From positions 124,001 to 188,000 of the forward strand of contig NZ_CP033367.1 in the NCBI RefSeq assembly GCF_013170845.1: 64,000 bases of DNA, given 5' to 3'. This DNA is from Mesorhizobium loti R88b (GTDB taxonomy: Bacteria; Pseudomonadota; Alphaproteobacteria; Rhizobiales; Rhizobiaceae). Shown here in pieces: positions 1 to 64,000 of this stretch; position 1 is the stretch's first letter, and each line of letters starts with the position of its first letter. The position numbers were made by a program, and so were the translations under genes. The notes under the pieces were generated by a model. That model made no database searches, had not been told where the DNA came from, and saw only the letters and a list, made by a program, of their open reading frames with translations.

Positions 1-640
1 CGGGCTGATCGACGTGCAGGCCTGGGATTGCGACTACCTCGTCTGCTCCGGCTACAAGAATTTCTCGCCGCATATGGGTTTTCTGTGGGGCCGCTTCGAA
101 ACGCTGAAGCGGCTGCCGACCTTCCGCGAGGACTTCATCCCGAACGAGCCGCCCTACAAGGTCGAGGCCGGCACCTTCATCTACGAGAACGTGTCGGGCA
201 TGGATGCGGCCGTGCAGTACCTGGAACTGATCGGCCGCAATCTTGCGCCCTCCAACAACCGCTCTCGGCGCGAAAACATCGTCGCCGGCATGGGCGCCAT
301 TCGTGACTACGAGCTGGTGCTGGCGCGCGAGATGCTTGGCGTGCTGAAAGACTGCGGCGCGACCATCTATGGCGTTGCCGACGAGGCGCGCATCAACGAA
401 CGCGTGCCGACCTTCTGCTTCAACATCGGCAAGCTCTCACCGCAACGGATCGTCGAGGAAATGGCCGAGATGCAGATCGGCATCCGTGATGGCCACATGT
501 ACGCGCCACGGCTGATGAAGCGCCTCAATTTGTCGATGGACAGCGGCGCCATCCGCGCCTCGCTTGTGCATTACAACACGGTCGAGGAGATCCGCCGTTT
601 CGGCGATGCGCTGCGCGCCATCATCGCCAAGCTGTCGTGA
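1..640 (+). CDS. Class V aminotransferase / cysteine desulfurase-like protein (3' part)
   Basis: The reading frame is open from base 2, so the start lies outside the window; about 212 residues remain. It looks like the C-terminal two thirds of a fold-type I PLP enzyme of the cysteine desulfurase-like class V family. The segment [17 protein letters not shown] fits the PLP-lysine motif of that family (S-x-x-K followed by a G-rich loop), so the lysine near base 53 should carry the cofactor. The C-terminal domain ends with a typical stretch ([16 protein letters not shown]). A GTG near base 14 lies inside the conserved motif and is not a plausible start. The substrate cannot be told: kynureninase-like and desulfurase-like members share these features. 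A GNAT gene follows after one base, so the two are probably co-transcribed. Confidence 0.8.
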
Positions 641-641
641 C

Positions 642-1118
642 ATGACTGGTCCTGGCGGCACCGATGATCCGGACACGGATGGGGCAACGCCTCTGGTTGT
701 CCTCAGCGACCCCACGCCAGACGATATCGTCGCGCTCGAGGACCAGCTCTACGGCTTCAACGTTGCCGCGACCGGCATCGATGACGGCCGCTATTTGTCG
801 ATCTTCCTGAAGAGGGACGACGGCACGATCTATGCCGGTCTCCACGGGCACAGTTGGGCGGGCGTTTGCGAGATCAAGACGCTATGGATCGCCGACAGCG
901 AGCGGGGCAAAGGCCTCGGCTCGCGCCTCCTTGCAGCCGCAGAACAGGAGGCGCGGCTGCGTGGGTGCCATGTCGTCCATCTCGCGTCCTTCACCTTCCA
1001 GGCGCCGGACTTCTATGAGAAGCATGGATTTCAGCGGCTGGTGCAGCTTGAGGACTTTCCGCGCGGTCACGCCAATGTCCTGCTTGCAAAGACACTGGTG
1101 CCGGAGCCACCAGTTTAG
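642..1118 (+). CDS. GNAT family N-acetyltransferase
   Basis: This 158-residue cytosolic protein should transfer an acetyl group from acetyl-CoA to an amine. The acetyl-CoA binding motif A is clear (IADSERGKGLGSRLLAAAE, of the R/Q-x-x-G-x-G/A type), preceded by the beta strand GVCEIKTLWI. Motif B appears as APDFYEKHGF. I chose the ATG one base after the upstream stop codon. A longer frame reaches back into the aminotransferase gene, but its N-terminal 26 residues are low-complexity out-of-frame translation. The acceptor is unknown. Its close spacing suggests it travels with the aminotransferase-like gene. Confidence 0.85.
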   Translation: MTGPGGTDDPDTDGATPLVVLSDPTPDDIVALEDQLYGFNVAATGIDDGRYLSIFLKRDDGTIYAGLHGHSWAGVCEIKTLWIADSERGKGLGSRLLAAAEQEARLRGCHVVHLASFTFQAPDFYEKHGFQRLVQLEDFPRGHANVLLAKTLVPEPPV

Positions 1119-1144
1119 CAGAAGCTGGCCAGAGGTAGTCGGTC

Positions 1145-1972
1145 TCAGGCCGCCTTCTTCTTCGCCAGCCTCGCCTTGATCGAGGCGACATCGGCGCGCG
1201 GTGTCGCGGCGAACAGTGTCCTGGTGTAGCTGTGCTTGGGGTCTGAAAAGACCTCTTCGCGCGAGCCGTATTCAACCGCTTCGCCGAAATACATCACCAT
1301 CACGTCGTCGGCGATGTAGCGCACGACGGACAGATCGTGGCTGATGAAGACATAGGTCAGCTGGAACTCGTCCTGCAGGTCGGCGAGCAAGTTGAGCACT
1401 TGCGCCTGCACCGAGAGATCGAGCGCGGAAACCGGCTCGTCCAGCACAAGCAGACTGGGGTTGAGCATCAGCGCGCGGGCAATGGCGATGCGCTGGCGCT
1501 GGCCGCCCGAGAACATATGGGGATAACGATTGTAGTGCTCGGGTCCGAGACCGACCTTCTTCAGCATCTTCATCGCGAGGTCGCGCCGTTCCTCGGCCGA
1601 TTTGTCGGTGTTGATCAGCAGCGGTTCGCCGAGAACGTCGCCGATCTTCTGGCGCGGGTTCAGCGATCCATAAGGGTTCTGAAAGACGATCTGCACCTTG
1701 CGGCGCATCTCCTTGGAGAGCCCATCCTTGGCGATGTCGACCTTGTTGCCGTCGATGAACAACTCGCCTGACGTCGCCGGATCGATAAGCGTGATGATAC
1801 GCGCAAGCGTGGACTTGCCGCAGCCCGATTCGCCGACGATGGCAAGCGTCTTGCCTTTCTCGACACTGAAGGACACGCCCTTCACCGCATGCACGGTGCG
1901 GGCGCCGCGAAACAGGCCGCCACCGACATGGTAGTCGCGCTTGATGTCCTTGCCTTCGACAACAATGGTCAT
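1145..1972 (-). CDS. dppF: Peptide ABC transporter ATP-binding protein (DppF/OppF type)
   Basis: This 275-residue protein is one of two ATPases energising an oligopeptide or dipeptide importer. Walker A is GESGCGKST, the signature is FSGGQRQRIAIARAL, Walker B is LLVLDEPVSALD, and the switch histidine is in VFISHDLSVV. The N-terminal DYHVGGGLF region is typical of DppF/OppF. Its ATG overlaps the stop of the preceding dppD gene (ATGA). The C-terminus ends KARLAKKKAA, a basic tail. It is the last gene of a five-gene minus-strand operon. The exact peptide specificity is set by the binding protein and cannot be read here. Confidence 0.93.
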   Translation of the reverse strand: MTIVVEGKDIKRDYHVGGGLFRGARTVHAVKGVSFSVEKGKTLAIVGESGCGKSTLARIITLIDPATSGELFIDGNKVDIAKDGLSKEMRRKVQIVFQNPYGSLNPRQKIGDVLGEPLLINTDKSAEERRDLAMKMLKKVGLGPEHYNRYPHMFSGGQRQRIAIARALMLNPSLLVLDEPVSALDLSVQAQVLNLLADLQDEFQLTYVFISHDLSVVRYIADDVMVMYFGEAVEYGSREEVFSDPKHSYTRTLFAATPRADVASIKARLAKKKAA

Positions 1973-2820
1973 GCGCTGGCTCCGGAAGGCGCCGGCTCGA
2001 ACAGCATGTCGGAGACGGTCGGCAGCCTGTCGCCGACGGCATTTTCCGGCAAGGCAGCAAGCAGCGCGCGCGTGTAATTGCTCTTCGGCGATTCGAACAG
2101 CGACAGCACGTCGGCCTCTTCCATTTTCCGGCCCTTGTACTGGACGATGACGCGGTCGGCGGTCTCGGCCACCACGCCCATATTGTGGGTGATCATGATC
2201 AGACCCATGCCGTATTTGGCCTGCAGCGAGACCAGCAGATCGAGGATCTGCTTCTGAATGGTGACGTCCAATGCAGTCGTCGGCTCGTCCGCGATCAAGA
2301 GCTTCGGATTACAGGCGATGGCGATGGCGATCATGACGCGTTGGCACTGGCCGCCCGACATCTGATGCGGGAAGGAGTTCAGCCGATCGGCCGGCTCGGG
2401 AATGCCGACCTGCTTCAACAACTCGATGGCACGTGCCCGGCGCTGGGCCTTGTCCATGCCCATGTGGAAGCGCAGCACTTCCTCGATCTGGAAGCCGACC
2501 GTGAAGCACGGATTGAGGCTGGCCATCGGCTCCTGGAAGATCATCGACATGTCCTTGCCGACGATCTTGCGCCGCTCTGCAGGGCCTAGTTTCAGGAGAT
2601 CGCGTCCGCCAAAGCTCATCTTGTCGGCGGTGACCTTGGCTGTCCACGGCAACAGGCCCATCACGGCCAGCATCGACACCGACTTGCCGGAGCCGGATTC
2701 GCCGACGATGGCGAGCACTTCACGCTCGTCGACATGCAGCGAGACCCCATCGACGGCGCGGAACGGGCCGGACGCGGTCTGGAATTCGACGACGAGGTTC
2801 TGGATGTCGAGCAACGCCAT
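1969..2820 (-). CDS. dppD: Peptide ABC transporter ATP-binding protein (DppD/OppD type)
   Basis: This is the second ATPase (283 residues) of the peptide importer. Walker A is GESGSGKS, the signature is [15 protein letters not shown], and Walker B is [12 protein letters not shown]. The C-terminal end ([11 protein letters not shown] region) matches the extended DppD/OppD tail. Two ATGs sit side by side. The upstream one overlaps the dppC stop by four bases; the second, chosen here, has an ideal AGGAGG five bases before it. A longer frame reaches far into dppC, but that part has no family resemblance. In this family DppD and DppF form a heterodimer on the cytoplasmic face. Confidence 0.92.
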
Positions 2821-3731
2821 CATGACCTCCTGAGCTTGGGATCGAGCGCGTCGCGCAGGCCGTCGCCGACAAGGTTGATGGCGAGCACGGTGATCAGGAT
2901 GGCGAGACCGGGGAAGGTCACCACCCACCACGCGCGCAGGATGAATTCGCGCGCCGAGGCGAGCATGGTTCCCCATTCGGGTGTGGGCGGCTGCGCGCCG
3001 AGGCCGAGAAACCCGAGGGCTGCCGCTTCGAGAATGGCGTTCGAGAACGACAAGGTCGCCTGGACGATCAGCGGCGCCAGACAATTGGGCAGGATGGTGC
3101 GAAGCATGAGCCTGATATGTCCGGCGCCGGCGACCTTGGCGGCGACGACATATTCACGGCTTTTCTCCGCCATCACGGCGGCGCGCACCAGCCGGGCGAA
3201 ATGCGGCTGCAGGACGAGCGCGATGGCCAGCATCGCATTGAACAGGCCGGGACCAAGGATGGTGACCATGACCAGCGCCAGCAGCAGCGACGGGAAAGCC
3301 AGGATGAGGTCCATGACGCGCATGATCGCCACGTCGACCCAGCCGCGGAAATAGCCGGCCAGCAGGCCGAGCGTGATGCCGCCGGTGAGCGCCAGCGTGA
3401 CCACGACCGCGCCGATCAGCAGCGAGAAGCGCGCGCCGTAGAGCAGGCGCGAGAGGATGTCGCGCCCGACCGGATCGGTGCCGAGCAGATATTGTGTCGA
3501 GCCGCCGTCCTGCCAGGCCGGAGGCCTCAGGAACGCGGTCTTGTCCTGAATGTCGGGTGCATAGGGCGCCAGCAGCGGCGCAAACAGCGCCGCCAGGACC
3601 AGCAGGATGAAGACGAACAGGCCGATGACGGCGCCGCGATTGACCGAGAAATAAAACCAGAAGGTCCTGAGACCGGTGAGGCGATCCGGGTTGCCGGCGG
3701 CCATCGGGGCGATTTCGGTCGACTGGCTCAT
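2820..3731 (-). CDS. dppC: Peptide ABC transporter permease (DppC/OppC type)
   Basis: This 303-residue inner-membrane permease begins MSQSTEI. It has a hydrophobic first helix after FYFSVNRGAVIG (the OppC-type N-terminal domain), then an acidic periplasmic loop with LLGTDPVGRDILSRL, a hallmark of this family. The EAA loop that docks the ATPase is visible as EYVVAAKVAGAGHIRLMLR. The start codon shares one base with the dppB stop (TGATG), so translation is probably coupled. A longer frame runs into dppB but lacks family features. Confidence 0.92.
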   Translation of the reverse strand: MSQSTEIAPMAAGNPDRLTGLRTFWFYFSVNRGAVIGLFVFILLVLAALFAPLLAPYAPDIQDKTAFLRPPAWQDGGSTQYLLGTDPVGRDILSRLLYGARFSLLIGAVVVTLALTGGITLGLLAGYFRGWVDVAIMRVMDLILAFPSLLLALVMVTILGPGLFNAMLAIALVLQPHFARLVRAAVMAEKSREYVVAAKVAGAGHIRLMLRTILPNCLAPLIVQATLSFSNAILEAAALGFLGLGAQPPTPEWGTMLASAREFILRAWWVVTFPGLAILITVLAINLVGDGLRDALDPKLRRS

Positions 3732-4738
3732 CACGCCGCCCTTATGCGTGGGTTGATAACGGCGTAGAGCACGTCGACGATCAGGTTCACGGCCATGACG
3801 ATAAGCGCGATCAGGAGCAAGCCGGACTGCACGACGACGTAGTCGCGCTTGGATATGGATTCGACCATCCACCTGCCGATGCCCGGCCAGGAGAAGATCG
3901 TTTCGGTAAGGATGGCGCCGGCGAGCAGCGTGCTAACCTGCAGGCCGATGGTGGTGACAACCGGTATGAGTGCATTGCGCAGGGCATGCACGCCGATGAC
4001 CCGGGCCGACGAAAGCCCTTTGGCTCGGGCCGTCCGCACGTAGTCCTCGCCCAGCACCTCGAGCATGGCGGAGCGCGTCTGGCGCGCTATCACAGCCAGC
4101 GGAATGGTGCCGAGCACAATTGTCGGCAGCACCAGATGGCGCAATACCGAGCGAAATGCATCCCATTTGCCGTAGAGCAAGGTGTCGATGGTCATGAAGC
4201 CAGTAATCGGCTTGAAGAAGTACTGCAGGTCGATGCGGCCGTTGACCGGTGTCCATCCGAGATAGCCGGAGAAAAAGATGATGAGCAGCAGGCCCCACCA
4301 GAAGATCGGCATGGAATAGCCGACAAGCGCGGTGCCCATCAGCGACTGATCGAACCATGAGCCGCGCTTGATCGCCGCAAAAATGCCGGCCGGAATGCCG
4401 AGCACCATGGCGAAAATCATGGCGAACAATGAGAGTTCCAGCGTCGCCGGGAAGAGCGTCTTGAACTCTTCGATCACCGGGCGCTTGGACGAGATCGAGA
4501 CACCGAAATCGCCGGTCACGACCTCACCGACATAGCGCGTATATTGCTGCCAGATCGGCAGATTGTAACCAAACTGCTCCTTGAGCTCTTCGTAACGCGC
4601 CGGCGCCACGCCGTGTTCGCCGGCCATGGCAAGGATCGGATCGCCGGGCAGCAGCCTGACGAACGCAAAGGCACAGATCGTGATGCCGACAAGCGTCGGG
4701 ATCAAAAGTGCAATTCGGTGGAGGATGTATTTTAGCAT
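3731..4738 (-). CDS. dppB: Peptide ABC transporter permease (DppB/OppB type)
   Basis: This 335-residue inner-membrane permease starts MLKYILHRIALLIPTLVGI, the standard DppB N-terminal helix. The EAA loop reads EDYVRTARAKGLSSARVIG. The family motif RLLPGDPI follows helix one. It pairs with DppC to form the translocation path. The ATG has no recognisable Shine-Dalgarno sequence. The bases just upstream are C-rich and lie next to a strong hairpin in the dppA-dppB gap, so initiation may be weak or dependent on mRNA structure. Confidence 0.92.
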   Translation of the reverse strand: MLKYILHRIALLIPTLVGITICAFAFVRLLPGDPILAMAGEHGVAPARYEELKEQFGYNLPIWQQYTRYVGEVVTGDFGVSISSKRPVIEEFKTLFPATLELSLFAMIFAMVLGIPAGIFAAIKRGSWFDQSLMGTALVGYSMPIFWWGLLLIIFFSGYLGWTPVNGRIDLQYFFKPITGFMTIDTLLYGKWDAFRSVLRHLVLPTIVLGTIPLAVIARQTRSAMLEVLGEDYVRTARAKGLSSARVIGVHALRNALIPVVTTIGLQVSTLLAGAILTETIFSWPGIGRWMVESISKRDYVVVQSGLLLIALIVMAVNLIVDVLYAVINPRIRAA

Positions 4739-4746
4739 GATGAAGG

Positions 4747-4772
4747 GGGGCGGCGCCTCATTGCGCCGCCCC
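4747..4772 (-). promoter_or_regulatory. Strong hairpin between dppA and dppB
   Basis: A perfect 10-bp GC stem (GGGGCGGCGC paired with GCGCCGCCCC) surrounds a six-base loop. It lies between the binding-protein gene and the first permease gene, eight bases upstream of the dppB start. No T-run follows it in the direction of transcription, so it does not look like a full terminator. Stem-loops in this position commonly protect the 3' end of the binding-protein message and lower permease expression; that role is inference here. Confidence 0.6.
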
Positions 4773-4783
4773 GCTCTATAGTC

Positions 4784-6382
4784 TTATTCGGCCTTGTCAA
4801 CGCCGTCGAAGCGGTGAATGCCGAGCGGATCCATCTTGAAACCGCTGACATTGTTGCGCACGACCGCATAGACTTGGCTGTGGACCAGCAGGAAGGCGGG
4901 CGCTTCCTTGGCGAAGATCACCTGCGCCTGCTCATAGAGCTTGGAACGCTCGGCCTGGTCGCTGGTTTTCTTGGCCTTCTGGATCAGATCCTCGAAGTCC
5001 TTGTTGCACCAGCTGGAGTAGTTCGACACGCCGATTGCGTTGCAGGCGAAGAGCGTGGCGAAGAAGTTGTCCGGATCGCCATTGTCGCCGGTCCAGCCGA
5101 TCTGGAAGGCGCCTGGACGGTCCTTCTTCTTGCCTTCCGAGCGATACTTCGTCCATTCGTAGTTGACGATCTCCGCCTTGACACCGACCTTGGCCCAGTC
5201 GGCCTGGATCAGTTCGGCGGCGCGCTGGAAGTTCGGGTTGTACGGGCGAACGCGGTCGGATGCCCAGAGCTGGATGTCCGTCAGACCGGCGGCAGCCAGA
5301 ACTTTCTTGGCCGCATCCGGATCGTAGGCGTCCGTCTTCACATCCTTGTTCCACGACCACATCGTCGGCGGGATCAGGTTTTCGGCAGGCGTGGCGCCCG
5401 CATCCTGGAACAGCGACTTGATCAGCGATGCCCGGTCGATCGCCTGGTTGAGCGCGTGGCGAACCTCGGGCTTGTCGAGCGGCGGGATGGTGGTGTTGTA
5501 GCTCATATAGCCGATGTTCAGGCCGGCCTGATCCATCAGGGTCACGTCCTTGTTGGCCTTGATGGTGGCGATGTCGGCCGGGTTCGGATAGGGCGCGATG
5601 TCGCATTCGCCGGCCAGCACCTTCTGGATGCGGGCGGTCGCGTCAGGCGTGATGGCGAAGACGAGATCGTCGATCTTCTCCTTGCCCTTGAAGTAGTCCG
5701 GGTTGGCCGAATAGCGGATGACCGAATCCAGCTGGTAATCGACGAACTGGAACGGACCGGTGCCGATCGGCTTGGTGGAGAAATCGGCCATCTTGCCGGA
5801 CTTCTCCAGCTGGTCGGCATATTCCTTCGATACGATCGACGCAAAGTCCATGCCCAGATTGGCGAGCATCGGCGAGTTCGGCTCGGTCAGCGTCAGCTTG
5901 ACGGTGAGATCGTCGACCTTTTCCCACTTGGCGACGTATTTCGGCATGTCCATGCCGGTGTAGTAGTCCCAGGTCAGGTTCGGCAGGTACTTGTCGCCGT
6001 TCCAGGGGTTCTGCTTGTCGAACTGGCGGTCGAAGGAGAAGACCACGTCATCCGCATTGAGATCGCGGGTCGGCTTGAAATAGTCGGTGGTCTGGAACTT
6101 CACGCCCGGATGCAGATGGAAAGTATAGACCAAGCCATCGTCCGAGATTTCCCACTTGTCGGCGAGGCCGGGCTCGACCTCGGTGCCGCCGTGCTTGAAC
6201 TCGACAAGACGCGAATAGACGGTACGCGACGAGGCATCGAAATCGTTGCCGCCGGTCGTCGTACCCGGGTCGAAATTGGCCGGCGACGCTTCCGAGCAAT
6301 AGACAAGCGTCTTTGCATTGGCCATGCCGCCCAGGACGCTTGCGGCCAGCAACGCGGCCGCAAAAGCGAGTTTCTTTTTCAT
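4784..6382 (-). CDS. dppA: Peptide-binding protein of ABC importer (DppA/OppA family 5)
   Basis: This 532-residue periplasmic protein delivers peptides to the DppBC permease. The N-terminus MKKKLAFAAALLAASVLGG with ANA before residue 24 is a classic Sec signal peptide. The mature protein shows family-5 features: LVYCSEASPANFDPG at the start, PIGTGPFQFVDYQLDS in the middle and IQLWASDRVRPYNPN later. The chosen ATG has AGGGAG about eight bases upstream. A frame with an earlier start adds 21 residues that would spoil the signal peptide. It is first in the operon, separated from dppB by a hairpin, the usual arrangement for keeping binding protein in excess. Confidence 0.93.
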   Translation of the reverse strand: MKKKLAFAAALLAASVLGGMANAKTLVYCSEASPANFDPGTTTGGNDFDASSRTVYSRLVEFKHGGTEVEPGLADKWEISDDGLVYTFHLHPGVKFQTTDYFKPTRDLNADDVVFSFDRQFDKQNPWNGDKYLPNLTWDYYTGMDMPKYVAKWEKVDDLTVKLTLTEPNSPMLANLGMDFASIVSKEYADQLEKSGKMADFSTKPIGTGPFQFVDYQLDSVIRYSANPDYFKGKEKIDDLVFAITPDATARIQKVLAGECDIAPYPNPADIATIKANKDVTLMDQAGLNIGYMSYNTTIPPLDKPEVRHALNQAIDRASLIKSLFQDAGATPAENLIPPTMWSWNKDVKTDAYDPDAAKKVLAAAGLTDIQLWASDRVRPYNPNFQRAAELIQADWAKVGVKAEIVNYEWTKYRSEGKKKDRPGAFQIGWTGDNGDPDNFFATLFACNAIGVSNYSSWCNKDFEDLIQKAKKTSDQAERSKLYEQAQVIFAKEAPAFLLVHSQVYAVVRNNVSGFKMDPLGIHRFDGVDKAE

Positions 6383-6836
6383 TGAGCACTCCCTGATGTT
6401 CTTCCAAGCCCCTCTATCAGGCTCGCGAAGCGCGCATATAAGCACCGTTTTTCCGGCTTTGGAACACCCCGTTTGCTTACCCCGCGGGAAGCAGGAAAAA
6501 AATCCGCGATTTTGCTAAATGACAGAATAAATTAGCAGTTCTCTCCATTCACGGTATTGTTAACGATTGCATTTTTTTATTGATCTGGCATCTGGCGACA
6601 TCGACGCCGCGCCGCGTCTCCATCCGACATCGATGGGGAAAGATGCCGGTCCAAGCGTCGCTGGCGGGAAAGATTTTCGGCGGCAAATCTTTCGGCGCCT
6701 TGCCGCAAGGGCAAGGCTTGCACCGCCGCCGATAGAGGCAATACATAGATGGACACGCTGGCGGCAGCGGAGGACGTCTCTGTTATCTCAGGGCGAGCGC
6801 GGCACAGGCGAACAACAACGACCCAGGGAGGGACTG
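6383..6836. other. Intergenic region between dppA and the acyl-CoA synthetase gene
   Basis: This 454-base gap lies between two divergent genes and must hold both promoters. It has an AT-rich core around 6500-6580 (including a T7 run), unlike the surrounding GC-rich DNA. Two adjacent hairpins lie near 6669-6717 on the synthetase side. The synthetase reading frame stays open back to 6567 with ATGs at 6567 and 6633, but these have no Shine-Dalgarno sequence. I see no convincing -35/-10 pair and no separate gene. Confidence 0.5.
6669..6717 (+). promoter_or_regulatory. Tandem hairpins in the leader of the acyl-CoA synthetase gene
   Basis: Two perfect stem-loops follow each other. AAAGATTT pairs with AAATCTTT around an 8-base loop (6669-6692). 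GCCTTGCC pairs with GGCAAGGC around a 5-base loop (6697-6717). They lie 120-170 bases upstream of the TTG start. If transcription starts in the AT-rich stretch around 6560, they would be part of the 5' leader. An RNA control element and a pair of protein-binding sites are both possible. Confidence 0.45.
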
Positions 6837-8852
6837 TTGGCAAAGGCATCAAAGACGACGGCGCCAGTGAAGGCATCGGCCAAGGCGGCTCCAAAAGCAG
6901 CTGCCGGAACCGTCAAGCCGAAAGCGCCAGTCGCCAAAGCCGCCGCGGCCAAGCCGAAGGCAGCCATCGTGCCCGCGCAGGCGAGCACAAAGCCGGCAGC
7001 AAAAGCCCCGGCCAAGCCTGCGACCGGAAAGTCGACGTCCGCTGCAAAGCCGACGGCGAAAACTGTAGTGACCAAAGCAGTGGCATCGAAAGACGGTGCT
7101 GCGAAAGCCTCGCCAGCCGCAAAACCCGTCGGGGCCGCCGCTAAGCGCCTGCCGAAGGCACTTACCGCGCTTGCTGCTGGCCTGCCCGACAAGCCGTGGC
7201 TGAAGAGCTATCCGAAAAACGTCCCGGCCGAAATCGGTCCCTTGCCCTACAGCTCGATCGGCGATTTCCTGGTCGCCGCCTGTAAGCAGTTTTCCGCCCA
7301 GCCGGCCTTCACCTGCATGGACAAGTCCGTCAGCTACACCGATGTCGAGCGGCTGTCGGCTGCCTTCGGCGCCTATCTTCAGTCAAAGGGTCTGCAGAAG
7401 GGCGCTCGCGTCGCCCTGATGATGCCGAATGTGCTGCAATATCCCATAGCGATGATGGCGGTGCTTCGTGCGGGCTATGTCGTGGTGAACATCAATCCGC
7501 TGTACACGCCGCGCGAACTGGAGCACCAGCTCAAGGATTCCGGCGCACAAGCCATCGTCATTCTCGAAAACTTCGCCAACACCCTGCAGGCGGTGATCGC
7601 CAGGACAGCGGTCAAACATGTCGTGGTGGCGGCCATGGGTGACATGCTCGGCGGCCTCAAGGGCACGATCGTCAATCTGGTCGTGCGCCGTGTGAAGAAG
7701 ATGGTGCCGGCCTGGTCCCTGCCCGGTCACGTCAAGTTCAACGCTGCCGTGAAGGCGGGAGCCGGCGGCAGCTTCAAGCCGGCCAAGGTAGAGGCCAGCG
7801 ATGTCGCCTTCCTGCAATATACGGGCGGCACCACGGGTGTCTCGAAGGGCGCCACGCTGCTGCACAGCAACGTGCTCGCCAATGTCGTGCAGAACGCGCA
7901 GTGGATGGAAGACGCCTATACGATCAAGCCGAAACCGGCGCACCCGAACTTCATCTGCGCGCTGCCGCTCTATCATATTTTCGCGTTGACGGTGAACGCG
8001 CTGATGGGCATGCAGCAAGGCGCGCGCAATGTGCTCATTCCCAACCCGCGCGATATTCCGGGCTTCGTCAAGGAGTTGAAGAAATATCCGGTCCACGTCT
8101 TTCCCGGCCTCAACACGCTGTTCAACGCGCTGCTCAACAATGAGGACTTCCGCAAGCTCGACTTCAAGCCGCTGGTGCTGACGCTGGGCGGCGGCATGGC
8201 GGTGCAGAAGGGCGTCGCCGAACGCTGGAAGGCGTTGACCGGCTGTCCTGTCACCGAAGGTTACGGACTTTCCGAAACCTCGCCGGTGGCCACCGCCAAC
8301 AAGTTCAGCGCCGGCGATTTCACCGGCACGATCGGCCTGCCGCTGCCCTCGACCGAGATCGCCATCCGCGACGATGACGGCAACAATCTGCCGCTGGGCG
8401 AGGTCGGCGAGATCTGCATCAGGGGACCGCAGGTGATGTCTGGGTACTGGAACCGGCCTGACGAGACCGCCAAGGTGATGACCAAGGATGGCTACTTCAA
8501 ATCCGGCGACATGGGCTTCATGGACGAGCGTGGTTACACCAAGATCGTCGACCGCAAGAAGGACATGATCCTGGTCTCGGGCTTCAACGTCTACCCGAAC
8601 GAACTCGAGGAAGTCGTGGCGATGCATCCGGGCGTGCTCGAAGTGGCCGCGATCGGCGTGCCGGACGAGCATTCCGGCGAGGTTCCGAAGCTGTTCATCG
8701 TCAAGAAGGACCCGGCCCTGACCGCTGAAGCCGTCATCGCTTTCTGCCGCGAGAACCTGACGGGCTACAAGCGGCCCAAATACATCGAGTTCAGGACCGA
8801 ATTGCCGAAGACGCCGGTCGGCAAGATTTTGCGCCGGGCGCTGCGCGAATAG
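6837..8852 (+). CDS. fadD: Long-chain acyl-CoA synthetase with Lys/Ala/Pro-rich N-terminal tail
   Basis: This 671-residue protein should activate fatty acids to acyl-CoA via acyl-AMP. ATP-binding motifs are YTGGTTGVSKGA (about residue 328) and GYGLSETSP. The hinge and FadD signature region contains YFKSGDMGFMDERGYTKIVD followed by RKKDMILVSG. The catalytic lysine is in KTPVGKILRR near the end. A TTG preceded by AGGGAGGGA was taken as start. Residues 1-115 are almost only K, A, P, T, S and V (KASAKAAPKAAAG, KPAAKAPAKPATGK), like a histone H1 or AlgP-type tail. The catalytic core has no in-frame ATG of its own near its beginning, so the tail is probably really translated. The stop overlaps the GTG of the next gene. 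Confidence 0.9.
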   Translation: MAKASKTTAPVKASAKAAPKAAAGTVKPKAPVAKAAAAKPKAAIVPAQASTKPAAKAPAKPATGKSTSAAKPTAKTVVTKAVASKDGAAKASPAAKPVGAAAKRLPKALTALAAGLPDKPWLKSYPKNVPAEIGPLPYSSIGDFLVAACKQFSAQPAFTCMDKSVSYTDVERLSAAFGAYLQSKGLQKGARVALMMPNVLQYPIAMMAVLRAGYVVVNINPLYTPRELEHQLKDSGAQAIVILENFANTLQAVIARTAVKHVVVAAMGDMLGGLKGTIVNLVVRRVKKMVPAWSLPGHVKFNAAVKAGAGGSFKPAKVEASDVAFLQYTGGTTGVSKGATLLHSNVLANVVQNAQWMEDAYTIKPKPAHPNFICALPLYHIFALTVNALMGMQQGARNVLIPNPRDIPGFVKELKKYPVHVFPGLNTLFNALLNNEDFRKLDFKPLVLTLGGGMAVQKGVAERWKALTGCPVTEGYGLSETSPVATANKFSAGDFTGTIGLPLPSTEIAIRDDDGNNLPLGEVGEICIRGPQVMSGYWNRPDETAKVMTKDGYFKSGDMGFMDERGYTKIVDRKKDMILVSGFNVYPNELEEVVAMHPGVLEVAAIGVPDEHSGEVPKLFIVKKDPALTAEAVIAFCRENLTGYKRPKYIEFRTELPKTPVGKILRRALRE

Positions 8853-9574
8853 TGAGCGATGATCTTATCGGCGACGACGCGTCCGACCGACGCTCGCGCC
8901 TCGACCCGGCGGAATTCATCAAGGCGAACATGCGCCTTGTTCCGGTGCCGGCGCTTCCCGAAATCCGGTTTTACACCGCCCATCCGGGCAGCGGATTGCG
9001 GCGCCTCGTCGACCCCGAAGACGATGGCGATGCCAACGAGGGCAGGCCCGAACCTCTGCCGCCCTACTGGGCCTATGCGTGGGCCGGCGGCGCCGTGCTG
9101 GCGCGCCACATCCTTGATCATCCGATGACGGTGGCGGGCCGCCGCGTGCTGGACCTCGGGGCCGGCTCCGGCATTGTCGGCATCGCCGCCGCCAAAGCCG
9201 GCGCCAGCGCGGTGATCGCGGCCGAGATCGACCGCAACGGCGTCGCCGCGATCGGCCTCAATGCCGCAGCGAACGGGGTCGCTATCACCGTGGTCGGCAG
9301 CGATATCACCAAGGGTTCGCCACCTGCCGTCGATCTCGTGCTCGCCGGTGACGTGTTCTACGGGGAGGATGTCGCCAACCGCGTCATACCTTTCCTAGAC
9401 CGCTGTCTCGCCGCCGGCATCGATGTGCTGGTCGGCGATCCGGGCCGGACCTATCTGCCGCGTTCACGACTGCGGCTGCTTGCCGAATATCAGGTGCCGG
9501 ATTTCGGCGATGCGAAAGCCGCCGTGCAGAAGCCGAGCAGCGTCTTTCGTTTTGAGACCGAACCTGGCGGTTAG
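8852..9574 (+). CDS. Class I SAM-dependent methyltransferase, ETF-beta lysine methyltransferase-like
   Basis: This 240-residue protein has motif I RRVLDLGAGSGIVGIAA, motif II acidic residue in IAAEID, and the post-motif segment LVLAGDVFYGEDVANRV. PPYWAYAWAGG upstream of motif I and LAGD-FY-ED downstream resemble the ETFBKMT/METTL20 family, whose alphaproteobacterial members methylate lysines of the electron transfer flavoprotein beta subunit. PrmA-like methyltransferases are related and remain an alternative. The GTG start shares one base with the TAG of the acyl-CoA synthetase gene, implying coupled translation. The neighbour makes the ETF assignment sensible, since ETF takes electrons from acyl-CoA dehydrogenases. 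Its 3' end overlaps the convergent HAD gene by four bases. Confidence 0.8.
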   Translation: MSDDLIGDDASDRRSRLDPAEFIKANMRLVPVPALPEIRFYTAHPGSGLRRLVDPEDDGDANEGRPEPLPPYWAYAWAGGAVLARHILDHPMTVAGRRVLDLGAGSGIVGIAAAKAGASAVIAAEIDRNGVAAIGLNAAANGVAITVVGSDITKGSPPAVDLVLAGDVFYGEDVANRVIPFLDRCLAAGIDVLVGDPGRTYLPRSRLRLLAEYQVPDFGDAKAAVQKPSSVFRFETEPGG

Positions 9575-10302
9575 ACTGTCTCTCTGACCCGCGCCGACAG
9601 GAAATCGGGCAAATCGGCAACCGAATCCAGGATGACGTCGGCAATCTCGGCCAGCGATTCCCGCGTACCTGTGCCGGAGAGCACGCCCACCGCCAGGCCG
9701 CAGCCGCCGGCGCGCGCCATTTCGAGGTCATGGCGGTTATCGCCGACCATGGCGATCTCCGACGGCTTCAGGCCGGTAAGGTCGCAAAAGGCCTGGATGG
9801 TGTCGGGCGCCGGTTTTGGGTTGGCCACCGCGTCGTAGCCATAGGCGGCGTCGAACAGTTGGGCGACACCTAGTGTGATCAGGGTCTTTTCCGCGCCGCT
9901 GGTCGAATCGTTGGTAGCGACGCCAAGCCGGTAGGATCTTTTATGCAGTGCCGCCAATGTGTCGACTATGCCCGGCAGCGCCACCGCCATCGTCGAGCCC
10001 TGCACCGAGGTGATCTCGTTGAAGCGGGCGACGGCCAGCATCTGGTCCTCGTTGGACAGGCGCGGAAACCACAATTCGACAACATCGAGATTGGTGCCGG
10101 AGGCAAAGATCGAATCGGGCTTGAAACGCCGGTTGGCGAAATCGAAGCCGGCGGCCGCAAGCAGCCTGTCGGCTTTCCAGCGGTCGCCATCGGAAGCATC
10201 CATGGCCATGAAGTCGGCCACGCCAAGCCAGGTCGCGTTGAAGTCGACAAGTGTCCCGTCCTTGTCGAACAATATCCCCTTGATGTCTGCCAAATCGTTC
10301 AC
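9571..10302 (-). CDS. HAD family hydrolase, phosphoglycolate phosphatase-like
   Basis: This 243-residue cytosolic phosphatase carries all HAD motifs: the nucleophile loop [10 protein letters not shown], motif II VATNDST, the lysine in NPKPAPD, and the metal-binding [10 protein letters not shown]. The cap insertion lies between motifs I and II, as in class I HADs such as Gph. I chose a GTG that overlaps the pgi stop codon (GTGA), which gives a protein of usual length and suggests translational coupling. Pairing with pgi hints at a sugar-phosphate or 2-phosphoglycolate substrate, but this is inference. Confidence 0.85.
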
Positions 10303-11942
10303 TCCGAACCACGCAATTGGTGGATGTATCCCACAAGGCCAGCGGTCGACGCGTCGCGCTTGGCCGCACTTTCCTTGCCTTCCACGACAGGCAGAAGGCC
10401 GGTCGCCAGTTCCTTGCCAAGCTCGACGCCCCACTGGTCGAAGGAATTGATGTTGAACAGCGTTCCCTCGACGAAGACGCGGTGCTCGTAGAGCGCGATC
10501 AGCCGGCCGAAGGTGCGCGGATCGAGCTTGCGGTACAGAATTGTCACCGAGGGCCGGTTGCCGGAGAAGACGCGATGCGGCGCGATGCGATCGACGTCAG
10601 CCGGCTTCATGCCCTTGGACAGCATCTGCGCGCGCGCCTCGTCCAGCGTGCGGCCCTTCATCAACGCTTCCGACTGCGCCAGGCAATTGGCGAGCAGCAG
10701 GTCATGCTGGTGCTTGAGCTCCGGCTCATGGCCGACGGCCGCGGCAAGAAACTCGACCGGGATGAAATCGGTGCCCTGATGCAGCAGCTGGAAGAAGGCG
10801 TGCTGGCCATTGGTGCCCGGCTCGCCCCAGACCAGCGGCCCTGTCGGCGTCGTCACTGGCGTGCCGTCGAGGGTGACGCCCTTGCCGTTCGATTCCATGT
10901 CGAGCTGCTGCAGATAGGCCGGCAGCCTGGACAGACGCTGATCATAGGGGATGACCGCGCGCGCCGGATATTGGCAGATAACGCGATGCCACCAGCCGAC
11001 CAGCCCCAGCAGCGCCGGCAGGTTCTTCGCCAGCGGCGCGGTGCGGAAATGCTCGTCCATCTCGTGCGCGCCATCGAGGAAGGCGCGGAAATTCTTCGGG
11101 CCGACGGCGATCATGACGGGAAGGCCGATCGCGCCCCAGACCGAATAGCGGCCGCCGACCCAGTCCCAGAAGCCGAAGACGCGATCGGGCGCGATGCCGA
11201 ACTTGGCCACCAGGTCGAGCGCGGTCGAGACGGCGGCGAAATGCTTGCCGACCGCTTCTTTGCCGAGCGCCTTCTGCACCCAGTCACGCGCCGTCTGCGC
11301 ATTGGTCATCGTCTCGACGGTGGTGAAGGTCTTGGAGGCGATGATGAACAGCGTGGTTTCGGCGGACAGATCCTTCAGCGTGTCATGGATATGGGCGCCG
11401 TCGATGTTGGAGACATAGTGCGCGCGCGGCCCGTCATGGTAGGGCGCCAGCGCCAGCGTTGCCATGGCCGGACCGAGGTCGGAGCCGCCAATGCCGATGT
11501 TGACGATGTCGGTGATCTTCTTGCCGGTGGCACCGGGCGCCTTGCCGGAGCGGATGGCGTCGGCGAAGGCGCCCATCGCATCGAGCACGGAAAGGACATC
11601 CTTCTTGACGTCCTGGCCGTCGACCGTGACGCCCTTGCCGCTGAGATTGCGCAGCGCCGTGTGCAGCACGGCGCGGTCCTCGGTGATGTTGATCTTCTTG
11701 CCGGCAAACATCGCGGCGCGACGACCTTCGAGATCGGCGGCGCCAGCGAGCTTTTCCAGCAAATCCATGGTGGTCGCGTCGACGGCGCATTTCGACCAGT
11801 CGAGCAACAGATTGTCATCGGTGGCGGAGAATGTCGCAAACCGTTGCGGATCGGCGGCGAAGGCCTGGCGCATGCTGGCAGGTGCCGCGGCGCGATGGTC
11901 GCGCAAGGCGGCAAGCTGTTTCTGGAAGGCTGACTTATCCAC
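10299..11942 (-). CDS. pgi: Glucose-6-phosphate isomerase
   Basis: This 547-residue enzyme interconverts glucose-6-phosphate and fructose-6-phosphate. Diagnostic motifs are [42 protein letters not shown] (PROSITE signature 1 type), [11 protein letters not shown] and [10 protein letters not shown] (signature 2, with the C-terminal lysine). A GTG start with AGGAG ten bases upstream gives [16 protein letters not shown], the usual N-terminus. A frame 24 codons longer is possible but unlikely. It is followed by the overlapping HAD gene. The upstream gap to the divergent mocR gene carries two palindromes. Confidence 0.95.
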
Positions 11943-12244
11943 TGGCGGGTAGCTCCTGGCGTTTTGGATGCACCATATCAGACCGGATGTTTCCGGCGCG
12001 TGTCGTCGCGGCACAACTATTGAGCCGAACTCCGTGCGGTCAATACGCGGCGATGCCGCATCGCATCACGATGCGATGACACAATGTGTCGCTCCGGGAG
12101 GTTGCAGCGCCCGATTTCGACCGGAAGGATCACTGGCATAAATCCCAAAGATCAGAAAAATTGATTGGCGCAACCCCTTGTGCCACCGTTACATTCGACT
12201 GGTCCAGCCAAGCGAAAAAAGCTGGCCATCGAGGAACATCTTCC
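11943..12244. other. Divergent intergenic region between pgi and mocR
   Basis: These 302 bases separate the pgi and mocR starts. The only clear structure is a pair of touching palindromes in the middle (listed separately). I see no good ORF and no convincing promoter hexamers. A GAGGAAC about nine bases before the mocR ATG serves as ribosome binding site. Confidence 0.5.
12059..12090. promoter_or_regulatory. Two abutting perfect palindromes, candidate operators
   Basis: CATCGCATC and GATGCGATG form a 9-bp inverted repeat with a 2-base centre (12059-12078). GACACA and TGTGTC form a 6-bp repeat with a 1-base centre (12078-12090). They share one base and lie about midway between the pgi and mocR starts. 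Such dyads usually bind dimeric regulators. MocR itself is the obvious candidate for at least one of them, as MocR-type proteins often control their own promoter. Confidence 0.5.
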
Positions 12245-13738
12245 ATGCCACAGAGAAACGACACGGCGATATGGTCCGGCCTGTTCCGGATTTCGGCTGA
12301 ATCCGGCCAGACCCTGCAGGCGCAGATCCGCCAAGCCATCGTGGCCGCCATTCTCGACCGTCAGATCGCCGCTTCGATGCCGCTCCCCTCCTGCCGGATC
12401 CTGGCCGAAAAACTCGGCGTGGCGCGCGGAACAGTGGTGCTGGCCTTCCAGCAGCTCGTCGACCAGGGTTTCCTGGTGGCGCGTGAGCGGCGCGGCCATT
12501 TCGTCAATCCCGACGTGCTGGCGACGCCGGCCAAGCCGCACCAGAAGGCGCCCGACCAGGCCAATGAGATCGACTGGAAGGCACGCCGGCAGATTGCTGC
12601 CAGCGACATGCCGCCGCCGGCCAAGCACGAGAACTGGATCAAGTCGTCCTACCCCTTCGTCTACGGCCAGTTCGACCCGACGCTGTTCCCGACCGCCGAG
12701 TGGCGAGAGTGCAACCGCATGGCGCTGGCCGTGCTCGAAATCCGCAACTGGGCGTCCGATATGGTTGACCGCGACGATCCGCTCTTGATCGAGCAGATCC
12801 AGGCGCGGCTCTTGCCCCGGCGCGGCATCTTCGCCAACCCGGACGAAATCATCGTCACGCTGGGCGCCCAGAACGCGCTCTACATGCTGGCGACGCTTTT
12901 GATGACCAAAGGCTCAAAGGTGGCGATGGAAGACCCCGGCTATCCCGACGCGCGCTCGATCTTCCGGCTTGCGGGCGCCGAGATCCAGCCGGTGCCGGTC
13001 GATCAGTCCGGCATCGTAACCTCTTCTATTTCCAATGATTCCGGCTTCGTGTTCGTCACGCCGAGCCACCATTGCCCAACCATGGTGCCCTTGTCGGCGG
13101 AGCGGCGGCAGGATCTGCTGGCGCGCGCCAACCGGCACAACCAGATCATCATCGAGGACGGCTATGACAGCCAGCTTCTCGACGAGGCGCCGCAGCAGGC
13201 GCTGAAGAGCCTCGATCGTTCAGGCCGCGTCGTCTATGTCGGCTCGATGTCGAAGACGCTGGCTCCTGGCCTGCGGCTTGGCTACATCGTGGCGTCCGCT
13301 GGGCTTATCTCCGAGCTCAGGGCGCTGCGCCGTTTCATGCTGCGCCATCCGCCGGCCAACAACCAGCGCGCCGTGGCACTCTTCCTGTCGCTCGGCCATC
13401 ACGAGGCACTGGTGCGGCGCCTGTCGAGTGCCTTCGACGAACGTCGCAAGCGTCTGGTCCATGCGATTTCCGCTTTCCTGCCGGAATGGCGCTCGACCGA
13501 CTCGGCCGGCGGCACATCGCTCTGGCTCGAGGGGCCACGCGGCACCGATTCTCGCGGCCTGGCCGAGGCCGCAGCCTCGCGCAGCGTTATCATCGAGCCC
13601 GGCGACCGCTTCTTCGACCGCACCGAAAAGCCCTCGCGCTTCATGCGGTTGGGCATTTCCTCGATCGCGCTGCAGCACATCGAGCCAGGCATACGGGAAC
13701 TCGCCACCGCGGCCGGCCGCAGACCGGCAGCTGCCTGA
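12245..13738 (+). CDS. MocR/PdxR-type transcriptional regulator (GntR HTH fused to aminotransferase fold)
   Basis: This 497-residue protein has an N-terminal GntR winged helix (PLPSCRILAEKLGVARGTVV, then FQQLVDQGFL) and a C-terminal fold-type I aminotransferase-like domain. PLP-site residues are intact: IIIEDGYDSQL with the aspartate, and the lysine at residue 337 in GSMSKTLAPGLRLG. Proteins of this class sense PLP or an amino compound and are rarely enzymes. I preferred the ATG beginning MPQRND, with GAGGAAC upstream, over an earlier start that adds 53 residues outside the domain. The next gene, an MttB-family methyltransferase in the same direction, is the likely target. Confidence 0.9.
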   Translation: MPQRNDTAIWSGLFRISAESGQTLQAQIRQAIVAAILDRQIAASMPLPSCRILAEKLGVARGTVVLAFQQLVDQGFLVARERRGHFVNPDVLATPAKPHQKAPDQANEIDWKARRQIAASDMPPPAKHENWIKSSYPFVYGQFDPTLFPTAEWRECNRMALAVLEIRNWASDMVDRDDPLLIEQIQARLLPRRGIFANPDEIIVTLGAQNALYMLATLLMTKGSKVAMEDPGYPDARSIFRLAGAEIQPVPVDQSGIVTSSISNDSGFVFVTPSHHCPTMVPLSAERRQDLLARANRHNQIIIEDGYDSQLLDEAPQQALKSLDRSGRVVYVGSMSKTLAPGLRLGYIVASAGLISELRALRRFMLRHPPANNQRAVALFLSLGHHEALVRRLSSAFDERRKRLVHAISAFLPEWRSTDSAGGTSLWLEGPRGTDSRGLAEAAASRSVIIEPGDRFFDRTEKPSRFMRLGISSIALQHIEPGIRELATAAGRRPAAA

Positions 13739-13748
13739 TCCCTTTTCA

Positions 13749-13773
13749 CCGGAGCCACCAGCAGTGGCTCCGG
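13749..13773 (+). terminator. Hairpin terminator candidate after mocR
   Basis: A 10-bp perfect GC-rich stem (CCGGAGCCAC paired with GTGGCTCCGG) with a 5-base loop begins 11 bases after the mocR stop. It is followed by CTCCTTTAA, a weak T-tract. This would separate the regulator transcript from the downstream methyltransferase gene, giving the latter its own promoter in the remaining 145 bases. Confidence 0.5.
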
Positions 13774-13918
13774 CTCCTTTAACTCTGGCACATGCAACCG
13801 GACCGGCTGGCCCATAGGCTGTGCCAATCCCGGCGGCATAGTCGTGGCATAAAGGGGAAGAAGCAGCCGATGGTGGACCAACCGCCGCCCTGTTTCCGAG
13901 AAAAGGTGGAGTGTCTCC

Positions 13919-15508
13919 ATGTCAGTGGTTCTTGAAAAGCAGGAAGCGGCGGCGGATCAGCGTTCGCGCCGCTCCGGTGGACGCGAAGCGCGTCGTGCCA
14001 TGCGGGCGGCGCCCTTGGCTGACGACATCAAGCCGGTGCGCGCCGGCCTCGAGGGCGGCAGCTACGGACCGCTGAAGCACAACGACCAGGAACGCATCCA
14101 CGAGGCGGTGCTGACGCTCCTGGAGACCGTCGGCTTCGCCAATGCCATCCCCTCCTGCATCGACGCACTGACCAAGGCCGGCGCCACCTATGGCGATGAC
14201 GGCCGTATCCGTTTTCCGCGCGCGCTGGTGCTCGACACGATCAAGAAGGCAGCACGGAATTTCACCTTGCACGGCCAGGATCCGAAACACGACATGCTGA
14301 TCCAGGGCAAGCGTGTGCATTACGGCACGGCTGGAGCCGCCGTCCATCTGGTCGATGTCGAGAAGCGCGAGTACCGCGAATCGCTGCTGCAGGACATCTA
14401 TGACGCGGCTCGCCTCGTCGAAGGGCTCGACAACATCCATTTCTTCCAGCGACCTATGGTGCCGCGCGATATTCCCGATCCGCTCGAAATGGACTTCAAC
14501 ACGCTCTACGCCTGCGTGATGGGCACCTCCAAGCATGTCGGCACCTCGTTCACGGTGCGCGAGAACGTGCAGCCGGCGCTCGAAATGCTCTACGCGATTG
14601 CCGGCGGCGAGGAGAATTTCCGCGCCCGGCCGTTCGTGTCGAACTCCAACTGCTTCGTCGTGCCGCCGATGAAATTCGCCGAGGATGCCTGCGGCGTGCT
14701 CGAGGCCTGTGTCGAGGGCGGCATCCCGATCCTGCTTTTGTCGGCCGGACAGGCCGGCGCTACCGCGCCGGCCGCAATTGCCGGCGCCGTCGTGCAAGCG
14801 GTGGCCGAAGTGCTGGCCGGCCTGGTCTATGTCAATGCCATCAAGCCAGGGCATCCGGCGATCTTCGGCACCTGGCCGTTCGTGTCAGATTTGAGGACAG
14901 GCGCCATGTCGGGCGGCTCGGCCGAACAGGCGGTGCTGACCGCTGCCTGCGCACAAATGGCGCAGTTCTACGATCTGCCGGGCGGTTCCGCCGCCGGCAT
15001 GACGGATTCGAAACTGCCCGACATCCAGTCCGGCTACGAGAAAGGCATCACCGACGTGATGGCCGGTCTTGCCGGGCTCAACCTGGTCTATGAATCCGCC
15101 GGCATGCATGCCTCGCTGCTCGGCTTCTGCCTGGAAAGCCTGATCATCGACAATGACATGCTCGGCCATTGCCTGCGCTGCGTGCGCGGCATCGAAGTGT
15201 CTGATGAATCGCTGTCGATCGACACCATCACTGATGTCTGCCTGAAGGGGCCTGGACACTATCTCGGCAACGAGCAGACGCTGCGGCTGATGCAGACCGA
15301 GTATTTCTATCCGGCCGTCGGCGACCGCTTTTCACCGAAGGAATGGAACGAGAAGGGCCGGCCCGACATATTGCAGCGCGCGATCATCGAGAAGAAACGC
15401 GTCCTTGCCGAGCGTTTCCCCCGCCACGTGCCAAAGCCGCTCGACGACAGATTGCGCGCCCGCTTCGGCGACATGATCAAACTGCCGCGCGCCAATATGG
15501 GCGGGTAG
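13919..15508 (+). CDS. MttB-family (trimethylamine/glycine-betaine) methyltransferase, non-pyrrolysine type
   Basis: This 529-residue protein belongs to the MttB superfamily, whose members move a methyl group from a quaternary or tertiary amine to a corrinoid protein. The family core is visible: SLLQDIYDAARLVEGLDNIH, VMGTSKHVGTSF, CVEGGIPILLLSAGQAGATA and GPGHYLGNEQTLRLMQTEY. The frame is uninterrupted, so there is no in-frame amber codon for pyrrolysine; such proteins resemble glycine betaine methyltransferase MtgB. The N-terminal 40 residues are Arg/Ala-rich and outside the domain. No corrinoid protein or reductase gene is adjacent, so partners must be elsewhere. The MocR gene upstream is the probable regulator. 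The true substrate is unknown. Confidence 0.87.
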   Translation: MSVVLEKQEAAADQRSRRSGGREARRAMRAAPLADDIKPVRAGLEGGSYGPLKHNDQERIHEAVLTLLETVGFANAIPSCIDALTKAGATYGDDGRIRFPRALVLDTIKKAARNFTLHGQDPKHDMLIQGKRVHYGTAGAAVHLVDVEKREYRESLLQDIYDAARLVEGLDNIHFFQRPMVPRDIPDPLEMDFNTLYACVMGTSKHVGTSFTVRENVQPALEMLYAIAGGEENFRARPFVSNSNCFVVPPMKFAEDACGVLEACVEGGIPILLLSAGQAGATAPAAIAGAVVQAVAEVLAGLVYVNAIKPGHPAIFGTWPFVSDLRTGAMSGGSAEQAVLTAACAQMAQFYDLPGGSAAGMTDSKLPDIQSGYEKGITDVMAGLAGLNLVYESAGMHASLLGFCLESLIIDNDMLGHCLRCVRGIEVSDESLSIDTITDVCLKGPGHYLGNEQTLRLMQTEYFYPAVGDRFSPKEWNEKGRPDILQRAIIEKKRVLAERFPRHVPKPLDDRLRARFGDMIKLPRANMGG

Positions 15509-15520
15509 GCCCGCTTTCGG

Positions 15521-15919
15521 CTAGTCCGTGCCCAGCCCGTAGCGTTCGACGACCTCAGCATTGATCAGCTTGGCGTGCAGCGCCATCAGCACGATTTGCG
15601 CGTCGAAACTGTCGCCGGCCTCCACCGCGGCCTCGATCCGGCGTTCCACGTCCTGCCGCAGCTGCAAGCCATGCGAGCTTTCGAAGGTTTCCGGCCCGGC
15701 AACGCAATAGCTGAACAGTTGCGCCACGTCCGGATAGGCCTGGCTGGGCGGCTCGTCGGGCCAGCGATCCTTCATCAAATTGACGATGGTGAGTTTTACC
15801 CCCTCGGGCACAAGCGCGGGGTGAAGATCGGCGCCGCGCAATGCCGTATCGAGCTGCCTGAGGTCGCCGGAGCGGCCGAACATGCCGAGGAAACCAAGGG
15901 AAGAGCGCCGTTGCGCCAT
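15521..15919 (-). CDS. Hypothetical protein (132 aa)
   Basis: I do not recognise this gene. The product is 132 residues, begins MAQRRSSLGFLGMFGRSGDL, and has no signal peptide, membrane segment or cysteine-rich motif. The second half is probably helical and acidic (QDVERRIEAAVEAGDSFDAQ). It runs convergent to the MttB-type gene with 12 bases between stops. Codon use is like its neighbours and it lacks a strong Shine-Dalgarno sequence. It may be a small alphaproteobacterial conserved protein. Confidence 0.6.
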   Translation of the reverse strand: MAQRRSSLGFLGMFGRSGDLRQLDTALRGADLHPALVPEGVKLTIVNLMKDRWPDEPPSQAYPDVAQLFSYCVAGPETFESSHGLQLRQDVERRIEAAVEAGDSFDAQIVLMALHAKLINAEVVERYGLGTD

Positions 15920-15984
15920 GATGTCTCAATCCGTTTCCAGCCACTTAGGTGGTGCGCAAGCGGAATACGAGGGAAGACGAACAT

Positions 15985-17376
15985 TTAGCCACTTACCGCC
16001 AGAAGCAAGACACCGGCAAGGGCCGATCCGGCGAGCGTCGGCAGCATGCCGATCTTCAGCCGCAGGATGGCGATCATCGCGGCACAGGAAAGCAGCGCCG
16101 CCCGCCAGTCGATCGACGAAAGCACCGGTACATTGATGCCGAGGCTTATTGCGTGCACCTCACGGAAAACGACGTGCAAGGCAAACCATAGAGCGAGGTT
16201 CATGATGACGCCGACAATTGCGGCGGTGATCGCGCCGAGCGCGGCCGACAGTGCCTTGTTGCCACGCAGCGCCTCGATATAGGGCGCGCCGAGGAATATC
16301 CAGAAGAAGCACGGCGTGAACGTCACCCACAGGGTCAGCAGCGCTCCAAGCGATCCAGCAAGCAACGGGTTAAGTGACCCGGAGTGACGGAACGCGGCGA
16401 TGAAGCCGACGAACTGCAGCACCAGGATGAGCGGACCAGGCGTGGTCTCGGCAAGCCCAAGTCCGTCGACCATTTCACCGGGGGTGAGCCAGCCGAAGGA
16501 CTGGACAGCTGCCTGCGCGACATAGGCAAGCACCGCGTAGGCGCCGCCGAAGGTGACGACCGCCATCAGGCTGAAGAACCTGCCTATCTCGGTCCACACA
16601 CTGGCAGAGCCGGTGCACCACCAGATCACGAGAACCGGTCCGAACCAGATCGGCAGCCAGATGGCGACCGTGCGCGGTGCATGCCATCTGGTCGGTTTGA
16701 CATGGGTCAGCTCGCCGCGCTCGAACATCAGGTCGACTGCTCCCTTGATGTCGGCAACATCGCCCTTGCCATGCGCGGAGCCGGAAAACAGGCCCGGAAC
16801 AATGCGGTCTCCCAGCCATCCTGTCAGGCCCGCGAGCAGTATGATGAGCGGGAACGGCACATTCAACGCATAGATGGCGATGAAGGCCGCAACCGCGATC
16901 GACATCATGACCGGGTTTTTCAGGGCACGCCGTCCGATCCGGATCACCGCCTCGATGACGATGGCAAGCACCGCCGCCTTCACCCCGAAAAACAGCGCCT
17001 CGACGAGCGGCATGTCGCCATAGAGCACGTAGAGGCTGCTCAACCCGAGCATGACAAGCGCGCCGGGCACGACAAACAGGATGCCGGCGACGAGGCCACC
17101 GATTGTCCTATGCAGCAGCCAGCCGATGTAGATGGCGAGTTGCTGAGCTTCCGGACCAGGCAGCAGCATGCAGTAGTTCAGCGCATGCAGGAAACGCTGT
17201 TCCCCGATCCAGCGCCGCTCCTCGACCAATTCCCTGTGCATCAGGGCGATCTGCCCGGCCGGTCCGCCGAAGCTGAGCAATCCGATCTTCGCCCAGACCT
17301 TCAAGGCTTCGGCAAAAGTCGGTGCAGCCGGCGCCTCGATGCTCACCACTCTATTCTCCGGGGCAAGAGCGCTCAC
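15985..17376 (-). CDS. chrA: Chromate transporter ChrA (two-domain type)
   Basis: This 463-residue inner-membrane protein has two homologous halves, as in long-chain CHR family exporters. The N-terminal half shows FGGPAGQIALMHRELVEERR and LLPGPEAQQLAIYIG. The C-terminal half repeats the pattern as FGGAYAVLAYVAQAAV and GLAETTPGPLILVLQFVGF. About ten to twelve hydrophobic segments are visible. Members expel chromate, and some may transport sulfate. The GTG start overlaps the chrB stop (GTGA), so both proteins are made from one message. Confidence 0.93.
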   Translation of the reverse strand: MSALAPENRVVSIEAPAAPTFAEALKVWAKIGLLSFGGPAGQIALMHRELVEERRWIGEQRFLHALNYCMLLPGPEAQQLAIYIGWLLHRTIGGLVAGILFVVPGALVMLGLSSLYVLYGDMPLVEALFFGVKAAVLAIVIEAVIRIGRRALKNPVMMSIAVAAFIAIYALNVPFPLIILLAGLTGWLGDRIVPGLFSGSAHGKGDVADIKGAVDLMFERGELTHVKPTRWHAPRTVAIWLPIWFGPVLVIWWCTGSASVWTEIGRFFSLMAVVTFGGAYAVLAYVAQAAVQSFGWLTPGEMVDGLGLAETTPGPLILVLQFVGFIAAFRHSGSLNPLLAGSLGALLTLWVTFTPCFFWIFLGAPYIEALRGNKALSAALGAITAAIVGVIMNLALWFALHVVFREVHAISLGINVPVLSSIDWRAALLSCAAMIAILRLKIGMLPTLAGSALAGVLLLAVSG

Positions 17377-18197
17377 GACGGTTTGCCCGCGCCGGCAGCG
17401 GGCCAGTTGTGCGTTTCCTCGGTGGCGTCGCGACACCAGCGGAAGAAAGCATCGTAGAGCAGCATGCCTGCTTCCAGCTGTTCCAGATCGTCGCGAAACA
17501 TCCGCGACAGACCAAGCGAGGCTGCCAGAAAGCCGGCCGCCTGGGGAACCAGATCGAGGCTTGCCGTGTCGGCTGCGCGTACGATCAAGGCAAGGCGACG
17601 GAGCGCCTTGGAGTCCAGCCCGAACTCCTCGATCATGATGTCGAAGGTGCAGCGTTCGCCGCGATGGCTCCAGAACACAGTGTCGATGTCGAACGGCACC
17701 GCCTTGAAGCGGTCAGCCACGGCAGCCACCTCGGCCGCCTCGACAAACAGGAAGACGGCGTCGGGATCGACGAAACGCCGGATCAGCCAGGGGCAAGCGA
17801 TGCGGTCGACCTTCGGGCGGGACCGCGTCACCCACACCGTGCGGCCTTTTTCGTCGCGCGGCGGTAGCTTTTCGGAGCGGACCAAAAGCTCATTTGCGTC
17901 GCGCCAGGCTTCGAAGCCGCCTTCGAGGGATTCAGCGGAAATTCCCTCGTGCCGCAGCCATGCGGCTACGCCTTGCGAGAGTTTCTGACCTTTCTGGCAG
18001 CAGACCGAGACTTGCCTGCCGGCAAATTCGGTGGCCCAGGTCGAAACGGTTTTGAAATTGCGTCGGCATGAGGCCGGCAGCAGGCGCGGATCGGCGTCGA
18101 AATCCTCATCGATGCGAACATCGATGATCACAGGCGCGCCCGGCAGACCGACCAGGCGGGACAGTTGCGATACGGTGATAGCGGTTGTTGACGGCAT
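17373..18197 (-). CDS. chrB: Rhodanese-ChrB fusion protein
   Basis: This 274-residue protein joins an N-terminal rhodanese-like domain (IIDVRIDEDFDADPRLL, with the catalytic-loop cysteine in VSVCCQKGQKLSQG, about residues 20-110) to a ChrB C-terminal domain (TVWVTRSRPKVDRIACPWLI, then FVDPDAVFLFV). ChrB proteins in other bacteria regulate chromate resistance operons, and the C-terminal domain may bind or reduce chromate. The ATG beginning MPSTTAI has AGGAGG eight bases upstream; a GTG three codons earlier lies inside that ribosome site. Translation is coupled to chrA. The rhodanese domain suggests a role in sulfur-oxyanion or persulfide chemistry, which is inference. Confidence 0.9.
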   Translation of the reverse strand: MPSTTAITVSQLSRLVGLPGAPVIIDVRIDEDFDADPRLLPASCRRNFKTVSTWATEFAGRQVSVCCQKGQKLSQGVAAWLRHEGISAESLEGGFEAWRDANELLVRSEKLPPRDEKGRTVWVTRSRPKVDRIACPWLIRRFVDPDAVFLFVEAAEVAAVADRFKAVPFDIDTVFWSHRGERCTFDIMIEEFGLDSKALRRLALIVRAADTASLDLVPQAAGFLAASLGLSRMFRDDLEQLEAGMLLYDAFFRWCRDATEETHNWPAAGAGKPS

Positions 18198-18315
18198 GGC
18201 GTCCACCTCCTGATAGAGAAGCTTGGACGCGAACGTTGGGCTGACGCCTCACGGGGTCGTCGCGATGCACCCCTTGGTTACGATCGTGGATTTGTTGGGC
18301 GCGCTTGTCAAGGAT

Positions 18316-18355
18316 GACAAACGGCGGCTTGATCCGGATCAAGCCGCCGTTTGTC
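18316..18355. repeat. Perfect 40-bp palindrome
   Basis: Bases 18316-18335 (starting GACAAACGGCGG) are exactly repeated in inverted form at 18336-18355, with no spacer. The centre is ATCCGGAT. It lies in the 223-base gap between the xylD stop and the chrB start. No T-run follows on either side, which argues against a standard terminator. A TTGACA on the minus strand (18311-18306) starts five bases beyond the palindrome and could be the chrB -35 box. It could be a dispersed extragenic palindrome, a large operator or a structured leader. Confidence 0.7.
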
Positions 18356-18420
18356 GTTAATGTAAGTACTTGCGCACAGATACTGTCGCCGGATCAATCA
18401 AATGATTGTCCCCGGAGCAA

Positions 18421-20226
18421 TCAGTGATTGTCCCTGGGGACGCCGCTGGTGTGCGCGACATCCTGGTATTTTACCGCCGGCTTCAGCACCATGCCCTCGT
18501 CGAACTGGTCGACCATGCCGCGCTGGATCTCCTGCCATGGCGTCTGGTGCTTGGGATAGTGGTAGCCACCATTGTTCTGCAACTCGGCGCGGCGCCGTGC
18601 GATTTCGTCGTCCGATACGAGAATGTTGGCGGTAGCCTTGTTCAGATCGATGCGAACACGGTCACCGGTCTTGAGCAGCGCCAGACCTCCGCCGATCGCG
18701 GCTTCAGGCGAGGCGTTGAGGATCGACGGCGAACCCGACGTACCCGACTGGCGGCCGTCGCCGATGCAAGCGAGCGCATGGATGCCCTTCTTGATGAGAT
18801 AGGCAGGCGGCTGCATGTTGACGACCTCGGCACCGCCGGGATAGCCGACCGGACCGGCGCCGCGCATGAACAGGATGGTGTGCTCGTCGATGCCTTGCGC
18901 CGGATCGTCGATGCGGGCGTGATAGTCCTCGGGCCCGTCGAAGACCATGGCGTTGCCTTCGAAGGCTTCCGGATCCTTCGGGTTGGACAGGTAGCGCTCG
19001 CGAAATTCCGGCGAGATGCCGCTGGTCTTCATGATTGCTGAATCGAACAGATTGCCGCTGAGGTTGATGAAGCCGGCATTGGCTTTCAGCGGCGCGGCAA
19101 CTGTACGGATGACGTCGGTGTTTTCATTGGCGACACCCTTGCAATTGTCGCCGATCGACTTGCCGTTGACGGTCAGGGCATCGGGATGCGGCAACAGCCC
19201 GCCCTTCAACAGTTCGGCGACCACGGCCGGCACGCCGCCGGCATGATGGTAGTCTTCGCCCAGATATTCGCCCGTCGGCTGCAAATTGACGATGAGCGGC
19301 ACCTTGAGGCCGATCTCCTGCCAGTCGTCATTGGTAAGCGGCACGCCAAGATGGCGGGCGATGGCGTTGAGATGGATCGGCGCATTGGTGGAGCCGCCGA
19401 TGGCCGAATTGACGACGATGGCGTTCTCGAAAGCCTTGCGCGTCATGATGTCGGACGGCTTGAGGTCCTCGTGCACCATCTCGACGATGCGCTTGCCCGT
19501 CTCGTAGGAAATCTGTCCGCGCTCGCGATAGGGCGCGGGGATTGCGGCCGAGCCCGGCAGCTGCATGCCGAGTGCCTCGGCCAGCGAATTCATCGTGGTG
19601 GCCGTGCCCATGGTGTTGCAATAGCCGGTGGACGGCGCCGAGGAAGCGACGATGTCCATGAACTCGTCATAGCCGATCTCGCCGGCCGACAGGCGCTGGC
19701 GCGATTCCCAGACGATGGTGCCGGACCCGGTGCGCTTGCCCTTGTGCCAGCCATTGAGCATCGGGCCGACCGACAGCGCGATGGCCGGGATGTTGACGGT
19801 GGCCGCCGCCATAAGCAGCGCCGGCGTGGTCTTGTCGCAGCCGATGGTCAGCACGACGCCGTCGAGCGGATAGCCGTAGAGCACTTCGACCAGGCTGAGA
19901 TAGGCGAGGTTGCGGTCGAGTGCGGCGGTCGGGCGCTTGCCGGTCTCCTGGATCGGATGGCAAGGGAATTCGAAGGGGATGCCGCCCATCGAGACGATGC
20001 CCTCGCGCACGCGCTTGGCGAGCTCGATATGGTGCCGATTGCAAGGCGACAGGTCCGAGCCGGTCTGGGCGATGCCGATCAGCGGCTTGCCCGACATCAG
20101 TTCGGCGCGCGTCAGTCCGTAGTTCAGGTAACGCTCCAGATAGAGCGCCGTCATTCCCGGATTGTCGGGGTTGTCGAACCACTCCTGCGAGCGAAATTTC
20201 TTCTTTCTGGTGGGGGCGCCTGCCAT
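18421..20226 (-). CDS. xylD: IlvD/Edd family dehydratase, D-xylonate dehydratase-like
   Basis: This 601-residue enzyme should dehydrate a sugar acid to a 2-keto-3-deoxy acid using an Fe-S cluster. It closely resembles Caulobacter XylD as I remember it: RSQEWFDNP near the start, [72 protein letters not shown], and an ending in DNH. Cluster-ligand cysteines in SDLSPCN, GCDKTT and GYCNTMG are present. L-arabonate dehydratases are near relatives. ATG was chosen over a GTG one codon earlier because GGAGA is well placed. No xylose dehydrogenase or aldolase gene is nearby. An operator-like dyad lies 14 bases upstream of the start. Confidence 0.88.
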
Positions 20227-20239
20227 CACGGTCTCCGTA

Positions 20240-20252
20240 TTTGTATGACAAA
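20240..20252. promoter_or_regulatory. Operator-like dyad upstream of xylD
   Basis: TTTGTATGACAAA is a perfect 5+5 dyad around ATG, 14 bases upstream of the xylD start. The core TATGACAA recurs nearby (from 20257). TTGT-N3-ACAA dyads are typical of GntR-family regulators of sugar-acid genes. Its closeness to the ribosome site suggests repression. No regulator gene is adjacent. Confidence 0.5.
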
Positions 20253-20371
20253 TCGATATGACAACACGTCAATGCAAGCAAGGGGACGCGTGATCTGAAT
20301 CGGGACTTTGGTGCGATAGACACGCACCCAGCCGTGCGTTAGGCCTTTGAAGTCTTGTGCGGGAGGTTTTC

Positions 20372-20821
20372 ATGGCTTTAGTGATCGAAGGCGAGGAGCG
20401 CATTGCCGCACCCCTGCAAAAAGTGTGGGAGGCCCTGAACGACCCCGAGGTTTTGAAGGCGACGATTCCCGGTTGCCAGAGCCTGGAGATGAAGTCGCCG
20501 ACCGAGATGGCGGCGACCGTGGTGGTGAAGATCGGGCCGATCAAGGCGACCTTCAACGGCGAAGTGACGCTGAAAAACCTCAAGCCGCCGCATTCCTACA
20601 CCATCCAGGGCGAAGGCAAGGGCGGCATCGCCGGCTTTGCCAAGGGCGGCGCTGACGTGACGCTGACCGAGGATGGATCGGATGCCACGATCTTGAAATA
20701 TGCAGCCAAGGCCGAAGTTGGCGGCAAGATCGCTCAGCTTGGCAGCCGGCTGATCGAATCGACCTCGAAGAAACTGGCGGGTCAGTTCTTTTCGAGTTTT
20801 GGCGAAAAGGTCGGCGGCTGA
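20372..20821 (+). CDS. CoxG-like SRPBCC domain protein
   Basis: This 149-residue cytosolic protein belongs to the carbon-monoxide dehydrogenase subunit G family (SRPBCC fold). Features are EGEERIAAPLQKVWEALNDP, LKATIPGCQSLE, KIGPIKATFNGEVTL and LKYAAKAEVGGKIAQLGSRL. CoxG proteins help recruit or mature xanthine-oxidase-type molybdoenzymes, but stand-alone copies without cox genes, as here, are common and of unknown role. The ATG is preceded by GGGAGG. It is convergent with the mrp gene (18 bases between stops). Confidence 0.87.
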   Translation: MALVIEGEERIAAPLQKVWEALNDPEVLKATIPGCQSLEMKSPTEMAATVVVKIGPIKATFNGEVTLKNLKPPHSYTIQGEGKGGIAGFAKGGADVTLTEDGSDATILKYAAKAEVGGKIAQLGSRLIESTSKKLAGQFFSSFGEKVGG

Positions 20822-20839
20822 CCTTCTCTTCTCAGGCGC

Positions 20840-22003
20840 TCACTCGAAGACGATGCTCGGCACCGCCGCTTCGGCCGCGCCGCGTTCCTCGTTGACCCGG
20901 TCCCAGACCTTCGAGGCAATGTCGCGATAGATTTTGGCTTCAGGGCTATCGGGCTTCGACGCCACCACCGGTGCACCGGCATCCGAGCTTTCGCGGATGC
21001 CCATTTCCAGCGGCACTTCGCCGAGGAAAGTGACGCCGAGGCGCTCAGCTTCGCGGCGGGCGCCGCCATGGCCGAAAATGTCGTAGCGCTTGCCCGTATC
21101 CGGGGCGATGAAATAGCTCATGTTCTCGACGATGCCGAGCAGCGGAACGTCGACTTTCTTGAACATATTCAATCCCTTGCGGGCATCGATCAGTGCCAGG
21201 TCCTGCGGCGTCGAGACGATGACGGCGCCGGCCAGCGGCACCTGCTGCGCCATGGTCAGCTGCGCATCGCCGGTGCCGGGCGGCATGTCGACAACGAGCA
21301 CGTCGAGCCGGCCCCACTCGACTTCGCGCAGCATCTGCGTCAGCGCCGACATCACCATCGGGCCGCGCCAGATCATCGGCGTCTCCTCATCGACGAGGAA
21401 GCCCATCGACATCACCTTGAGGCCGTAATTCTCCATCGGTTTCAGGATCTTGCCGTCAACCGTCTGCGGCCGGCCATGAATGTTGAGCAGCTTGGGCATG
21501 GACGGGCCGTAGATGTCCGCATCAAGCACGCCGACCCTGAGGCCGTTGGCGGCGAGGCCAAGCGCGATGTTAACGGCGGTGGTCGACTTGCCAACGCCGC
21601 CCTTGCCCGAGGCGACTGCGATGATTGCCTCGATACCGGGCACGCCACGCTTGCCTGAACTCTGCGAGGCCGGCGCGCGCGGAGCTGCGGACGGAGCCGG
21701 CGGTGCTGGCCTGGGCGCAGGCCGCGATGGAACCGGCGCTTCCATGCCGCCGCCCTTCTTTTCGGCCGTCAGCGCGACGACCGCGCCGGCAACGCCGGGA
21801 ATGGCCTTCACCACGCGCTCGGCGGCGGCGCGCAACGGCTCCATCTCCTGGGCACGGGCGGCGGGAACGGTGATCGAGAAGAACACTTTGCCGTCTGCGA
21901 TGAAAATCTCCGAAACCATGCCGAGGTCGACGATGTTGCCGGTGAAGTCCGGCCCATTGACCGTCTTCAGACGCTCGGTGACTATTTCCTTGGTAACGGG
22001 CAT
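20840..22003 (-). CDS. mrp: Mrp/NBP35 family ATPase, Fe-S carrier-like, lacking the CxxC pair
   Basis: This 387-residue protein has an N-terminal MIP18 (DUF59) domain (1-80), a Pro/Ala linker (about 88-118) and a P-loop domain with the deviant Walker A SGKGGVGKST (132-141). Further motifs are DADIYGPSMPKLL and VVDMPPGTGDAQLTMAQQV. Mrp/ApbC proteins carry Fe-S clusters to apoproteins. In ApbC two cysteines (CxxC) after ENMS bridge the cluster. Here that site reads ENMSYFIAPDTGKRYDIFG with no cysteine. The C-terminus VPSIVFE also lacks one. How it would hold a cluster is unclear. Confidence 0.93.
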   Translation of the reverse strand: MPVTKEIVTERLKTVNGPDFTGNIVDLGMVSEIFIADGKVFFSITVPAARAQEMEPLRAAAERVVKAIPGVAGAVVALTAEKKGGGMEAPVPSRPAPRPAPPAPSAAPRAPASQSSGKRGVPGIEAIIAVASGKGGVGKSTTAVNIALGLAANGLRVGVLDADIYGPSMPKLLNIHGRPQTVDGKILKPMENYGLKVMSMGFLVDEETPMIWRGPMVMSALTQMLREVEWGRLDVLVVDMPPGTGDAQLTMAQQVPLAGAVIVSTPQDLALIDARKGLNMFKKVDVPLLGIVENMSYFIAPDTGKRYDIFGHGGARREAERLGVTFLGEVPLEMGIRESSDAGAPVVASKPDSPEAKIYRDIASKVWDRVNEERGAAEAAVPSIVFE

Positions 22004-22109
22004 GACGGCATTTCCTCAGACAGTGGCTAACCCAGGACGGCGGCTGGCCTGAGATAATGCAGTTCATCGCCAACACCAAGCGGCGCGGACGAGATCGAAT
22101 GATGCTGGT

Positions 22110-23360
22110 TCAATCGAAAGCGAGTTCCAGACGTCTTTCGGCCTGGGCGACGACCCGGCATTTCGCCTCGAACCGATCCGCCCTGATGGCCAGAACGAAC
22201 TGGCCGGGAATGCCGGCGATGTTCGAAACGTCGATGGTGGCGCCATCCTCGCCGAGGCTGCGAACTGTGCAGTCGATGGTCGACATGCGTTTGTTGAAAA
22301 CGATCTGGCCGGCCTTCAGCACCCTGCGCCGCGGCCGCGCCTGATCGCTCTCCGAGGAATTCCACGCCGTGGCCCGGTTACGTCCGGCGTGTTTCGAGCG
22401 ATACATGGCCGCGTCAGCGCGTTCGATCAGCTCCTGCAAATTGCCGGTCGAGGGATCGAACGCGGCCACGCCGAAGCTCGCGGTGACCCGTATTTCATCC
22501 GTATCGTGCGCGAGCCGCATGGCCTCGATGGTGCCGCGCAGCCGCTCTGCGGATTCAAGTGCGCCGTTGCGGCCGGCGTAGAGAAGCACCGCGAATTCCT
22601 CGCCGCCGACGCGTCCGAATATGTCGACGTCCCGCAAGGTGGCGCTGCATTGCCGGGCCACACCCGTCAGAACCTTGTCGCCCGCGGCATGGCCGAAATT
22701 GTCGTTGACCGATTTGAAATGGTCGACATCGAAGACAATGCAGGAGAAGTCGAAGCGCTGCCGCTGCGCAAGCGCAAAGGCCCTGCCGCCCTGATCGATG
22801 AACGCGCGCCGCGACAGCACGCCAGTCAGCGCATCGCTGGAGGCATGCTGGCGCAGTTCCAGCTCGTCCATGGCAAGATCGGCAAAATCCTGGAGGATTG
22901 CGATGTCGCGGTCGCCAAATTCCCTCGGCGCGTAGCCGATCGCGCAGACGCTGCCTATGTTGTGGCCGTCACGGCTGCGCATGGGCACGCCTGCGTAGAA
23001 GCGAATATGCGGATCGTTCGTGACGAGGGGATTGCCGGCGAAACGTGCATCCTTCGTCGCGTCGGCGACAATCAGGGGCTCGTCTTGAAGGATGGTGTAC
23101 TGGCAGAATGTGTCGTTGCGTGCGACTTCATTTGTCGTCAGGCCCTCGCAGGCCTTGTACCATTGGCGGTGCCCGTCAATGACCGAGACGATGGCGATCG
23201 GGACATCGAAGACAGTCTTGATCAATCGCGTAATGCGGTCGAACGACGCTTCGCGCGGCGTGTCCAGAATATCGAAACGCTCGACAGCCCGAAGCCGCGC
23301 CGCTTCGCGCAGATCGGCGGCGGAAGGCGCTTGTATTTCCGGCGGATGCTCCTGGAGCAT
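22110..23360 (-). CDS. Diguanylate cyclase with GAF and PilZ domains
   Basis: This 416-residue soluble protein combines three domains. A GAF domain (about 28-170) begins ERFDILDTPREASFD. A GGDEF domain (about 172-345) has active site GGEEF at 252-256 and an inhibitory I-site R243-D-V-D246 five residues before it. A C-terminal PilZ-like domain (about 350-416) starts RRRVLKAGQIVFN and contains IDVSN. It should make cyclic-di-GMP in response to a GAF ligand and may bind its own product through both the I-site and PilZ. The start is uncertain; I used an ATG with AGGTTGG upstream, but ATGs or other starts up to 111 bases earlier are in frame. Confidence 0.88.
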   Translation of the reverse strand: MLQEHPPEIQAPSAADLREAARLRAVERFDILDTPREASFDRITRLIKTVFDVPIAIVSVIDGHRQWYKACEGLTTNEVARNDTFCQYTILQDEPLIVADATKDARFAGNPLVTNDPHIRFYAGVPMRSRDGHNIGSVCAIGYAPREFGDRDIAILQDFADLAMDELELRQHASSDALTGVLSRRAFIDQGGRAFALAQRQRFDFSCIVFDVDHFKSVNDNFGHAAGDKVLTGVARQCSATLRDVDIFGRVGGEEFAVLLYAGRNGALESAERLRGTIEAMRLAHDTDEIRVTASFGVAAFDPSTGNLQELIERADAAMYRSKHAGRNRATAWNSSESDQARPRRRVLKAGQIVFNKRMSTIDCTVRSLGEDGATIDVSNIAGIPGQFVLAIRADRFEAKCRVVAQAERRLELAFD

Positions 23361-23523
23361 ACGAACCAACCTATCTTCGGCGCCCCCTGCCGCGGTGCCC
23401 CGCATCGACCATGATGGCAAGCCAAATATTATCAATTGGTTATTGGCTGTTGCCACTATCGGCTGCCTCATCCACGATGATTAACGAGCGGCTGTGCGCA
23501 GGCACGCGGAAAGGGCTCGCGGC

Positions 23524-24423
23524 ATGATCGACAAACTCGAATTCTTCATCGCGCTGGCCAAGGAAGAACATTTCGGCCGGGCGGCGGAAGCGTGCGGGGT
23601 CACCCAACCTACATTGTCCGCCGGCATCAAGCAGTTGGAGGGTCAGCTCGGCGTCATGCTGGTCAATCGCGGGTCGCGGTTCCAGGGGCTGACGCCGGAG
23701 GGCAAGCAGGTGCTGGTCTGGGCGCGCCGCATCGTCGGCGATACCAGGACCATGCGCGAAGAGATGCGGGCAGCGCGCCACGGCCTTTCCGGCCGCATCC
23801 GCATAGCCGCCATCCCGACAGCGCTGGCCATGGTGGCGCGGCTGACGACGCCGTTTCGCGAAAAGCATCCGGGCGTCACCTTCTCGGTGCTTTCGCGCAC
23901 CTCGATCGAGGTCTTGTCGCTGCTCGGCAATTTCGACATCGACGCCGGCATCACCTATCTCGACAATGAGCCGCTTGGGCGGGTGACCAGCGTGCCGCTC
24001 TACGACGAGCGCTATCAATTGATCACCGCCATCGGCAACCCCTATTCCGACCGCGACAAAGTGACATGGGCCGAGATCAGCCAGTTGCCGCTCTGCCTGC
24101 TGACGCCCGACATGCAGAACCGCCGCCTTATCGACCAGCATCTGGCCGAGGCCGGCGTGCAGGTGCGGCCGACGCTCGAATCCAACTCGATGATCGTGCT
24201 GTTCTCGCACATCCAGACCGGCAAATGGTCGTCGATCATGCCGCTCAACCTCGCGGAAACATTCGGCTTTTCCGAGCCGATTCGGGCCATTCCGATCGTC
24301 GAGCCCGACGCCAGCCACACGGTTGGGCTGGTGGCCACACCGCGCGAACCGCATACGCCGCTGGTGCAGGCGCTGCTGGACGAGGCAATGGCGCTGGCAG
24401 ACGATTTCCGCACCCATCGCTAG
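23524..24423 (+). CDS. LysR family regulator, probable regulator of the formate dehydrogenase operon
   Basis: This 299-residue protein has the LysR N-terminal winged helix (HFGRAAEACGVTQPTLSAGI, KQLEGQLGVMLVNR) and a substrate-binding domain (IRIAAIPTALAMVARLTTPF). The ATG starting MIDKLEFF gives the normal length; GGAAAGG lies about ten bases before it. It lies directly upstream of, and in the same direction as, fdsGBA. A palindrome in the 135-base gap is a likely binding site. This matches fds operons in other bacteria that carry a LysR-type fdsR gene. The inducer may be formate, by analogy. Confidence 0.88.
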   Translation: MIDKLEFFIALAKEEHFGRAAEACGVTQPTLSAGIKQLEGQLGVMLVNRGSRFQGLTPEGKQVLVWARRIVGDTRTMREEMRAARHGLSGRIRIAAIPTALAMVARLTTPFREKHPGVTFSVLSRTSIEVLSLLGNFDIDAGITYLDNEPLGRVTSVPLYDERYQLITAIGNPYSDRDKVTWAEISQLPLCLLTPDMQNRRLIDQHLAEAGVQVRPTLESNSMIVLFSHIQTGKWSSIMPLNLAETFGFSEPIRAIPIVEPDASHTVGLVATPREPHTPLVQALLDEAMALADDFRTHR

Positions 24424-24448
24424 GCTAGAGACTGGTGGCTGGACGTGT

Positions 24449-24469
24449 TTGATAGAGAATTTCTATCAA
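24449..24469. promoter_or_regulatory. LysR-type palindromic operator upstream of fdsG
   Basis: TTGATAGA and TCTATCAA form a perfect 8-bp inverted repeat around GAATT. The inner part, ATAG-N7-CTAT, fits the T-N11-A pattern of LysR binding sites. It lies 26 bases after the lysR stop and about 90 bases before the fdsG start, a typical activator position. I see no second copy in the gap. Confidence 0.6.
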
Positions 24470-24558
24470 GCGACGGATCAGCTTTATTGATTTCGCGGGT
24501 TTCCTCTGTTTTTGTAACGACTTAGCGCTAGAACGCTACCGACCAGGGAGGGCGCTGC

Positions 24559-25038
24559 ATGACGATGCAGCCTGCAAGTACCGAGATCGCATCGCGCACG
24601 GCCGCGATCATCCACGAGCTGAAAGGCCTCGAAGGTCCGCTGCTGCCTATCCTCCACGGCATCCAGGAAGAGTTCGGCCATGTGCCGCAGGCATCGCTCC
24701 CGGTTATCGCCGAAGCGCTGAATATCTCGAATGCCGAAGTCCACGGCGTCGTCACCTTCTACCATGATTATCGCAGCCATCCGGCCGGCCGGCATGTGCT
24801 CAAGGTCTGCCAGGCAGAGGCCTGCCAGTCGATGGGTTCGGATGCCGTCGCCGCCAAGTTCAAGCAGCTGCTTGGCATCGGTTTCCATGAAACAACCCGC
24901 GACGGCTCGGTGACCCTGGAGCCTGTCTATTGCCTGGGCCTGTGCGCCTGCGCGCCCTCGGCGATGCTGGACGGCGCGGTCATCGGACGGCTCGACGACG
25001 AGAAGATCGAAGAGATCGTGGCGGAGGCGCGCTCATGA
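24559..25038 (+). CDS. fdsG: NAD-dependent formate dehydrogenase gamma subunit
   Basis: This 159-residue protein is a NuoE-like subunit carrying one [2Fe-2S] cluster. Ligands are C84 and C89 (VCQAEACQS) and C125 and C129 (YCLGLCACAPS). Its N-terminal helices and IQEEFGHVPQ are typical. It works with FdsB as the diaphorase part that passes electrons to NAD+. The ATG is preceded by AGGGAGG. The stop overlaps the fdsB start (ATGA). It is the first gene of a five-gene operon, downstream of a LysR regulator. Confidence 0.94.
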   Translation: MTMQPASTEIASRTAAIIHELKGLEGPLLPILHGIQEEFGHVPQASLPVIAEALNISNAEVHGVVTFYHDYRSHPAGRHVLKVCQAEACQSMGSDAVAAKFKQLLGIGFHETTRDGSVTLEPVYCLGLCACAPSAMLDGAVIGRLDDEKIEEIVAEARS

Positions 25039-26591
25039 TCCCGCGCATCTACATTCCCGGCGATTCCGGCGCGCTGGCGCTGGGTGCGGAAAAGGTCGCC
25101 AAAGCGATCGCAAGTGAACTCGCCGAGCGTGGCATCGAGGCCAAGATAGTGCGCAATGGTTCGCGCGGCGCCTATTTCCTAGAACCGATGGTCGAAGTGG
25201 CGACCGAAAAGGGCCGCGTCGCCTACGGGCCGGTGAAACCCTCCGACGTCAAGAGCCTGTTCGACTCAGGCTTCCTCACGGGCGGCCATCACAAGCGCTG
25301 GCTGGGTGCGCCCGACAAGATCCCGTTCCTCGCCAAGCAGACGCGGCTGACCTTCGCCCGCTGCGGCATCAACGACCCGCTGTCGCTCGACGCCTACAAG
25401 GCGCTCGGCGGGCTGAAGGGCCTGCAGAACGCGGTTGCCATGGCGCCAGCCGACATCGTCAAGCAGGTGACCGAGTCCGGCCTGCGCGGCCGCGGCGGCG
25501 CCGGCTTCCCGACCGGCATCAAGTGGAAGACGGTGCTGGATACGACATCCGACCGCAAATACATCGTCTGCAACGCCGATGAAGGCGACAGCGCCACTTT
25601 CGCCGACCGCATGATCATGGAAGGCGACCCCTTCGTGCTGATTGAGGGCATGGCGATCGCCGGCGTCGCAACTGGCGCCACCAAGGGCTTTGTCTATATC
25701 CGCTCGGAGTATCCGCATGCGGTGGCCATGATGAACAAGGCTGTCGAGGTCGCCCGCAAAGCCGGCGTGCTCGGCGTCAATGTGCTGGGTTCGCCCAATG
25801 CCTTCGACATGGAAATCCGCGTCGGCGCCGGCGCCTATGTCTGCGGCGAGGAAACATCGCTCTTGAACAGCCTGGAAGGCAAGCGCGGCGTGGTGCGCGC
25901 CAAGCCGCCGCTGCCGGCCATCCAGGGCCTGTTCGGCAAGCCGACGGTGATCAACAACGTCATCAGCCTGGCCTCCGTGCCCATCATCATGGACAAGGGT
26001 GCCGCCTTCTACAAGGATTTCGGCATGGGCCGCTCGCGCGGCACGATCCCGATCCAGATCGCCGGCAACGTCAAGTTCGGCGGCCTGTTCGAAGCGGCCT
26101 TCGGCATGACGCTGGGCGAAATCGTCGATGATATCGGCGGCGGCACGGCAACCGGCCGGCCGGTGAAGGCCGTTCAGGTCGGCGGGCCGCTCGGCGCCTA
26201 TTTCCCGCGCAGCCTGTTCAACACGCCGTTCGACTATGAAGCCTTCGCCGCCAAGGACGGGTTGATCGGCCATGCCGGCATCACCGTGTTCGACGACACC
26301 GCCGACATGCTGAAGCAGGCGCGCTTTGCCATGGAATTCTGCGCCATCGAGAGCTGCGGCAAGTGCACGCCCTGCCGCATCGGCTCGACGCGCGGCGTCG
26401 AGACGATCGACAAGATCGCCGGCGGCATCGAGCCGGAAAAGAACATCGCGCTGGTCACGGACCTCTGCAACACGATGAAATTCGGTTCGCTCTGTGCGCT
26501 GGGTGGCTTCACGCCCTACCCGGTGATGAGCGCGCTCAACCATTTCCGCGATGATTTCAAGCCGGCGCCCGTCGCCGAAGCAGCAGAATAG
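25035..26591 (+). CDS. fdsB: NAD-dependent formate dehydrogenase beta subunit
   Basis: This 518-residue NuoF-like flavoprotein binds FMN, NAD and a [4Fe-4S] cluster and reduces NAD+. It has a thioredoxin-like N-terminal region (1-90) fused to the NuoF core. The glycine-rich site is GLRGRGGAGFPTGIKW (149-164), followed by CNADEGDSATFADR. Cluster cysteines lie in ESCGKCTPCRIGSTRG near residue 440, with a fourth in TDLCNTMKFGSLCALGG. The start overlaps the fdsG stop by four bases. A longer frame into fdsG is out-of-frame translation. Confidence 0.95.
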   Translation: MIPRIYIPGDSGALALGAEKVAKAIASELAERGIEAKIVRNGSRGAYFLEPMVEVATEKGRVAYGPVKPSDVKSLFDSGFLTGGHHKRWLGAPDKIPFLAKQTRLTFARCGINDPLSLDAYKALGGLKGLQNAVAMAPADIVKQVTESGLRGRGGAGFPTGIKWKTVLDTTSDRKYIVCNADEGDSATFADRMIMEGDPFVLIEGMAIAGVATGATKGFVYIRSEYPHAVAMMNKAVEVARKAGVLGVNVLGSPNAFDMEIRVGAGAYVCGEETSLLNSLEGKRGVVRAKPPLPAIQGLFGKPTVINNVISLASVPIIMDKGAAFYKDFGMGRSRGTIPIQIAGNVKFGGLFEAAFGMTLGEIVDDIGGGTATGRPVKAVQVGGPLGAYFPRSLFNTPFDYEAFAAKDGLIGHAGITVFDDTADMLKQARFAMEFCAIESCGKCTPCRIGSTRGVETIDKIAGGIEPEKNIALVTDLCNTMKFGSLCALGGFTPYPVMSALNHFRDDFKPAPVAEAAE

Positions 26592-26601
26592 GAACCACAC
26601 C

Positions 26602-29478
26602 ATGGGTCTCATTCAAGAAATCGACTTCGGCACGCCGGCCTCGACCTCGCAGAAGCAGGTGACGCTGACCGTCGACGGCTTCACCGTCACCGTGCCGGAA
26701 GGCACCTCGATCATGCGCGCCTCGATGGAGGCCGGCATCGCCATTCCGAAGCTTTGCGCCACCGACATGGTCGACGCCTTCGGCTCCTGCCGGCTCTGCC
26801 TGGTCGAGATCGACGGCCGCAACGGCACCCCCTCCTCCTGCACGACGCCGGTGGCGCCTGGCATGGTGGTGCACACCCAGACCGGCCGGCTGAAGGACAT
26901 CCGCCGCGGCGTGATGGAGCTCTACATCTCCGACCACCCGCTCGACTGCCTGACCTGTGCCGCCAATGGCGACTGCGAGTTGCAGACGCAGGCCGGCGTC
27001 GTCGGCCTGCGCGACGTGCGCTACGGCTATGAGGGCGACAATCACGTCTTCAAGAAGAATGACGGCGCTGAAAACTTCAAACGGATGGCGAAAGACGAGT
27101 CCAACCCGTACTTCACCTATGACCCGACGAAATGCATCGTCTGCTCGCGCTGCGTGCGCGCCTGCGAAGAGGTGCAAGGCACCTTCGCGCTGACCATCGA
27201 GGGCCGTGGTTTCGGCAGCCGCGTGTCGCCCGGCATGCACCAGTTGTTCATCGACTCGGAATGCGTCTCCTGCGGCGCCTGCGTGCAGGCCTGCCCGACG
27301 GCGACACTGTCGGAAAAGTCGGTCATCCAGATCGGCCAGCCCGAGCATTCGATGGTCACCACCTGCGCCTATTGCGGCGTCGGCTGCCAGTTCAAGGCCG
27401 AGATGCGCGGCGACGAGCTGGTGCGCATGGTGCCCTACAAGGACGGCAAGGCCAATCGCGGCCATAGCTGCGTCAAGGGCCGTTTCGCCTACGGCTATTC
27501 GACTCACAAGGACCGCATCCTCAACCCGATGATCCGCGAGAAGATCACCGATCCCTGGCGCGAAGTGTCATGGGAAGAGGCGCTGACCTACACCGCAAAC
27601 GAATTCCGCCGCATCCAGTACCAGTATGGCCGCACGTCGATCGGCGGCATCACTTCGTCGCGCTGCACGAATGAGGAAACCTATCTGGTGCAGAAGCTGA
27701 TCCGCCAGGGCTTCCGCAACAACAATGTCGATACCTGCGCCCGGGTCTGCCATTCGCCGACCGGCTACGGCCTCGGCCAGACCTTCGGCACCTCGGCCGG
27801 CACGCAGGATTTCGATTCGGTCGAGCACACCGATGTGGTGATGGTCATCGGCGCCAATCCGGCGGCGGCCCACCCGGTGTTCGCCTCGCGGCTGAAGAAG
27901 CGGCTGCGCAAGGGCGCCAAGCTGATCGTGCTCGATCCGCGCCGCACCGAGATGGTCAAGTCGGCGCATATCGAGGCGGAGTATCACCTGCCGCTGAAGC
28001 CCGGCACCAATGTCGCCGTTGTCACCTCGCTGGCGCATGTCATCGTCACCGAAGGCCTGTTCGACGAGAAGTTTATCCGCGAACGCTGCGACTGGGATGA
28101 GTTCCAGGACTGGGCCTCGTTCGTGGCGCTGCCGGAAAACAGCCCCGAAGTCGTCGGCAAGCTCGCCAATGTCGACCCGGAACTGATCCGTGGCGCAGCG
28201 CGGCTCTACGCCCGTGGCGGCAATGGCTCGATCTATTACGGCCTCGGCGTCACCGAGCACAGCCAGGGTTCGACCACCGTCATCGCCATCGCGAACCTTG
28301 CCATGGCGACCGGCAATATCGGTCGCCCTGGCGTCGGCGTGAACCCGCTACGCGGCCAGAACAATGTGCAGGGCTCCTGCGATATGGGCTCTTTCCCGCA
28401 TGAATTGCCGGGCTATCGCCACGTTTCGGGCGACGCGGTGCGCGACATCTATGAGACCTTGTGGGGCGTCAAGATCGACGACGAGCCGGGCCTTCGCATT
28501 CCCAACATGCTGGATGCCGCCGTCGATGGCTCCTTCAAAGGCCTCTATGTGCAGGGCGAGGACATCTTGCAGTCGGACCCCGACACCAAGCATGTCGCCG
28601 CCGGCCTTGCCGCGATGGAATGCGTCGTCGTGCACGATCTCTTCCTCAACGAGACCGCCAATTACGCGCATGTCTTCCTGCCGGGCTCGACCTTCCTCGA
28701 GAAGGACGGCACCTTCACCAATGCCGAACGCCGCATCAACCGCGTGCGCAAGGTGATGGCGCCGAAGAACGGCCTGGCCGACTGGGAAGTGACGCAGAAG
28801 CTCGCCCAGACGATGGGGCTGAACTGGAACTACCAGCATCCGTCGGAAATCATGGACGAGATCGCCATGACGACGCCGAGCTTCGCCAAGGTTTCCTACG
28901 ATTATCTGGAGAAAATGGGCTCGGTGCAGTGGCCCTGCAACGACAAGGCGCCGGAAGGCACGCCAATCGTCCATGTCGACGGCTTCGTGCGCGGCAAGGG
29001 CAAGTTCATCCGCACCGAATATGTGGCGACGGACGAGAAGACCGGACCGCGCTTCCCGCTGCTTTTGACCACCGGCCGTATCCTAAGCCAGTACAATGTC
29101 GGCGCGCAGACACGGCGCACCGACAACGTCATGTGGCACTCGGAAGACCGGCTGGAGATCCATCCGCACGACGCCGAGAATCGCGGCCTGCGCGATGGCG
29201 ACTGGGTGCGGCTGACCAGCCGCTCGGGCGAGACGACGCTGCGGGCGCTGATCACCGACAAGGTGTCGCCGGGCGTGGTCTATACGACCTTCCACCATCC
29301 GGACACGCAGGCCAACGTCATCACCACCGACTTCTCCGACTGGGCAACCAACTGTCCGGAATACAAGGTCACGGCCGTGCAGGTCGGCGCCTCGAACGGC
29401 CCGTCGGACTGGCAGCGCGACTATAATGAGCAGGCCGAGCAGAGCCGCCGCATCGCGACGTTGCAGGCAGCGGAGTAG
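26602..29478 (+). CDS. fdsA: NAD-dependent formate dehydrogenase alpha subunit (molybdenum)
   Basis: This 958-residue catalytic subunit oxidises formate to CO2 at a bis-MGD molybdenum site. N-terminal clusters: [2Fe-2S] C52, C63, C66, C80; a NuoG-like H112-C116-C119-C125 site; two ferredoxin-type [4Fe-4S] sites (C178/181/184/188 and C221/224/227/231); and the formate-dehydrogenase site C255/C258/C262/C290. The molybdenum ligand is probably the cysteine of ARVCHSPTGYG (C383), an ordinary cysteine rather than selenocysteine. MGD-binding stretches include GQNNVQGSCDMGS. The ATG lies ten bases after the fdsB stop with GGAA before it. Confidence 0.96.
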   Translation: MGLIQEIDFGTPASTSQKQVTLTVDGFTVTVPEGTSIMRASMEAGIAIPKLCATDMVDAFGSCRLCLVEIDGRNGTPSSCTTPVAPGMVVHTQTGRLKDIRRGVMELYISDHPLDCLTCAANGDCELQTQAGVVGLRDVRYGYEGDNHVFKKNDGAENFKRMAKDESNPYFTYDPTKCIVCSRCVRACEEVQGTFALTIEGRGFGSRVSPGMHQLFIDSECVSCGACVQACPTATLSEKSVIQIGQPEHSMVTTCAYCGVGCQFKAEMRGDELVRMVPYKDGKANRGHSCVKGRFAYGYSTHKDRILNPMIREKITDPWREVSWEEALTYTANEFRRIQYQYGRTSIGGITSSRCTNEETYLVQKLIRQGFRNNNVDTCARVCHSPTGYGLGQTFGTSAGTQDFDSVEHTDVVMVIGANPAAAHPVFASRLKKRLRKGAKLIVLDPRRTEMVKSAHIEAEYHLPLKPGTNVAVVTSLAHVIVTEGLFDEKFIRERCDWDEFQDWASFVALPENSPEVVGKLANVDPELIRGAARLYARGGNGSIYYGLGVTEHSQGSTTVIAIANLAMATGNIGRPGVGVNPLRGQNNVQGSCDMGSFPHELPGYRHVSGDAVRDIYETLWGVKIDDEPGLRIPNMLDAAVDGSFKGLYVQGEDILQSDPDTKHVAAGLAAMECVVVHDLFLNETANYAHVFLPGSTFLEKDGTFTNAERRINRVRKVMAPKNGLADWEVTQKLAQTMGLNWNYQHPSEIMDEIAMTTPSFAKVSYDYLEKMGSVQWPCNDKAPEGTPIVHVDGFVRGKGKFIRTEYVATDEKTGPRFPLLLTTGRILSQYNVGAQTRRTDNVMWHSEDRLEIHPHDAENRGLRDGDWVRLTSRSGETTLRALITDKVSPGVVYTTFHHPDTQANVITTDFSDWATNCPEYKVTAVQVGASNGPSDWQRDYNEQAEQSRRIATLQAAE

Positions 29479-29480
29479 TC

Positions 29481-30311
29481 TTGGCCGCGCGCCGCAAAGC
29501 AACGACGCAGATATCGCGGCTGGCGCACCGCGCCAGCGGCACGGCTGCGGCCAACCGCATGGTGCCGGAGGAGACGCCGGTGGCGTTCTCCTTCGCCGGC
29601 ACAACGCATGCGGTGATGATGGCGAGCCCCGCCGATTTCGAGGATTTCGCGCTCGGCTTCTCGCTGACCGAAGGCATCATCGCCGACCCGCAAGAAATCG
29701 AGGCAATCGAGGTCGAGGATCATGGAGCCGGCATCGACATCCAGATCCGGCTGAAGGACACTGCCAACACGCGCTTCGAGGCGCGGCGGCGCAGGCTGGC
29801 CGGGCCGGTCGGTTGCGGGCTGTGCGGCATCGAATCTATCGAGGAAGCGATGCGCTCGGTCGACGCCGTTGGTACGTCAAAACTTACGCTTGATGCCAAC
29901 GATATCGTCCGCTCTGTCAAGTTGTTGTCAAAGGTGCAGCCGCTGCACAGCGAAACCGGAGCCGTGCACGCTGCCGGCTTCTATATTCCCGGCAAGGGTG
30001 TCGTCATGGCGCGCGAGGATGTCGGCCGCCACAACGCGCTGGACAAACTGGCCGGCGCACTGGCCAAAGCCGGCATCGACGGCACTTCGGGTGCTGTCGT
30101 GGTGACGTCGCGCGTGTCGGTCGAAATGGTGCAGAAGACGGCAGCCATCGGCGCGGCCTTCATCATTGCCGTCTCGGCGCCGACCGCGCTTGCCATCCGC
30201 ACGGCTAATGAGGCTGGCATGACGCTGGTGGCGCTGGTGCGCGGTGATGATTTCGATGTTTTCACCCACCCTGACCGGGTGGTCTTGGGAGTTGCCCAGC
30301 ATGTCGCATGA
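29481..30311 (+). CDS. fdhD: Formate dehydrogenase accessory sulfurtransferase FdhD
   Basis: This 276-residue cytosolic protein (FdsC in fds operons) transfers sulfur to, or protects, the molybdenum cofactor before insertion into FdsA. The catalytic CxxC is in GPVGCGLCGIES. Other family features are FALGFSLTEGII, SETGAVHAAGFY, VAREDVGRHNALDKL-like REDVGRHNALDKL, and VVTSRVSVEMVQKTA. The start is TTG, two bases after the fdsA stop, with GGAG in the end of fdsA. Its 3' end overlaps fdsD by 11 bases. Confidence 0.94.
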   Translation: MAARRKATTQISRLAHRASGTAAANRMVPEETPVAFSFAGTTHAVMMASPADFEDFALGFSLTEGIIADPQEIEAIEVEDHGAGIDIQIRLKDTANTRFEARRRRLAGPVGCGLCGIESIEEAMRSVDAVGTSKLTLDANDIVRSVKLLSKVQPLHSETGAVHAAGFYIPGKGVVMAREDVGRHNALDKLAGALAKAGIDGTSGAVVVTSRVSVEMVQKTAAIGAAFIIAVSAPTALAIRTANEAGMTLVALVRGDDFDVFTHPDRVVLGVAQHVA

Positions 30312-30648
30312 CGAAGACCACATCACGAGCACCAGCGAGAAGCTGGTGCGCATGGCCAACCAGATCGGCACCTTCTTCCAGTCCAAGCCGCGCGAAGAAG
30401 GTATCGCCGGCACCGCCGAGCACATCAACAAGTTCTGGGAACCCCGGATGCGGCGGCAGTTCTTCGAGATGCTGGACGGCGGCAGCACGGCGTTCAACGA
30501 ACTCGTCGTGGCCGCCTCAGCAAGAATCCGGCGGCCGAACGCGCCGGAAGGTCCGGGATTCAGCGCCCAAGTCGAAGCTGGGGCGCCGGGCGGCAAGGGC
30601 ACCGCAGCGGGCGAGTCAACCGCCGAGATCGCCGCTTCGCAGAAATAG
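30301..30648 (+). CDS. fdsD: Formate dehydrogenase delta subunit
   Basis: This 115-residue protein matches the small FdsD subunit needed for active enzyme: KLVRMANQIGTFFQSKPREE, then EHINKFWEPRMRRQFFEML. The first 65 residues hold the conserved domain. The C-terminal 45 residues are Pro/Gly/Ala-rich and probably disordered. The ATG lies inside the end of fdhD (11-base overlap) with GGGAG upstream, so translation is likely coupled. It closes the fds operon. Confidence 0.9.
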   Translation: MSHDEDHITSTSEKLVRMANQIGTFFQSKPREEGIAGTAEHINKFWEPRMRRQFFEMLDGGSTAFNELVVAASARIRRPNAPEGPGFSAQVEAGAPGGKGTAAGESTAEIAASQK

Positions 30649-30762
30649 GGCCTGCAGCGCCACCGGCCTATATTCACACGCTCTAAAGTTTAGCCTGCCG
30701 CAAATGGCACGGCTCTGCTATGGTTGACGATCAGAAATCGTCAGGCCGGGCGGAAGAAACTC

Positions 30763-32316
30763 GTGAGGCCGATCGAGACCCGATATGCCCTCAGTGGCGA
30801 GGTGCGGATCGCCTATCAGGTGGTCGGCCAAGGATCGTTCGATCTCGTCTTCGTGCCAGGCTTCATTTCCAATCTCGACCTGCATTGGGAAGACGAGGGC
30901 TATTCCAGGCTCTTGAAGCGGCTTTCGGCGTTCTCACGGCTGATCCTGTTCGACAAACGCGGCACCGGCCTTTCCGACCGTGTCGATGCACACAACCTGC
31001 CCAGCCTCGAAACGCGTATGGACGACGTGCGCGCGGTGATGGATTCGGCCGGCAGCGGCCGAGCCGCCCTGCTTGGCGCTTCAGAAGGCGCGCCGATGGC
31101 AATGCTGTTCGCCGCCACCTATCCCGAACGGACGCGAGCCTTGGCGCTCTATGGCGGCTATGCGCATTTCCACAAATGGGTGATGCCGCCGGAACGCCTC
31201 AACGCCTTCATCTTGACCGCCGAGACGGCCTGGGGCACCGGTGCCACCTTGCCCAATTTCGCGCCGGGCCGGGTGGACGACGTGCATTTTACCCAGTGGT
31301 GGGCGCGTTTCGAGCGACTGTCGGCGAGCCCGACCGCGGCAGCGGCTCTGGCGCGAATGAATGCGGAAATCGACGTGCGTGGCGTACTGGCGGCGATCAG
31401 CGCGCCGACGCTTTTGATCCATCGCCGCAACGATGCGCGGGTCGATCCCGACGCCAGCCGCTTCCTGGCCAAGAAAATCTCCAATGCGCGGCTGGTCGAG
31501 ATTCCGGGGCGCGATCATCCGATCTGGACCGGCGATGTCGACCGGGTGGCCGACCTGATCGAGGAGTTCCTGACCGGCGAGCGCGCCGTTGCCGAAGCGG
31601 ATCGCGTGCTGGCTGCACTCCTGGTGACGCGCATTTACGATACGACGCGGATGGGAGACCGTATGTGGAGCGAACGCAGCGAGCGCTTCCAGGAAACCTG
31701 GCGGTCGCTGGTCGGGCGCCATGGCGGCCGCGCGCTGGGTACGCAGGGCGAAATGATGATTTCTCGCTTCGATGGGCCGGCGCGCGCCATACGCTGTGCG
31801 GCGGCCCTACGCGAGGCGGCGCAAGGGATCGGCGTGGCCAGCGCGCAGGGCGCGCATGTCGGGGAGATCGAACTGCGCGGGCCGCCAGTGGGGCTGACCG
31901 CCCGGGTGACGATGCAGCTTGCCGCGCACGCCAGCCGAGGCGATATCCTTGCGTCGCGGCTGGTTGCGGATCTGGCAACCGGCTCTGGCCTGCATTTCGA
32001 AGACGCCAGCCGGGTCACGCTGGACGATCTGGACGAGCCGATGGCGCTGGTGCGGGCAATGTCGGAACAGCATCTGGAGCCCGACTGCCGCACAAGGACC
32101 AAAACGACCGCCTCGGCCGTGCTGACGGCGAGGGAAAGCGAAGTGGTGAGCCTGGTTGCCGACGGCAAGAGCAATGCCGCGATTGCCGCCGAACTCAGGC
32201 TGAGCGAGCACACGGTCAAGCGTCACGTCGCCAACATATTGCTCAAGCTCGACCTGCCGTCGCGGGCGGCGGCGGCGGCATTCTCCGCCAGGCACACTGG
32301 CCCGGACGGGCCATGA
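30763..32316 (+). CDS. Alpha/beta hydrolase - degenerate class III cyclase - LuxR HTH fusion protein
   Basis: This 517-residue protein has three parts. Residues 1-275 are an alpha/beta hydrolase: nucleophile S107 in LLGASEGAP, acid likely D224, histidine H252 in GRDHPIW. Residues 285-430 resemble the nucleotide cyclase domain often fused to such hydrolases, ending [19 protein letters not shown] and [13 protein letters not shown]. The metal aspartates seem lost: LFTDIVGST-like is LVTRIYDTT here, and TTGDGF-like is GTQGEMM. Residues 453-510 are a LuxR/GerE helix-turn-helix ([20 protein letters not shown]). It therefore looks like a DNA-binding sensor with a substrate pocket rather than a signalling enzyme. 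The GTG start has GGAAG upstream; a TTG 13 codons earlier is possible. Confidence 0.87.
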
Positions 32317-32426
32317 GAGCCATGGCGCTTTCGGGCGAAGCGGCCATGCCGAGGTAAACGCTATCAATTCCCCCATGCAGGCCAAGGGCGGATATTGCCG
32401 GGAAGGCGCTGCGAACGGAGGATGAA

Positions 32427-32906
32427 ATGCTCAAGTCAAAACTGAATGTCAGGTCACTGGTGATCATGGCAGGCATTGGCGCGCTGTTCACGATCACTCC
32501 CGCAAAGGCCGAGGATGCGTCGGCGGCAGCCGCTTACAAGGACATCCAGGCAACGCTTGGCTCGGTGCCGGACATGTTCAAGACCTTGCCTGATGTCGCG
32601 ATTGCCGGCGCCTGGGCCGAGATAAAAGGCGTGCAGCTCAACCCCAAGACCGCGCTCGACGGCAAGACCAAAGAGCTGATGGGCCTCGCGGTCGCATCGC
32701 AGATCCCATGCCAGTACTGCATCTATTTCCACACCGAGGCCGCCAAGCTCAACGGCGCCAGCGACGAGGAGATCAAGGAGACGATCGCGATGGCGGCGAT
32801 CGTGCGCCACTGGTCGACGATGCTCAACGGCAGCCAGGTCGATCTCGCGACCTTCAAGAAGCAAACCGACGACGTCTTCGCGGCCGTCAAGGCGAAGTCG
32901 CAGTGA
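32427..32906 (+). CDS. Exported carboxymuconolactone decarboxylase/AhpD-like protein
   Basis: This 159-residue protein starts with a Sec signal peptide (MLKSKLNVRS, a hydrophobic core, then TPAKA and cleavage near residue 28). The mature part carries the full AhpD/CMD motif E-x11-C-x2-C-x3-H, ending PCQYCIYFHTEAAKLNGAS. Proteins with this motif have peroxidase or disulfide-exchange activity. Most are cytosolic, so an exported one is less common. A good GGAGGA precedes the ATG. It follows the hydrolase/LuxR gene by 110 bases and probably heads a small operon that this regulator may control. Confidence 0.88.
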   Translation: MLKSKLNVRSLVIMAGIGALFTITPAKAEDASAAAAYKDIQATLGSVPDMFKTLPDVAIAGAWAEIKGVQLNPKTALDGKTKELMGLAVASQIPCQYCIYFHTEAAKLNGASDEEIKETIAMAAIVRHWSTMLNGSQVDLATFKKQTDDVFAAVKAKSQ

Positions 32907-32987
32907 AAGGCACTGCCCGTCGATAAGCGCCGGGCAGACTTCCAAATATCAACCGCCCGATCATGAAGACGGGCCATGGAGGATAAA

Positions 32988-33350
32988 ATGCTGACCAAGA
33001 CCCAAGTCGTTGATGGCGCCGCGATCAAGAAGGCGATCGAAACCCGCGACGGCAAGATGCTGTCGAGCTTTTATGCCGACGACGCGGTGGTGCGGGTGAT
33101 CGACCGCAACAACCCACCGAGCAAGCCGCGCGAAGTCCGCGGGCGCGCGGCGATCGCTACCTTCTGGGACGACATCTGCAGCCGGGCGATGACCCACAAG
33201 GTCGACACCACGATTGCCGACGGCGACAGCCTCGCCTTCACCCAGGCCTGCGCCTATCCGGATGGCACGAAAGTGTTCGCCGCGGCGATGCTGGAGCTGA
33301 AGAACGGCCGCATTGCGCGGCAGACCGTCGTGCAGGCCTGGGACGAGTGA
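32988..33350 (+). CDS. Nuclear transport factor 2-like (SnoaL-type) protein
   Basis: This 120-residue protein shows the NTF2-like cone fold pattern: an N-terminal helix (VDGAAIKKAIETRDGKMLSS), then FYADDAVVRVID, GRAAIATFWDDI and a final strand set (AAMLELKNGRIARQTVVQAW). The cavity of this fold is used by isomerases, cyclases and binding proteins, so no reaction can be given. GGAGGATAAA precedes the ATG, nearly the same leader as the AhpD-like gene upstream. No signal peptide is visible. Confidence 0.83.
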   Translation: MLTKTQVVDGAAIKKAIETRDGKMLSSFYADDAVVRVIDRNNPPSKPREVRGRAAIATFWDDICSRAMTHKVDTTIADGDSLAFTQACAYPDGTKVFAAAMLELKNGRIARQTVVQAWDE

Positions 33351-33357
33351 GGCCGCC

Positions 33358-33672
33358 ATGTTCAGCGCCAGATGGCAGATCGACGCCAAGTTCGGGCACA
33401 AGCAGACCGTGCTCGAACTGTTGAAGAAATGGGAACGTGAGATCGGCTCGCAGGTCGGCATTGCCGATCTGCAATTCCAGATCATGACGGGATCGATCGG
33501 CGCTCGGGAAGCGACGGTCGAATCGCATCACCAGGTCGAGAGCCTGGCCCAGTTGGAGGCGTTCTTCGCCAAGATCGGCAAGATCGACGCGCACGCCAAA
33601 TGGGGCAAGGAGATGGAGCCGTACGTCGTGTCAGGCACCAGCCTGTGGAATATCTATCGCATTGTGGAGTAG
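33358..33672 (+). CDS. Small protein, possibly dimeric alpha/beta-barrel fold (104 aa)
   Basis: This 104-residue protein begins MFSARWQIDAKFGHKQTVLE, seven bases after the NTF2-like gene. The pattern of strand, helix (LELLKKWEREIGSQVG), two strands and helix (SLAQLEAFFAKIGKIDAHAK) then WGKEMEPYVVSGTSLWNIYR is like a NIPSNAP or antibiotic-monooxygenase-type ferredoxin fold. I cannot name a family with certainty. No signal peptide or cysteines. It ends the small operon after the AhpD-like gene. Confidence 0.75.
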   Translation: MFSARWQIDAKFGHKQTVLELLKKWEREIGSQVGIADLQFQIMTGSIGAREATVESHHQVESLAQLEAFFAKIGKIDAHAKWGKEMEPYVVSGTSLWNIYRIVE

Positions 33673-33747
33673 TGGCTCTTCTTCCCGTTACTGGGAGACG
33701 ATGCCGGCAGGCAGACGAGGGGCGGAGCCAGCTTCGACAAGCTTGTG

Positions 33748-33800
33748 CTGCCCCTCATCCGGCGCTTCGGGCCACCTTCTCCCCGTAAACGGGGAGAAGG
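33748..33800. repeat. Dispersed palindromic repeat, copy 1
   Basis: The unit starts CTGCCCCTCATCCGGC, contains a CTTCGGGC segment, and ends with a 12-bp perfect stem (CCTTCTCCCCGT paired with ACGGGGAGAAGG, 2-base loop). A near-identical unit occurs at 57418-57469. Here it fills the gap between two convergent operons, where it may also stop transcription from both sides. I recognise such elements as common in Mesorhizobium chromosomes. Confidence 0.75.
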
Positions 33801-33804
33801 AAAA

Positions 33805-35232
33805 CTAGCCATGAGCAACCATCACGTGCCGCACGGCGGTGTAGTCTTCCAGCGCGTAGAGCGACATGTCCTTGCCGTAGCCGGACTGCTTCAGTCCGCC
33901 ATGCGGCATCTCGTTGGTCAGCATGAAGTGGGTGTTGATCCAGGTGCAGCCATATTGCAGGCGGGCAGCCGTCGCCATGGCGCGCGAGACGTCCTTGGTC
34001 CACACCGATGACGCCAGGCCGTAGTCGCTGTCATTGGCCCAGCTCACCGCCTCGTCGACTTCCGTGAACCGGGTGATCGAAACCACCGGCCCAAAGACTT
34101 CGCGGCGCACGATCTCGTCCTCCTGCAAAGCGCCGGCGACGACGGTCGGCTGGTAGTAGAAGCCGGTGCCTTCACCTGGCTTGCCGCCGGTGGTGATCTC
34201 GATGTGCTTCAGTTCCGAGGCACGCTCGACGAAGCTCGACACGCGGTCGCGCTGGCGGCGCGAGATCAGCGGGCCGATCTCGTTCTCGGTGTCGTCGGCC
34301 AGATTGTACTTGATGGTCGAGACGGCCGAGGACAGATCAGCGACGAGCTTGTCGTAGATCTTCTTGCCGGCATAGATGCGGCAGGCGGCGGTGCAGTCCT
34401 GGCCGGCATTGTAGTAGCCGAAGGCGCGCAGGCCGTTGACCACGGCGCCAAGGTCGGCGTCGTCAAAGACGATGACCGGGGCCTTGCCGCCGAGTTCGAG
34501 ATGCGTGCGCTTGACCGATTTGGCGGCCGCCTGCAGCACCTTCTTGCCGGTCGCGACATCGCCGGTGATCGAGATCATGTTGATCTTGGGATGGTTGATC
34601 AGCGTGTTGCCGACGCTGTCGCCGCGGCCGAGCACGACATTGACCACACCTTCCGGCAGGATTTCGGCCAGAATTTTCGCCAGTTTCAGCGCCGTCAGCG
34701 GCGTCTGCTCCGACGGCTTGAAGACGACCGTGTTGCCGCCGGCAATCGCCGGCGCCAGCTTCCAGGCCATCATCATCAGCGGGTAGTTCCAGGGCGCGAT
34801 GGAAGCAACTATGCCTATGGCGTCGCGGCGAACCATCGAGGTGTGGCCGGGAATGTATTCACCAGCGACAACGCCGGGCATCGAGCGGACCGCGCCGGCA
34901 AAGAAGCGATAGCAATCGACGATGGCCGGGATCTCGTCATTGAGCACGGCATTGATCGGCTTGCCGCAGTTGAGTGCCTCAAGCGTGGCGAACTCCTTCG
35001 CTTCAGCCTCGATACGGTCCGCGATCTTCAGGAGATAGCCGGAGCGCTGAGCCGGCGTGGTGCGCGACCACAAGACAAATGCCTTCTCGGCCGCCAGCAC
35101 CGCTGCCTCGATCTGCGCCTGGCTGGCTTCGGGCAGGTTGAGGATGGTCGCCCCGGTCTTTGGATTGAGGACGGGCTCCTCGGTCTCGGTGCCGTTCTCG
35201 AATTTCGAGCCGATCAACATCTGGGTGTCCAT
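33805..35232 (-). CDS. patD: Gamma-aminobutyraldehyde dehydrogenase-like aldehyde dehydrogenase
   Basis: This 475-residue NAD-dependent enzyme should oxidise 4-aminobutyraldehyde, from putrescine, to GABA. ALDH motifs are complete: the asparagine in [10 protein letters not shown], glutamate in [13 protein letters not shown], cysteine in [15 protein letters not shown], and [14 protein letters not shown]. The ending [21 protein letters not shown] is like YdcW/PatD. It is the last gene of a five-gene operon whose order (binding protein, ATPase, two permeases, aldehyde dehydrogenase) equals E. coli ydcSTUVW. GGGAGA precedes the ATG by seven bases. Confidence 0.9.
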
Positions 35233-35257
35233 CGAAATCTCTCCCTTTTGAACTGAG

Positions 35258-36073
35258 TTATTTGCCCGAACCGGCGATCTGGTCGCCGTCGCGGGTCAGG
35301 TAATAGGCAAACAGGATCGGCAGCAGCGTCACCAGCATGACGACCATGGCCACGACATTGGTGACCGGGCGCTGGCGCGGGCGGATAAGCTCTTCCAGCA
35401 TCCAGATCGGCACGGTCTGCTGCTGACCGGCGGTGAAGGTGGTGACGATGACTTCGTCGAACGACAAAGCGAAGGCGAGCATCCCGCCGGCAAGCAGCGC
35501 GGTCGCGATGTTGGGCAGCACGACATGTCGGAAGGTCTGGAAGCCGTCGGCACCGAGATCCATCGAGGCCTCGATCATCGAGCCGGAGGTGCGGCGGAAG
35601 CGAGCCACCGCATTGTTGTAGACGACGACGACGCAGAAGGTGGCGTGGCCGAGCACGATCGTCCAGAACGAGAATGGGATGTCGGCCAGCGAAAAGGCCG
35701 AGCGCAGCGCGATACCGGTGATGATGCCGGGCAGCGCGATGGGCAGGATGACCAGCAGCGATATGGTTTCGCGGCCAAAGAATTTCGTCCGTGATACCGC
35801 CGCCGAGCACAGCGTGCCGAGGATGAGCGCGATTGCCGTCGAGATCGCCGCGACGCGGACCGACAGCGACAGTGCCTGCCAGACATCGGGCCGGTTCCAG
35901 GTGACGGCGAACCATTGCGTGGTCAGGCCGGGGGGCGGCCAGACGAAACTCTTCTCCTCGGTGGTGAAGGCGTAGACGAAGATCAGCAGGATCGGCAGGT
36001 GCAGGAACAACAACCCGCAGCCGGCTGCGATCTTCAGGCCAAGGGGGGCGGATTGACCACGGTCAGAGCGCAT
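35258..36073 (-). CDS. ydcV: Polyamine-type ABC transporter permease (YdcV/PotC-like)
   Basis: This 271-residue inner-membrane protein has six predicted helices and the EAA loop [20 protein letters not shown]. The first helix follows [19 protein letters not shown]. It resembles PotC/YdcV. The start lies 11 bases inside the end of the preceding permease gene. It forms the membrane channel with YdcU. Confidence 0.9.
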
Positions 36074-37031
36074 CGAAGGCTCCCATGCGTTTGGCGCCCC
36101 AGAGGTAGAAGCCCATGATGATGATGGGCACGACGGTGAAGGCGGCGGCGAGCGGGATGTTGCCGGCGGTGCCTTGTTGCGAATAGACGGCCTGGCCGAT
36201 GAACAGCCTTGAGGTGCCGATGATCTGCGGGATGATGTAGTCGCCCAATGTCAGTGAGAAGGTGAAGATCGAGCCGGCAACGATGCCTGGCAACGCCAGC
36301 GGAAACAGCACGTTGCGGAAGGTCTGCCCCGGAGAAGCACCAAGATCGGACGAGGCCTCGACCAGATTGCCGGGCACGCGCTCAAGGGCTGCCTGAACCG
36401 GCAGGATCATGAACGGCAGCCAGACATAGACGAAGACGATGAAGGTGCCGGTGAACGACACCGACAGCGAGTTGCCGCCGACGACCGGCAGCGACAGCCA
36501 GGCATCGAGCAACCACAGCAAATGCAGCTTGGCGAGCAGCCAGGTCAAAATGCCTTCCTTGGCCAGGATCAGCTTCCATGCGTAGATCTTGACCAGGTAG
36601 CTCGACCACAGCGGCAGCATGATGCCGAGATAGAACAGCGCCTTCCAGCGGCCACGCGCATAGCGCGCCGCGTAATAGGCGATCGGGAAGGCGACGATGG
36701 CCGACGCCAGCGTGACCAGGGCGGCCATGGTCACGGTGCGCAGGATGATGTCGAGATTGGCGGCCTGGAACAGATCGCCATAGGTCTTCAGCGTGAACTG
36801 GCGATTGATGAGGCCGGAGTACTCGTCGATGGAGAAAAAGCTCTGCGCCAAAAGGGCAAACAGCGAACCGATATACACGATGCCGAGCCAGAGGACCGGC
36901 GGCAGCAGCATGAGCAGGAGCAGGAGTTGCGGCCTGCGCCAGAACAGGTCCGAGAGCGCGCCGCGCGTGCCGCCGCTGCCGGGCAGGATGGCGGGCGCCG
37001 TGGCGCGCGGCATGGTGGCGTCGAGGCTCAT
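36063..37031 (-). CDS. ydcU: Polyamine-type ABC transporter permease (YdcU/PotB-like)
   Basis: This 322-residue permease has a long N-terminal cytoplasmic part (about 35 residues), then helices starting [20 protein letters not shown]. The EAA loop is [20 protein letters not shown]. The periplasmic segment [20 protein letters not shown] fits the PotB family. Its ATG overlaps the ydcT stop (ATGA) and its end overlaps ydcV by 11 bases. Confidence 0.9.
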
Positions 37032-38026
37032 GCCGGCTCGTCCATCAGATGCAGATGCTCGCGGTTGAAGGTGAGCACGACCGCCTCGCCCTCCACCGGC
37101 AGCGCGGTGCCGGCCGGCACGATGGCATGGAGTTTCAAGCCATCGGCATCGAGCGCCAGTTTTGTCGTGGCGCCGAGATAATTGGTCGAGACGAGGCGGG
37201 CGGCAACGCCCTCGCCGCTTGCGGCGCGGCTGACACGAATGGATTCAGGGCGCAGACTGCCCCAGCGGTGCTGGCCGGAATAGCGTTGCACGAAATCCGG
37301 CGGCAGCACGTTGGACGAGCCGACGAAATCGGCAACGAAGCGCGTCTTCGGCCGCTGATAGATATCCTCCGGTGTGCCGATCTGCATGATCTTGCCGTCG
37401 TTGAAGACGGCGACGCGGTCGGCCATCGACAGTGCCTCGCCCTGGTCGTGGGTAACGAAGACGAACGTGATGCCGAGCGCCTTCTGCAGCGACTTCAGTT
37501 CCTCTTGCATGTTCTCGCGCAGCTTGAGGTCGAGCGCGCCGAGCGGCTCGTCGAGCAGCAGCACCTTGGGCTGATTGACCAGAGCGCGGGCCAGCGCAAC
37601 GCGCTGGCGCTGGCCGCCGGAAAGCTGGCCGGGCCGGCGGGCGCCATAGCCGGGCAATCGCACCAACGACAGCGCTTCCTCCGCCGCCTTGTGCCGTTCG
37701 GCCTTGCCGACGCCCTTGACCATCAGCCCGTAGGCGACGTTGTCGAGCACATTGAGATGCGGGAACAGCGCGTAATCCTGGAACACGGTGTTGACGTTGC
37801 GGCGATAGGGCGGCACGCCCTCGGCGCGTTCGCCGAAGATGGAGATCGAACCTGATGTCGGCTGCTCGAAGCCGGCGATGAGACGCAGGCATGTCGTCTT
37901 GCCGGAGCCGGACGGCCCGAGCATGGCGAAGAACTCGCCCGGCGCAATGTCGAGATCGACAGCGTCGACAGCGCGAACGCTGCCGAAATGGCGCGAGACT
38001 TTCTGGAAGGAGACGGCAGAGGTCAT
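37028..38026 (-). CDS. ydcT: Polyamine-type ABC transporter ATPase (YdcT/PotA-like)
   Basis: This 332-residue ATPase has Walker A GPSGSGKTT, signature LSGGQRQRVALARAL, Walker B VLLLDEPLGALD and switch histidine in FVTHDQGEAL. A C-terminal TOBE domain (about 250-332, SLRPESIRVS onward) is typical of PotA/YdcT. The gap to the upstream binding-protein gene is 174 bases and is filled by a palindromic repeat element, unusual inside an operon. Confidence 0.92.
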   Translation of the reverse strand: MTSAVSFQKVSRHFGSVRAVDAVDLDIAPGEFFAMLGPSGSGKTTCLRLIAGFEQPTSGSISIFGERAEGVPPYRRNVNTVFQDYALFPHLNVLDNVAYGLMVKGVGKAERHKAAEEALSLVRLPGYGARRPGQLSGGQRQRVALARALVNQPKVLLLDEPLGALDLKLRENMQEELKSLQKALGITFVFVTHDQGEALSMADRVAVFNDGKIMQIGTPEDIYQRPKTRFVADFVGSSNVLPPDFVQRYSGQHRWGSLRPESIRVSRAASGEGVAARLVSTNYLGATTKLALDADGLKLHAIVPAGTALPVEGEAVVLTFNREHLHLMDEPA

Positions 38027-38076
38027 GGGCTGTCAGTCTGTTGCCGGTTTGATGTGTTGATGTCGCGCAGAGCCTT

Positions 38077-38192
38077 ACCTCCCCTTAATGGGGAGGTCGC
38101 GGCGAAGCCGCGGGTGGGGGTGACTAGCACTGACGTCCGCGCTGACCCCCACCCCGACGCTACGCGTCGACCCTCCCCACAAGGGGGAGGGT
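38077..38192. repeat. Composite palindromic element inside the ydcS-ydcT gap
   Basis: Three dyads are stacked. ACCTCCCC pairs with GGGGAGGT around TTAAT (38077-38097). GGGTGGGGGT near 38112 pairs with ACCCCCACCC near 38144. ACCCTCCCC pairs with GGGGAGGGT at 38170-38192. Two smaller ones (GCGGC-GAA-GCCGC type) sit between. The whole could fold into one large branched RNA structure. It resembles mosaic intergenic elements I know from Mesorhizobium and other rhizobia. It should lower transporter expression relative to the binding protein. Confidence 0.75.
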
Positions 38193-38200
38193 GAAGAAAA

Positions 38201-39358
38201 TCACCGCCCGCCGATGACGCCGATATAGTCCGACACCCAGCGGTAGTAGGGCACGCACTGGTCGTTCTGGGTGACGCATTTCGAGACTGGCGTCTTCCAG
38301 AACTTGATCTTGTCGAAATTGTCGTAGCCGTTGGTCTTGCAGCCTTCCTCGCCGAGCAATTCATTGCCCTTGCAGGCGGCGGGCACGACCGGCAACGAGC
38401 CGAACCAGGCCGAGACGTCGCCTTGCACCTTCGGGGACAGGGAGTGTTCAAGCCACTTGTAAGCGCAGTTGGGGTTGGCGGCATCAGCCTCCATCATGGT
38501 GGTGTCGGCCCAGCCGGTGACGCCTTCTTCCGGCACGGTCGAGGCAACCGGCTTCTTGGCGGCGACCAGCGTGTTGACCTGATACGGCCACGAGCCGGAT
38601 GCGACGACGCCTTCATTCTGGAAATCATCGACCTGGATGGCGGCGTCATGCCAGTAGCGGCCGACCAGCGTGCGCTGGACGCGCAACAGGTCGAGTGCTG
38701 CCTTGTACTGGGCCTCGTTCAGTTCGTAGGGGTCCTTGATGCCGAGTTCCGGCTTATGGAACATCAGATAGTTGGCGGCGTCGGCGATGTGGATCGGGCC
38801 ATCATAGGCCTGAACGCGGCCCTTGTTGGACTTGCCATCAGGCAGGTTCATCTCCTCGAAGACGATGTTCCAGCTCTTGGGCGCTTCCTTAAACACCTCG
38901 GTGTTGTACATCAGGATGTTCGGACCCCATTGGTAGGGGACGCCATAGTGGACACCACCGACGGTGAACCAAGGCGCATCCTTGAGGCGCTGGTCGACAT
39001 TCTTCCAGCTCGGGATGAGATCGGTGTTGATCGGCTGCACGCGCTTGCCGGCGACGAGACGCAGCGAGGCGTCACCCGAAGCGGTGACCAGATCGAAGCC
39101 GCCCTCATTCATCAGCGAGACCATCTCGTCCGAGGTGTTTGCGGTCTTGACGTTGACCTTGCAGCCGCTTTCCTTTTCGAAAGCTGTGACCCAGTCATAG
39201 CCCTTGTCGGTCTCGCCGCGCTCTATATAGCCCGGCCAGGCAACGATGTTGACCTGGCCTTCGCCCTTGCCGAGTTCCTTGACCTGGGCGATGGCCTGAC
39301 CGGAAAAGGTCAGCGCGACGGTTAGCGCAGTGCATGACTTCAGGAATGAATTCATCAT
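38201..39358 (-). CDS. ydcS: Polyamine-type ABC transporter substrate-binding protein (YdcS-like)
   Basis: This 385-residue periplasmic protein has a Sec signal peptide (MMNSFLKSCTALTVALTFSG, cleavage near AIA-Q). It matches E. coli YdcS along its length: VNIVAWPGYIERGETDKGYD, TSDEMVSLMNEGGFDLVTAS, LPDGKSNKGRVQAYDGPIHI, and an ending IGVIGGR. The likely ligand is putrescine or another polyamine. Four C-terminal cysteines (AACKG, EEGCKT, SKCVTQNDQC) may form disulfides. Two adjacent ATGs follow GGGAGA; either may be used. A short dyad AAACCG-CTC-CGGTTT lies about 30 bases upstream of the start. Confidence 0.92.
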   Translation of the reverse strand: MMNSFLKSCTALTVALTFSGQAIAQVKELGKGEGQVNIVAWPGYIERGETDKGYDWVTAFEKESGCKVNVKTANTSDEMVSLMNEGGFDLVTASGDASLRLVAGKRVQPINTDLIPSWKNVDQRLKDAPWFTVGGVHYGVPYQWGPNILMYNTEVFKEAPKSWNIVFEEMNLPDGKSNKGRVQAYDGPIHIADAANYLMFHKPELGIKDPYELNEAQYKAALDLLRVQRTLVGRYWHDAAIQVDDFQNEGVVASGSWPYQVNTLVAAKKPVASTVPEEGVTGWADTTMMEADAANPNCAYKWLEHSLSPKVQGDVSAWFGSLPVVPAACKGNELLGEEGCKTNGYDNFDKIKFWKTPVSKCVTQNDQCVPYYRWVSDYIGVIGGR

Positions 39359-39538
39359 CGATCTCCCATTTTGGCGGATGATCCCGAAACCGCTCCGGTT
39401 TTCGCCAGATCACGCGCGGACTGAAAAACTGTCAGTTCGTCCTATGGACTTGATGCCGCTCTGCTGGCGGCTTTGGTCCCTGTCACGGAAGGTGCTTGGA
39501 AAATTCCGGTTTCGCAAATTCATTTATCAGAAAGGCGA

Positions 39539-39555
39539 TATCGGTTTTACCGATA
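39539..39555. promoter_or_regulatory. Dyad between the lysR and ydcS genes
   Basis: TATCGGT and ACCGATA form a perfect 7-bp dyad around TTT. It lies 17 bases after the LysR stop and about 180 bases upstream of the ydcS start. It has the T-N11-A form of LysR sites, so it may be the operator of the adjacent regulator. A weak terminator of the lysR message is the alternative. Confidence 0.45.
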
Positions 39556-39571
39556 GATCAGCACTGCTCGG

Positions 39572-40483
39572 TCAGGGGCGTTGGCGGACCGTCCTTTGCG
39601 ACTGGGCAAGGCCGATGAAGTCGCGCGCCGCCTGCGGCAGGCCGGAGCCGCGCCGCCACACCATGCCGACCTGCACCACGGGCAAGGAGCCCGAAATATC
39701 ACGCGATTCGATGCGGTCGCCTTCCAGCGACCACGGCCGGTAGACAAGGTCGGGCAAAAGCGCCACGCCGGCGCCGGTGGCAACCAGGCTGCGCACCGCT
39801 TCAACCGAGCGGGTGCGGAAGGCGACATGCGGCTTGGCGCCGATCGCCGTCAGCAGTTTTCCCGTGTTCTCCTCGATCTCATCGACGGTCAGCATGATCA
39901 GCGGTTCGCCGGCGATGTCGCCAATGCCGATGATGTCGGCGCCGGCAAGCGAATGACCAAGCGGCAGCCACAGGCGGTAGGCCGAGACCTCGAGGATTTC
40001 CGATTGCAGTGCCGTACGGTCACGCAAATTGGAGGTGACCATGACGGCAATATCGAGCTTGCCGCCGATCAGGAGATGTTCGAGGTAGTCGCCATTGTCC
40101 TCGATCGCCGAGACCTCGACGCCCGGATAGGCGCGGCGGTAGCGGGCAAGCAGATCCGACAGCACATAGCCGGCGACCAGCGAGGTGACGCCAAGCTGCA
40201 GCCGCCCGCCCACTACCGCCTGTTCGCCGGAAAAAGAGCGGCGCGCATCGGACACGTCGGCGAGGATCTTCGTCGCGTGGCGCAGGAACTGGTGGCCCTT
40301 GTGGGTGATGTTGAGCCCACGCGGATGGCGCTCGAACAGTTCGACGCCTAGATCGCTTTCGAGTTCCTTGATCGCTTCTGTGACGGAGGACTGCGAGATG
40401 GAGAGGTTTTGCGCCGCGCCCGACACCGTGCCTTGCTCGGCGACGGCGATGAAGAACTGCAACTGGCGGATGGTGAAGGCCAT
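39572..40483 (-). CDS. LysR family transcriptional regulator, probable ydc operon regulator
   Basis: This 303-residue protein has the LysR helix-turn-helix (GTVSGAAQNLSISQSSVTEA, IKELESDLGVELFERH) and a ligand-binding domain starting GGRLQLGVTSLVAGYVLSDL. The ATG starting MAFTIRQLQFF was preferred over a GTG five codons earlier. It lies immediately upstream of the ydcSTUV-patD-like operon in the same direction, and its ligand could be a polyamine or a breakdown product. That link is inference from position. Confidence 0.88.
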   Translation of the reverse strand: MAFTIRQLQFFIAVAEQGTVSGAAQNLSISQSSVTEAIKELESDLGVELFERHPRGLNITHKGHQFLRHATKILADVSDARRSFSGEQAVVGGRLQLGVTSLVAGYVLSDLLARYRRAYPGVEVSAIEDNGDYLEHLLIGGKLDIAVMVTSNLRDRTALQSEILEVSAYRLWLPLGHSLAGADIIGIGDIAGEPLIMLTVDEIEENTGKLLTAIGAKPHVAFRTRSVEAVRSLVATGAGVALLPDLVYRPWSLEGDRIESRDISGSLPVVQVGMVWRRGSGLPQAARDFIGLAQSQRTVRQRP

Positions 40484-40564
40484 GGCCGGACTAAACACCG
40501 GCGACCGAGCGAAGGAAAGCCGACGACGGAGCTTATCCCATTGCTAGAGACCGTTGTTGGGCGA

Positions 40565-41182
40565 TCAGCCGAGCACCAGCTTGATGCGTCGCCGGCACGC
40601 AGGGCCATAGCGCACGGCCAGCATGAAGGCCGTCTCCAGCGCCACGACGATGACGATGATGCGCAAGCCCACCGTGAAGGTGTCCTGGCCGCTGCCGCGT
40701 AAGAGATAGCCGGTCAGCAGAAAGCCCGCATTCCAGATGGTGGCGCCGAGCAGCGTCGCGATTGCGAAGGGCAGAACAGGCAGGCAAAGCGCGCCGGCCG
40801 CGATCGGCAGGTAATTGCGCACTGTCGGGATGAACTGCGCCAGCAGGGACACAAGGACATGATTGCGGCGATAGGCCTGACCAAGCTTGCGGTAGGTTGC
40901 GGGGCGCAGGAAGACATATCTGCCGACACGTTCGATCAGCCGGTCGGCACGGTCAAATCCGATCCGGCGACCAACCCCATACCAGACAAGGCAGCCGGAG
41001 AAGGAGGCAAGCGTTGTCACCGCCAGCAGGATCGCCAGTGTCGCGCTATCAGGCGCCGCCGTCATGCCGAGGAACAGCAGCAGCACATGAGACGGCGGGA
41101 CCGGCAGGATCTTTTCGGTGAAGGCGAGGCAGAAGACGCCGAACAGACCGAAGCCGAGAACGGCCGCCAGCGGGCCCGTCAT
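40565..41182 (-). CDS. DedA/VTT-domain membrane protein
   Basis: This 205-residue inner-membrane protein has the DedA pattern: a re-entrant proline-rich start (EKILPVPPSHVLLLFLGM), YGVGRRIGFDRADRLIERVG, and the conserved R in FIPTVRNYLPIAAGAL. DedA proteins act in lipid translocation and proton-motive-force-linked homeostasis. The start codon overlaps the stop of the upstream phospholipid-methyltransferase-like gene (ATGA), supporting a membrane-lipid role. Confidence 0.88.
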   Translation of the reverse strand: MTGPLAAVLGFGLFGVFCLAFTEKILPVPPSHVLLLFLGMTAAPDSATLAILLAVTTLASFSGCLVWYGVGRRIGFDRADRLIERVGRYVFLRPATYRKLGQAYRRNHVLVSLLAQFIPTVRNYLPIAAGALCLPVLPFAIATLLGATIWNAGFLLTGYLLRGSGQDTFTVGLRIIVIVVALETAFMLAVRYGPACRRRIKLVLG

Positions 41183-41778
41183 GCGAAGCGCCAATCATAC
41201 GACCTGACCGTCTTGATCCTGGCAATGCGATAGACAGTCGCCGGCGGGAAGTTGCGAAAGGTATGACCGACCCGCGTGACCTCGAGATCGAGCCGGTCGA
41301 GCAGCGACTGGTCGAACGGGCAGCGCCGGCCAAGCGTGAACTGATAGAGCGCCCCGCCCGGGCGCAGGTTCGCGAAGACGCCTTCAAGAATGGCAAGCGT
41401 CTTGCGCGGCGAAATCAGGCGGAAGGGCAGCCCGCTGACGGCGGCACCGACCACCGGCCCGGGGAATAGCGACAGATGGCGCAGACCGGCGGCATCCATT
41501 TCAAAGATCCGGGCCGCGGGAAAGCGACGCATGAGCAGCGCCGCAAAATCCGGATCGGATTCGATCAGCGTCAGATCCTCTTCCCTCACCCCGCGCGACA
41601 GCAGTGCCCGTGTGAACGGGCCGGTGCCAGGACCGAGCTCCACCACGGGACCTGTCGCGGGGCCGATGTCGCGTGTCATCAAGGCCGCAAGACTGGAGCT
41701 GGACGGCGTGACGGAGCCAATTCTGAACGGCGCCACGGTCCACGCGACGAGAAAAGACAGGGCATCATTTGCAGGCAT
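41179..41778 (-). CDS. SAM-dependent methyltransferase resembling phosphatidylethanolamine N-methyltransferase PmtA
   Basis: This 199-residue protein has motif I VVELGPGTGPFTRALLSRGV, motif II LTLIESDPDFAALL, and an N-terminal FRIGSVTPSSSSLAALM typical of the Sinorhizobium/Agrobacterium PmtA group, which methylates phosphatidylethanolamine. The related rRNA adenine methylase fold gives many wrong names in databases. GAGGTTG precedes the chosen ATG; an earlier start would add 11 residues. Translational coupling with dedA suggests a lipid operon. The family match is good, but the exact substrate is unproven. Confidence 0.8.
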   Translation of the reverse strand: MPANDALSFLVAWTVAPFRIGSVTPSSSSLAALMTRDIGPATGPVVELGPGTGPFTRALLSRGVREEDLTLIESDPDFAALLMRRFPAARIFEMDAAGLRHLSLFPGPVVGAAVSGLPFRLISPRKTLAILEGVFANLRPGGALYQFTLGRRCPFDQSLLDRLDLEVTRVGHTFRNFPPATVYRIARIKTVRSYDWRFA

Positions 41779-41948
41779 AACAACCTCAATCCCGGACAAG
41801 CAGCACGCCAACCAGTCTTGGTGCGGCCAGTCGATTTCGTTTCAGCGTCGGACCCGAACCTGTTGCATAGTCGGGCCCGACGCCTTGATGTCGGCATGGG
41901 CGGTTCGTGCCGACCCGCGCTGTTTGCCCGGGCTGTATTGCATAGACA

Positions 41949-42020
41949 TTGCGCAACATCGCAGATGCAAAGAAAGAGCTTGCCGGCTCCGGGCCGTTCG
42001 GCTTTGCCATGTTTGCGCAA
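41949..42020. promoter_or_regulatory. Two TTGCGCAA palindromes upstream of the two-component operon
   Basis: The 8-bp palindrome TTGCGCAA occurs at 41949-41956 and 42013-42020, each flanked by ATG or ACAT-like bases. The spacing is 64 bases, about six helical turns. Both lie in the 290-base gap before the response regulator start, the second only 48 bases upstream. They may be sites of the response regulator itself. The rest of the gap shows no gene. Confidence 0.45.
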
Positions 42021-42068
42021 TGTTGGCGCGTTAGCGCCCGAAGCGATGTCATTACCTGGGGACAGTGG

Positions 42069-42743
42069 ATGCGTATCTTGCTGGTCGAAGACGAGCCCGA
42101 AATGGTCTCGGCGCTGCGTTCCGCGCTGAAGCGCCACGACATGGTGGTCGACCACGCCGGCACATTGCTGGAGGCGGAGGGCTTCATTGCTGTCGACAGC
42201 TATGACGCCATCCTGCTCGACCGGCAGTTGCCGGATGGCGACGGGCTGTCGCTGGTGCCGAGATTGCGCTCGACGAAGAACACGACGCCCGTGCTGGTGC
42301 TGACGGCGAAGGGCGACACGGCGGACAAGGTCGACGGGCTGGACATGGGCGCGGACGATTATCTGGCAAAGCCGTTCGCCTTCGAGGAACTGCTGGCCCG
42401 CTTGCGTGCACTGCTGCGGCGCCCAGCACCACTGCAGTCGCAATTCATCCGCGCCGGCCATCTGGTGCTCGATGTCGGACACCGCGAGGCGTCTATCCGT
42501 GCCGAGCCGCTCAGCCTGCCAAGGCGCGAACTGCTGGTGCTGGAGGCACTGATGCGGCGCACCGGCCGCATGGTGCAGCGCGAGGCGCTGATGGAGGCCG
42601 TCTTCGGCCTCGACGACGAGATCCAATCCAACGCGCTCGACACCCATGTCTCACGCTTGCGCCGCAAGCTCGCCGATGCCGATGCCGGCGTGACGATCAA
42701 CGGCATTCGCGGCGTAGGCTATCTCCTGCGCGAGACAACATGA
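42069..42743 (+). CDS. OmpR-family response regulator
   Basis: This 224-residue regulator has a receiver domain with acidic pocket (VEDEPE), phosphorylation site D51 (AILLDRQLPDGDG) and lysine in DDYLAKPFAFEELLARL. The C-terminal winged helix (about 125-224) ends VSRLRRKLADADAGVTIN and GIRGVGYLL, typical of OmpR/PhoB. The ATG begins MRILLVEDEP; a longer frame upstream has no domain. Its stop overlaps the histidine kinase start (ATGA). Confidence 0.93.
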   Translation: MRILLVEDEPEMVSALRSALKRHDMVVDHAGTLLEAEGFIAVDSYDAILLDRQLPDGDGLSLVPRLRSTKNTTPVLVLTAKGDTADKVDGLDMGADDYLAKPFAFEELLARLRALLRRPAPLQSQFIRAGHLVLDVGHREASIRAEPLSLPRRELLVLEALMRRTGRMVQREALMEAVFGLDDEIQSNALDTHVSRLRRKLADADAGVTINGIRGVGYLLRETT

Positions 42744-44101
42744 CCCTCAAACGTCCGCGTTCGCTCAAATGGAGCCTGGTGCTGCGCATTGCGCTGCTGC
42801 AATGCGCGATGCTGACGCTGATCATCGTCGGCATTCTCGGCGCCATGCTGGCCACCGGCCTCATTCCGCACGACTATGAGGACGGCACGATGGACGTGCT
42901 GGCGGATGCGGTGGTGCGCGACGCAGGCGGCGAGCTTACCCTTCGCGAGACCCCCGATCTGACGAAGCTGCGCGCCGGGGTCCCGGACCTCTGGTTCATC
43001 ATCCGCGACAAGCAGGGGCACTGGCTGAGGGAAGGCACGGTGCCGACCATCTTCCAGCCTTTCGCCGGGTTGCTGGACAGCATCAGCGACGCGCGTATCG
43101 ACAATTCCATCGGCGAGAGCGCGCCACCGGATGCAAAGATCCGCTGGACCGACACGGCGGCCGGCAATGTCCAGATCTTCACCGGCACCAAGGGCGGACT
43201 TTCGCTGCTGCGCCTGCTTGGACAGGCACCGCAATTCTTCCTGCAAGGCATATTGCCGCTTGCCGGGCTGATGGCGCTGGCAACACTGTTTGCGACGCCG
43301 TGGGTGGTGCGCGGGGCGCTGTCGGGCCTTGGCCATGCGGCCGCCGAGGCCGAGCGCATCGACATCGACCAGCGCGGCGTGCAACTGCCGCTGAAGGATG
43401 TGCCGAAGGAAGTCACGCCGCTGGTCAAGGCGGTGAATGCCGCCCTTGCGCGTCTCGACAAAGGCTATGAGCGTCACAAGCGCTTCCTGACCGACGCCGC
43501 CCACGAACTGCGAACACCGGTCGCCATCCTCAACACCCGCCTCGCCTCGCTGCCGGCGACACCGGAACGGGCACGGCTGCTGCAGGACGCAGCGCGGCTT
43601 TCGACGCTGACCGACCAGCTGCTCGACCTGCAGCGCCTCGACCGGCAGACATCGCCTTTCGAAAAGGTCGACCTCGTGGCAATCGCGCGCGGCGTCATCG
43701 TCGACCTCGCGCCAATGGCATTCTCGGCCGGATACGATATGTCGTTCGAGCCGCAGAGCGAGACGGTTTTCGCAACCGGCGACCGCACCGCGATCGAACG
43801 TGCCGTGACCAACATCGTCCAGAATGCCATCGAGCATGGCGGCCGCAATGGCAAGATCACCGTCAGCGTTACAGCGCCCGCTGTTATCGAGGTGCGGGAC
43901 GAAGGCGACGGCGTGCCGCCGATCGAGCGGGAACGCATTTTCGAGCCCTTCTACCGACTGCGCCCGCAGGACCACGGCGCCGGGCTCGGCCTCAACCTCG
44001 TTCAGGAAATCATGCAGTTGCATGGCGGGCGCATCGAGATCCTCGACGGCAAGCCGAGCGGCGCCTGCTTCCGGATGAGTTTTCGCGCCTTGCCGGCATA
44101 G
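42740..44101 (+). CDS. Membrane sensor histidine kinase
   Basis: This 453-residue kinase has a first transmembrane helix (about 17-40), a periplasmic sensor of some 125 residues rich in acidic residues, a second helix (about 168-190), a HAMP-like linker and a kinase core. The phospho-acceptor is H255 in DAAHELRTPVAILN. N-box, G1 and G2 boxes are VQNAIEHG, EVRDEGDGVPP and GAGLGLNLVQEIMQLHGG. It forms a pair with the upstream response regulator. The signal is unknown. Confidence 0.93.
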   Translation: MTLKRPRSLKWSLVLRIALLQCAMLTLIIVGILGAMLATGLIPHDYEDGTMDVLADAVVRDAGGELTLRETPDLTKLRAGVPDLWFIIRDKQGHWLREGTVPTIFQPFAGLLDSISDARIDNSIGESAPPDAKIRWTDTAAGNVQIFTGTKGGLSLLRLLGQAPQFFLQGILPLAGLMALATLFATPWVVRGALSGLGHAAAEAERIDIDQRGVQLPLKDVPKEVTPLVKAVNAALARLDKGYERHKRFLTDAAHELRTPVAILNTRLASLPATPERARLLQDAARLSTLTDQLLDLQRLDRQTSPFEKVDLVAIARGVIVDLAPMAFSAGYDMSFEPQSETVFATGDRTAIERAVTNIVQNAIEHGGRNGKITVSVTAPAVIEVRDEGDGVPPIERERIFEPFYRLRPQDHGAGLGLNLVQEIMQLHGGRIEILDGKPSGACFRMSFRALPA

Positions 44102-44177
44102 GCTTGTCGATGCACAGCATCGCCTTCGCCGTATCGGCCGGGACCTTCGCGGGCGCCCACCAATCGCTGGTGTTCGG

Positions 44178-44954
44178 CTAAAATCCGGCTTCGCAGCCGG
44201 CAATGCTGAGCCGCGCGCCTGCCTGCGCCAACGCCGCGGCTATGTCGCGTGGCGGCGGTTGGTCTGTGGCGAGTTCGGAAAAACCGCCGAAGCCGCAGAC
44301 CTGAACCAGGCCCTGGCGGCCGAACTTGGTGTGATCGGTGATGACGAGAGAACGCTGGCCGCGCGACAGCACCATGCGGGCGAACTCGGCCTCTTCCAGA
44401 TCATAGTCCATGACACCCGTCAGCGCATCGACGGCACCGGTGGAGATGATGGCATGGCTGACCGAGAAGCGGCTGACGAAATCGATGGCCGAAGCTCCGA
44501 ACGCAGCGCCTGAATCGCTGCGCAGTTCGCCGCCAGCCATATAGACCTTGTTGCCGTTGACGGTGGCCAGCGTGCGGGCGATGTCGGACGAATTGGTGAC
44601 GACCGTCAGGCGCCGGTGGCCGAGCAGTTCGCGCGCCAGGAACGACGTCGTGGTGCCAGTGTCGAGCATGATCGATTCACCGTCGCGGATGGTGGCGGCG
44701 ACCATGCGTGCAATGATGCGCTTGGCATCGGCATTCTCACGCATGCGCCGTTCGAACGGCGCTTCGCCGACCATCGACGGCAGGCCGATGGCGCCATGCA
44801 TCTTCAGAACCGAGCCGTCGCTGGTCAGCGGCTTGACGTCGCGGCGCACGGTTTCGAGCGAAACACCCAGCCGATCGGCCAGACTGGCGATGGTGACGGT
44901 TCCCTCTTCCTGCAGCAGCCGCAGAATCTCGCCATGGCGTTTGGAATGGACCAT
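44178..44954 (-). CDS. DeoR/GlpR family transcriptional regulator
   Basis: This 258-residue regulator has an N-terminal DeoR helix-turn-helix (RHGEILRLLQEEGTVTIASL, ADRLGVSLETVRRDV) and a C-terminal sugar-phosphate sensor domain (ESIMLDTGTTTSFLAREL, VVTNSSDIARTL, GGELRSDSGAAFG). Such proteins usually bind phosphorylated metabolites. It is divergent from the kinase/dehydrogenase operon. Two direct repeats between them are good operator candidates. A phosphorylated product of the adjacent kinase could be the inducer, which is inference. Confidence 0.9.
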   Translation of the reverse strand: MVHSKRHGEILRLLQEEGTVTIASLADRLGVSLETVRRDVKPLTSDGSVLKMHGAIGLPSMVGEAPFERRMRENADAKRIIARMVAATIRDGESIMLDTGTTTSFLARELLGHRRLTVVTNSSDIARTLATVNGNKVYMAGGELRSDSGAAFGASAIDFVSRFSVSHAIISTGAVDALTGVMDYDLEEAEFARMVLSRGQRSLVITDHTKFGRQGLVQVCGFGGFSELATDQPPPRDIAAALAQAGARLSIAGCEAGF

Positions 44955-45018
44955 TTGGTTTCCCGGACTTAGCCCTTTTGACCGGTTTTAAGGTAATCCA
45001 AGTGCTTTTAAAGGGATC

Positions 45019-45063
45019 GTCACATGGTTTCGGGCAAAATACCCAAAAAAAGTCACATGTTTT
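45019..45063. promoter_or_regulatory. Direct repeats, candidate DeoR operators
   Basis: GTCACATGGTTT (45019-45030) and GTCACATGTTTT (45052-45063) match in 11 of 12 bases and are 33 bp apart, about three helical turns. They lie between deoR and a TTGACA box that begins three bases after the second copy. Direct repeats at whole-turn spacing are common for DeoR-family regulators. Confidence 0.5.
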
Positions 45064-45065
45064 AA

Positions 45066-45094
45066 TTGACAACCGGGCAACCCTGGCGTGAAAT
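45066..45094 (+). promoter_or_regulatory. Possible sigma-70-type promoter of the kinase/dehydrogenase operon
   Basis: TTGACA is followed after 17 bases by TGAAAT. The -35 is perfect and the -10 has 4 of 6 consensus bases. It sits just downstream of the direct repeats. If used, transcription would begin near 45101 and leave a leader of about 280 bases before the kinase start. Confidence 0.4.
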
Positions 45095-45135
45095 CCGGGC
45101 ATCAACAGGGGTTCGGAGCTGCAAACGGGAGGGCG

Positions 45136-45384
45136 ATGGCAGAGCCGCAACTCACTGATCAGGCCGTGTTGAACGTGCCTGGCGCAAGGAATCTAGAGAT
45201 CCGCGGGGGCGGATGCCGGGATCCAAAACCTGGCCATGGGGCTCGTCGGTGCGGTGCGGGATACCGATCCTGGCATCCCGCACCGACGAGATCATTTGCG
45301 TTTCTCCCCGCCGTCGTCGCGCTGTGCATGGCGCCGCGTCGAAATCCAGCAAACCAGGCCAGAAAATCAGGGATGATTCTGTGA
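45136..45384 (+). CDS. Small ORF (82 codons) in the leader of the kinase gene, doubtful
   Basis: An ATG with GGGAGG in front opens an 82-codon frame starting MAEPQLTDQAVLNVPGARNL and ending in GTGA, so its stop overlaps the kinase GTG start. The C-terminal part is Arg/Pro-rich and has no recognised family. Its first 20 residues look like a real protein start, the rest like non-coding DNA. Within it lies a long imperfect hairpin (45242-45290; CTCGTCGGT with ACCGACGAG, then GCGGGAT with ATCCCGC, 5-base bulge) and a smaller one (ATCCGC-GGGG-GCGGAT). It could be a leader peptide coupling translation to the kinase, a remnant of a deleted gene, or chance. Confidence 0.3.
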   Translation: MAEPQLTDQAVLNVPGARNLEIRGGGCRDPKPGHGARRCGAGYRSWHPAPTRSFAFLPAVVALCMAPRRNPANQARKSGMIL

Positions 45385-46268
45385 CAGCCGAAGATCGCAT
45401 CCTCGCCCTGCCCTGCTGGACCGGCGCCATCGAGATCGCCCCGCTGCCCGGCGGCCTGAGCAACGCCAATTATGTGGTCAGCGACTCCGCCGGCAAACAT
45501 GTCGTGCGCTTCGGCGAGGACTATCCGTTCCACCATGTCTTCCGCGAACGCGAGGTGATGACCGCCCGGGCCGCCCATGCCGCCGGCTTCGCCCCGGCGG
45601 TCCACTATGCCGAACCGGGCATCCTGGTGACGGCGTTTCTTGGCGCCAAGACCTATCTGGCCGAGGACGTGCGTGCCAATCTCGGTCGCGTCGCCGCGCT
45701 CATGCGCGGCTTCCACCGGGACATGCCCAACCATATCTCCGGCGCCGGCTTCATGTTCTGGGTGTTCCACGTCATCCGCGACTACGCACGCACACTTGAC
45801 GAAGGCGGCAGCCGTAAGCGCAGCGACCTGCCGCGCTTCCTGGCGCTGGCAGATGAGCTGGAGCGGGCGCAGAAACTGCTACCAATCGTCTTCGGCCACA
45901 ATGATCTTTTGCCGGCTAATATTCTTGACGATGGCAGCAGGCTGTGGCTGATCGACTTCGAGTATGCCGGTTTCAACACGGCAATGTTCGACCTTGCCGG
46001 CGTCGCCTCGAACGCGGGCATGAGCGACGCGGAATCCTTCGCCTTCCTGACCGCCTATTTCATGAAGGAACCGGACGAGGCAATCCGCCGCTCGCATGCC
46101 GCCATGCAATGCGCCTCGCTGTTGCGCGAGACGATGTGGAGCATGGTGTCCGAACTCTATCTCGACGCGCCCGGCATCGACTACATCGCCTATACCGAGG
46201 AAACCCTGGTGCGGCTCGACGCGGCGTTGGAAAACTACCGGACAAAATACGGGATCCTGAAATCATGA
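45381..46268 (+). CDS. Choline/ethanolamine-kinase-like phosphotransferase 1
   Basis: This 295-residue protein is of the aminoglycoside phosphotransferase/choline kinase fold. The substrate and metal motifs are VFGHNDLLPANIL (Brenner-type H-x-D-x4-N) and LWLIDFEYAGFN. A glycine-rich ATP loop LPGGLSNANYVV lies at the N-terminus. GTG with GGGATG upstream was chosen as start. It overlaps the downstream dehydrogenase gene by four bases (ATGA), so the two work together. Choline, ethanolamine, another amino alcohol or thiamine are possible substrates. Confidence 0.85.
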   Translation: MTAEDRILALPCWTGAIEIAPLPGGLSNANYVVSDSAGKHVVRFGEDYPFHHVFREREVMTARAAHAAGFAPAVHYAEPGILVTAFLGAKTYLAEDVRANLGRVAALMRGFHRDMPNHISGAGFMFWVFHVIRDYARTLDEGGSRKRSDLPRFLALADELERAQKLLPIVFGHNDLLPANILDDGSRLWLIDFEYAGFNTAMFDLAGVASNAGMSDAESFAFLTAYFMKEPDEAIRRSHAAMQCASLLRETMWSMVSELYLDAPGIDYIAYTEETLVRLDAALENYRTKYGILKS

Positions 46269-48718
46269 CCTTGCCCAGCCAGGCCGCGGTCGTCGTCATC
46301 GGCGGCGGCATCATCGGCTGTTCGACGGCCTATCATCTGGCACGCGACCACAAGGCCGATGTGGTGCTGCTCGAACAGGGCAAGCTCACCTCGGGCTCGA
46401 CCTGGCATGCCGCCGGGCTGGTTGGGCAATTGCGCTCGTCGGCCTCGATTACTCGGGTGCTCAAATACTCCGTCGACCTCTACAAGGGGCTGGAGGCCGA
46501 GACCGGGCTTGCCACCGGCTGGAGGATGACCGGTTGCCTGCGGCTTGCCACCAATGCCGACCGCTGGACCGAGTACAAAAGGCTGGCGACGACGGCGAAG
46601 AGCTTCGGCATGGACATGCATCTTTTGTCGCCGGCCGAGGTCAAGGCGATGTGGCCGCTGATGGAAACCGGCGATCTCGTCGGCGCCTCCTGGCTGCCGA
46701 CCGACGGCCAGGCGAGCCCTTCCGACATCACGCAGTCGCTGGCCAAGGGCGCGCGCATGCATGGCGCGAAGCTCTTCGAGGATGTCCGCGTCACCGGCTT
46801 CGAGATGAAAGACGGTCGCATCACGGCCGTGAAGACCAATCAAGGTGACATTGCCTGCGACAAGGTGGTGAACTGCGCCGGACAATGGGCGCGGCAGGTC
46901 GGCGCCATGGCGGGCATCAACGTGCCGCTGCAGCCGGTCAAGCACCAGTATATCATCACCGAGAAGATCGATGGCCTGGCGACCGATGCGCCGACGCTGC
47001 GCGACCCGGATCGCCGCACCTATTTCAAGGAGGAAGTCGGCGGTCTGGTGATGGGCGGCTATGAGCCGAACCCGCAGGCGTGGACGACCGGTCTTCCCGG
47101 GGGCGACGTGCCTGATGATTGGGAATTCCGGTTGTTCGACGACGACTACGACCATTTCGAGCAGCATATGGCACAGGCGATCGCACGCGTGCCGGCGCTG
47201 GAAACGGTCGGCGTCAAGCAGATGATCAACGGGCCGGAAAGTTTTACGCCGGATGGCAATTTCATCCTCGGTACGGCGCCGGAATGCGCCAACATGTTCG
47301 TCGGCGCAGGATTCAACGCCTTCGGCATCGCGTCGGGCGGCGGCGCCGGCTGGGTGCTGGCGCAGTGGGTGGTCGACGGTGAGGCGCCGCTCGACCTGTG
47401 GGTGGTCGACATCAGGCGCTTTTCCACCCTGCACCGCGACCGGCAATGGGTGCGCGAACGGACACTGGAAGCCTATGGCAAGCACTACACGATCGGCTTC
47501 CCGCATGAGGAATATGCCAGCGGCCGGCCGCGCATCGTCTCGCCGCTGTACGACAGGCTGAAACAGCAGCGCGCCGTGTTCGGCTCCAAGCTTGGGTGGG
47601 AGCGGCCGAACTGGTTCGCGCCGGACGGCGTCGAACCGCAAGACATCTATTCCATGGGCCGCCAGAACTGGTTCGCGGCGGTCGGCGACGAGCACCGGCA
47701 TGTGCGTGAGAAGGTCGGCATCTTCGACCAGTCATCCTTTGCCAAATACGAGCTGAGCGGCCCCGACGCGGCCAAGGCGCTGGACTGGATCTGCGCCAAC
47801 GATGTCAGCAAGCCAATCGGCCGGCTGACTTACACCCAGCTTCTGAATACGCGCGGCGGCATCGAAGCCGACCTGACCGTGGCGCGGCTGACTGAAGAAA
47901 AATTCTACATCGTCACCGGCACCGGTTTCCGCACCCATGATGCCTCGTGGATCAGCGACCATATCGGCGATGGCCTCGATGCTGGGCTGACCGATGTCAC
48001 CGAGGATTTCGGCACGCTGTCGCTGATGGGGCCGCGGGCTCGCGATGTGCTTTCTGGTGTGACCGATGCGGATGTGTCGAACGCGGCAATCCCGTTCGGC
48101 CATGTTTGCGAGATCACCATTGCCGGCCACAAGGTCCGCGCGCTGCGCGTCACCTATGTCGGCGAACTCGGCTGGGAATTGCATGTGCCGATCGCGGCGA
48201 CAGGCGAAGTGTTCGACGCGCTGATGGCGGCGGGCAAGACGCACGGCATCCGCCCGGTCGGCTACCGGGCTCTGGAATCGCTGCGGCTGGAAAAGGGCTA
48301 CCGCGCCTGGGGCTCCGATATCACCCCCAACGACACGCCGCAGGAGGCCGGCCTCGGCTGGGCCGTCAAGCTGCGCAAGAACACCGATTTCGTCGGACGA
48401 CGCGCGCTTGAAGCTATCGGCGGCGCGCCCTTGAAGAAACGCTTTGCCGGGTTCACGGTCGATAATGCCGAAATCGTGCTGCTCGGCCGCGAGACCATCC
48501 TGCGCGATGGCGAGCCTGTCGGCTATCTGACCAGCGGCGGCTATGGCTACACGATCGGCAGCAATATCGGCTACGGCTATGTGCGCAACGCCGACGGGGT
48601 GAGCGATGATTTTCTCACCTCAGGCGACTATGAACTGGTGGTCGCAATGGAGCGGACACCGGCTAAAATCCATCTCCAACCGATGTACGATCCGGCAGCG
48701 GATAGGGTGAAAGCCTAG
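46265..48718 (+). CDS. Dimethylglycine/sarcosine dehydrogenase-like FAD protein with GcvT domain
   Basis: This 817-residue protein fuses an N-terminal DAO-type FAD domain (VVVIGGGIIGCSTAYHLA, 9-26) to a C-terminal GcvT-like folate-binding domain (from about residue 430; YELSGPDAAKALDWICANDV, then GYRALESLRLEKGYRAWGSD). H48 in SGSTWHAAGL is at the position where FAD is covalently attached in dimethylglycine dehydrogenase. The likely reaction is oxidative N-demethylation with capture of the C1 unit on tetrahydrofolate. Whether the substrate is dimethylglycine, sarcosine or another amine is not clear. Its ATG overlaps the kinase stop and its own stop overlaps the convergent methyltransferase gene. 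Confidence 0.9.
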   Translation: MTLPSQAAVVVIGGGIIGCSTAYHLARDHKADVVLLEQGKLTSGSTWHAAGLVGQLRSSASITRVLKYSVDLYKGLEAETGLATGWRMTGCLRLATNADRWTEYKRLATTAKSFGMDMHLLSPAEVKAMWPLMETGDLVGASWLPTDGQASPSDITQSLAKGARMHGAKLFEDVRVTGFEMKDGRITAVKTNQGDIACDKVVNCAGQWARQVGAMAGINVPLQPVKHQYIITEKIDGLATDAPTLRDPDRRTYFKEEVGGLVMGGYEPNPQAWTTGLPGGDVPDDWEFRLFDDDYDHFEQHMAQAIARVPALETVGVKQMINGPESFTPDGNFILGTAPECANMFVGAGFNAFGIASGGGAGWVLAQWVVDGEAPLDLWVVDIRRFSTLHRDRQWVRERTLEAYGKHYTIGFPHEEYASGRPRIVSPLYDRLKQQRAVFGSKLGWERPNWFAPDGVEPQDIYSMGRQNWFAAVGDEHRHVREKVGIFDQSSFAKYELSGPDAAKALDWICANDVSKPIGRLTYTQLLNTRGGIEADLTVARLTEEKFYIVTGTGFRTHDASWISDHIGDGLDAGLTDVTEDFGTLSLMGPRARDVLSGVTDADVSNAAIPFGHVCEITIAGHKVRALRVTYVGELGWELHVPIAATGEVFDALMAAGKTHGIRPVGYRALESLRLEKGYRAWGSDITPNDTPQEAGLGWAVKLRKNTDFVGRRALEAIGGAPLKKRFAGFTVDNAEIVLLGRETILRDGEPVGYLTSGGYGYTIGSNIGYGYVRNADGVSDDFLTSGDYELVVAMERTPAKIHLQPMYDPAADRVKA

Positions 48719-49347
48719 CTTATCCGCAGGGCGAGGCCACGGCTGGGCACAGTGTCGGCCTCGCCAGGCATGGAGACGTAAGGGCGCGTTTCCTCGGCGC
48801 GAGCGACTAGGCCTTGCGCATGTAGTTCGGCGATGCGTGCGGCAAAGCCCTGATCCCACAGCGTGTTCTTGACCGTCAGCACGATGATGCCGCCCGGCCG
48901 GCAGATGCGGATCAATTCGTCCAGTCCCTCGACGCCGACATGGCCCGAGGTGAAGACGCCGGCCGAGATGATCCCGGCATAGGCATCGTCGGCAAAGGGC
49001 AGCGTGCCGCCAAGCGCAAGGCAATGCAGCGCGGAATAGACGCCCTTGCGCGCGGCCTGGTCCAGCATGCCTTGCGAGATGTCGAGCGCCTCGACTTCGG
49101 GATAGCCGGCAATGTTCAACCATTCGCCGATGAGCCCGGTGCCGGCCCCGGCATCGAGCAACGGTGCCGCGCCACGCGGCAGATGGCGGGCCAGCAGAGC
49201 AAGGCAGATCGTCGGATGGCGATAGCCGGCGGCGGACATGTCGGCGTCATAGGTCTGCGACCAGCGGTCATAGAGTGCCGCCACTTCCTCTGGCCGCTTG
49301 GCCGCGTAAACCTCGCCAAGCGCGCCGTGATGTTTGCTGTCCGCCAC
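48715..49347 (-). CDS. Class I SAM-dependent methyltransferase (210 aa)
   Basis: This 210-residue protein has motif I APLLDAGAGTGLIGEWL, motif II EVEALDIS, and the segments YAGIISAGVFTSGHVGVEGL and ICRPGGIIVLTVKN. It is like the Williams-Beuren-type and other small-molecule methyltransferases with N-terminal YDRWSQTYDADMSAAGYRHP. The substrate is unknown. GTG gives a natural N-terminus; the frame runs about 150 codons further upstream without similarity. Its position between two choline-kinase-like genes suggests an amine or lipid substrate, which is inference. Confidence 0.8.
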   Translation of the reverse strand: MADSKHHGALGEVYAAKRPEEVAALYDRWSQTYDADMSAAGYRHPTICLALLARHLPRGAAPLLDAGAGTGLIGEWLNIAGYPEVEALDISQGMLDQAARKGVYSALHCLALGGTLPFADDAYAGIISAGVFTSGHVGVEGLDELIRICRPGGIIVLTVKNTLWDQGFAARIAELHAQGLVARAEETRPYVSMPGEADTVPSRGLALRIS

Positions 49348-49443
49348 GTGTCCACTAAATCCCTTGTCTTGTCGGGATGATAGCCAAACGGCGAAAATTG
49401 TGGAACCGTTGCGATGAGAAAATAAAGGCGTGGGGGCGCGGGC

Positions 49444-50346
49444 ATGGTGACAGACGAGGCGCGTGCAAGACTTGCCGCCATTCCGGCGTTGGCCGGCTAT
49501 ACCGGGCCGCTGGAGCGGCTCGGCGGTCTCACCAACCTCGTCTTCAGAGCCGGCGATCTCTGCCTGCGCATTCCAGGCAAAGGCACCGAGGAATACATCA
49601 ACCGCGCCAACGAAGCGGTGGCCGCGCGCGAGGCGGCAAAAGCCGGTGTCAGTCCCGAGGTGCTTCATGCCGACGCCGGCACCGGCGTGATGGTGACGCG
49701 CTTCATTGCCGGCGCGCAGACGATGTCGCCGGAAAAATTCAGGGAACGGCCAGGCAGTCCGGCACGGGCCGGCGAGGCGTTTCGCAAGCTGCACAATTCG
49801 GGTTCGGTGTTTTTGTTCCGCTTCGAACTGTTTGCGATGATCGACGACTATCTCAAAGTGCTATCGACCAGGGATGTCGCCTTGCCCGCCGGCTATCACG
49901 ACGTGGTGCGCGAAGCCGGTAGCGTGCGCTCCGCGCTGGCCGTCCATCCGCTCCCGCTTGTTGCCTGCCATTGCGATCCGCTGTGCGAGAACTTCCTCGA
50001 TACGGGCGAGCGGATGTGGATTGTGGACTGGGAATATTCTGGAATGAACGACCCGCTCTGGGATCTCGGCGATCTCAGCGTCGAGGGGAAATTCGATGGT
50101 GCACAGGACGAGGAGATGATGCGCGCCTATTTCGGCGGCGAGGCGAGGCCGGCCGACCGCGGACGGGTCGTCATCTACAAGGCAATGTGCGACCTGTTGT
50201 GGACGCTATGGGGATTGATCCAGCTCGCCAACAACAACCCGGTCGACGATTTTCGCGCCTATGCCGACGGCCGCTTCGCCCGCTGCAAGGCACTGATGGA
50301 GATGCCGGAGTTTTCCCGACATCTGGCCTTGATACGCCAGGGCTAG
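49444..50346 (+). CDS. Choline/ethanolamine-kinase-like phosphotransferase 2
   Basis: This 300-residue protein has ATP-loop residues GGLTNLVFRAGDLCLRIPGK, catalytic CHCDPLCENFLD (H-x-D-x4-N) and metal-binding WIVDWEYSGMNDPLWDLGD. These fit the choline/ethanolamine kinase family (LicA-like) better than the first kinase does. Start at ATG 96 bases from the divergent methyltransferase start. The stop overlaps the stop of the convergent EamA transporter (CTAG). Together with the dehydrogenase it points to uptake and use of choline-type compounds. Confidence 0.87.
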   Translation: MVTDEARARLAAIPALAGYTGPLERLGGLTNLVFRAGDLCLRIPGKGTEEYINRANEAVAAREAAKAGVSPEVLHADAGTGVMVTRFIAGAQTMSPEKFRERPGSPARAGEAFRKLHNSGSVFLFRFELFAMIDDYLKVLSTRDVALPAGYHDVVREAGSVRSALAVHPLPLVACHCDPLCENFLDTGERMWIVDWEYSGMNDPLWDLGDLSVEGKFDGAQDEEMMRAYFGGEARPADRGRVVIYKAMCDLLWTLWGLIQLANNNPVDDFRAYADGRFARCKALMEMPEFSRHLALIRQG

Positions 50347-51266
50347 TTTACCCCCTTGGGCACGTTTTCGGGTGGTACGGTGGTCTCGACCACTTTCTGA
50401 CGGTGGAAGATGAACAGGCCGGCCAGAACGACGATGCCGGAGCCGATCAGGATGCGCGGACCGGGAACGTCGCCGAAGAACACCAGTCCGAACACCACCG
50501 CCCACAGGAGCAGCGTGTAGTGCAGCGGCGCCAGCGTCGAGGCCGGCGCCAGCTTGAGCGCCCTGGTGATCATCAGATGCGCACCGCAGGAGACAATGCC
50601 GAGCAGCAGCATGGCACCGAAATCGAGTGCCGAGGGCGTGCGCCAGGCGCCGATGGTCAGCACGCCGCCGACCAGCAGCGTGCCGATCGTCTGCCATGTC
50701 ACCAGGTTGGTGTCGCTGGTGCCACGCAAACGGCGGTTGAGGATGATGGCAAAGGCAAAGGCGATGCTGCCGACCAGCGCAAAGCTCGACGACAGGGAGA
50801 ATGCCGCGGATGATGGCTTCAACATGATCAGGACGCCGCAGAAACCGAGCAGGATCGCCAGCCAGCGGCGCCAACCGACCTTTTCGCCAAGCAGGAAATG
50901 CGACAGCGCCGCGACATAGATCGGCCCGGCCATATAGAAGCTCATCACATCGGCAAGCGGCAGATAGACGACGGCGGCGTAGAACAACGCGGTGTCCAGC
51001 GTCGTCGCCATCACGCGCAGGATCTGCAGCCCGGGCCGCTCCATCTGGAACAGCTTGCCGGCACCCTGGTTGGCGATCATCGGGCCGAGCACGATGAAGG
51101 CGCCAATCGAGCGGATCAGCACGACCTGGCCGACGGAGAAGCTGGCGACCAGCCACTTGCCCATCGCGTCGTTCAACGCAAACAGGAAATCGCCGGCCAG
51201 CATCAGCAGAATGCCGGCCAGAAGCACGTTCCTGATGGTCGAATTCTGCGCCACGGGCTGCGACAT
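50343..51266 (-). CDS. EamA/DMT family transporter
   Basis: This 307-residue inner-membrane protein shows about ten hydrophobic helices and two EamA repeats. Typical features are FALNDAMGKWL, LPLADVMSFYMAGPIYVALS-like spacing ending in HFLLGEKVGWRRWLAILLGF, and the second repeat LAPLHYTLLLWAVVFGLVFF. Such proteins export or import amino acids, nucleotides or amines. No substrate can be given. It ends on the shared CTAG with the kinase gene. A rhizobial repeat element lies 27 bases upstream of its start. Confidence 0.88.
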   Translation of the reverse strand: MSQPVAQNSTIRNVLLAGILLMLAGDFLFALNDAMGKWLVASFSVGQVVLIRSIGAFIVLGPMIANQGAGKLFQMERPGLQILRVMATTLDTALFYAAVVYLPLADVMSFYMAGPIYVAALSHFLLGEKVGWRRWLAILLGFCGVLIMLKPSSAAFSLSSSFALVGSIAFAFAIILNRRLRGTSDTNLVTWQTIGTLLVGGVLTIGAWRTPSALDFGAMLLLGIVSCGAHLMITRALKLAPASTLAPLHYTLLLWAVVFGLVFFGDVPGPRILIGSGIVVLAGLFIFHRQKVVETTVPPENVPKGVN

Positions 51267-51292
51267 GCCGATCCCGATTCCTCCCTCTCTAA

Positions 51293-51356
51293 CTCTTTGT
51301 TTTGACGCAATTCCGGACGGAAAACCGTTTCACACTTTTCCTGGAATTGCTCTAAG
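51293..51356. repeat. Rhizobial intergenic repeat upstream of the EamA gene
   Basis: The unit carries inverted ends GCAATTCC (51307-51314) and GGAATTGC (51343-51350) around GGACGGAAAACCGTTTCACA. I recognise this sequence as an abundant intergenic motif of rhizobia, from memory and unchecked. It lies 27 bases upstream of the EamA start and could contribute to its promoter or leader. Confidence 0.55.
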
Positions 51357-51436
51357 CCGCGTCCTAAACGGAAGCGGCCGCTTTGACGAGATGAAATCAG
51401 GAAATCGGTAAGACCAGCATGGGGAATCGGCTGTAT

Positions 51437-52717
51437 CTAGGTGGTTATGTGCCGGCGGTTCACCTGCGCCGGCCTGCCCGGGATGGAAAGCTTGGTATCC
51501 GGCCTTGTCCTTTCCGCCACGACCTTGCCCCTGGCTATGACGCAGATGCGCTCGGCGCGCAGGCGCAGGGCCTCGATCGGATTGCCGGCGTCGAGAACGA
51601 CAAGGCTGGCGCGCTTGCCGACTGCCAGGCCCAGATGGTCCAGGCCCATAATGGCGGCGTTGACGTTGGTGACCATGTCGAAGCAGCGCGCCATGTCGGC
51701 CGGGCTCGACATCTGGGCAACATGCAGGCCCATGAAGGCGACGTCGAGCATGTCGGCGGTGCCCAGCGAATACCAGGGATCGAGCACGCAATCCTGGCCC
51801 CAGCCGACACGGATGCCCAGCGCCTGCATCTCCTTGACCCGGGTCAGGCCACGGCGCTTCGGGAAGCTGTCGTGCCGGCCCTGCAGCATGATGTTGATCA
51901 GCGGATTGGGAATGGCGGAAACGCCGGCCTCGGCGATCAGCGGCAAGAGTTTCGAGACATAGTAATTGTCCATCGAATGCATGGAAGTGAGATGCGAGCC
52001 GGCGACTTTACCCTGCAGGCCGAGGCGCTGCGTTTCATAGGCAAGCTGTTCGATATGGCGCGACAGCGGGTCGTCGGTCTCGTCACAATGCAGGTCGACC
52101 ATCAGCCCGCGTTTTGCCGCGATCTCGCAGAGTTCGGTAACCGAACGCGCGCCATCAGCCATGGTGCGCTCGAAATGCGGGATGCCGCCGATGATGTCGA
52201 CGCCCATGTCGAGCGCCCGAATGGTGTTTTCACGTGCCGTCGGCGAGCGATAGAAGCCGTCCTGCGGGAACGCTACCAGCTGCAGGTCGATATAGGGCGC
52301 GATCGTCTTCTTCACGTCGAGCAGGGCCTCGACCGCCAGCAGCCGGTCGTCGCAGACGTCGACATGGGTGCGGATGGCGAGCAGGCCCATCGAGACCGCC
52401 CAGTCGCAATAGGCCAGTGCGCGGTCGCGCACCGCCTGATGCGTCAAAAGCGGCTTCAGTTCGCCCCACAATGCAATGCCTTCGAGCAGCGTGCCTGAGG
52501 CGTTGATGCGCGGAATGCCGTAGGACAGCGTGGCGTCCATGTGGAAATGCGGGTCGACGAAGGGTGGCGACACCAGATTACTGCGGGCGTCGACCTCGGT
52601 TTGTCCCGAACCCGGCAGTGTGGGCTCGATCGCCGCGATCGTCTCACCGCTGATGCCGATGTCGGCAATCCTGCCATCCGGCAGTGTGCCGCCACGAACG
52701 ATAAGGTCGAAATCCAT
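51437..52717 (-). CDS. Amidohydrolase, cytosine deaminase-like (CodA family)
   Basis: This 426-residue metal-dependent hydrolase has HxH in VDPHFHMDATL, metal histidine and glutamate in DLHCDETDD, another histidine in GSHLTSMHSM and the catalytic aspartate in GWGQDCVLDPWY. These match cytosine deaminase CodA (LHCDE and H/QDD...DPW patterns). The C-terminal part of the beta-sandwich (SLVVLDAGNPIEALRLRAER) is typical. Other substrates such as cyclic ureas or creatinine-type compounds cannot be excluded. No permease for cytosine is adjacent. Confidence 0.87.
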   Translation of the reverse strand: MDFDLIVRGGTLPDGRIADIGISGETIAAIEPTLPGSGQTEVDARSNLVSPPFVDPHFHMDATLSYGIPRINASGTLLEGIALWGELKPLLTHQAVRDRALAYCDWAVSMGLLAIRTHVDVCDDRLLAVEALLDVKKTIAPYIDLQLVAFPQDGFYRSPTARENTIRALDMGVDIIGGIPHFERTMADGARSVTELCEIAAKRGLMVDLHCDETDDPLSRHIEQLAYETQRLGLQGKVAGSHLTSMHSMDNYYVSKLLPLIAEAGVSAIPNPLINIMLQGRHDSFPKRRGLTRVKEMQALGIRVGWGQDCVLDPWYSLGTADMLDVAFMGLHVAQMSSPADMARCFDMVTNVNAAIMGLDHLGLAVGKRASLVVLDAGNPIEALRLRAERICVIARGKVVAERTRPDTKLSIPGRPAQVNRRHITT

Positions 52718-52902
52718 CTGTCGTCATCCTATTTCCAGAATCACCCAGCCATGGTGGCGCAAAAGACAGCTTGCCGCAGCCGTTTCTTTCGGCGGCCGCG
52801 AAAGGTTCCCTCTGGCGTCAACTCGCTCTATAAGCCGCCTTTCGTCCACGCAGCGATCGGCACCGGACTCAAGGCCATAGTCGCAAACCATGGAAGTCCC
52901 GT

Positions 52903-54678
<1,776 letters not shown>

Positions 54679-54688
54679 TACGCTCTTC

Positions 54689-54711
54689 CCTTCTCCCCCT
54701 GCGGGAGAAGG
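54689..54711. terminator. Bidirectional hairpin between the ABC exporter and ilvD
   Basis: CCTTCTCCC pairs with GGGAGAAGG around CCTGC (9-bp perfect stem). It lies in the 44-base gap between two convergent stop codons, so it probably ends both transcripts. Its arms match the CCTTCTCCCCG repeats found elsewhere in the window, which suggests it is derived from that family. Confidence 0.55.
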
Positions 54712-54722
54712 AAGAACCGCCC

Positions 54723-56567
54723 TCACTCCGGCACGTGTCTTACCGCGCCCTTGTCGGCGCTGGTGGCGAAGGCGGCGTAGGCGCGCAGTGCCGTTGTCAC
54801 CTTGCGCTTGCGCTTTTCCTCGGGCTTCCAGGCCAGGGCGCCTTTGGCTTCCATTGCCGCCCGGCGCGCTTCAAGCTCGGCGTCGCTGACGGCCAAGCGG
54901 ATGGTGCGGTTGGGGATGTCGATCTCGATCGTATCGCCTTCCCTTACCAGCCCGATAACACCGCCTTCGGCTGCTTCCGGCGAGGCATGACCGATCGACA
55001 GGCCCGACGTGCCGCCGGAGAAGCGGCCGTCGGTGACCAGCGCACAAGCTTTGCCGAGGCCTTTCGACTTCAGATAGCTGGTCGGATAGAGCATCTCCTG
55101 CATGCCGGGGCCGCCGCGCGGGCCTTCATAGCGGATGACGACGACGTCGCCGGCCTTGATCTCGTTGGACAGGATCGCCTTGACCGAGGCATCTTGGCTT
55201 TCGAACACACGTGCCGGACCGGTGAACTTCAGGATCGACTCATCGACGCCGGCCGTCTTTACGATGCAGCCGTCAACCGCAAGATTGCCTTTCAGCACGG
55301 CAAGACCGCCATCCTTCGAGAACGGCGTCTCAGCCGAACGGATGACACCTTTTTCGCGGTCGAGATCAAGATCGTCCCAGCGGCGGTCCTGGCTGAAGGC
55401 CACCTGAGTCGGCACACCGCCGGGGGCGGCCAGGAAGAAATCGCGGACATTCTGGCTTGTGGTGCGGGAAATGTCCCAATGATCAAGGGCTTCGCTCAGG
55501 CTTGCGGTGTGCACCGTCGGCAGGTCGCGGTTGAGCAGCCCGGCATTGTCGAGCTGACCGAGGATTGCCATGATGCCGCCGGCGCGATGAACGTCTTCCA
55601 TATGAACGTCTGACTTGGCCGGCGCGACCTTGCAAAGCACCGGGACGCGGCGCGACAGCCGGTCGATGTCCTCCATGGTGAAGTCGACTTCGCCCTCGTG
55701 TGCTGCGGCCAGGATGTGCAGCACGGTGTTGGTCGAGCCGCCCATGGCAATGTCGAGCGTCATGGCGTTTTCGAAGGCGCCCTTCGAGGCGATGCTGCGC
55801 GGCAATGCCGTCTCGTCATCCTGCTCGTAATAGCGCTGGGCGAGATCGACGATGAGATGGCCGGCTTCGACGAACAGCCGCTTGCGGTCGGCGTGGGTGG
55901 CCAGTGTCGAGCCGTTGCCCGGCAGCGACAGGCCCAGCGCCTCGGTCAAACAATTCATTGAATTGGCGGTGAACATGCCCGAGCAGGAGCCGCAGGTCGG
56001 ACAGGCCGAGCGCTCGATGACCTTGACGTCCTCGTCGGAGATCTTGTCGTCGGCAGCGGCAACCATTGCGTCAACCAGGTCGAGCGCCTGCGTCTTGCCG
56101 GCCAGCACCACCTTGCCGGCCTCCATCGGCCCGCCGGAAACGAAGACGGTCGGGATGTTGAGGCGCAATGAGGCCATCAGCATGCCAGGCGTGATCTTGT
56201 CGCAATTGGAGATGCAGACCATGGCGTCGGCGCAGTGGGCGTTGACCATGTATTCGACGGAATCGGCGATCAGTTCGCGCGACGGCAGCGAATAGAGCAT
56301 GCCGTCATGGCCCATGGCGATGCCGTCATCGACCGCGATGGTGTTGAATTCCTTGGCGACGCCGCCGGCCTTCTCGATCTCGCGCGCGACCAGCTGGCCG
56401 AGATCCTTCAAATGGACATGGCCCGGCACGAACTGGGTGAAGGAATTGACCACTGCGATGATCGGCTTGCCGAAATCCGAGTCCTTCATGCCGGTGGCGC
56501 GCCAGAGGCCGCGGGCGCCGGCCATGTTGCGGCCATGGGTGGTGGTGCGGGAGCGATAGGCGGGCAT
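54723..56567 (-). CDS. ilvD: Dihydroxy-acid dehydratase
   Basis: This 614-residue enzyme makes the 2-keto acids of the valine and isoleucine pathways. Fe-S ligands are in [14 protein letters not shown] and [18 protein letters not shown]. Other features are [20 protein letters not shown] at the N-terminus, [15 protein letters not shown], and [20 protein letters not shown] near the end with the catalytic serine. The length equals the long E. coli type. It is a distant paralogue of the xylD-type gene in this window. The upstream region has a FadR-type dyad. Confidence 0.96.
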
Positions 56568-56651
56568 GAACTTTCCTTAGCTGGCTGGCTGCGCTCGATG
56601 CGAGCGTGGCGGCGCTGAATTTGGATCGCAGGGTTTATAGACCGCCAAGTA

Positions 56652-56662
56652 TGGTCTGACCA
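56652..56662. promoter_or_regulatory. FadR-type GntR operator motif upstream of ilvD
   Basis: TGGTCTGACCA is a perfect 5+5 dyad around one base and equals the core of the E. coli FadR consensus (TGGTCNGACCA). It lies 85 bases upstream of ilvD and about 175 bases from the VOC gene. In rhizobia several FadR-subfamily regulators use this core, so the binding protein cannot be named. Confidence 0.5.
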
Positions 56663-56836
56663 CATTTTTGCAATGCGCCAGATTCTAGCGAAAAAACGAG
56701 AGTCTGCGAAAAAATCGCATGTCGCTGTCGGATCGCGTGGCTCACGACCGTCCTTGGGCAGACGGCACGGAAATGGCACCATTCTCGAAGTCAGCCGTTT
56801 CACCACAACAGCGAAGAGCAACCCGAGGAGCACGAC

Positions 56837-57307
56837 ATGCAAAAGATCACCACCTGCCTGTGGGTCGACAACCAAGCCGAAGAGGCGATGAATTTCTACG
56901 TGTCCATCTTCAAGAATTCGAAGGTGCTGAGCGTGATGCGCTGGCCGAAGGGCCACGCCGATGAAGGCAAAGTGCTGGTGACCACGTTCGAACTCGACGG
57001 CGTACCGTTTCAGGCGCTCAACGGCGGACCGCACTTCAAGTTCAACGAGGCGATGTCACAGTCGATCGACTGCAAGACGCAGGAAGAGGTGGATTATTTC
57101 TGGGACAAGCTCATCGAAGGTGGCGGCGAACCGTCGCAATGCAGCTGGCTGAAAGACAAGTTCGGCGTGTCCTGGCAAGTCGTGCCGGAGCAGTTGCCGC
57201 GCCTGCTTCTGGATCCGGATCGGGCCAAGGCTGGCCGGGTGATGTCAGCGATGATGCAGATGAGCAAGATCGATATCGCGAAGATCGAAGAGGCGGCGAA
57301 GGGGTGA
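56837..57307 (+). CDS. VOC family protein (PhnB / 3-demethylubiquinone methyltransferase-like fold)
   Basis: This 156-residue protein shows the glyoxalase/bleomycin-resistance fold of the PhnB/YjdN type: TTCLWVDNQAEEAMNFYVSI, TFELDGVPFQALNGGPHFKF, and KDKFGVSWQVVPEQLPRLL. Family members are often named 3-demethylubiquinone-9 3-methyltransferase from a domain match, but they lack methyltransferase motifs. The function is unknown. It follows ilvD divergently and ends at a hairpin cluster. Confidence 0.87.
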   Translation: MQKITTCLWVDNQAEEAMNFYVSIFKNSKVLSVMRWPKGHADEGKVLVTTFELDGVPFQALNGGPHFKFNEAMSQSIDCKTQEEVDYFWDKLIEGGGEPSQCSWLKDKFGVSWQVVPEQLPRLLLDPDRAKAGRVMSAMMQMSKIDIAKIEEAAKG

Positions 57308-57313
57308 GAAGCG

Positions 57314-57353
57314 GTCCGCGCCGCGGACGAAAAGCCAATTGCTTGGCTTTTCG
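57314..57353 (+). terminator. Two hairpins after the VOC gene
   Basis: GTCCGCG pairs with CGCGGAC across one base (57314-57328). CGAAAAGCCAA pairs with TTGGCTTTTCG around TTGC (57328-57353, 11-bp perfect). They begin seven bases after the VOC stop. The second stem ends in CTTTTCG, a weak T-tract. Together with the palindromic repeat further on, they separate two convergent genes. Confidence 0.5.
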
Positions 57354-57417
57354 AGCTTCGAACGCCCTGAGCTTGCGAAGGGCCGGGGGCACATTCCCCA
57401 GTCCTTCCCCGCCGACG

Positions 57418-57469
57418 CTGCCCCTCATCCGCCCTTCGGGCACCTTCTCCCCGTGGAACGGGGAGAAGG
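57418..57469. repeat. Dispersed palindromic repeat, copy 2
   Basis: Same unit as at 33748-33800: CTGCCCCTCATCCG, GCCCTTCGGGC hairpin, then CCTTCTCCCCGT paired with ACGGGGAGAAGG (3-base loop). It ends eight bases before the prfC stop. Two copies in convergent gaps within 24 kb support a dispersed family. Confidence 0.75.
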
Positions 57470-57476
57470 AAGAGCT

Positions 57477-59069
57477 TCAAGCCGCCTTGTCGCGGACCTG
57501 GTAGTCCTTGATCGTGGCGAAGCGGATGGCTTTCCAGCGCTCTGCTTCGTAGTTCAGTGAGAAGGCGTGCTGGGCGAGGAACACCGGGTCGTTGTCGAGA
57601 TCCCTGGCGATGTCGCCGCGATGCGCCTCGATGAAGCGAAGCGTCTCGGCCTTGTCGTCGGCCGAAATCCAGCGGCAGACCGAAAAGCGCGACATTTCGA
57701 ACTCGACCGGCAGCGTGTATTCGAAGTTCAGCCTTTCCTTCAACACATCGAGCTGCAGCGCGCCGACAACGCCGACGATGGCCGGTGAGCCGTCCTCCGG
57801 CGAGAACAGCTGCACGACGCCTTCCTCGGCCATCTGGTGCAGCGCTTCCTTCAGTTTCTTGGCCTTCATCGCGTCGCCAAGGCGCACACGACGCAGGATT
57901 TCCGGGGCGAAATTCGGCACCCCCCTGAAAAGAATTTCCTCGCCCTCGGTCAGCGTGTCGCCGATGCGCAACGTGCCGTGGTTGGGAATACCGACGACGT
58001 CGCCAGCGAAGGCTTCGTCCGCCGTGACGCGGGTGCGGGCGAAGAAGAATTGCGGCGCCGACAGGCTCATCGGCTTTCCCGTGCGCACCAGCTTGGCCTT
58101 CATGCCGCGCTCGAGCTTGCCCGAGCAGACGCGCACGAAAGCGATGCGGTCGCGATGATTGGGATCCATATTGGCCTGGATCTTGAAGACGAAGGACGTC
58201 ATCTTGTCCTCGGTCGCCTCGACCTTGCGGGTGTCGGCCTCCTGCGCGCGCGGCGGCGGCCCGAAGGCGCCAAGCGCCTCGATCAGGTCGCGCACACCAT
58301 AATTGCGCAGCGCCGAGCCGAAATAGACCGGTGTCAGATGGCCCTCGCGGAAGGCGTCGATGTCGAGCGGCCGGCACGCTTCTCGTGCGAGCTCCAGTTC
58401 CTCGATGAAGGCCTCGCGCTCGTTTTCCGGCAGCAGCCCGGCGACGCGGTTGGAATCGGGACCGTTGACCGGCGTGCGTTCTTTCTCCGCGTCGCCCCTG
58501 CGCACGGCATTCAGCGCCAGATGATAGGTGCCGGCAAAAGTCTTGCCGCGGCCGATCGGCCAGGTGATGGGGGCAGTATCCAGCGCCAGCTTCTGCTCGA
58601 TCTCGTCGAGAATCTCGAACGGGTCGCGGCTTTCGCGGTCCATCTTGTTGATGAAGGTGATGATCGGGATGTCACGCAGCCGGCAGACTTCGAACAGTTT
58701 CAGCGTGCGCGGCTCGATGCCCTTGGCAGCGTCGATGACCATGACGGCCGAGTCGACCGCCGACAGCGTGCGATAGGTGTCGTCGGCGAAATCTTCGTGG
58801 CCGGGCGTGTCGAGCAGGTTGAAGACATTGTCCTCATATTCGAAGGTCATCACCGAGGTGACGACGGAAATGCCGCGCTCGCGCTCGATCTTCATCCAGT
58901 CGGACCGCGTCTGGATCCTGTCCTTCTTGGCCTTGACCTCGCCGGCAAGCTGGATGGCGCCGCCGAACAGCAGCAGCTTTTCGGTGAGCGTCGTCTTGCC
59001 GGCGTCTGGGTGGGCGATGATCGCGAAGGTGCGGCGGCGCGCCACTTCCTCTGGTATTGTTTCGGGCAT
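57477..59069 (-). CDS. prfC: Peptide chain release factor 3
   Basis: This 530-residue GTPase recycles RF1 and RF2 from ribosomes. GTPase motifs are AHPDAGKTT (19-27), switch II DTPGHEDF and NKMD. RF3-specific features are KKDRIQTRSDWMKIERERGI and SVVTSVMTFEY near the N-terminus and VGALQLDVLKERLNFEY near the C-terminus. The ATG beginning MPETIPEEV is natural; the open frame continues 29 codons upstream without homology. Confidence 0.96.
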   Translation of the reverse strand: MPETIPEEVARRRTFAIIAHPDAGKTTLTEKLLLFGGAIQLAGEVKAKKDRIQTRSDWMKIERERGISVVTSVMTFEYEDNVFNLLDTPGHEDFADDTYRTLSAVDSAVMVIDAAKGIEPRTLKLFEVCRLRDIPIITFINKMDRESRDPFEILDEIEQKLALDTAPITWPIGRGKTFAGTYHLALNAVRRGDAEKERTPVNGPDSNRVAGLLPENEREAFIEELELAREACRPLDIDAFREGHLTPVYFGSALRNYGVRDLIEALGAFGPPPRAQEADTRKVEATEDKMTSFVFKIQANMDPNHRDRIAFVRVCSGKLERGMKAKLVRTGKPMSLSAPQFFFARTRVTADEAFAGDVVGIPNHGTLRIGDTLTEGEEILFRGVPNFAPEILRRVRLGDAMKAKKLKEALHQMAEEGVVQLFSPEDGSPAIVGVVGALQLDVLKERLNFEYTLPVEFEMSRFSVCRWISADDKAETLRFIEAHRGDIARDLDNDPVFLAQHAFSLNYEAERWKAIRFATIKDYQVRDKAA

Positions 59070-59168
59070 TCTCTGGGATTTCCGTGTGACAGGCCGGGCT
59101 TCTAGCAGCGCAGTGCCGGGCTGTCGACCGGTGCGGCGGCGCGGACGCCGCCGCACGCCATTGGCTGC

Positions 59169-60080
59169 TCAGGCCAGTTCGCTCATCTGGCTCGCCTGAA
59201 CGACCTCCGGAAGCCAGCTGGCAATGGCGTGGCCTATCGCTTCGGCGTGGTCTTCCTGCAGATAGTGCGCGCCGGGTCCGAGATTGATGAAACGGCAGTT
59301 CTTCAGCCCGGCAGCGAATTCACGTGCCGCCTCCGGCCCGATCAACGCACCGGGATCGCCCGCAAACAGCAGTTTCGGATAGGTGGACAGCCGCAGCGCG
59401 CGATGATCATGCTCGCTAATGGCGGCAACGTCGGCGGGTTGGCCTTCGATGGGCAATTCACGGGGCAGGCGCAGCACCGGCTTGCGCGATTGCGGCGTCG
59501 GGAACGGCGCCCGGTAGACGGCCATCTCCTCGTCGCTCATCGTGCGCAGCACCGAGGCGGGCAGCACCTTCTCGACGAAGACATTGTCCTCCAGGACCAA
59601 TTTCTCACCGACACCAGGCGTGCGCAACGCCTTGAACATTTCGCGGGCTTGCGGGCGCTGGTGAAAGTCCTCCCAGCCCTCGAAGGGCCGGATGAACTCC
59701 ATGAAGGCAAGGCCGAGGATGCGCCGCGGCCGGCGCGCGGCGAGATGGAACGCCAGCGCCGTGCCCCAATCCTGCGCGACCAGCACCACATCTCTGATGT
59801 CGAGCGCGTCGAGGAAGGCGTCGAGATAGCGGACATGGTCGAAGAAGCGATAGTCGATGTCGGGCTTGCCGGATTGGCCGTAACCGATCAGGTCGGGCGC
59901 AATGCAGCGGCCAAGCGGCGCGACATGCGGGATGATGTTGCGCCAGATATGGGACGAGGTCGGGTTGCCGTGCAGGAACAGCACGGTTGGACCGGACGTT
60001 CCCGCCTCGACATAGGACATTGTCGACTCGAGTACGGCAATCTGAGAACGCCGCAAGGCGTTGTCGGCTTTCGAGTTCAT
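59169..60080 (-). CDS. Haloalkane dehalogenase (HLD-II type, DmlA/DbjA-like)
   Basis: This 303-residue alpha/beta hydrolase should replace halogen on haloalkanes with hydroxyl. The nucleophile is D104 in VAQDWGTALAFH, followed by halide-binding W105; the second halide residue is N39 in LHGNPTSSHIW. The catalytic acid is E128 in FMEFIRPF, as in subfamily II, and the base H272 in GPGAHYLQED. The set matches DmlA of Mesorhizobium loti and DbjA of Bradyrhizobium as I recall them. The start overlaps the tetR stop (ATGA), so it is co-translated with the repressor and probably induced by a haloalkane or related ligand. Confidence 0.93.
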   Translation of the reverse strand: MNSKADNALRRSQIAVLESTMSYVEAGTSGPTVLFLHGNPTSSHIWRNIIPHVAPLGRCIAPDLIGYGQSGKPDIDYRFFDHVRYLDAFLDALDIRDVVLVAQDWGTALAFHLAARRPRRILGLAFMEFIRPFEGWEDFHQRPQAREMFKALRTPGVGEKLVLEDNVFVEKVLPASVLRTMSDEEMAVYRAPFPTPQSRKPVLRLPRELPIEGQPADVAAISEHDHRALRLSTYPKLLFAGDPGALIGPEAAREFAAGLKNCRFINLGPGAHYLQEDHAEAIGHAIASWLPEVVQASQMSELA

Positions 60081-60673
60081 TGGGGCTTCTCCCTGGCGAA
60101 AACAGTGCTGAAGATGATTTTCTTGAACCGTTCGAGCGGCGCGGGGCTGCGTTCGACCTTCATGCGAAGCATGGCGCCCTGCCAGGACGACAGCAGGAAA
60201 TCGGCAAGGTCGTCGGCCTCGAAGGTCCTGGAGATATCGCCGCTAGCCTGGCCTTCGGCGATGCAGGCGGCAAAAGGCTGGCGCCAGCGTTCGAAGATGG
60301 CGACGAGCTGCAAACGCAGCGGCTCGCTGTGGACCGCGGTCTCCAGGCTGAGATTGCCGATCATGCAGCCGCGCGCCCAGTCATGCGCCTCGAGCTTCGA
60401 AGTGATGACGTCGAGGTAGCGGCGCAGCCTGCCGATCGGCGGCGTGCCGTCCTGTGCCAGCGCTGCTTCAACCAGCCCGCTGACATAGGCGAAGTAGCGG
60501 TCCAGCACCTCACCGGCGAACGCTTCCTTGGAGGCAAAATGGTTGGTGAAAGAGCCCGGCCGAGCATCGGCCGCCGCCACAATGTCGCGCACGCCGGCGG
60601 CGGCATAGCCCGCGTTCCAGAGGGTCTGGAACCCGGCTTCGAGAAGTTTTTCGCGGAGTGATTGTCTAGCCAT
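60077..60673 (-). CDS. TetR family repressor of the dehalogenase gene
   Basis: This 198-residue regulator has a TetR helix-turn-helix (AAGVRDIVAAADARPGSFTN, HFASKEAFAGEVL). The C-terminal ligand domain (50-198) resembles the TetR_C group with a WARGCMIGNLSLE helix. It is translationally coupled to the dehalogenase. A perfect palindrome overlaps its own promoter. The ATG lies about where transcription should start, and no Shine-Dalgarno sequence exists. Confidence 0.9.
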   Translation of the reverse strand: MARQSLREKLLEAGFQTLWNAGYAAAGVRDIVAAADARPGSFTNHFASKEAFAGEVLDRYFAYVSGLVEAALAQDGTPPIGRLRRYLDVITSKLEAHDWARGCMIGNLSLETAVHSEPLRLQLVAIFERWRQPFAACIAEGQASGDISRTFEADDLADFLLSSWQGAMLRMKVERSPAPLERFKKIIFSTVFAREKPQ

Positions 60674-60679
60674 GGCGGT

Positions 60680-60707
60680 ATAATACGTACGTACGTATTT
60701 ATGTCAA
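60680..60707 (-). promoter_or_regulatory. Promoter with overlapping 18-bp palindromic operator, tetR/dehalogenase
   Basis: On the minus strand a perfect TTGACA (60707-60702) and TATTAT (60685-60680) are 16 bases apart. AATACGTAC and GTACGTATT form an 18-bp perfect palindrome (60682-60699) that covers the spacer and the -10. Only ACCGCC separates the -10 from the tetR ATG, so transcription would begin at or beside the start codon. Confidence 0.7.
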
Positions 60708-60792
60708 GTGATACATTTCGTGCGGCCCGATGTTGGCAAGTGGGCATAGGAATGGCACTGGGATGAACATCCCTGCGGGTTAAGGAGTGAAC

Positions 60793-61866
60793 ATGGCTGC
60801 GGCGAAACAAGTGATCGTCATCGGCGCCGGGATCATCGGTGCCTCCATCGCCTGGCACCTGACCAAGGCCGGTGCGCAGGTGACGGTCATCGCCGACAGT
60901 GCGCCGGGCGGCGTGGCGACGCCAAACTCGTTTGCCTGGATCAACGCCAGTTGGGGCAATCCGGAGCCCTATTTCCGGCTTCGCATCCGCGCCATGGCGG
61001 AGTGGAAACGCCTCGCGAATGATTTGCCGGGCCTGCCGCTGGCCTGGTGCGGCGGCCTGAACTGGGACCTGCCGGCGGACAGGCTCGAAGCCTACGCGGC
61101 CGAGCACTCTTCATGGGGCTACGGCATCGAACGGGTTGACCGGGAGCAAGTGGCACGCATCGAACCCAACCTCGTCGAGTTTCCCGGTTTTGCCCTGCAC
61201 GTCGCGGAGGAAGGTGTCGCAGAGCCCGTGGCCACCGCGAAAGCGCTGCTGGCGGACGCGGAGCGGCAAGGCGCGCGCGTCCTCTCCAGCACCGTGACCG
61301 CGCTTGTCCAGACCGATGGGAGGATCGCGGGCGTGGACACATCGCATGGGCTGCTTGCCGCCGACGAGGTGGTGATCGCCGCTGGCGTCGGCTCACCGGA
61401 CATCGCCGCGACGGCTGGCATCAGTCTGCCGATCGAGACGCCGCCTGGGCTGATCGTCCATTCGCGGCCCTACAAGAAGCTGCTCAACGGCCTGGTGCAT
61501 GCCGACAAGCTGCATATGCGCCAGACATCCGAAGGCCGTATCATCGCCGGCTCGGATTTCGCCGGCGGCGATCCGGGCGATGATCCTGAAGCCACGGCGC
61601 GCGACCTGTTCGCGGTGGTGAAGGCAGCGTTGCGCGGCGCCGAGGGGCTGGAACTCGATTTCCACACAATCGGCTACCGCCCCAATCCGATCGACGGCTT
61701 TCCGATCATCGGCCGGGCCGAAGGCATGGACGGTGTCTACGTCGCGGTCCTGCATTCCGGCATCACGCTGGCGCCGGCCGTCGGCCTGTTTGCTACAAGG
61801 GAAATTCTTGACGGCGAGCGCGACCCGCTGCTCGCACCCTATGGCTTGTCGCGCTTCGCTCAATAA
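60793..61866 (+). CDS. FAD-dependent oxidoreductase (DAO family)
   Basis: This 357-residue flavoprotein begins MAAAKQVIVIGAGIIGASIA, the dinucleotide-binding fold of D-amino-acid oxidase-type enzymes. The C-terminal FAD-closing segment reads GYRPNPIDGFPIIGRAEG and HSGITLAPAVGLFATREIL. Substrates in this family are glycine, sarcosine, D-amino acids and similar amines. The ATG was chosen over a GTG two codons earlier that lies inside AAGGAGTG. It is divergent from the tetR gene and may share that regulatory region. Its end overlaps the amidase gene by seven bases. Confidence 0.88.
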   Translation: MAAAKQVIVIGAGIIGASIAWHLTKAGAQVTVIADSAPGGVATPNSFAWINASWGNPEPYFRLRIRAMAEWKRLANDLPGLPLAWCGGLNWDLPADRLEAYAAEHSSWGYGIERVDREQVARIEPNLVEFPGFALHVAEEGVAEPVATAKALLADAERQGARVLSSTVTALVQTDGRIAGVDTSHGLLAADEVVIAAGVGSPDIAATAGISLPIETPPGLIVHSRPYKKLLNGLVHADKLHMRQTSEGRIIAGSDFAGGDPGDDPEATARDLFAVVKAALRGAEGLELDFHTIGYRPNPIDGFPIIGRAEGMDGVYVAVLHSGITLAPAVGLFATREILDGERDPLLAPYGLSRFAQ

Positions 61867-63233
61867 CCCGGCGGACGGCGAAAGCCGCCGGTGACCGGCT
61901 CGATCGCCGCCGCAATACCGAGCAGCCGCGATTCCGACCAGCGTTTGCCGACCAGTTGCAGCCCGATCGGCAGACCGTTGCTATCCTGTCCGCACGGCAT
62001 CGAAAGTGCCGGATGGCCGCTGTAGTTGAAAACGGCGCCATAGGCCGGCAGCATCCAGTAGCTCTGCTCCTTGCCGTCGACCTTGATCGGCGTGCCCGGC
62101 TCGCAATGTGGAAAGGCCGTGGTCATGGCAACCGGGCAGAGCAGTGCATCATGGCGGTCGAAAAAACTGTCCCAGATGAGAATGGATCTGTCGCGGCGGG
62201 CCAGCGCCTCGAACCAGCGCGAGACTGACGTCGGCTGCTCCGGCGGTTTGGGCTGCGCCGCCTCCATCATCATACCGATCAGCGCGCCGCCTTGCGCGAG
62301 ATCGTCGTGCAGATCGAGCTTCGGCAATTTCGCCTCCTCGACGACCGCACCAGCGCCTTGCAACTGCCTTGCGAGACTTTCGACCGCGGCGCTGATCTCG
62401 CCGGCCACCGGGAAGCCGGGGAAGGACGGCGCGAAAGCGATGCGCAATGTCTTGAGATCGAGCTTCGGCATAGCCTCGACCTGTACTGGTGCGAGATCGG
62501 TGTCGTGCCCGTCCGGCCCGGCGATGATTTGATAGATCAACGCCAGATCGTCCACGCTCCGCGCCAACGGCCCAAGGCAAGACATCAGCCGCACGCTGCG
62601 CGCAGCACCGCCCGGGTTAGGGAAAGCACCGGCCAACGAAACACGGTTCTCCGTCGGCTTCAGGCCATAGACACCGCAGAAGGCGGCGGGCAGGCGGATC
62701 GAATCCTGCATATCGGTGCCGACATCGAATGGTGTCATGCCAGTCGCCACCGCAGCTGCGGCGCCGCCACTGGAGCCGCCGGCGGTGCGCTCAAGGTTCC
62801 ACGGATTGCCGGTGCGGCCGAACAACGGATTGTTCGATTGCCAGTCCGACAGCATGGTCGCGACATTGGTCTTGGCCATCAGCACGCCACCGGCCGCCTT
62901 CAGCCTGACAACGACTGGACTGTCGTGGCTCGCGACATAGTCGGCGAAAGGTGGGAAGCCGACCGTGGTTTTCATACCAGATGTCTCGTGCATGTCCTTC
63001 AGCGTGAAAGGAACGCCATGCAGTGGCCCGGGCGCTTCGCCATGTGCCAGCGCCGCGTCTGCTTGCCTGGCGCGTTCGTGCGCGCCTTCGCGGTCGAACG
63101 AAATGACGGCGTTGATTGCCGCGTTGTGGCTGTCGATCTGCGCCAGATGGGCGTCGAGTGCTTCGACGGCGGAGATTTTGCGGTTGTGGATCGCGGCAGC
63201 AAGATCGACGGTCGAGGAGAAGACGGGATTCAT
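61860..63233 (-). CDS. Amidase (amidase signature family)
   Basis: This 457-residue hydrolase has the Ser-cisSer-Lys triad: K79 in PFTLKDMHETSG, S154 in RTAGGSSGGAAAAVA, and S178 in DMQDSIRLPAAFCGVYGLKP. The usual G-G-S-I-R motif is altered to Q-D-S-I-R, but the nucleophile remains. The ATG (AGGAG eight bases upstream) was preferred to a TTG two codons earlier. It could release ammonia from an aliphatic amide; no nitrile hydratase gene is near. The 3' end overlaps the convergent DAO gene. Confidence 0.9.
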   Translation of the reverse strand: MNPVFSSTVDLAAAIHNRKISAVEALDAHLAQIDSHNAAINAVISFDREGAHERARQADAALAHGEAPGPLHGVPFTLKDMHETSGMKTTVGFPPFADYVASHDSPVVVRLKAAGGVLMAKTNVATMLSDWQSNNPLFGRTGNPWNLERTAGGSSGGAAAAVATGMTPFDVGTDMQDSIRLPAAFCGVYGLKPTENRVSLAGAFPNPGGAARSVRLMSCLGPLARSVDDLALIYQIIAGPDGHDTDLAPVQVEAMPKLDLKTLRIAFAPSFPGFPVAGEISAAVESLARQLQGAGAVVEEAKLPKLDLHDDLAQGGALIGMMMEAAQPKPPEQPTSVSRWFEALARRDRSILIWDSFFDRHDALLCPVAMTTAFPHCEPGTPIKVDGKEQSYWMLPAYGAVFNYSGHPALSMPCGQDSNGLPIGLQLVGKRWSESRLLGIAAAIEPVTGGFRRPPGY

Positions 63234-63410
63234 GATCAAGGCTCCTGCTTGGCCGCACTTGCCTGGAAAATGGCGAGCAGCGGTGCGACTTCAAGCGGAG
63301 TTGAGCATTCGGAGCCCTGGTAGTGTTTGATCGAAATTGCGCCGAGGCCAATTGAGGTCGGTGCTCTACGGCGCCCCCCTGTCCGCGACGCTACCAGTTG
63401 GCCAAGAAAC

Positions 63411-64000
63411 CTACCCGACCAGCGCCAGCTTCGCCGCGGCCGGAGCAAACGGGCGAATGCTGATCCCATCCCTGGTCATGGTGACGAAGCTCGCCGGCGG
63501 GATCGCCTGCCAATCGCCGCCCTCGCGATCGAACGGCTCGGAGACGATGCAGCGGCCGCCCTTGCGCAGGATGGAGGTGTAGAGTGTCGGCGCATGCGCA
63601 TCGGTGGCGTAGCGCACCGCATGCAGCGCCTGCCCGTCGGAGAAGGCAGCGGTGAGTTTCAGCGCCGGTTCGAGGCCGGCGCGGCGCGAGGCTTCGATGA
63701 CGCGGCTGGTGGCGCGCGACACAGCGCCTTGCGGATCACCGGCCAACCCTTCGTCGATCATCAGCAGAAAAAAGAGTTCGGAATCGGTGGTGCCTTCGCG
63801 CTGGTCGAAGACGGCGTCGGACAATGAATTCTCCAGGGCACGGCGGATTTTTTCGAAGCCGCCGATCTGGCCGTTGTGCATGAACGACCAGCGGCCCGAG
63901 ATGAAGGGATGGCAGTTCATGCGGCTGGTGGCGCCGCCGGTCGAGGCCCGCACATGGGCGAGGAACAGGCCGGATTTGATCTGCCGGCACAGGCTCTTCA
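63411..64000 (-). CDS. Class II glutamine amidotransferase (YafJ/EgtC-like), 3' part
   Basis: The frame is open to the window edge, so the N-terminus with the catalytic cysteine is missing; about 196 codons remain. The visible part begins SLCRQIKSGLFLAHVRASTG and has MNCHPFISGRWSFMHNGQIG, diagnostic of the YafJ-type Ntn glutaminase family, then TDSELFFLLMIDEG and ILRKGGRCIVSEPFDRE. YafJ proteins act as gamma-glutamyl hydrolases or transferases of unclear role. A GTG at 63953 is an internal valine. It lies 177 bases from the amidase start, with the same orientation. Confidence 0.85.
   Translation of the reverse strand, partial: KSLCRQIKSGLFLAHVRASTGGATSRMNCHPFISGRWSFMHNGQIGGFEKIRRALENSLSDAVFDQREGTTDSELFFLLMIDEGLAGDPQGAVSRATSRVIEASRRAGLEPALKLTAAFSDGQALHAVRYATDAHAPTLYTSILRKGGRCIVSEPFDREGGDWQAIPPASFVTMTRDGISIRPFAPAAAKLALVG

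Follow-up and report, generated by a model that had tools for sequence, protein, structure and literature searches.

A hydrolase-cyclase fusion with a LuxR-type end that seems to have turned into a switch for neighbouring redox-type genes in Mesorhizobium and related bacteria

What function can be expected of a protein that combines an intact hydrolase with a cyclase domain deprived of its usual catalytic residues and with a DNA-binding end, and do the small genes behind it belong to the same system? This question is raised by a locus of Mesorhizobium loti R88b, in which positions are counted from the first letter of the window, i.e., the whole stretch of 64,000 nucleotides that was analysed. 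According to the comparisons described below, an ancestral enzyme producing a signalling nucleotide has apparently become a switch for neighbouring redox-type genes in soil and root-nodule bacteria. The gene of the regulator features the following parts:

30716..30724, forward strand: extended -10-like box TGCTATGGT, likely the promoter of the regulator (predicted activity)
30763..32316, forward strand: regulator, alpha/beta hydrolase - degenerate class III cyclase domain - LuxR/GerE
30775..31578, forward strand: hydrolase domain, residues 5-272, with the triad S107/D224/H252
31603..32064, forward strand: degenerate cyclase homology domain, residues 281-434
31630-31632 and 31750-31752, forward strand: metal-aspartate positions, occupied by R290 and E330 instead of Asp
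32116..32280, forward strand: GerE helix-turn-helix (HTH), residues 452-506 (Pfam GerE, 8e-17)

The domain order given by the first-pass annotation, namely a hydrolase with intact triad, a class III cyclase domain and a LuxR/GerE end, was borne out by Pfam, alignments and the fold model. The N-terminal part has both the fold and the Ser-Asp-His triad of an alpha/beta hydrolase, the fold of the cyclase homology domain is present in the predicted structure, and the GerE domain exceeds the Pfam cut-off (61 vs 23.5 bits). Compared to the PDB, the cyclase part alone matched LipJ and Ma1120. The autoinducer-binding domain of quorum-sensing LuxR proteins was not among the 15 Pfam families obtained at E up to 1, and the NCBIfam profile of LipJ gave 269 bits, which is below its cut-off of 800 bits. 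Upstream of the gene, TCTGCTATG is conserved among 116 aligned upstream regions, and similar TGNTATG boxes were recognised by eye in several other genera. In databases, many such proteins are annotated merely as "alpha/beta fold hydrolase" and one as "Adenylate cyclase", by which their likely regulatory role is hidden.

For the residue counts, 123 distinct full-length orthologues were used, with identical sequences counted once and matches of less than 480 residues or 55% identity dropped; a broader set of 55 sequences, which overlaps the 123, extends down to 59% identity. Catalytic positions were assigned by alignment, including the LipJ chain, and by the known catalytic residues of class III cyclases. 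The hydrolase triad S107, D224 and H252 is invariant (123/123). By contrast, both metal-binding aspartates are missing in the regulator, as the first-pass annotation had suspected, with the fold being kept; the intact cyclase residues that would have contradicted its reading were not found. At the first metal position (R290), Arg is found in 121 of the 123 orthologues besides one His and one Gly, and Asp in none of them, whereas the second (E330) holds Glu in 117, Asp in four, Ala in one and Gln in one. The Arg of the transition state is replaced by Q385, with Gln in 108/123 orthologues; in the broader set, Arg occupies this position in 21/55. The same set features Arg at the first metal position in 52/55, an acidic residue at the second in 46/55 and both in 43/55, while variation is seen at the base-specifying positions. 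The first position moreover ranks within the 30 most conserved of the 154 sites of the cyclase domain. Loss of the aspartate was thus not followed by drift: a conserved Arg has taken its place, mostly paired with an acidic second position, and this pair could form a salt bridge which replaces the metal. Purifying selection is strongest on the HTH, followed by the hydrolase, and weakest on the cyclase part (median omega of 150 pairs 0.067, 0.097 and 0.161, respectively), i.e., the latter is still selected, though the least of the three. The proposed change of the cyclase part into a sensor or hinge thus agrees with the loss of the usual catalytic residues under continued selection. In the linker, residues 435-440 (EQHLEP) are less variable in the 55 sequences than the mean of every domain; residues 436-451 reach a pLDDT of less than 50 in the fold model, which was counted against the explanation preferred below.

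The origin of this architecture was traced with a tree of 45 hydrolase domains, comprising 29 LuxR-tailed sequences, five with a BTAD-like module and 11 without a DNA-binding domain. All 29 LuxR-tailed sequences group in a single clade (support 100/99), and accordingly the LuxR-tailed form appears to have arisen once in the sampled tree. The nearest relatives found outside this clade are HTH-less hydrolase-cyclases of alphaproteobacteria (e.g., L232, L238), with 51-53% identity across some 425 aligned residues, which, unlike the regulator, retain the FTDI and GDG motifs and feature no AhpD, NTF2 or operator-like element within the surrounding 4.3-6.0 kb. Both metal aspartates are kept in 11/11 HTH-less relatives, a small sample with some long branches, and in 0/34 sequences with a DNA-binding domain, the register being less sure in the BTAD-like ones. 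These five proteins of Mesorhizobium (L031, L034, L035, L036, L043) likewise join a hydrolase and a damaged cyclase to an apparent DNA-binding module; they differ in that the module, which by eye looks BTAD-like, is located at the N end, and they form a separate clade of their own (100/100). One LuxR-tailed relative (L242) features Ala at the position of the nucleophile, yet gene linkage and element are kept; this is a single case from a draft genome.

Behind the regulator, three small genes follow in the same direction:

32427..32906, forward strand: AhpD-like CMD protein, signal peptide probable (by eye)
32988..33350, forward strand: SnoaL_2/NTF2-like protein (PF12680, 43.1 bits vs a cut-off of 27)
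33358..33672, forward strand: small dimeric alpha/beta-barrel protein (ABM/NIPSNAP-like fold)

All three were thus found as described in the first-pass annotation. The AhpD-like protein contains the CMD domain and, as noted at that stage, the full E-x11-CxxC-x3-H motif, which is also present in 23 of the 25 loci with an AhpD match (26 loci examined); its export is putative and relies on the probable signal peptide. The profile of true AhpD, TIGR00777, is not reached (19 vs 192 bits). The model of the small protein, calculated as a monomer only with a mean pLDDT of 85.2, resembles 5k9f (TM 0.76, E 1.1e-3) and 2ap6 (TM 0.75, E 9.9e-4); a Pfam scan of this protein gave no match and hence no Pfam family of the barrel fold.

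The cohesion of these genes was assessed in 146 species genomes of Mesorhizobium, of which 112 contain an orthologue match of the regulator, nearly complete in 108 and partial or split in 4. Before counting, AhpD matches of less than about 60% identity were dropped as presumed paralogues; left out as well were the NTF2 match of G089, which is split, and the second piece of any other split match. The NTF2 gene lies downstream of the regulator, on the same strand and within 1500 bases, in 110/112 genomes, the two exceptions being partial regulator matches, one of which begins at base 1 of its contig. AhpD is located at most 300 bases from the regulator in 98/112, with the copy in G140 being truncated. 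An AhpD match is absent in 13 of the 112 regulator genomes, and in 12 of them merely 101-418 bases separate the regulator from NTF2. In the 16 loci from outside Mesorhizobium (12 loci of Aminobacter, Chelativorans, Pseudolabrys, Elioraea, Xanthobacteraceae and an uncultured Rhizobiales, two genomes of the order, and two plasmids of Shinella and Phyllobacterium), AhpD and NTF2 follow the regulator without exception, and no small-gene match was seen in eight of them. M. albiziae (L143), a distant form classed by name with Mesorhizobium, has kept NTF2 together with no more than an AhpD fragment. In a search of 72,556 plasmid records, an AhpD match (at least 60% identity, E 1e-15) occurred in just the two of Shinella and Phyllobacterium, both times beside the regulator. 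The conserved linkage with the AhpD-like genes, on which the first-pass annotation had made its reading depend, was therefore found within and beyond the genus. Nevertheless, AhpD is the least constant gene of the set and the one most often lost, and the term "redox cassette" used there may overstate its role. Wherever a genome has both NTF2 and the small gene, the two are neighbours (119/119). Each of them occurs without a full regulator match in 10 Mesorhizobium genomes, and 5/8 small-gene matches outside this genus (L135-L142) have no regulator within 3.3 kb, which suggests some independent use. Where the wider surroundings were read, the flanking genes vary between loci, except for an FdhD-like gene upstream that is shared by Aminobacter; the names of formate dehydrogenase genes are presumed. 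With such varying flanks around a conserved set, the regulator and the genes behind it look like a self-contained, transferable module.

If the regulator acts on these genes, a binding site should be expected between them. Just 3' of the regulator and ahead of a -10-like box, an element was found which is new here:

32298..32343, forward strand: operator-like element, consisting of the dyad TGGCCCGGACGGGCCA (32298-32313) and, thereafter, TGGCGCTTTCGGGCGAAGCGG (32323-32343)
32362..32367, forward strand: -10-like TATCAA of the AhpD operon, with a predicted start near 32374

A comparison of the regulator-AhpD spacer across genera revealed TGGCCCGnnCGGGCCAT, about 7 bases and then TGGCnCnTTCGGGCGAAGCGG, with a conservation exceeding that suggested by the proteins and an inner spacing constant to about 1 base. 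In Mesorhizobium and Aminobacter, the first arm overlaps the last codons of the regulator (GPDGP), while the element is situated beyond the stop in Pseudolabrys, Xanthobacteraceae, Chelativorans, Shinella, Phyllobacterium and L242 and about at the stop in a few others. A matrix trained on 96 distinct sequences of copies behind the regulator, some of which score below 20 bits themselves (minimum -2), resulted in 215 matches above 20 bits; these include the training rows, and many loci are repeats of one genome. Of these matches, 203 follow the regulator, 4 follow split or truncated regulator matches, 6 follow the small gene (3 genomes), and 2 are situated close to the element but on the other strand (48.5 and 20.2 bits). 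In the reversed control, this matrix gave 0 matches above 20 bits in 3.86 million positions, and the match at 32298 (79.4 bits) is the sole one above 15 bits in the window. With a second matrix, built from 78 Mesorhizobium rows alone and applied to the other genera, the second half of the element exceeded the top score of 4000 control windows (10.5 bits) in 13/16 non-Mesorhizobium loci, L171, L217 and L252 being the three below it, and the score of 99% of these windows (1.2 bits) in 16/16; 206 of the 211 loci with an HTH match score at least 15 with this matrix. The element is retained in 12/12 AhpD-less regulator loci that were read. It was not found in the stretches examined around HTH-less and BTAD relatives, nor in two loci having NTF2 and the small gene alone, and it is missing from eight loci with regulator and AhpD deleted, since the deletion itself takes away its place.

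In the R88b genome, the 16-base dyad is exact at 32298-32313 only and with up to two mismatches somewhat commoner than in the reversed control (106 vs 73). A strict pattern applied to 297 genomes of the order matched eight times, always at the cassette, namely five times after the regulator and three times after the small gene, and fits 5/10 sampled genomes of the order with a LuxR-tailed match. By a strict pattern for the box, a CTATCAATTC-like sequence follows at a fixed offset, 26-27 bases from GGCGAAGCGG, in 49/96 rows. If TATCAA is taken as the -10 box, whose function, like the start site of the AhpD operon, is predicted from its letters, the element has its two halves centred at about -43 and -68; sites of LuxR-type activators are usually placed near -42.

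The element copies behind the small gene precede a fourth gene on the same strand, which encodes a FAD_binding_4/BBE oxidase. All 22 distinct upstream regions of this gene (at least 170 bases) contain the element, its end being 130-137 nt from the start codon and its first arm being preserved only imperfectly. The pattern for these copies was found neither elsewhere in 1.94 Mb of loci nor in the reversed control. As it was written after seeing the copies and the strains are close relatives (86-100% protein identity), weight is to be given to the likeness of the two promoter sites and not to the count. In R88b, the FAD oxidase gene is missing at this place, and a convergent aldehyde dehydrogenase gene comes after the small gene in the window. 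Overall, the element has the properties of an operator serving a small regulon, with binding being predicted. Thus, of the proposal that the regulator drives the cassette, the part that stands is a conserved element, as expected of such a regulator, before the AhpD genes and a second gene; the driving itself is so far a prediction.

Several further candidates were rejected. Inverted repeats upstream of the regulator are too rare for operators, with CTAAANTTTAG in 5/116 and TGACGA-N-TCGTCA in 23/116 regions. A short peptide encoded after the regulator was dismissed as the cause of the conservation because rows with the stop TAG or TAA (25 and 6 of 123) lack its overlapping ATG; Ser to Leu and Gly to Ser changes and one stop are further evidence against it. 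For an intergenic element repeated in the R88b genome, the next best matches have 3 mismatches and are no more than in the reversed control. Matches to anti-phage defence in PADLOC (best 1.7e-9) fall in the HTH or hydrolase parts.

Taken together, we consider it reasonably probable that the protein is a one-component regulator composed of a hydrolase-fold sensor, a non-catalytic cyclase hinge and a GerE output at the conserved element. Accordingly to such a model, a LipJ-type hydrolase-cyclase would have gained a LuxR/GerE end and lost its cyclase chemistry, R290 and the acid at 330 now occupying the former metal site. A small ester- or lactone-like ligand might be bound or cleaved in the hydrolase pocket, and the change would be relayed by the cyclase domain, the fold of which is kept and the dimer probably so. 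The GerE dimer would then act at 32298-32343 just upstream of the AhpD-NTF2-small promoter and, in some strains, also at the second copy before the FAD-linked oxidase gene. Domains, triad, lost metal residues, single origin in the sampled tree, linkage and the element at two promoters are provided by the sequence comparisons; ligand, dimer, DNA binding and activation are predicted.

The invariant triad, a hydrolase domain which is the most selected after the HTH, and the enzyme-like character of the neighbouring genes would also suit a protein that is mainly still a hydrolase enzyme, with GerE serving autoregulation or targeting, the neighbours forming a catabolic or detoxification set for its substrate, and the element belonging to another regulator. 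This is regarded as unlikely, given that linkage and element are found in L242 despite Ala at the nucleophile position and that the element persists where AhpD was lost. More doubtful still is a function of the element as RNA, e.g., as attenuator or 3' processing site, instead of an operator. Its arms 1-2, 2-3 and 3-4 can indeed pair in turn, and it is located at or just past the stop codon. Nevertheless, covariation of its helices was not above shuffles, an Rfam search of 30600-33800 gave no match, and a second copy exists before the FAD gene; moreover, the -10-like box lies downstream at fixed spacing, so that the element would fall outside a transcript starting there. A similarly low probability is assigned to the reading that the non-catalytic cyclase domain binds a nucleotide and the regulator senses ATP, GTP or a cyclic nucleotide, with the hydrolase as a bystander: the cyclase fold is kept and the conserved Arg could contact a phosphate, but the base-specifying positions vary and conservation is higher in the hydrolase than in the cyclase domain.

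Returning to the one-component regulator with a hydrolase-fold sensor, it is conceivable, though put forward tentatively, that it represents a distinct class, i.e., an enzyme turned transcription factor with an Arg-acid hinge, which acts as a covalent or cleaving receptor of a lactone- or ester-like signal, like D14/KAI2 of plants, and travels with its operator and targets, the BTAD clade being a second independent conversion. If true, this would offer a worked example of the way from enzyme to transcription factor, in a genus where relatives with retained cyclase residues still exist, as well as a possible counterpart, in bacteria, of the hormone receptors of hydrolase type. Owing to the predicted 46-bp operator, the proposal is directly testable in a root-nodule bacterium that is not pathogenic, and the ligand may be easier to find.

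No work on this architecture or gene set was recognised among titles and abstract starts of open-access literature. The NTF2 genes named in PMC8436566 are listed on plasmids; they are not equated with the NTF2 gene of the cassette. Among known systems, LipJ/Rv1900c (PDB 1ybt/1ybu) shares the order hydrolase - class III adenylyl cyclase, and its aligned chain has Asp at both metal positions, whereas the regulator has other residues at both, carries an additional GerE end and scores far under the LipJ cut-off. With LuxR/GerE one-component regulators, the GerE domain over the cut-off is the common feature; the sensor here consists of a hydrolase and a cyclase fold without a Pfam match to an autoinducer-binding domain. 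The receptors D14/KAI2/DAD2 and RsbQ act via protein partners. Fold and triad of the regulator fit a receptor of the D14/KAI2/RsbQ type, its receptor role being putative, and it differs from them in that the output domain is fused on.

Comparison of the loci revealed that most of the hydrolase-cyclase-LuxR regulator, together with all or part of the AhpD gene, has been deleted in eight Mesorhizobium genomes (G028, G016, G049, G035, G032, G053, G059 and G084; loci L119-L125 and L129), while the small alpha/beta-barrel gene was spared. The SnoaL/NTF2-like gene was retained in six of the eight loci; its start is clipped in L125, and no match to it was found in the deletion locus L129. Since identical end points are common to only two of these loci and differ in the others, the deletions likely represent several separate events.

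Upstream of the regulator, the features in the window are:

26551-30648: genes that immediately precede the regulator, by eye a formate dehydrogenase alpha subunit gene, an FdhD-like gene and a small subunit-like gene
30725-30743: inverted repeat TGACGATCAGAAATCGTCA, between a -10-like box and the regulator start

Of the 116 rows in the alignment of upstream regions, only 23 have a repeat resembling this one. Conservation of the FdhD-like gene in this upstream position extends to Mesorhizobium and Aminobacter, but not to the more distant loci.

Some Mesorhizobium strains have an additional gene that is preceded by a separate copy of the operator-like element:

L147, 9324-10730, and its relatives: BBE-type FAD oxidase

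In L142, a locus of another genus, a relative of this oxidase (49%) adjoins a small-gene relative, with no regulator match found within the stretch examined around the latter. Separately, L245 and L246 contain an AhpD paralogue (51-53% identity) adjoining a divergent gene, which a domain scan, applying to L245 only, identified as a TetR-type regulator.

Among relatives with altered domains, the LuxR-tailed protein of L242 (genome G594) carries Ala at the nucleophile position of the hydrolase triad, and nevertheless both the gene linkage and the element are retained there. Five further proteins (L031, L034, L035, L036 and L043) form a second clade in the tree, in which an N-terminal module, which we take by eye to be BTAD-like, precedes the hydrolase and a damaged cyclase; none of the five kept both metal aspartates. 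This clade may represent a second conversion to a regulator.
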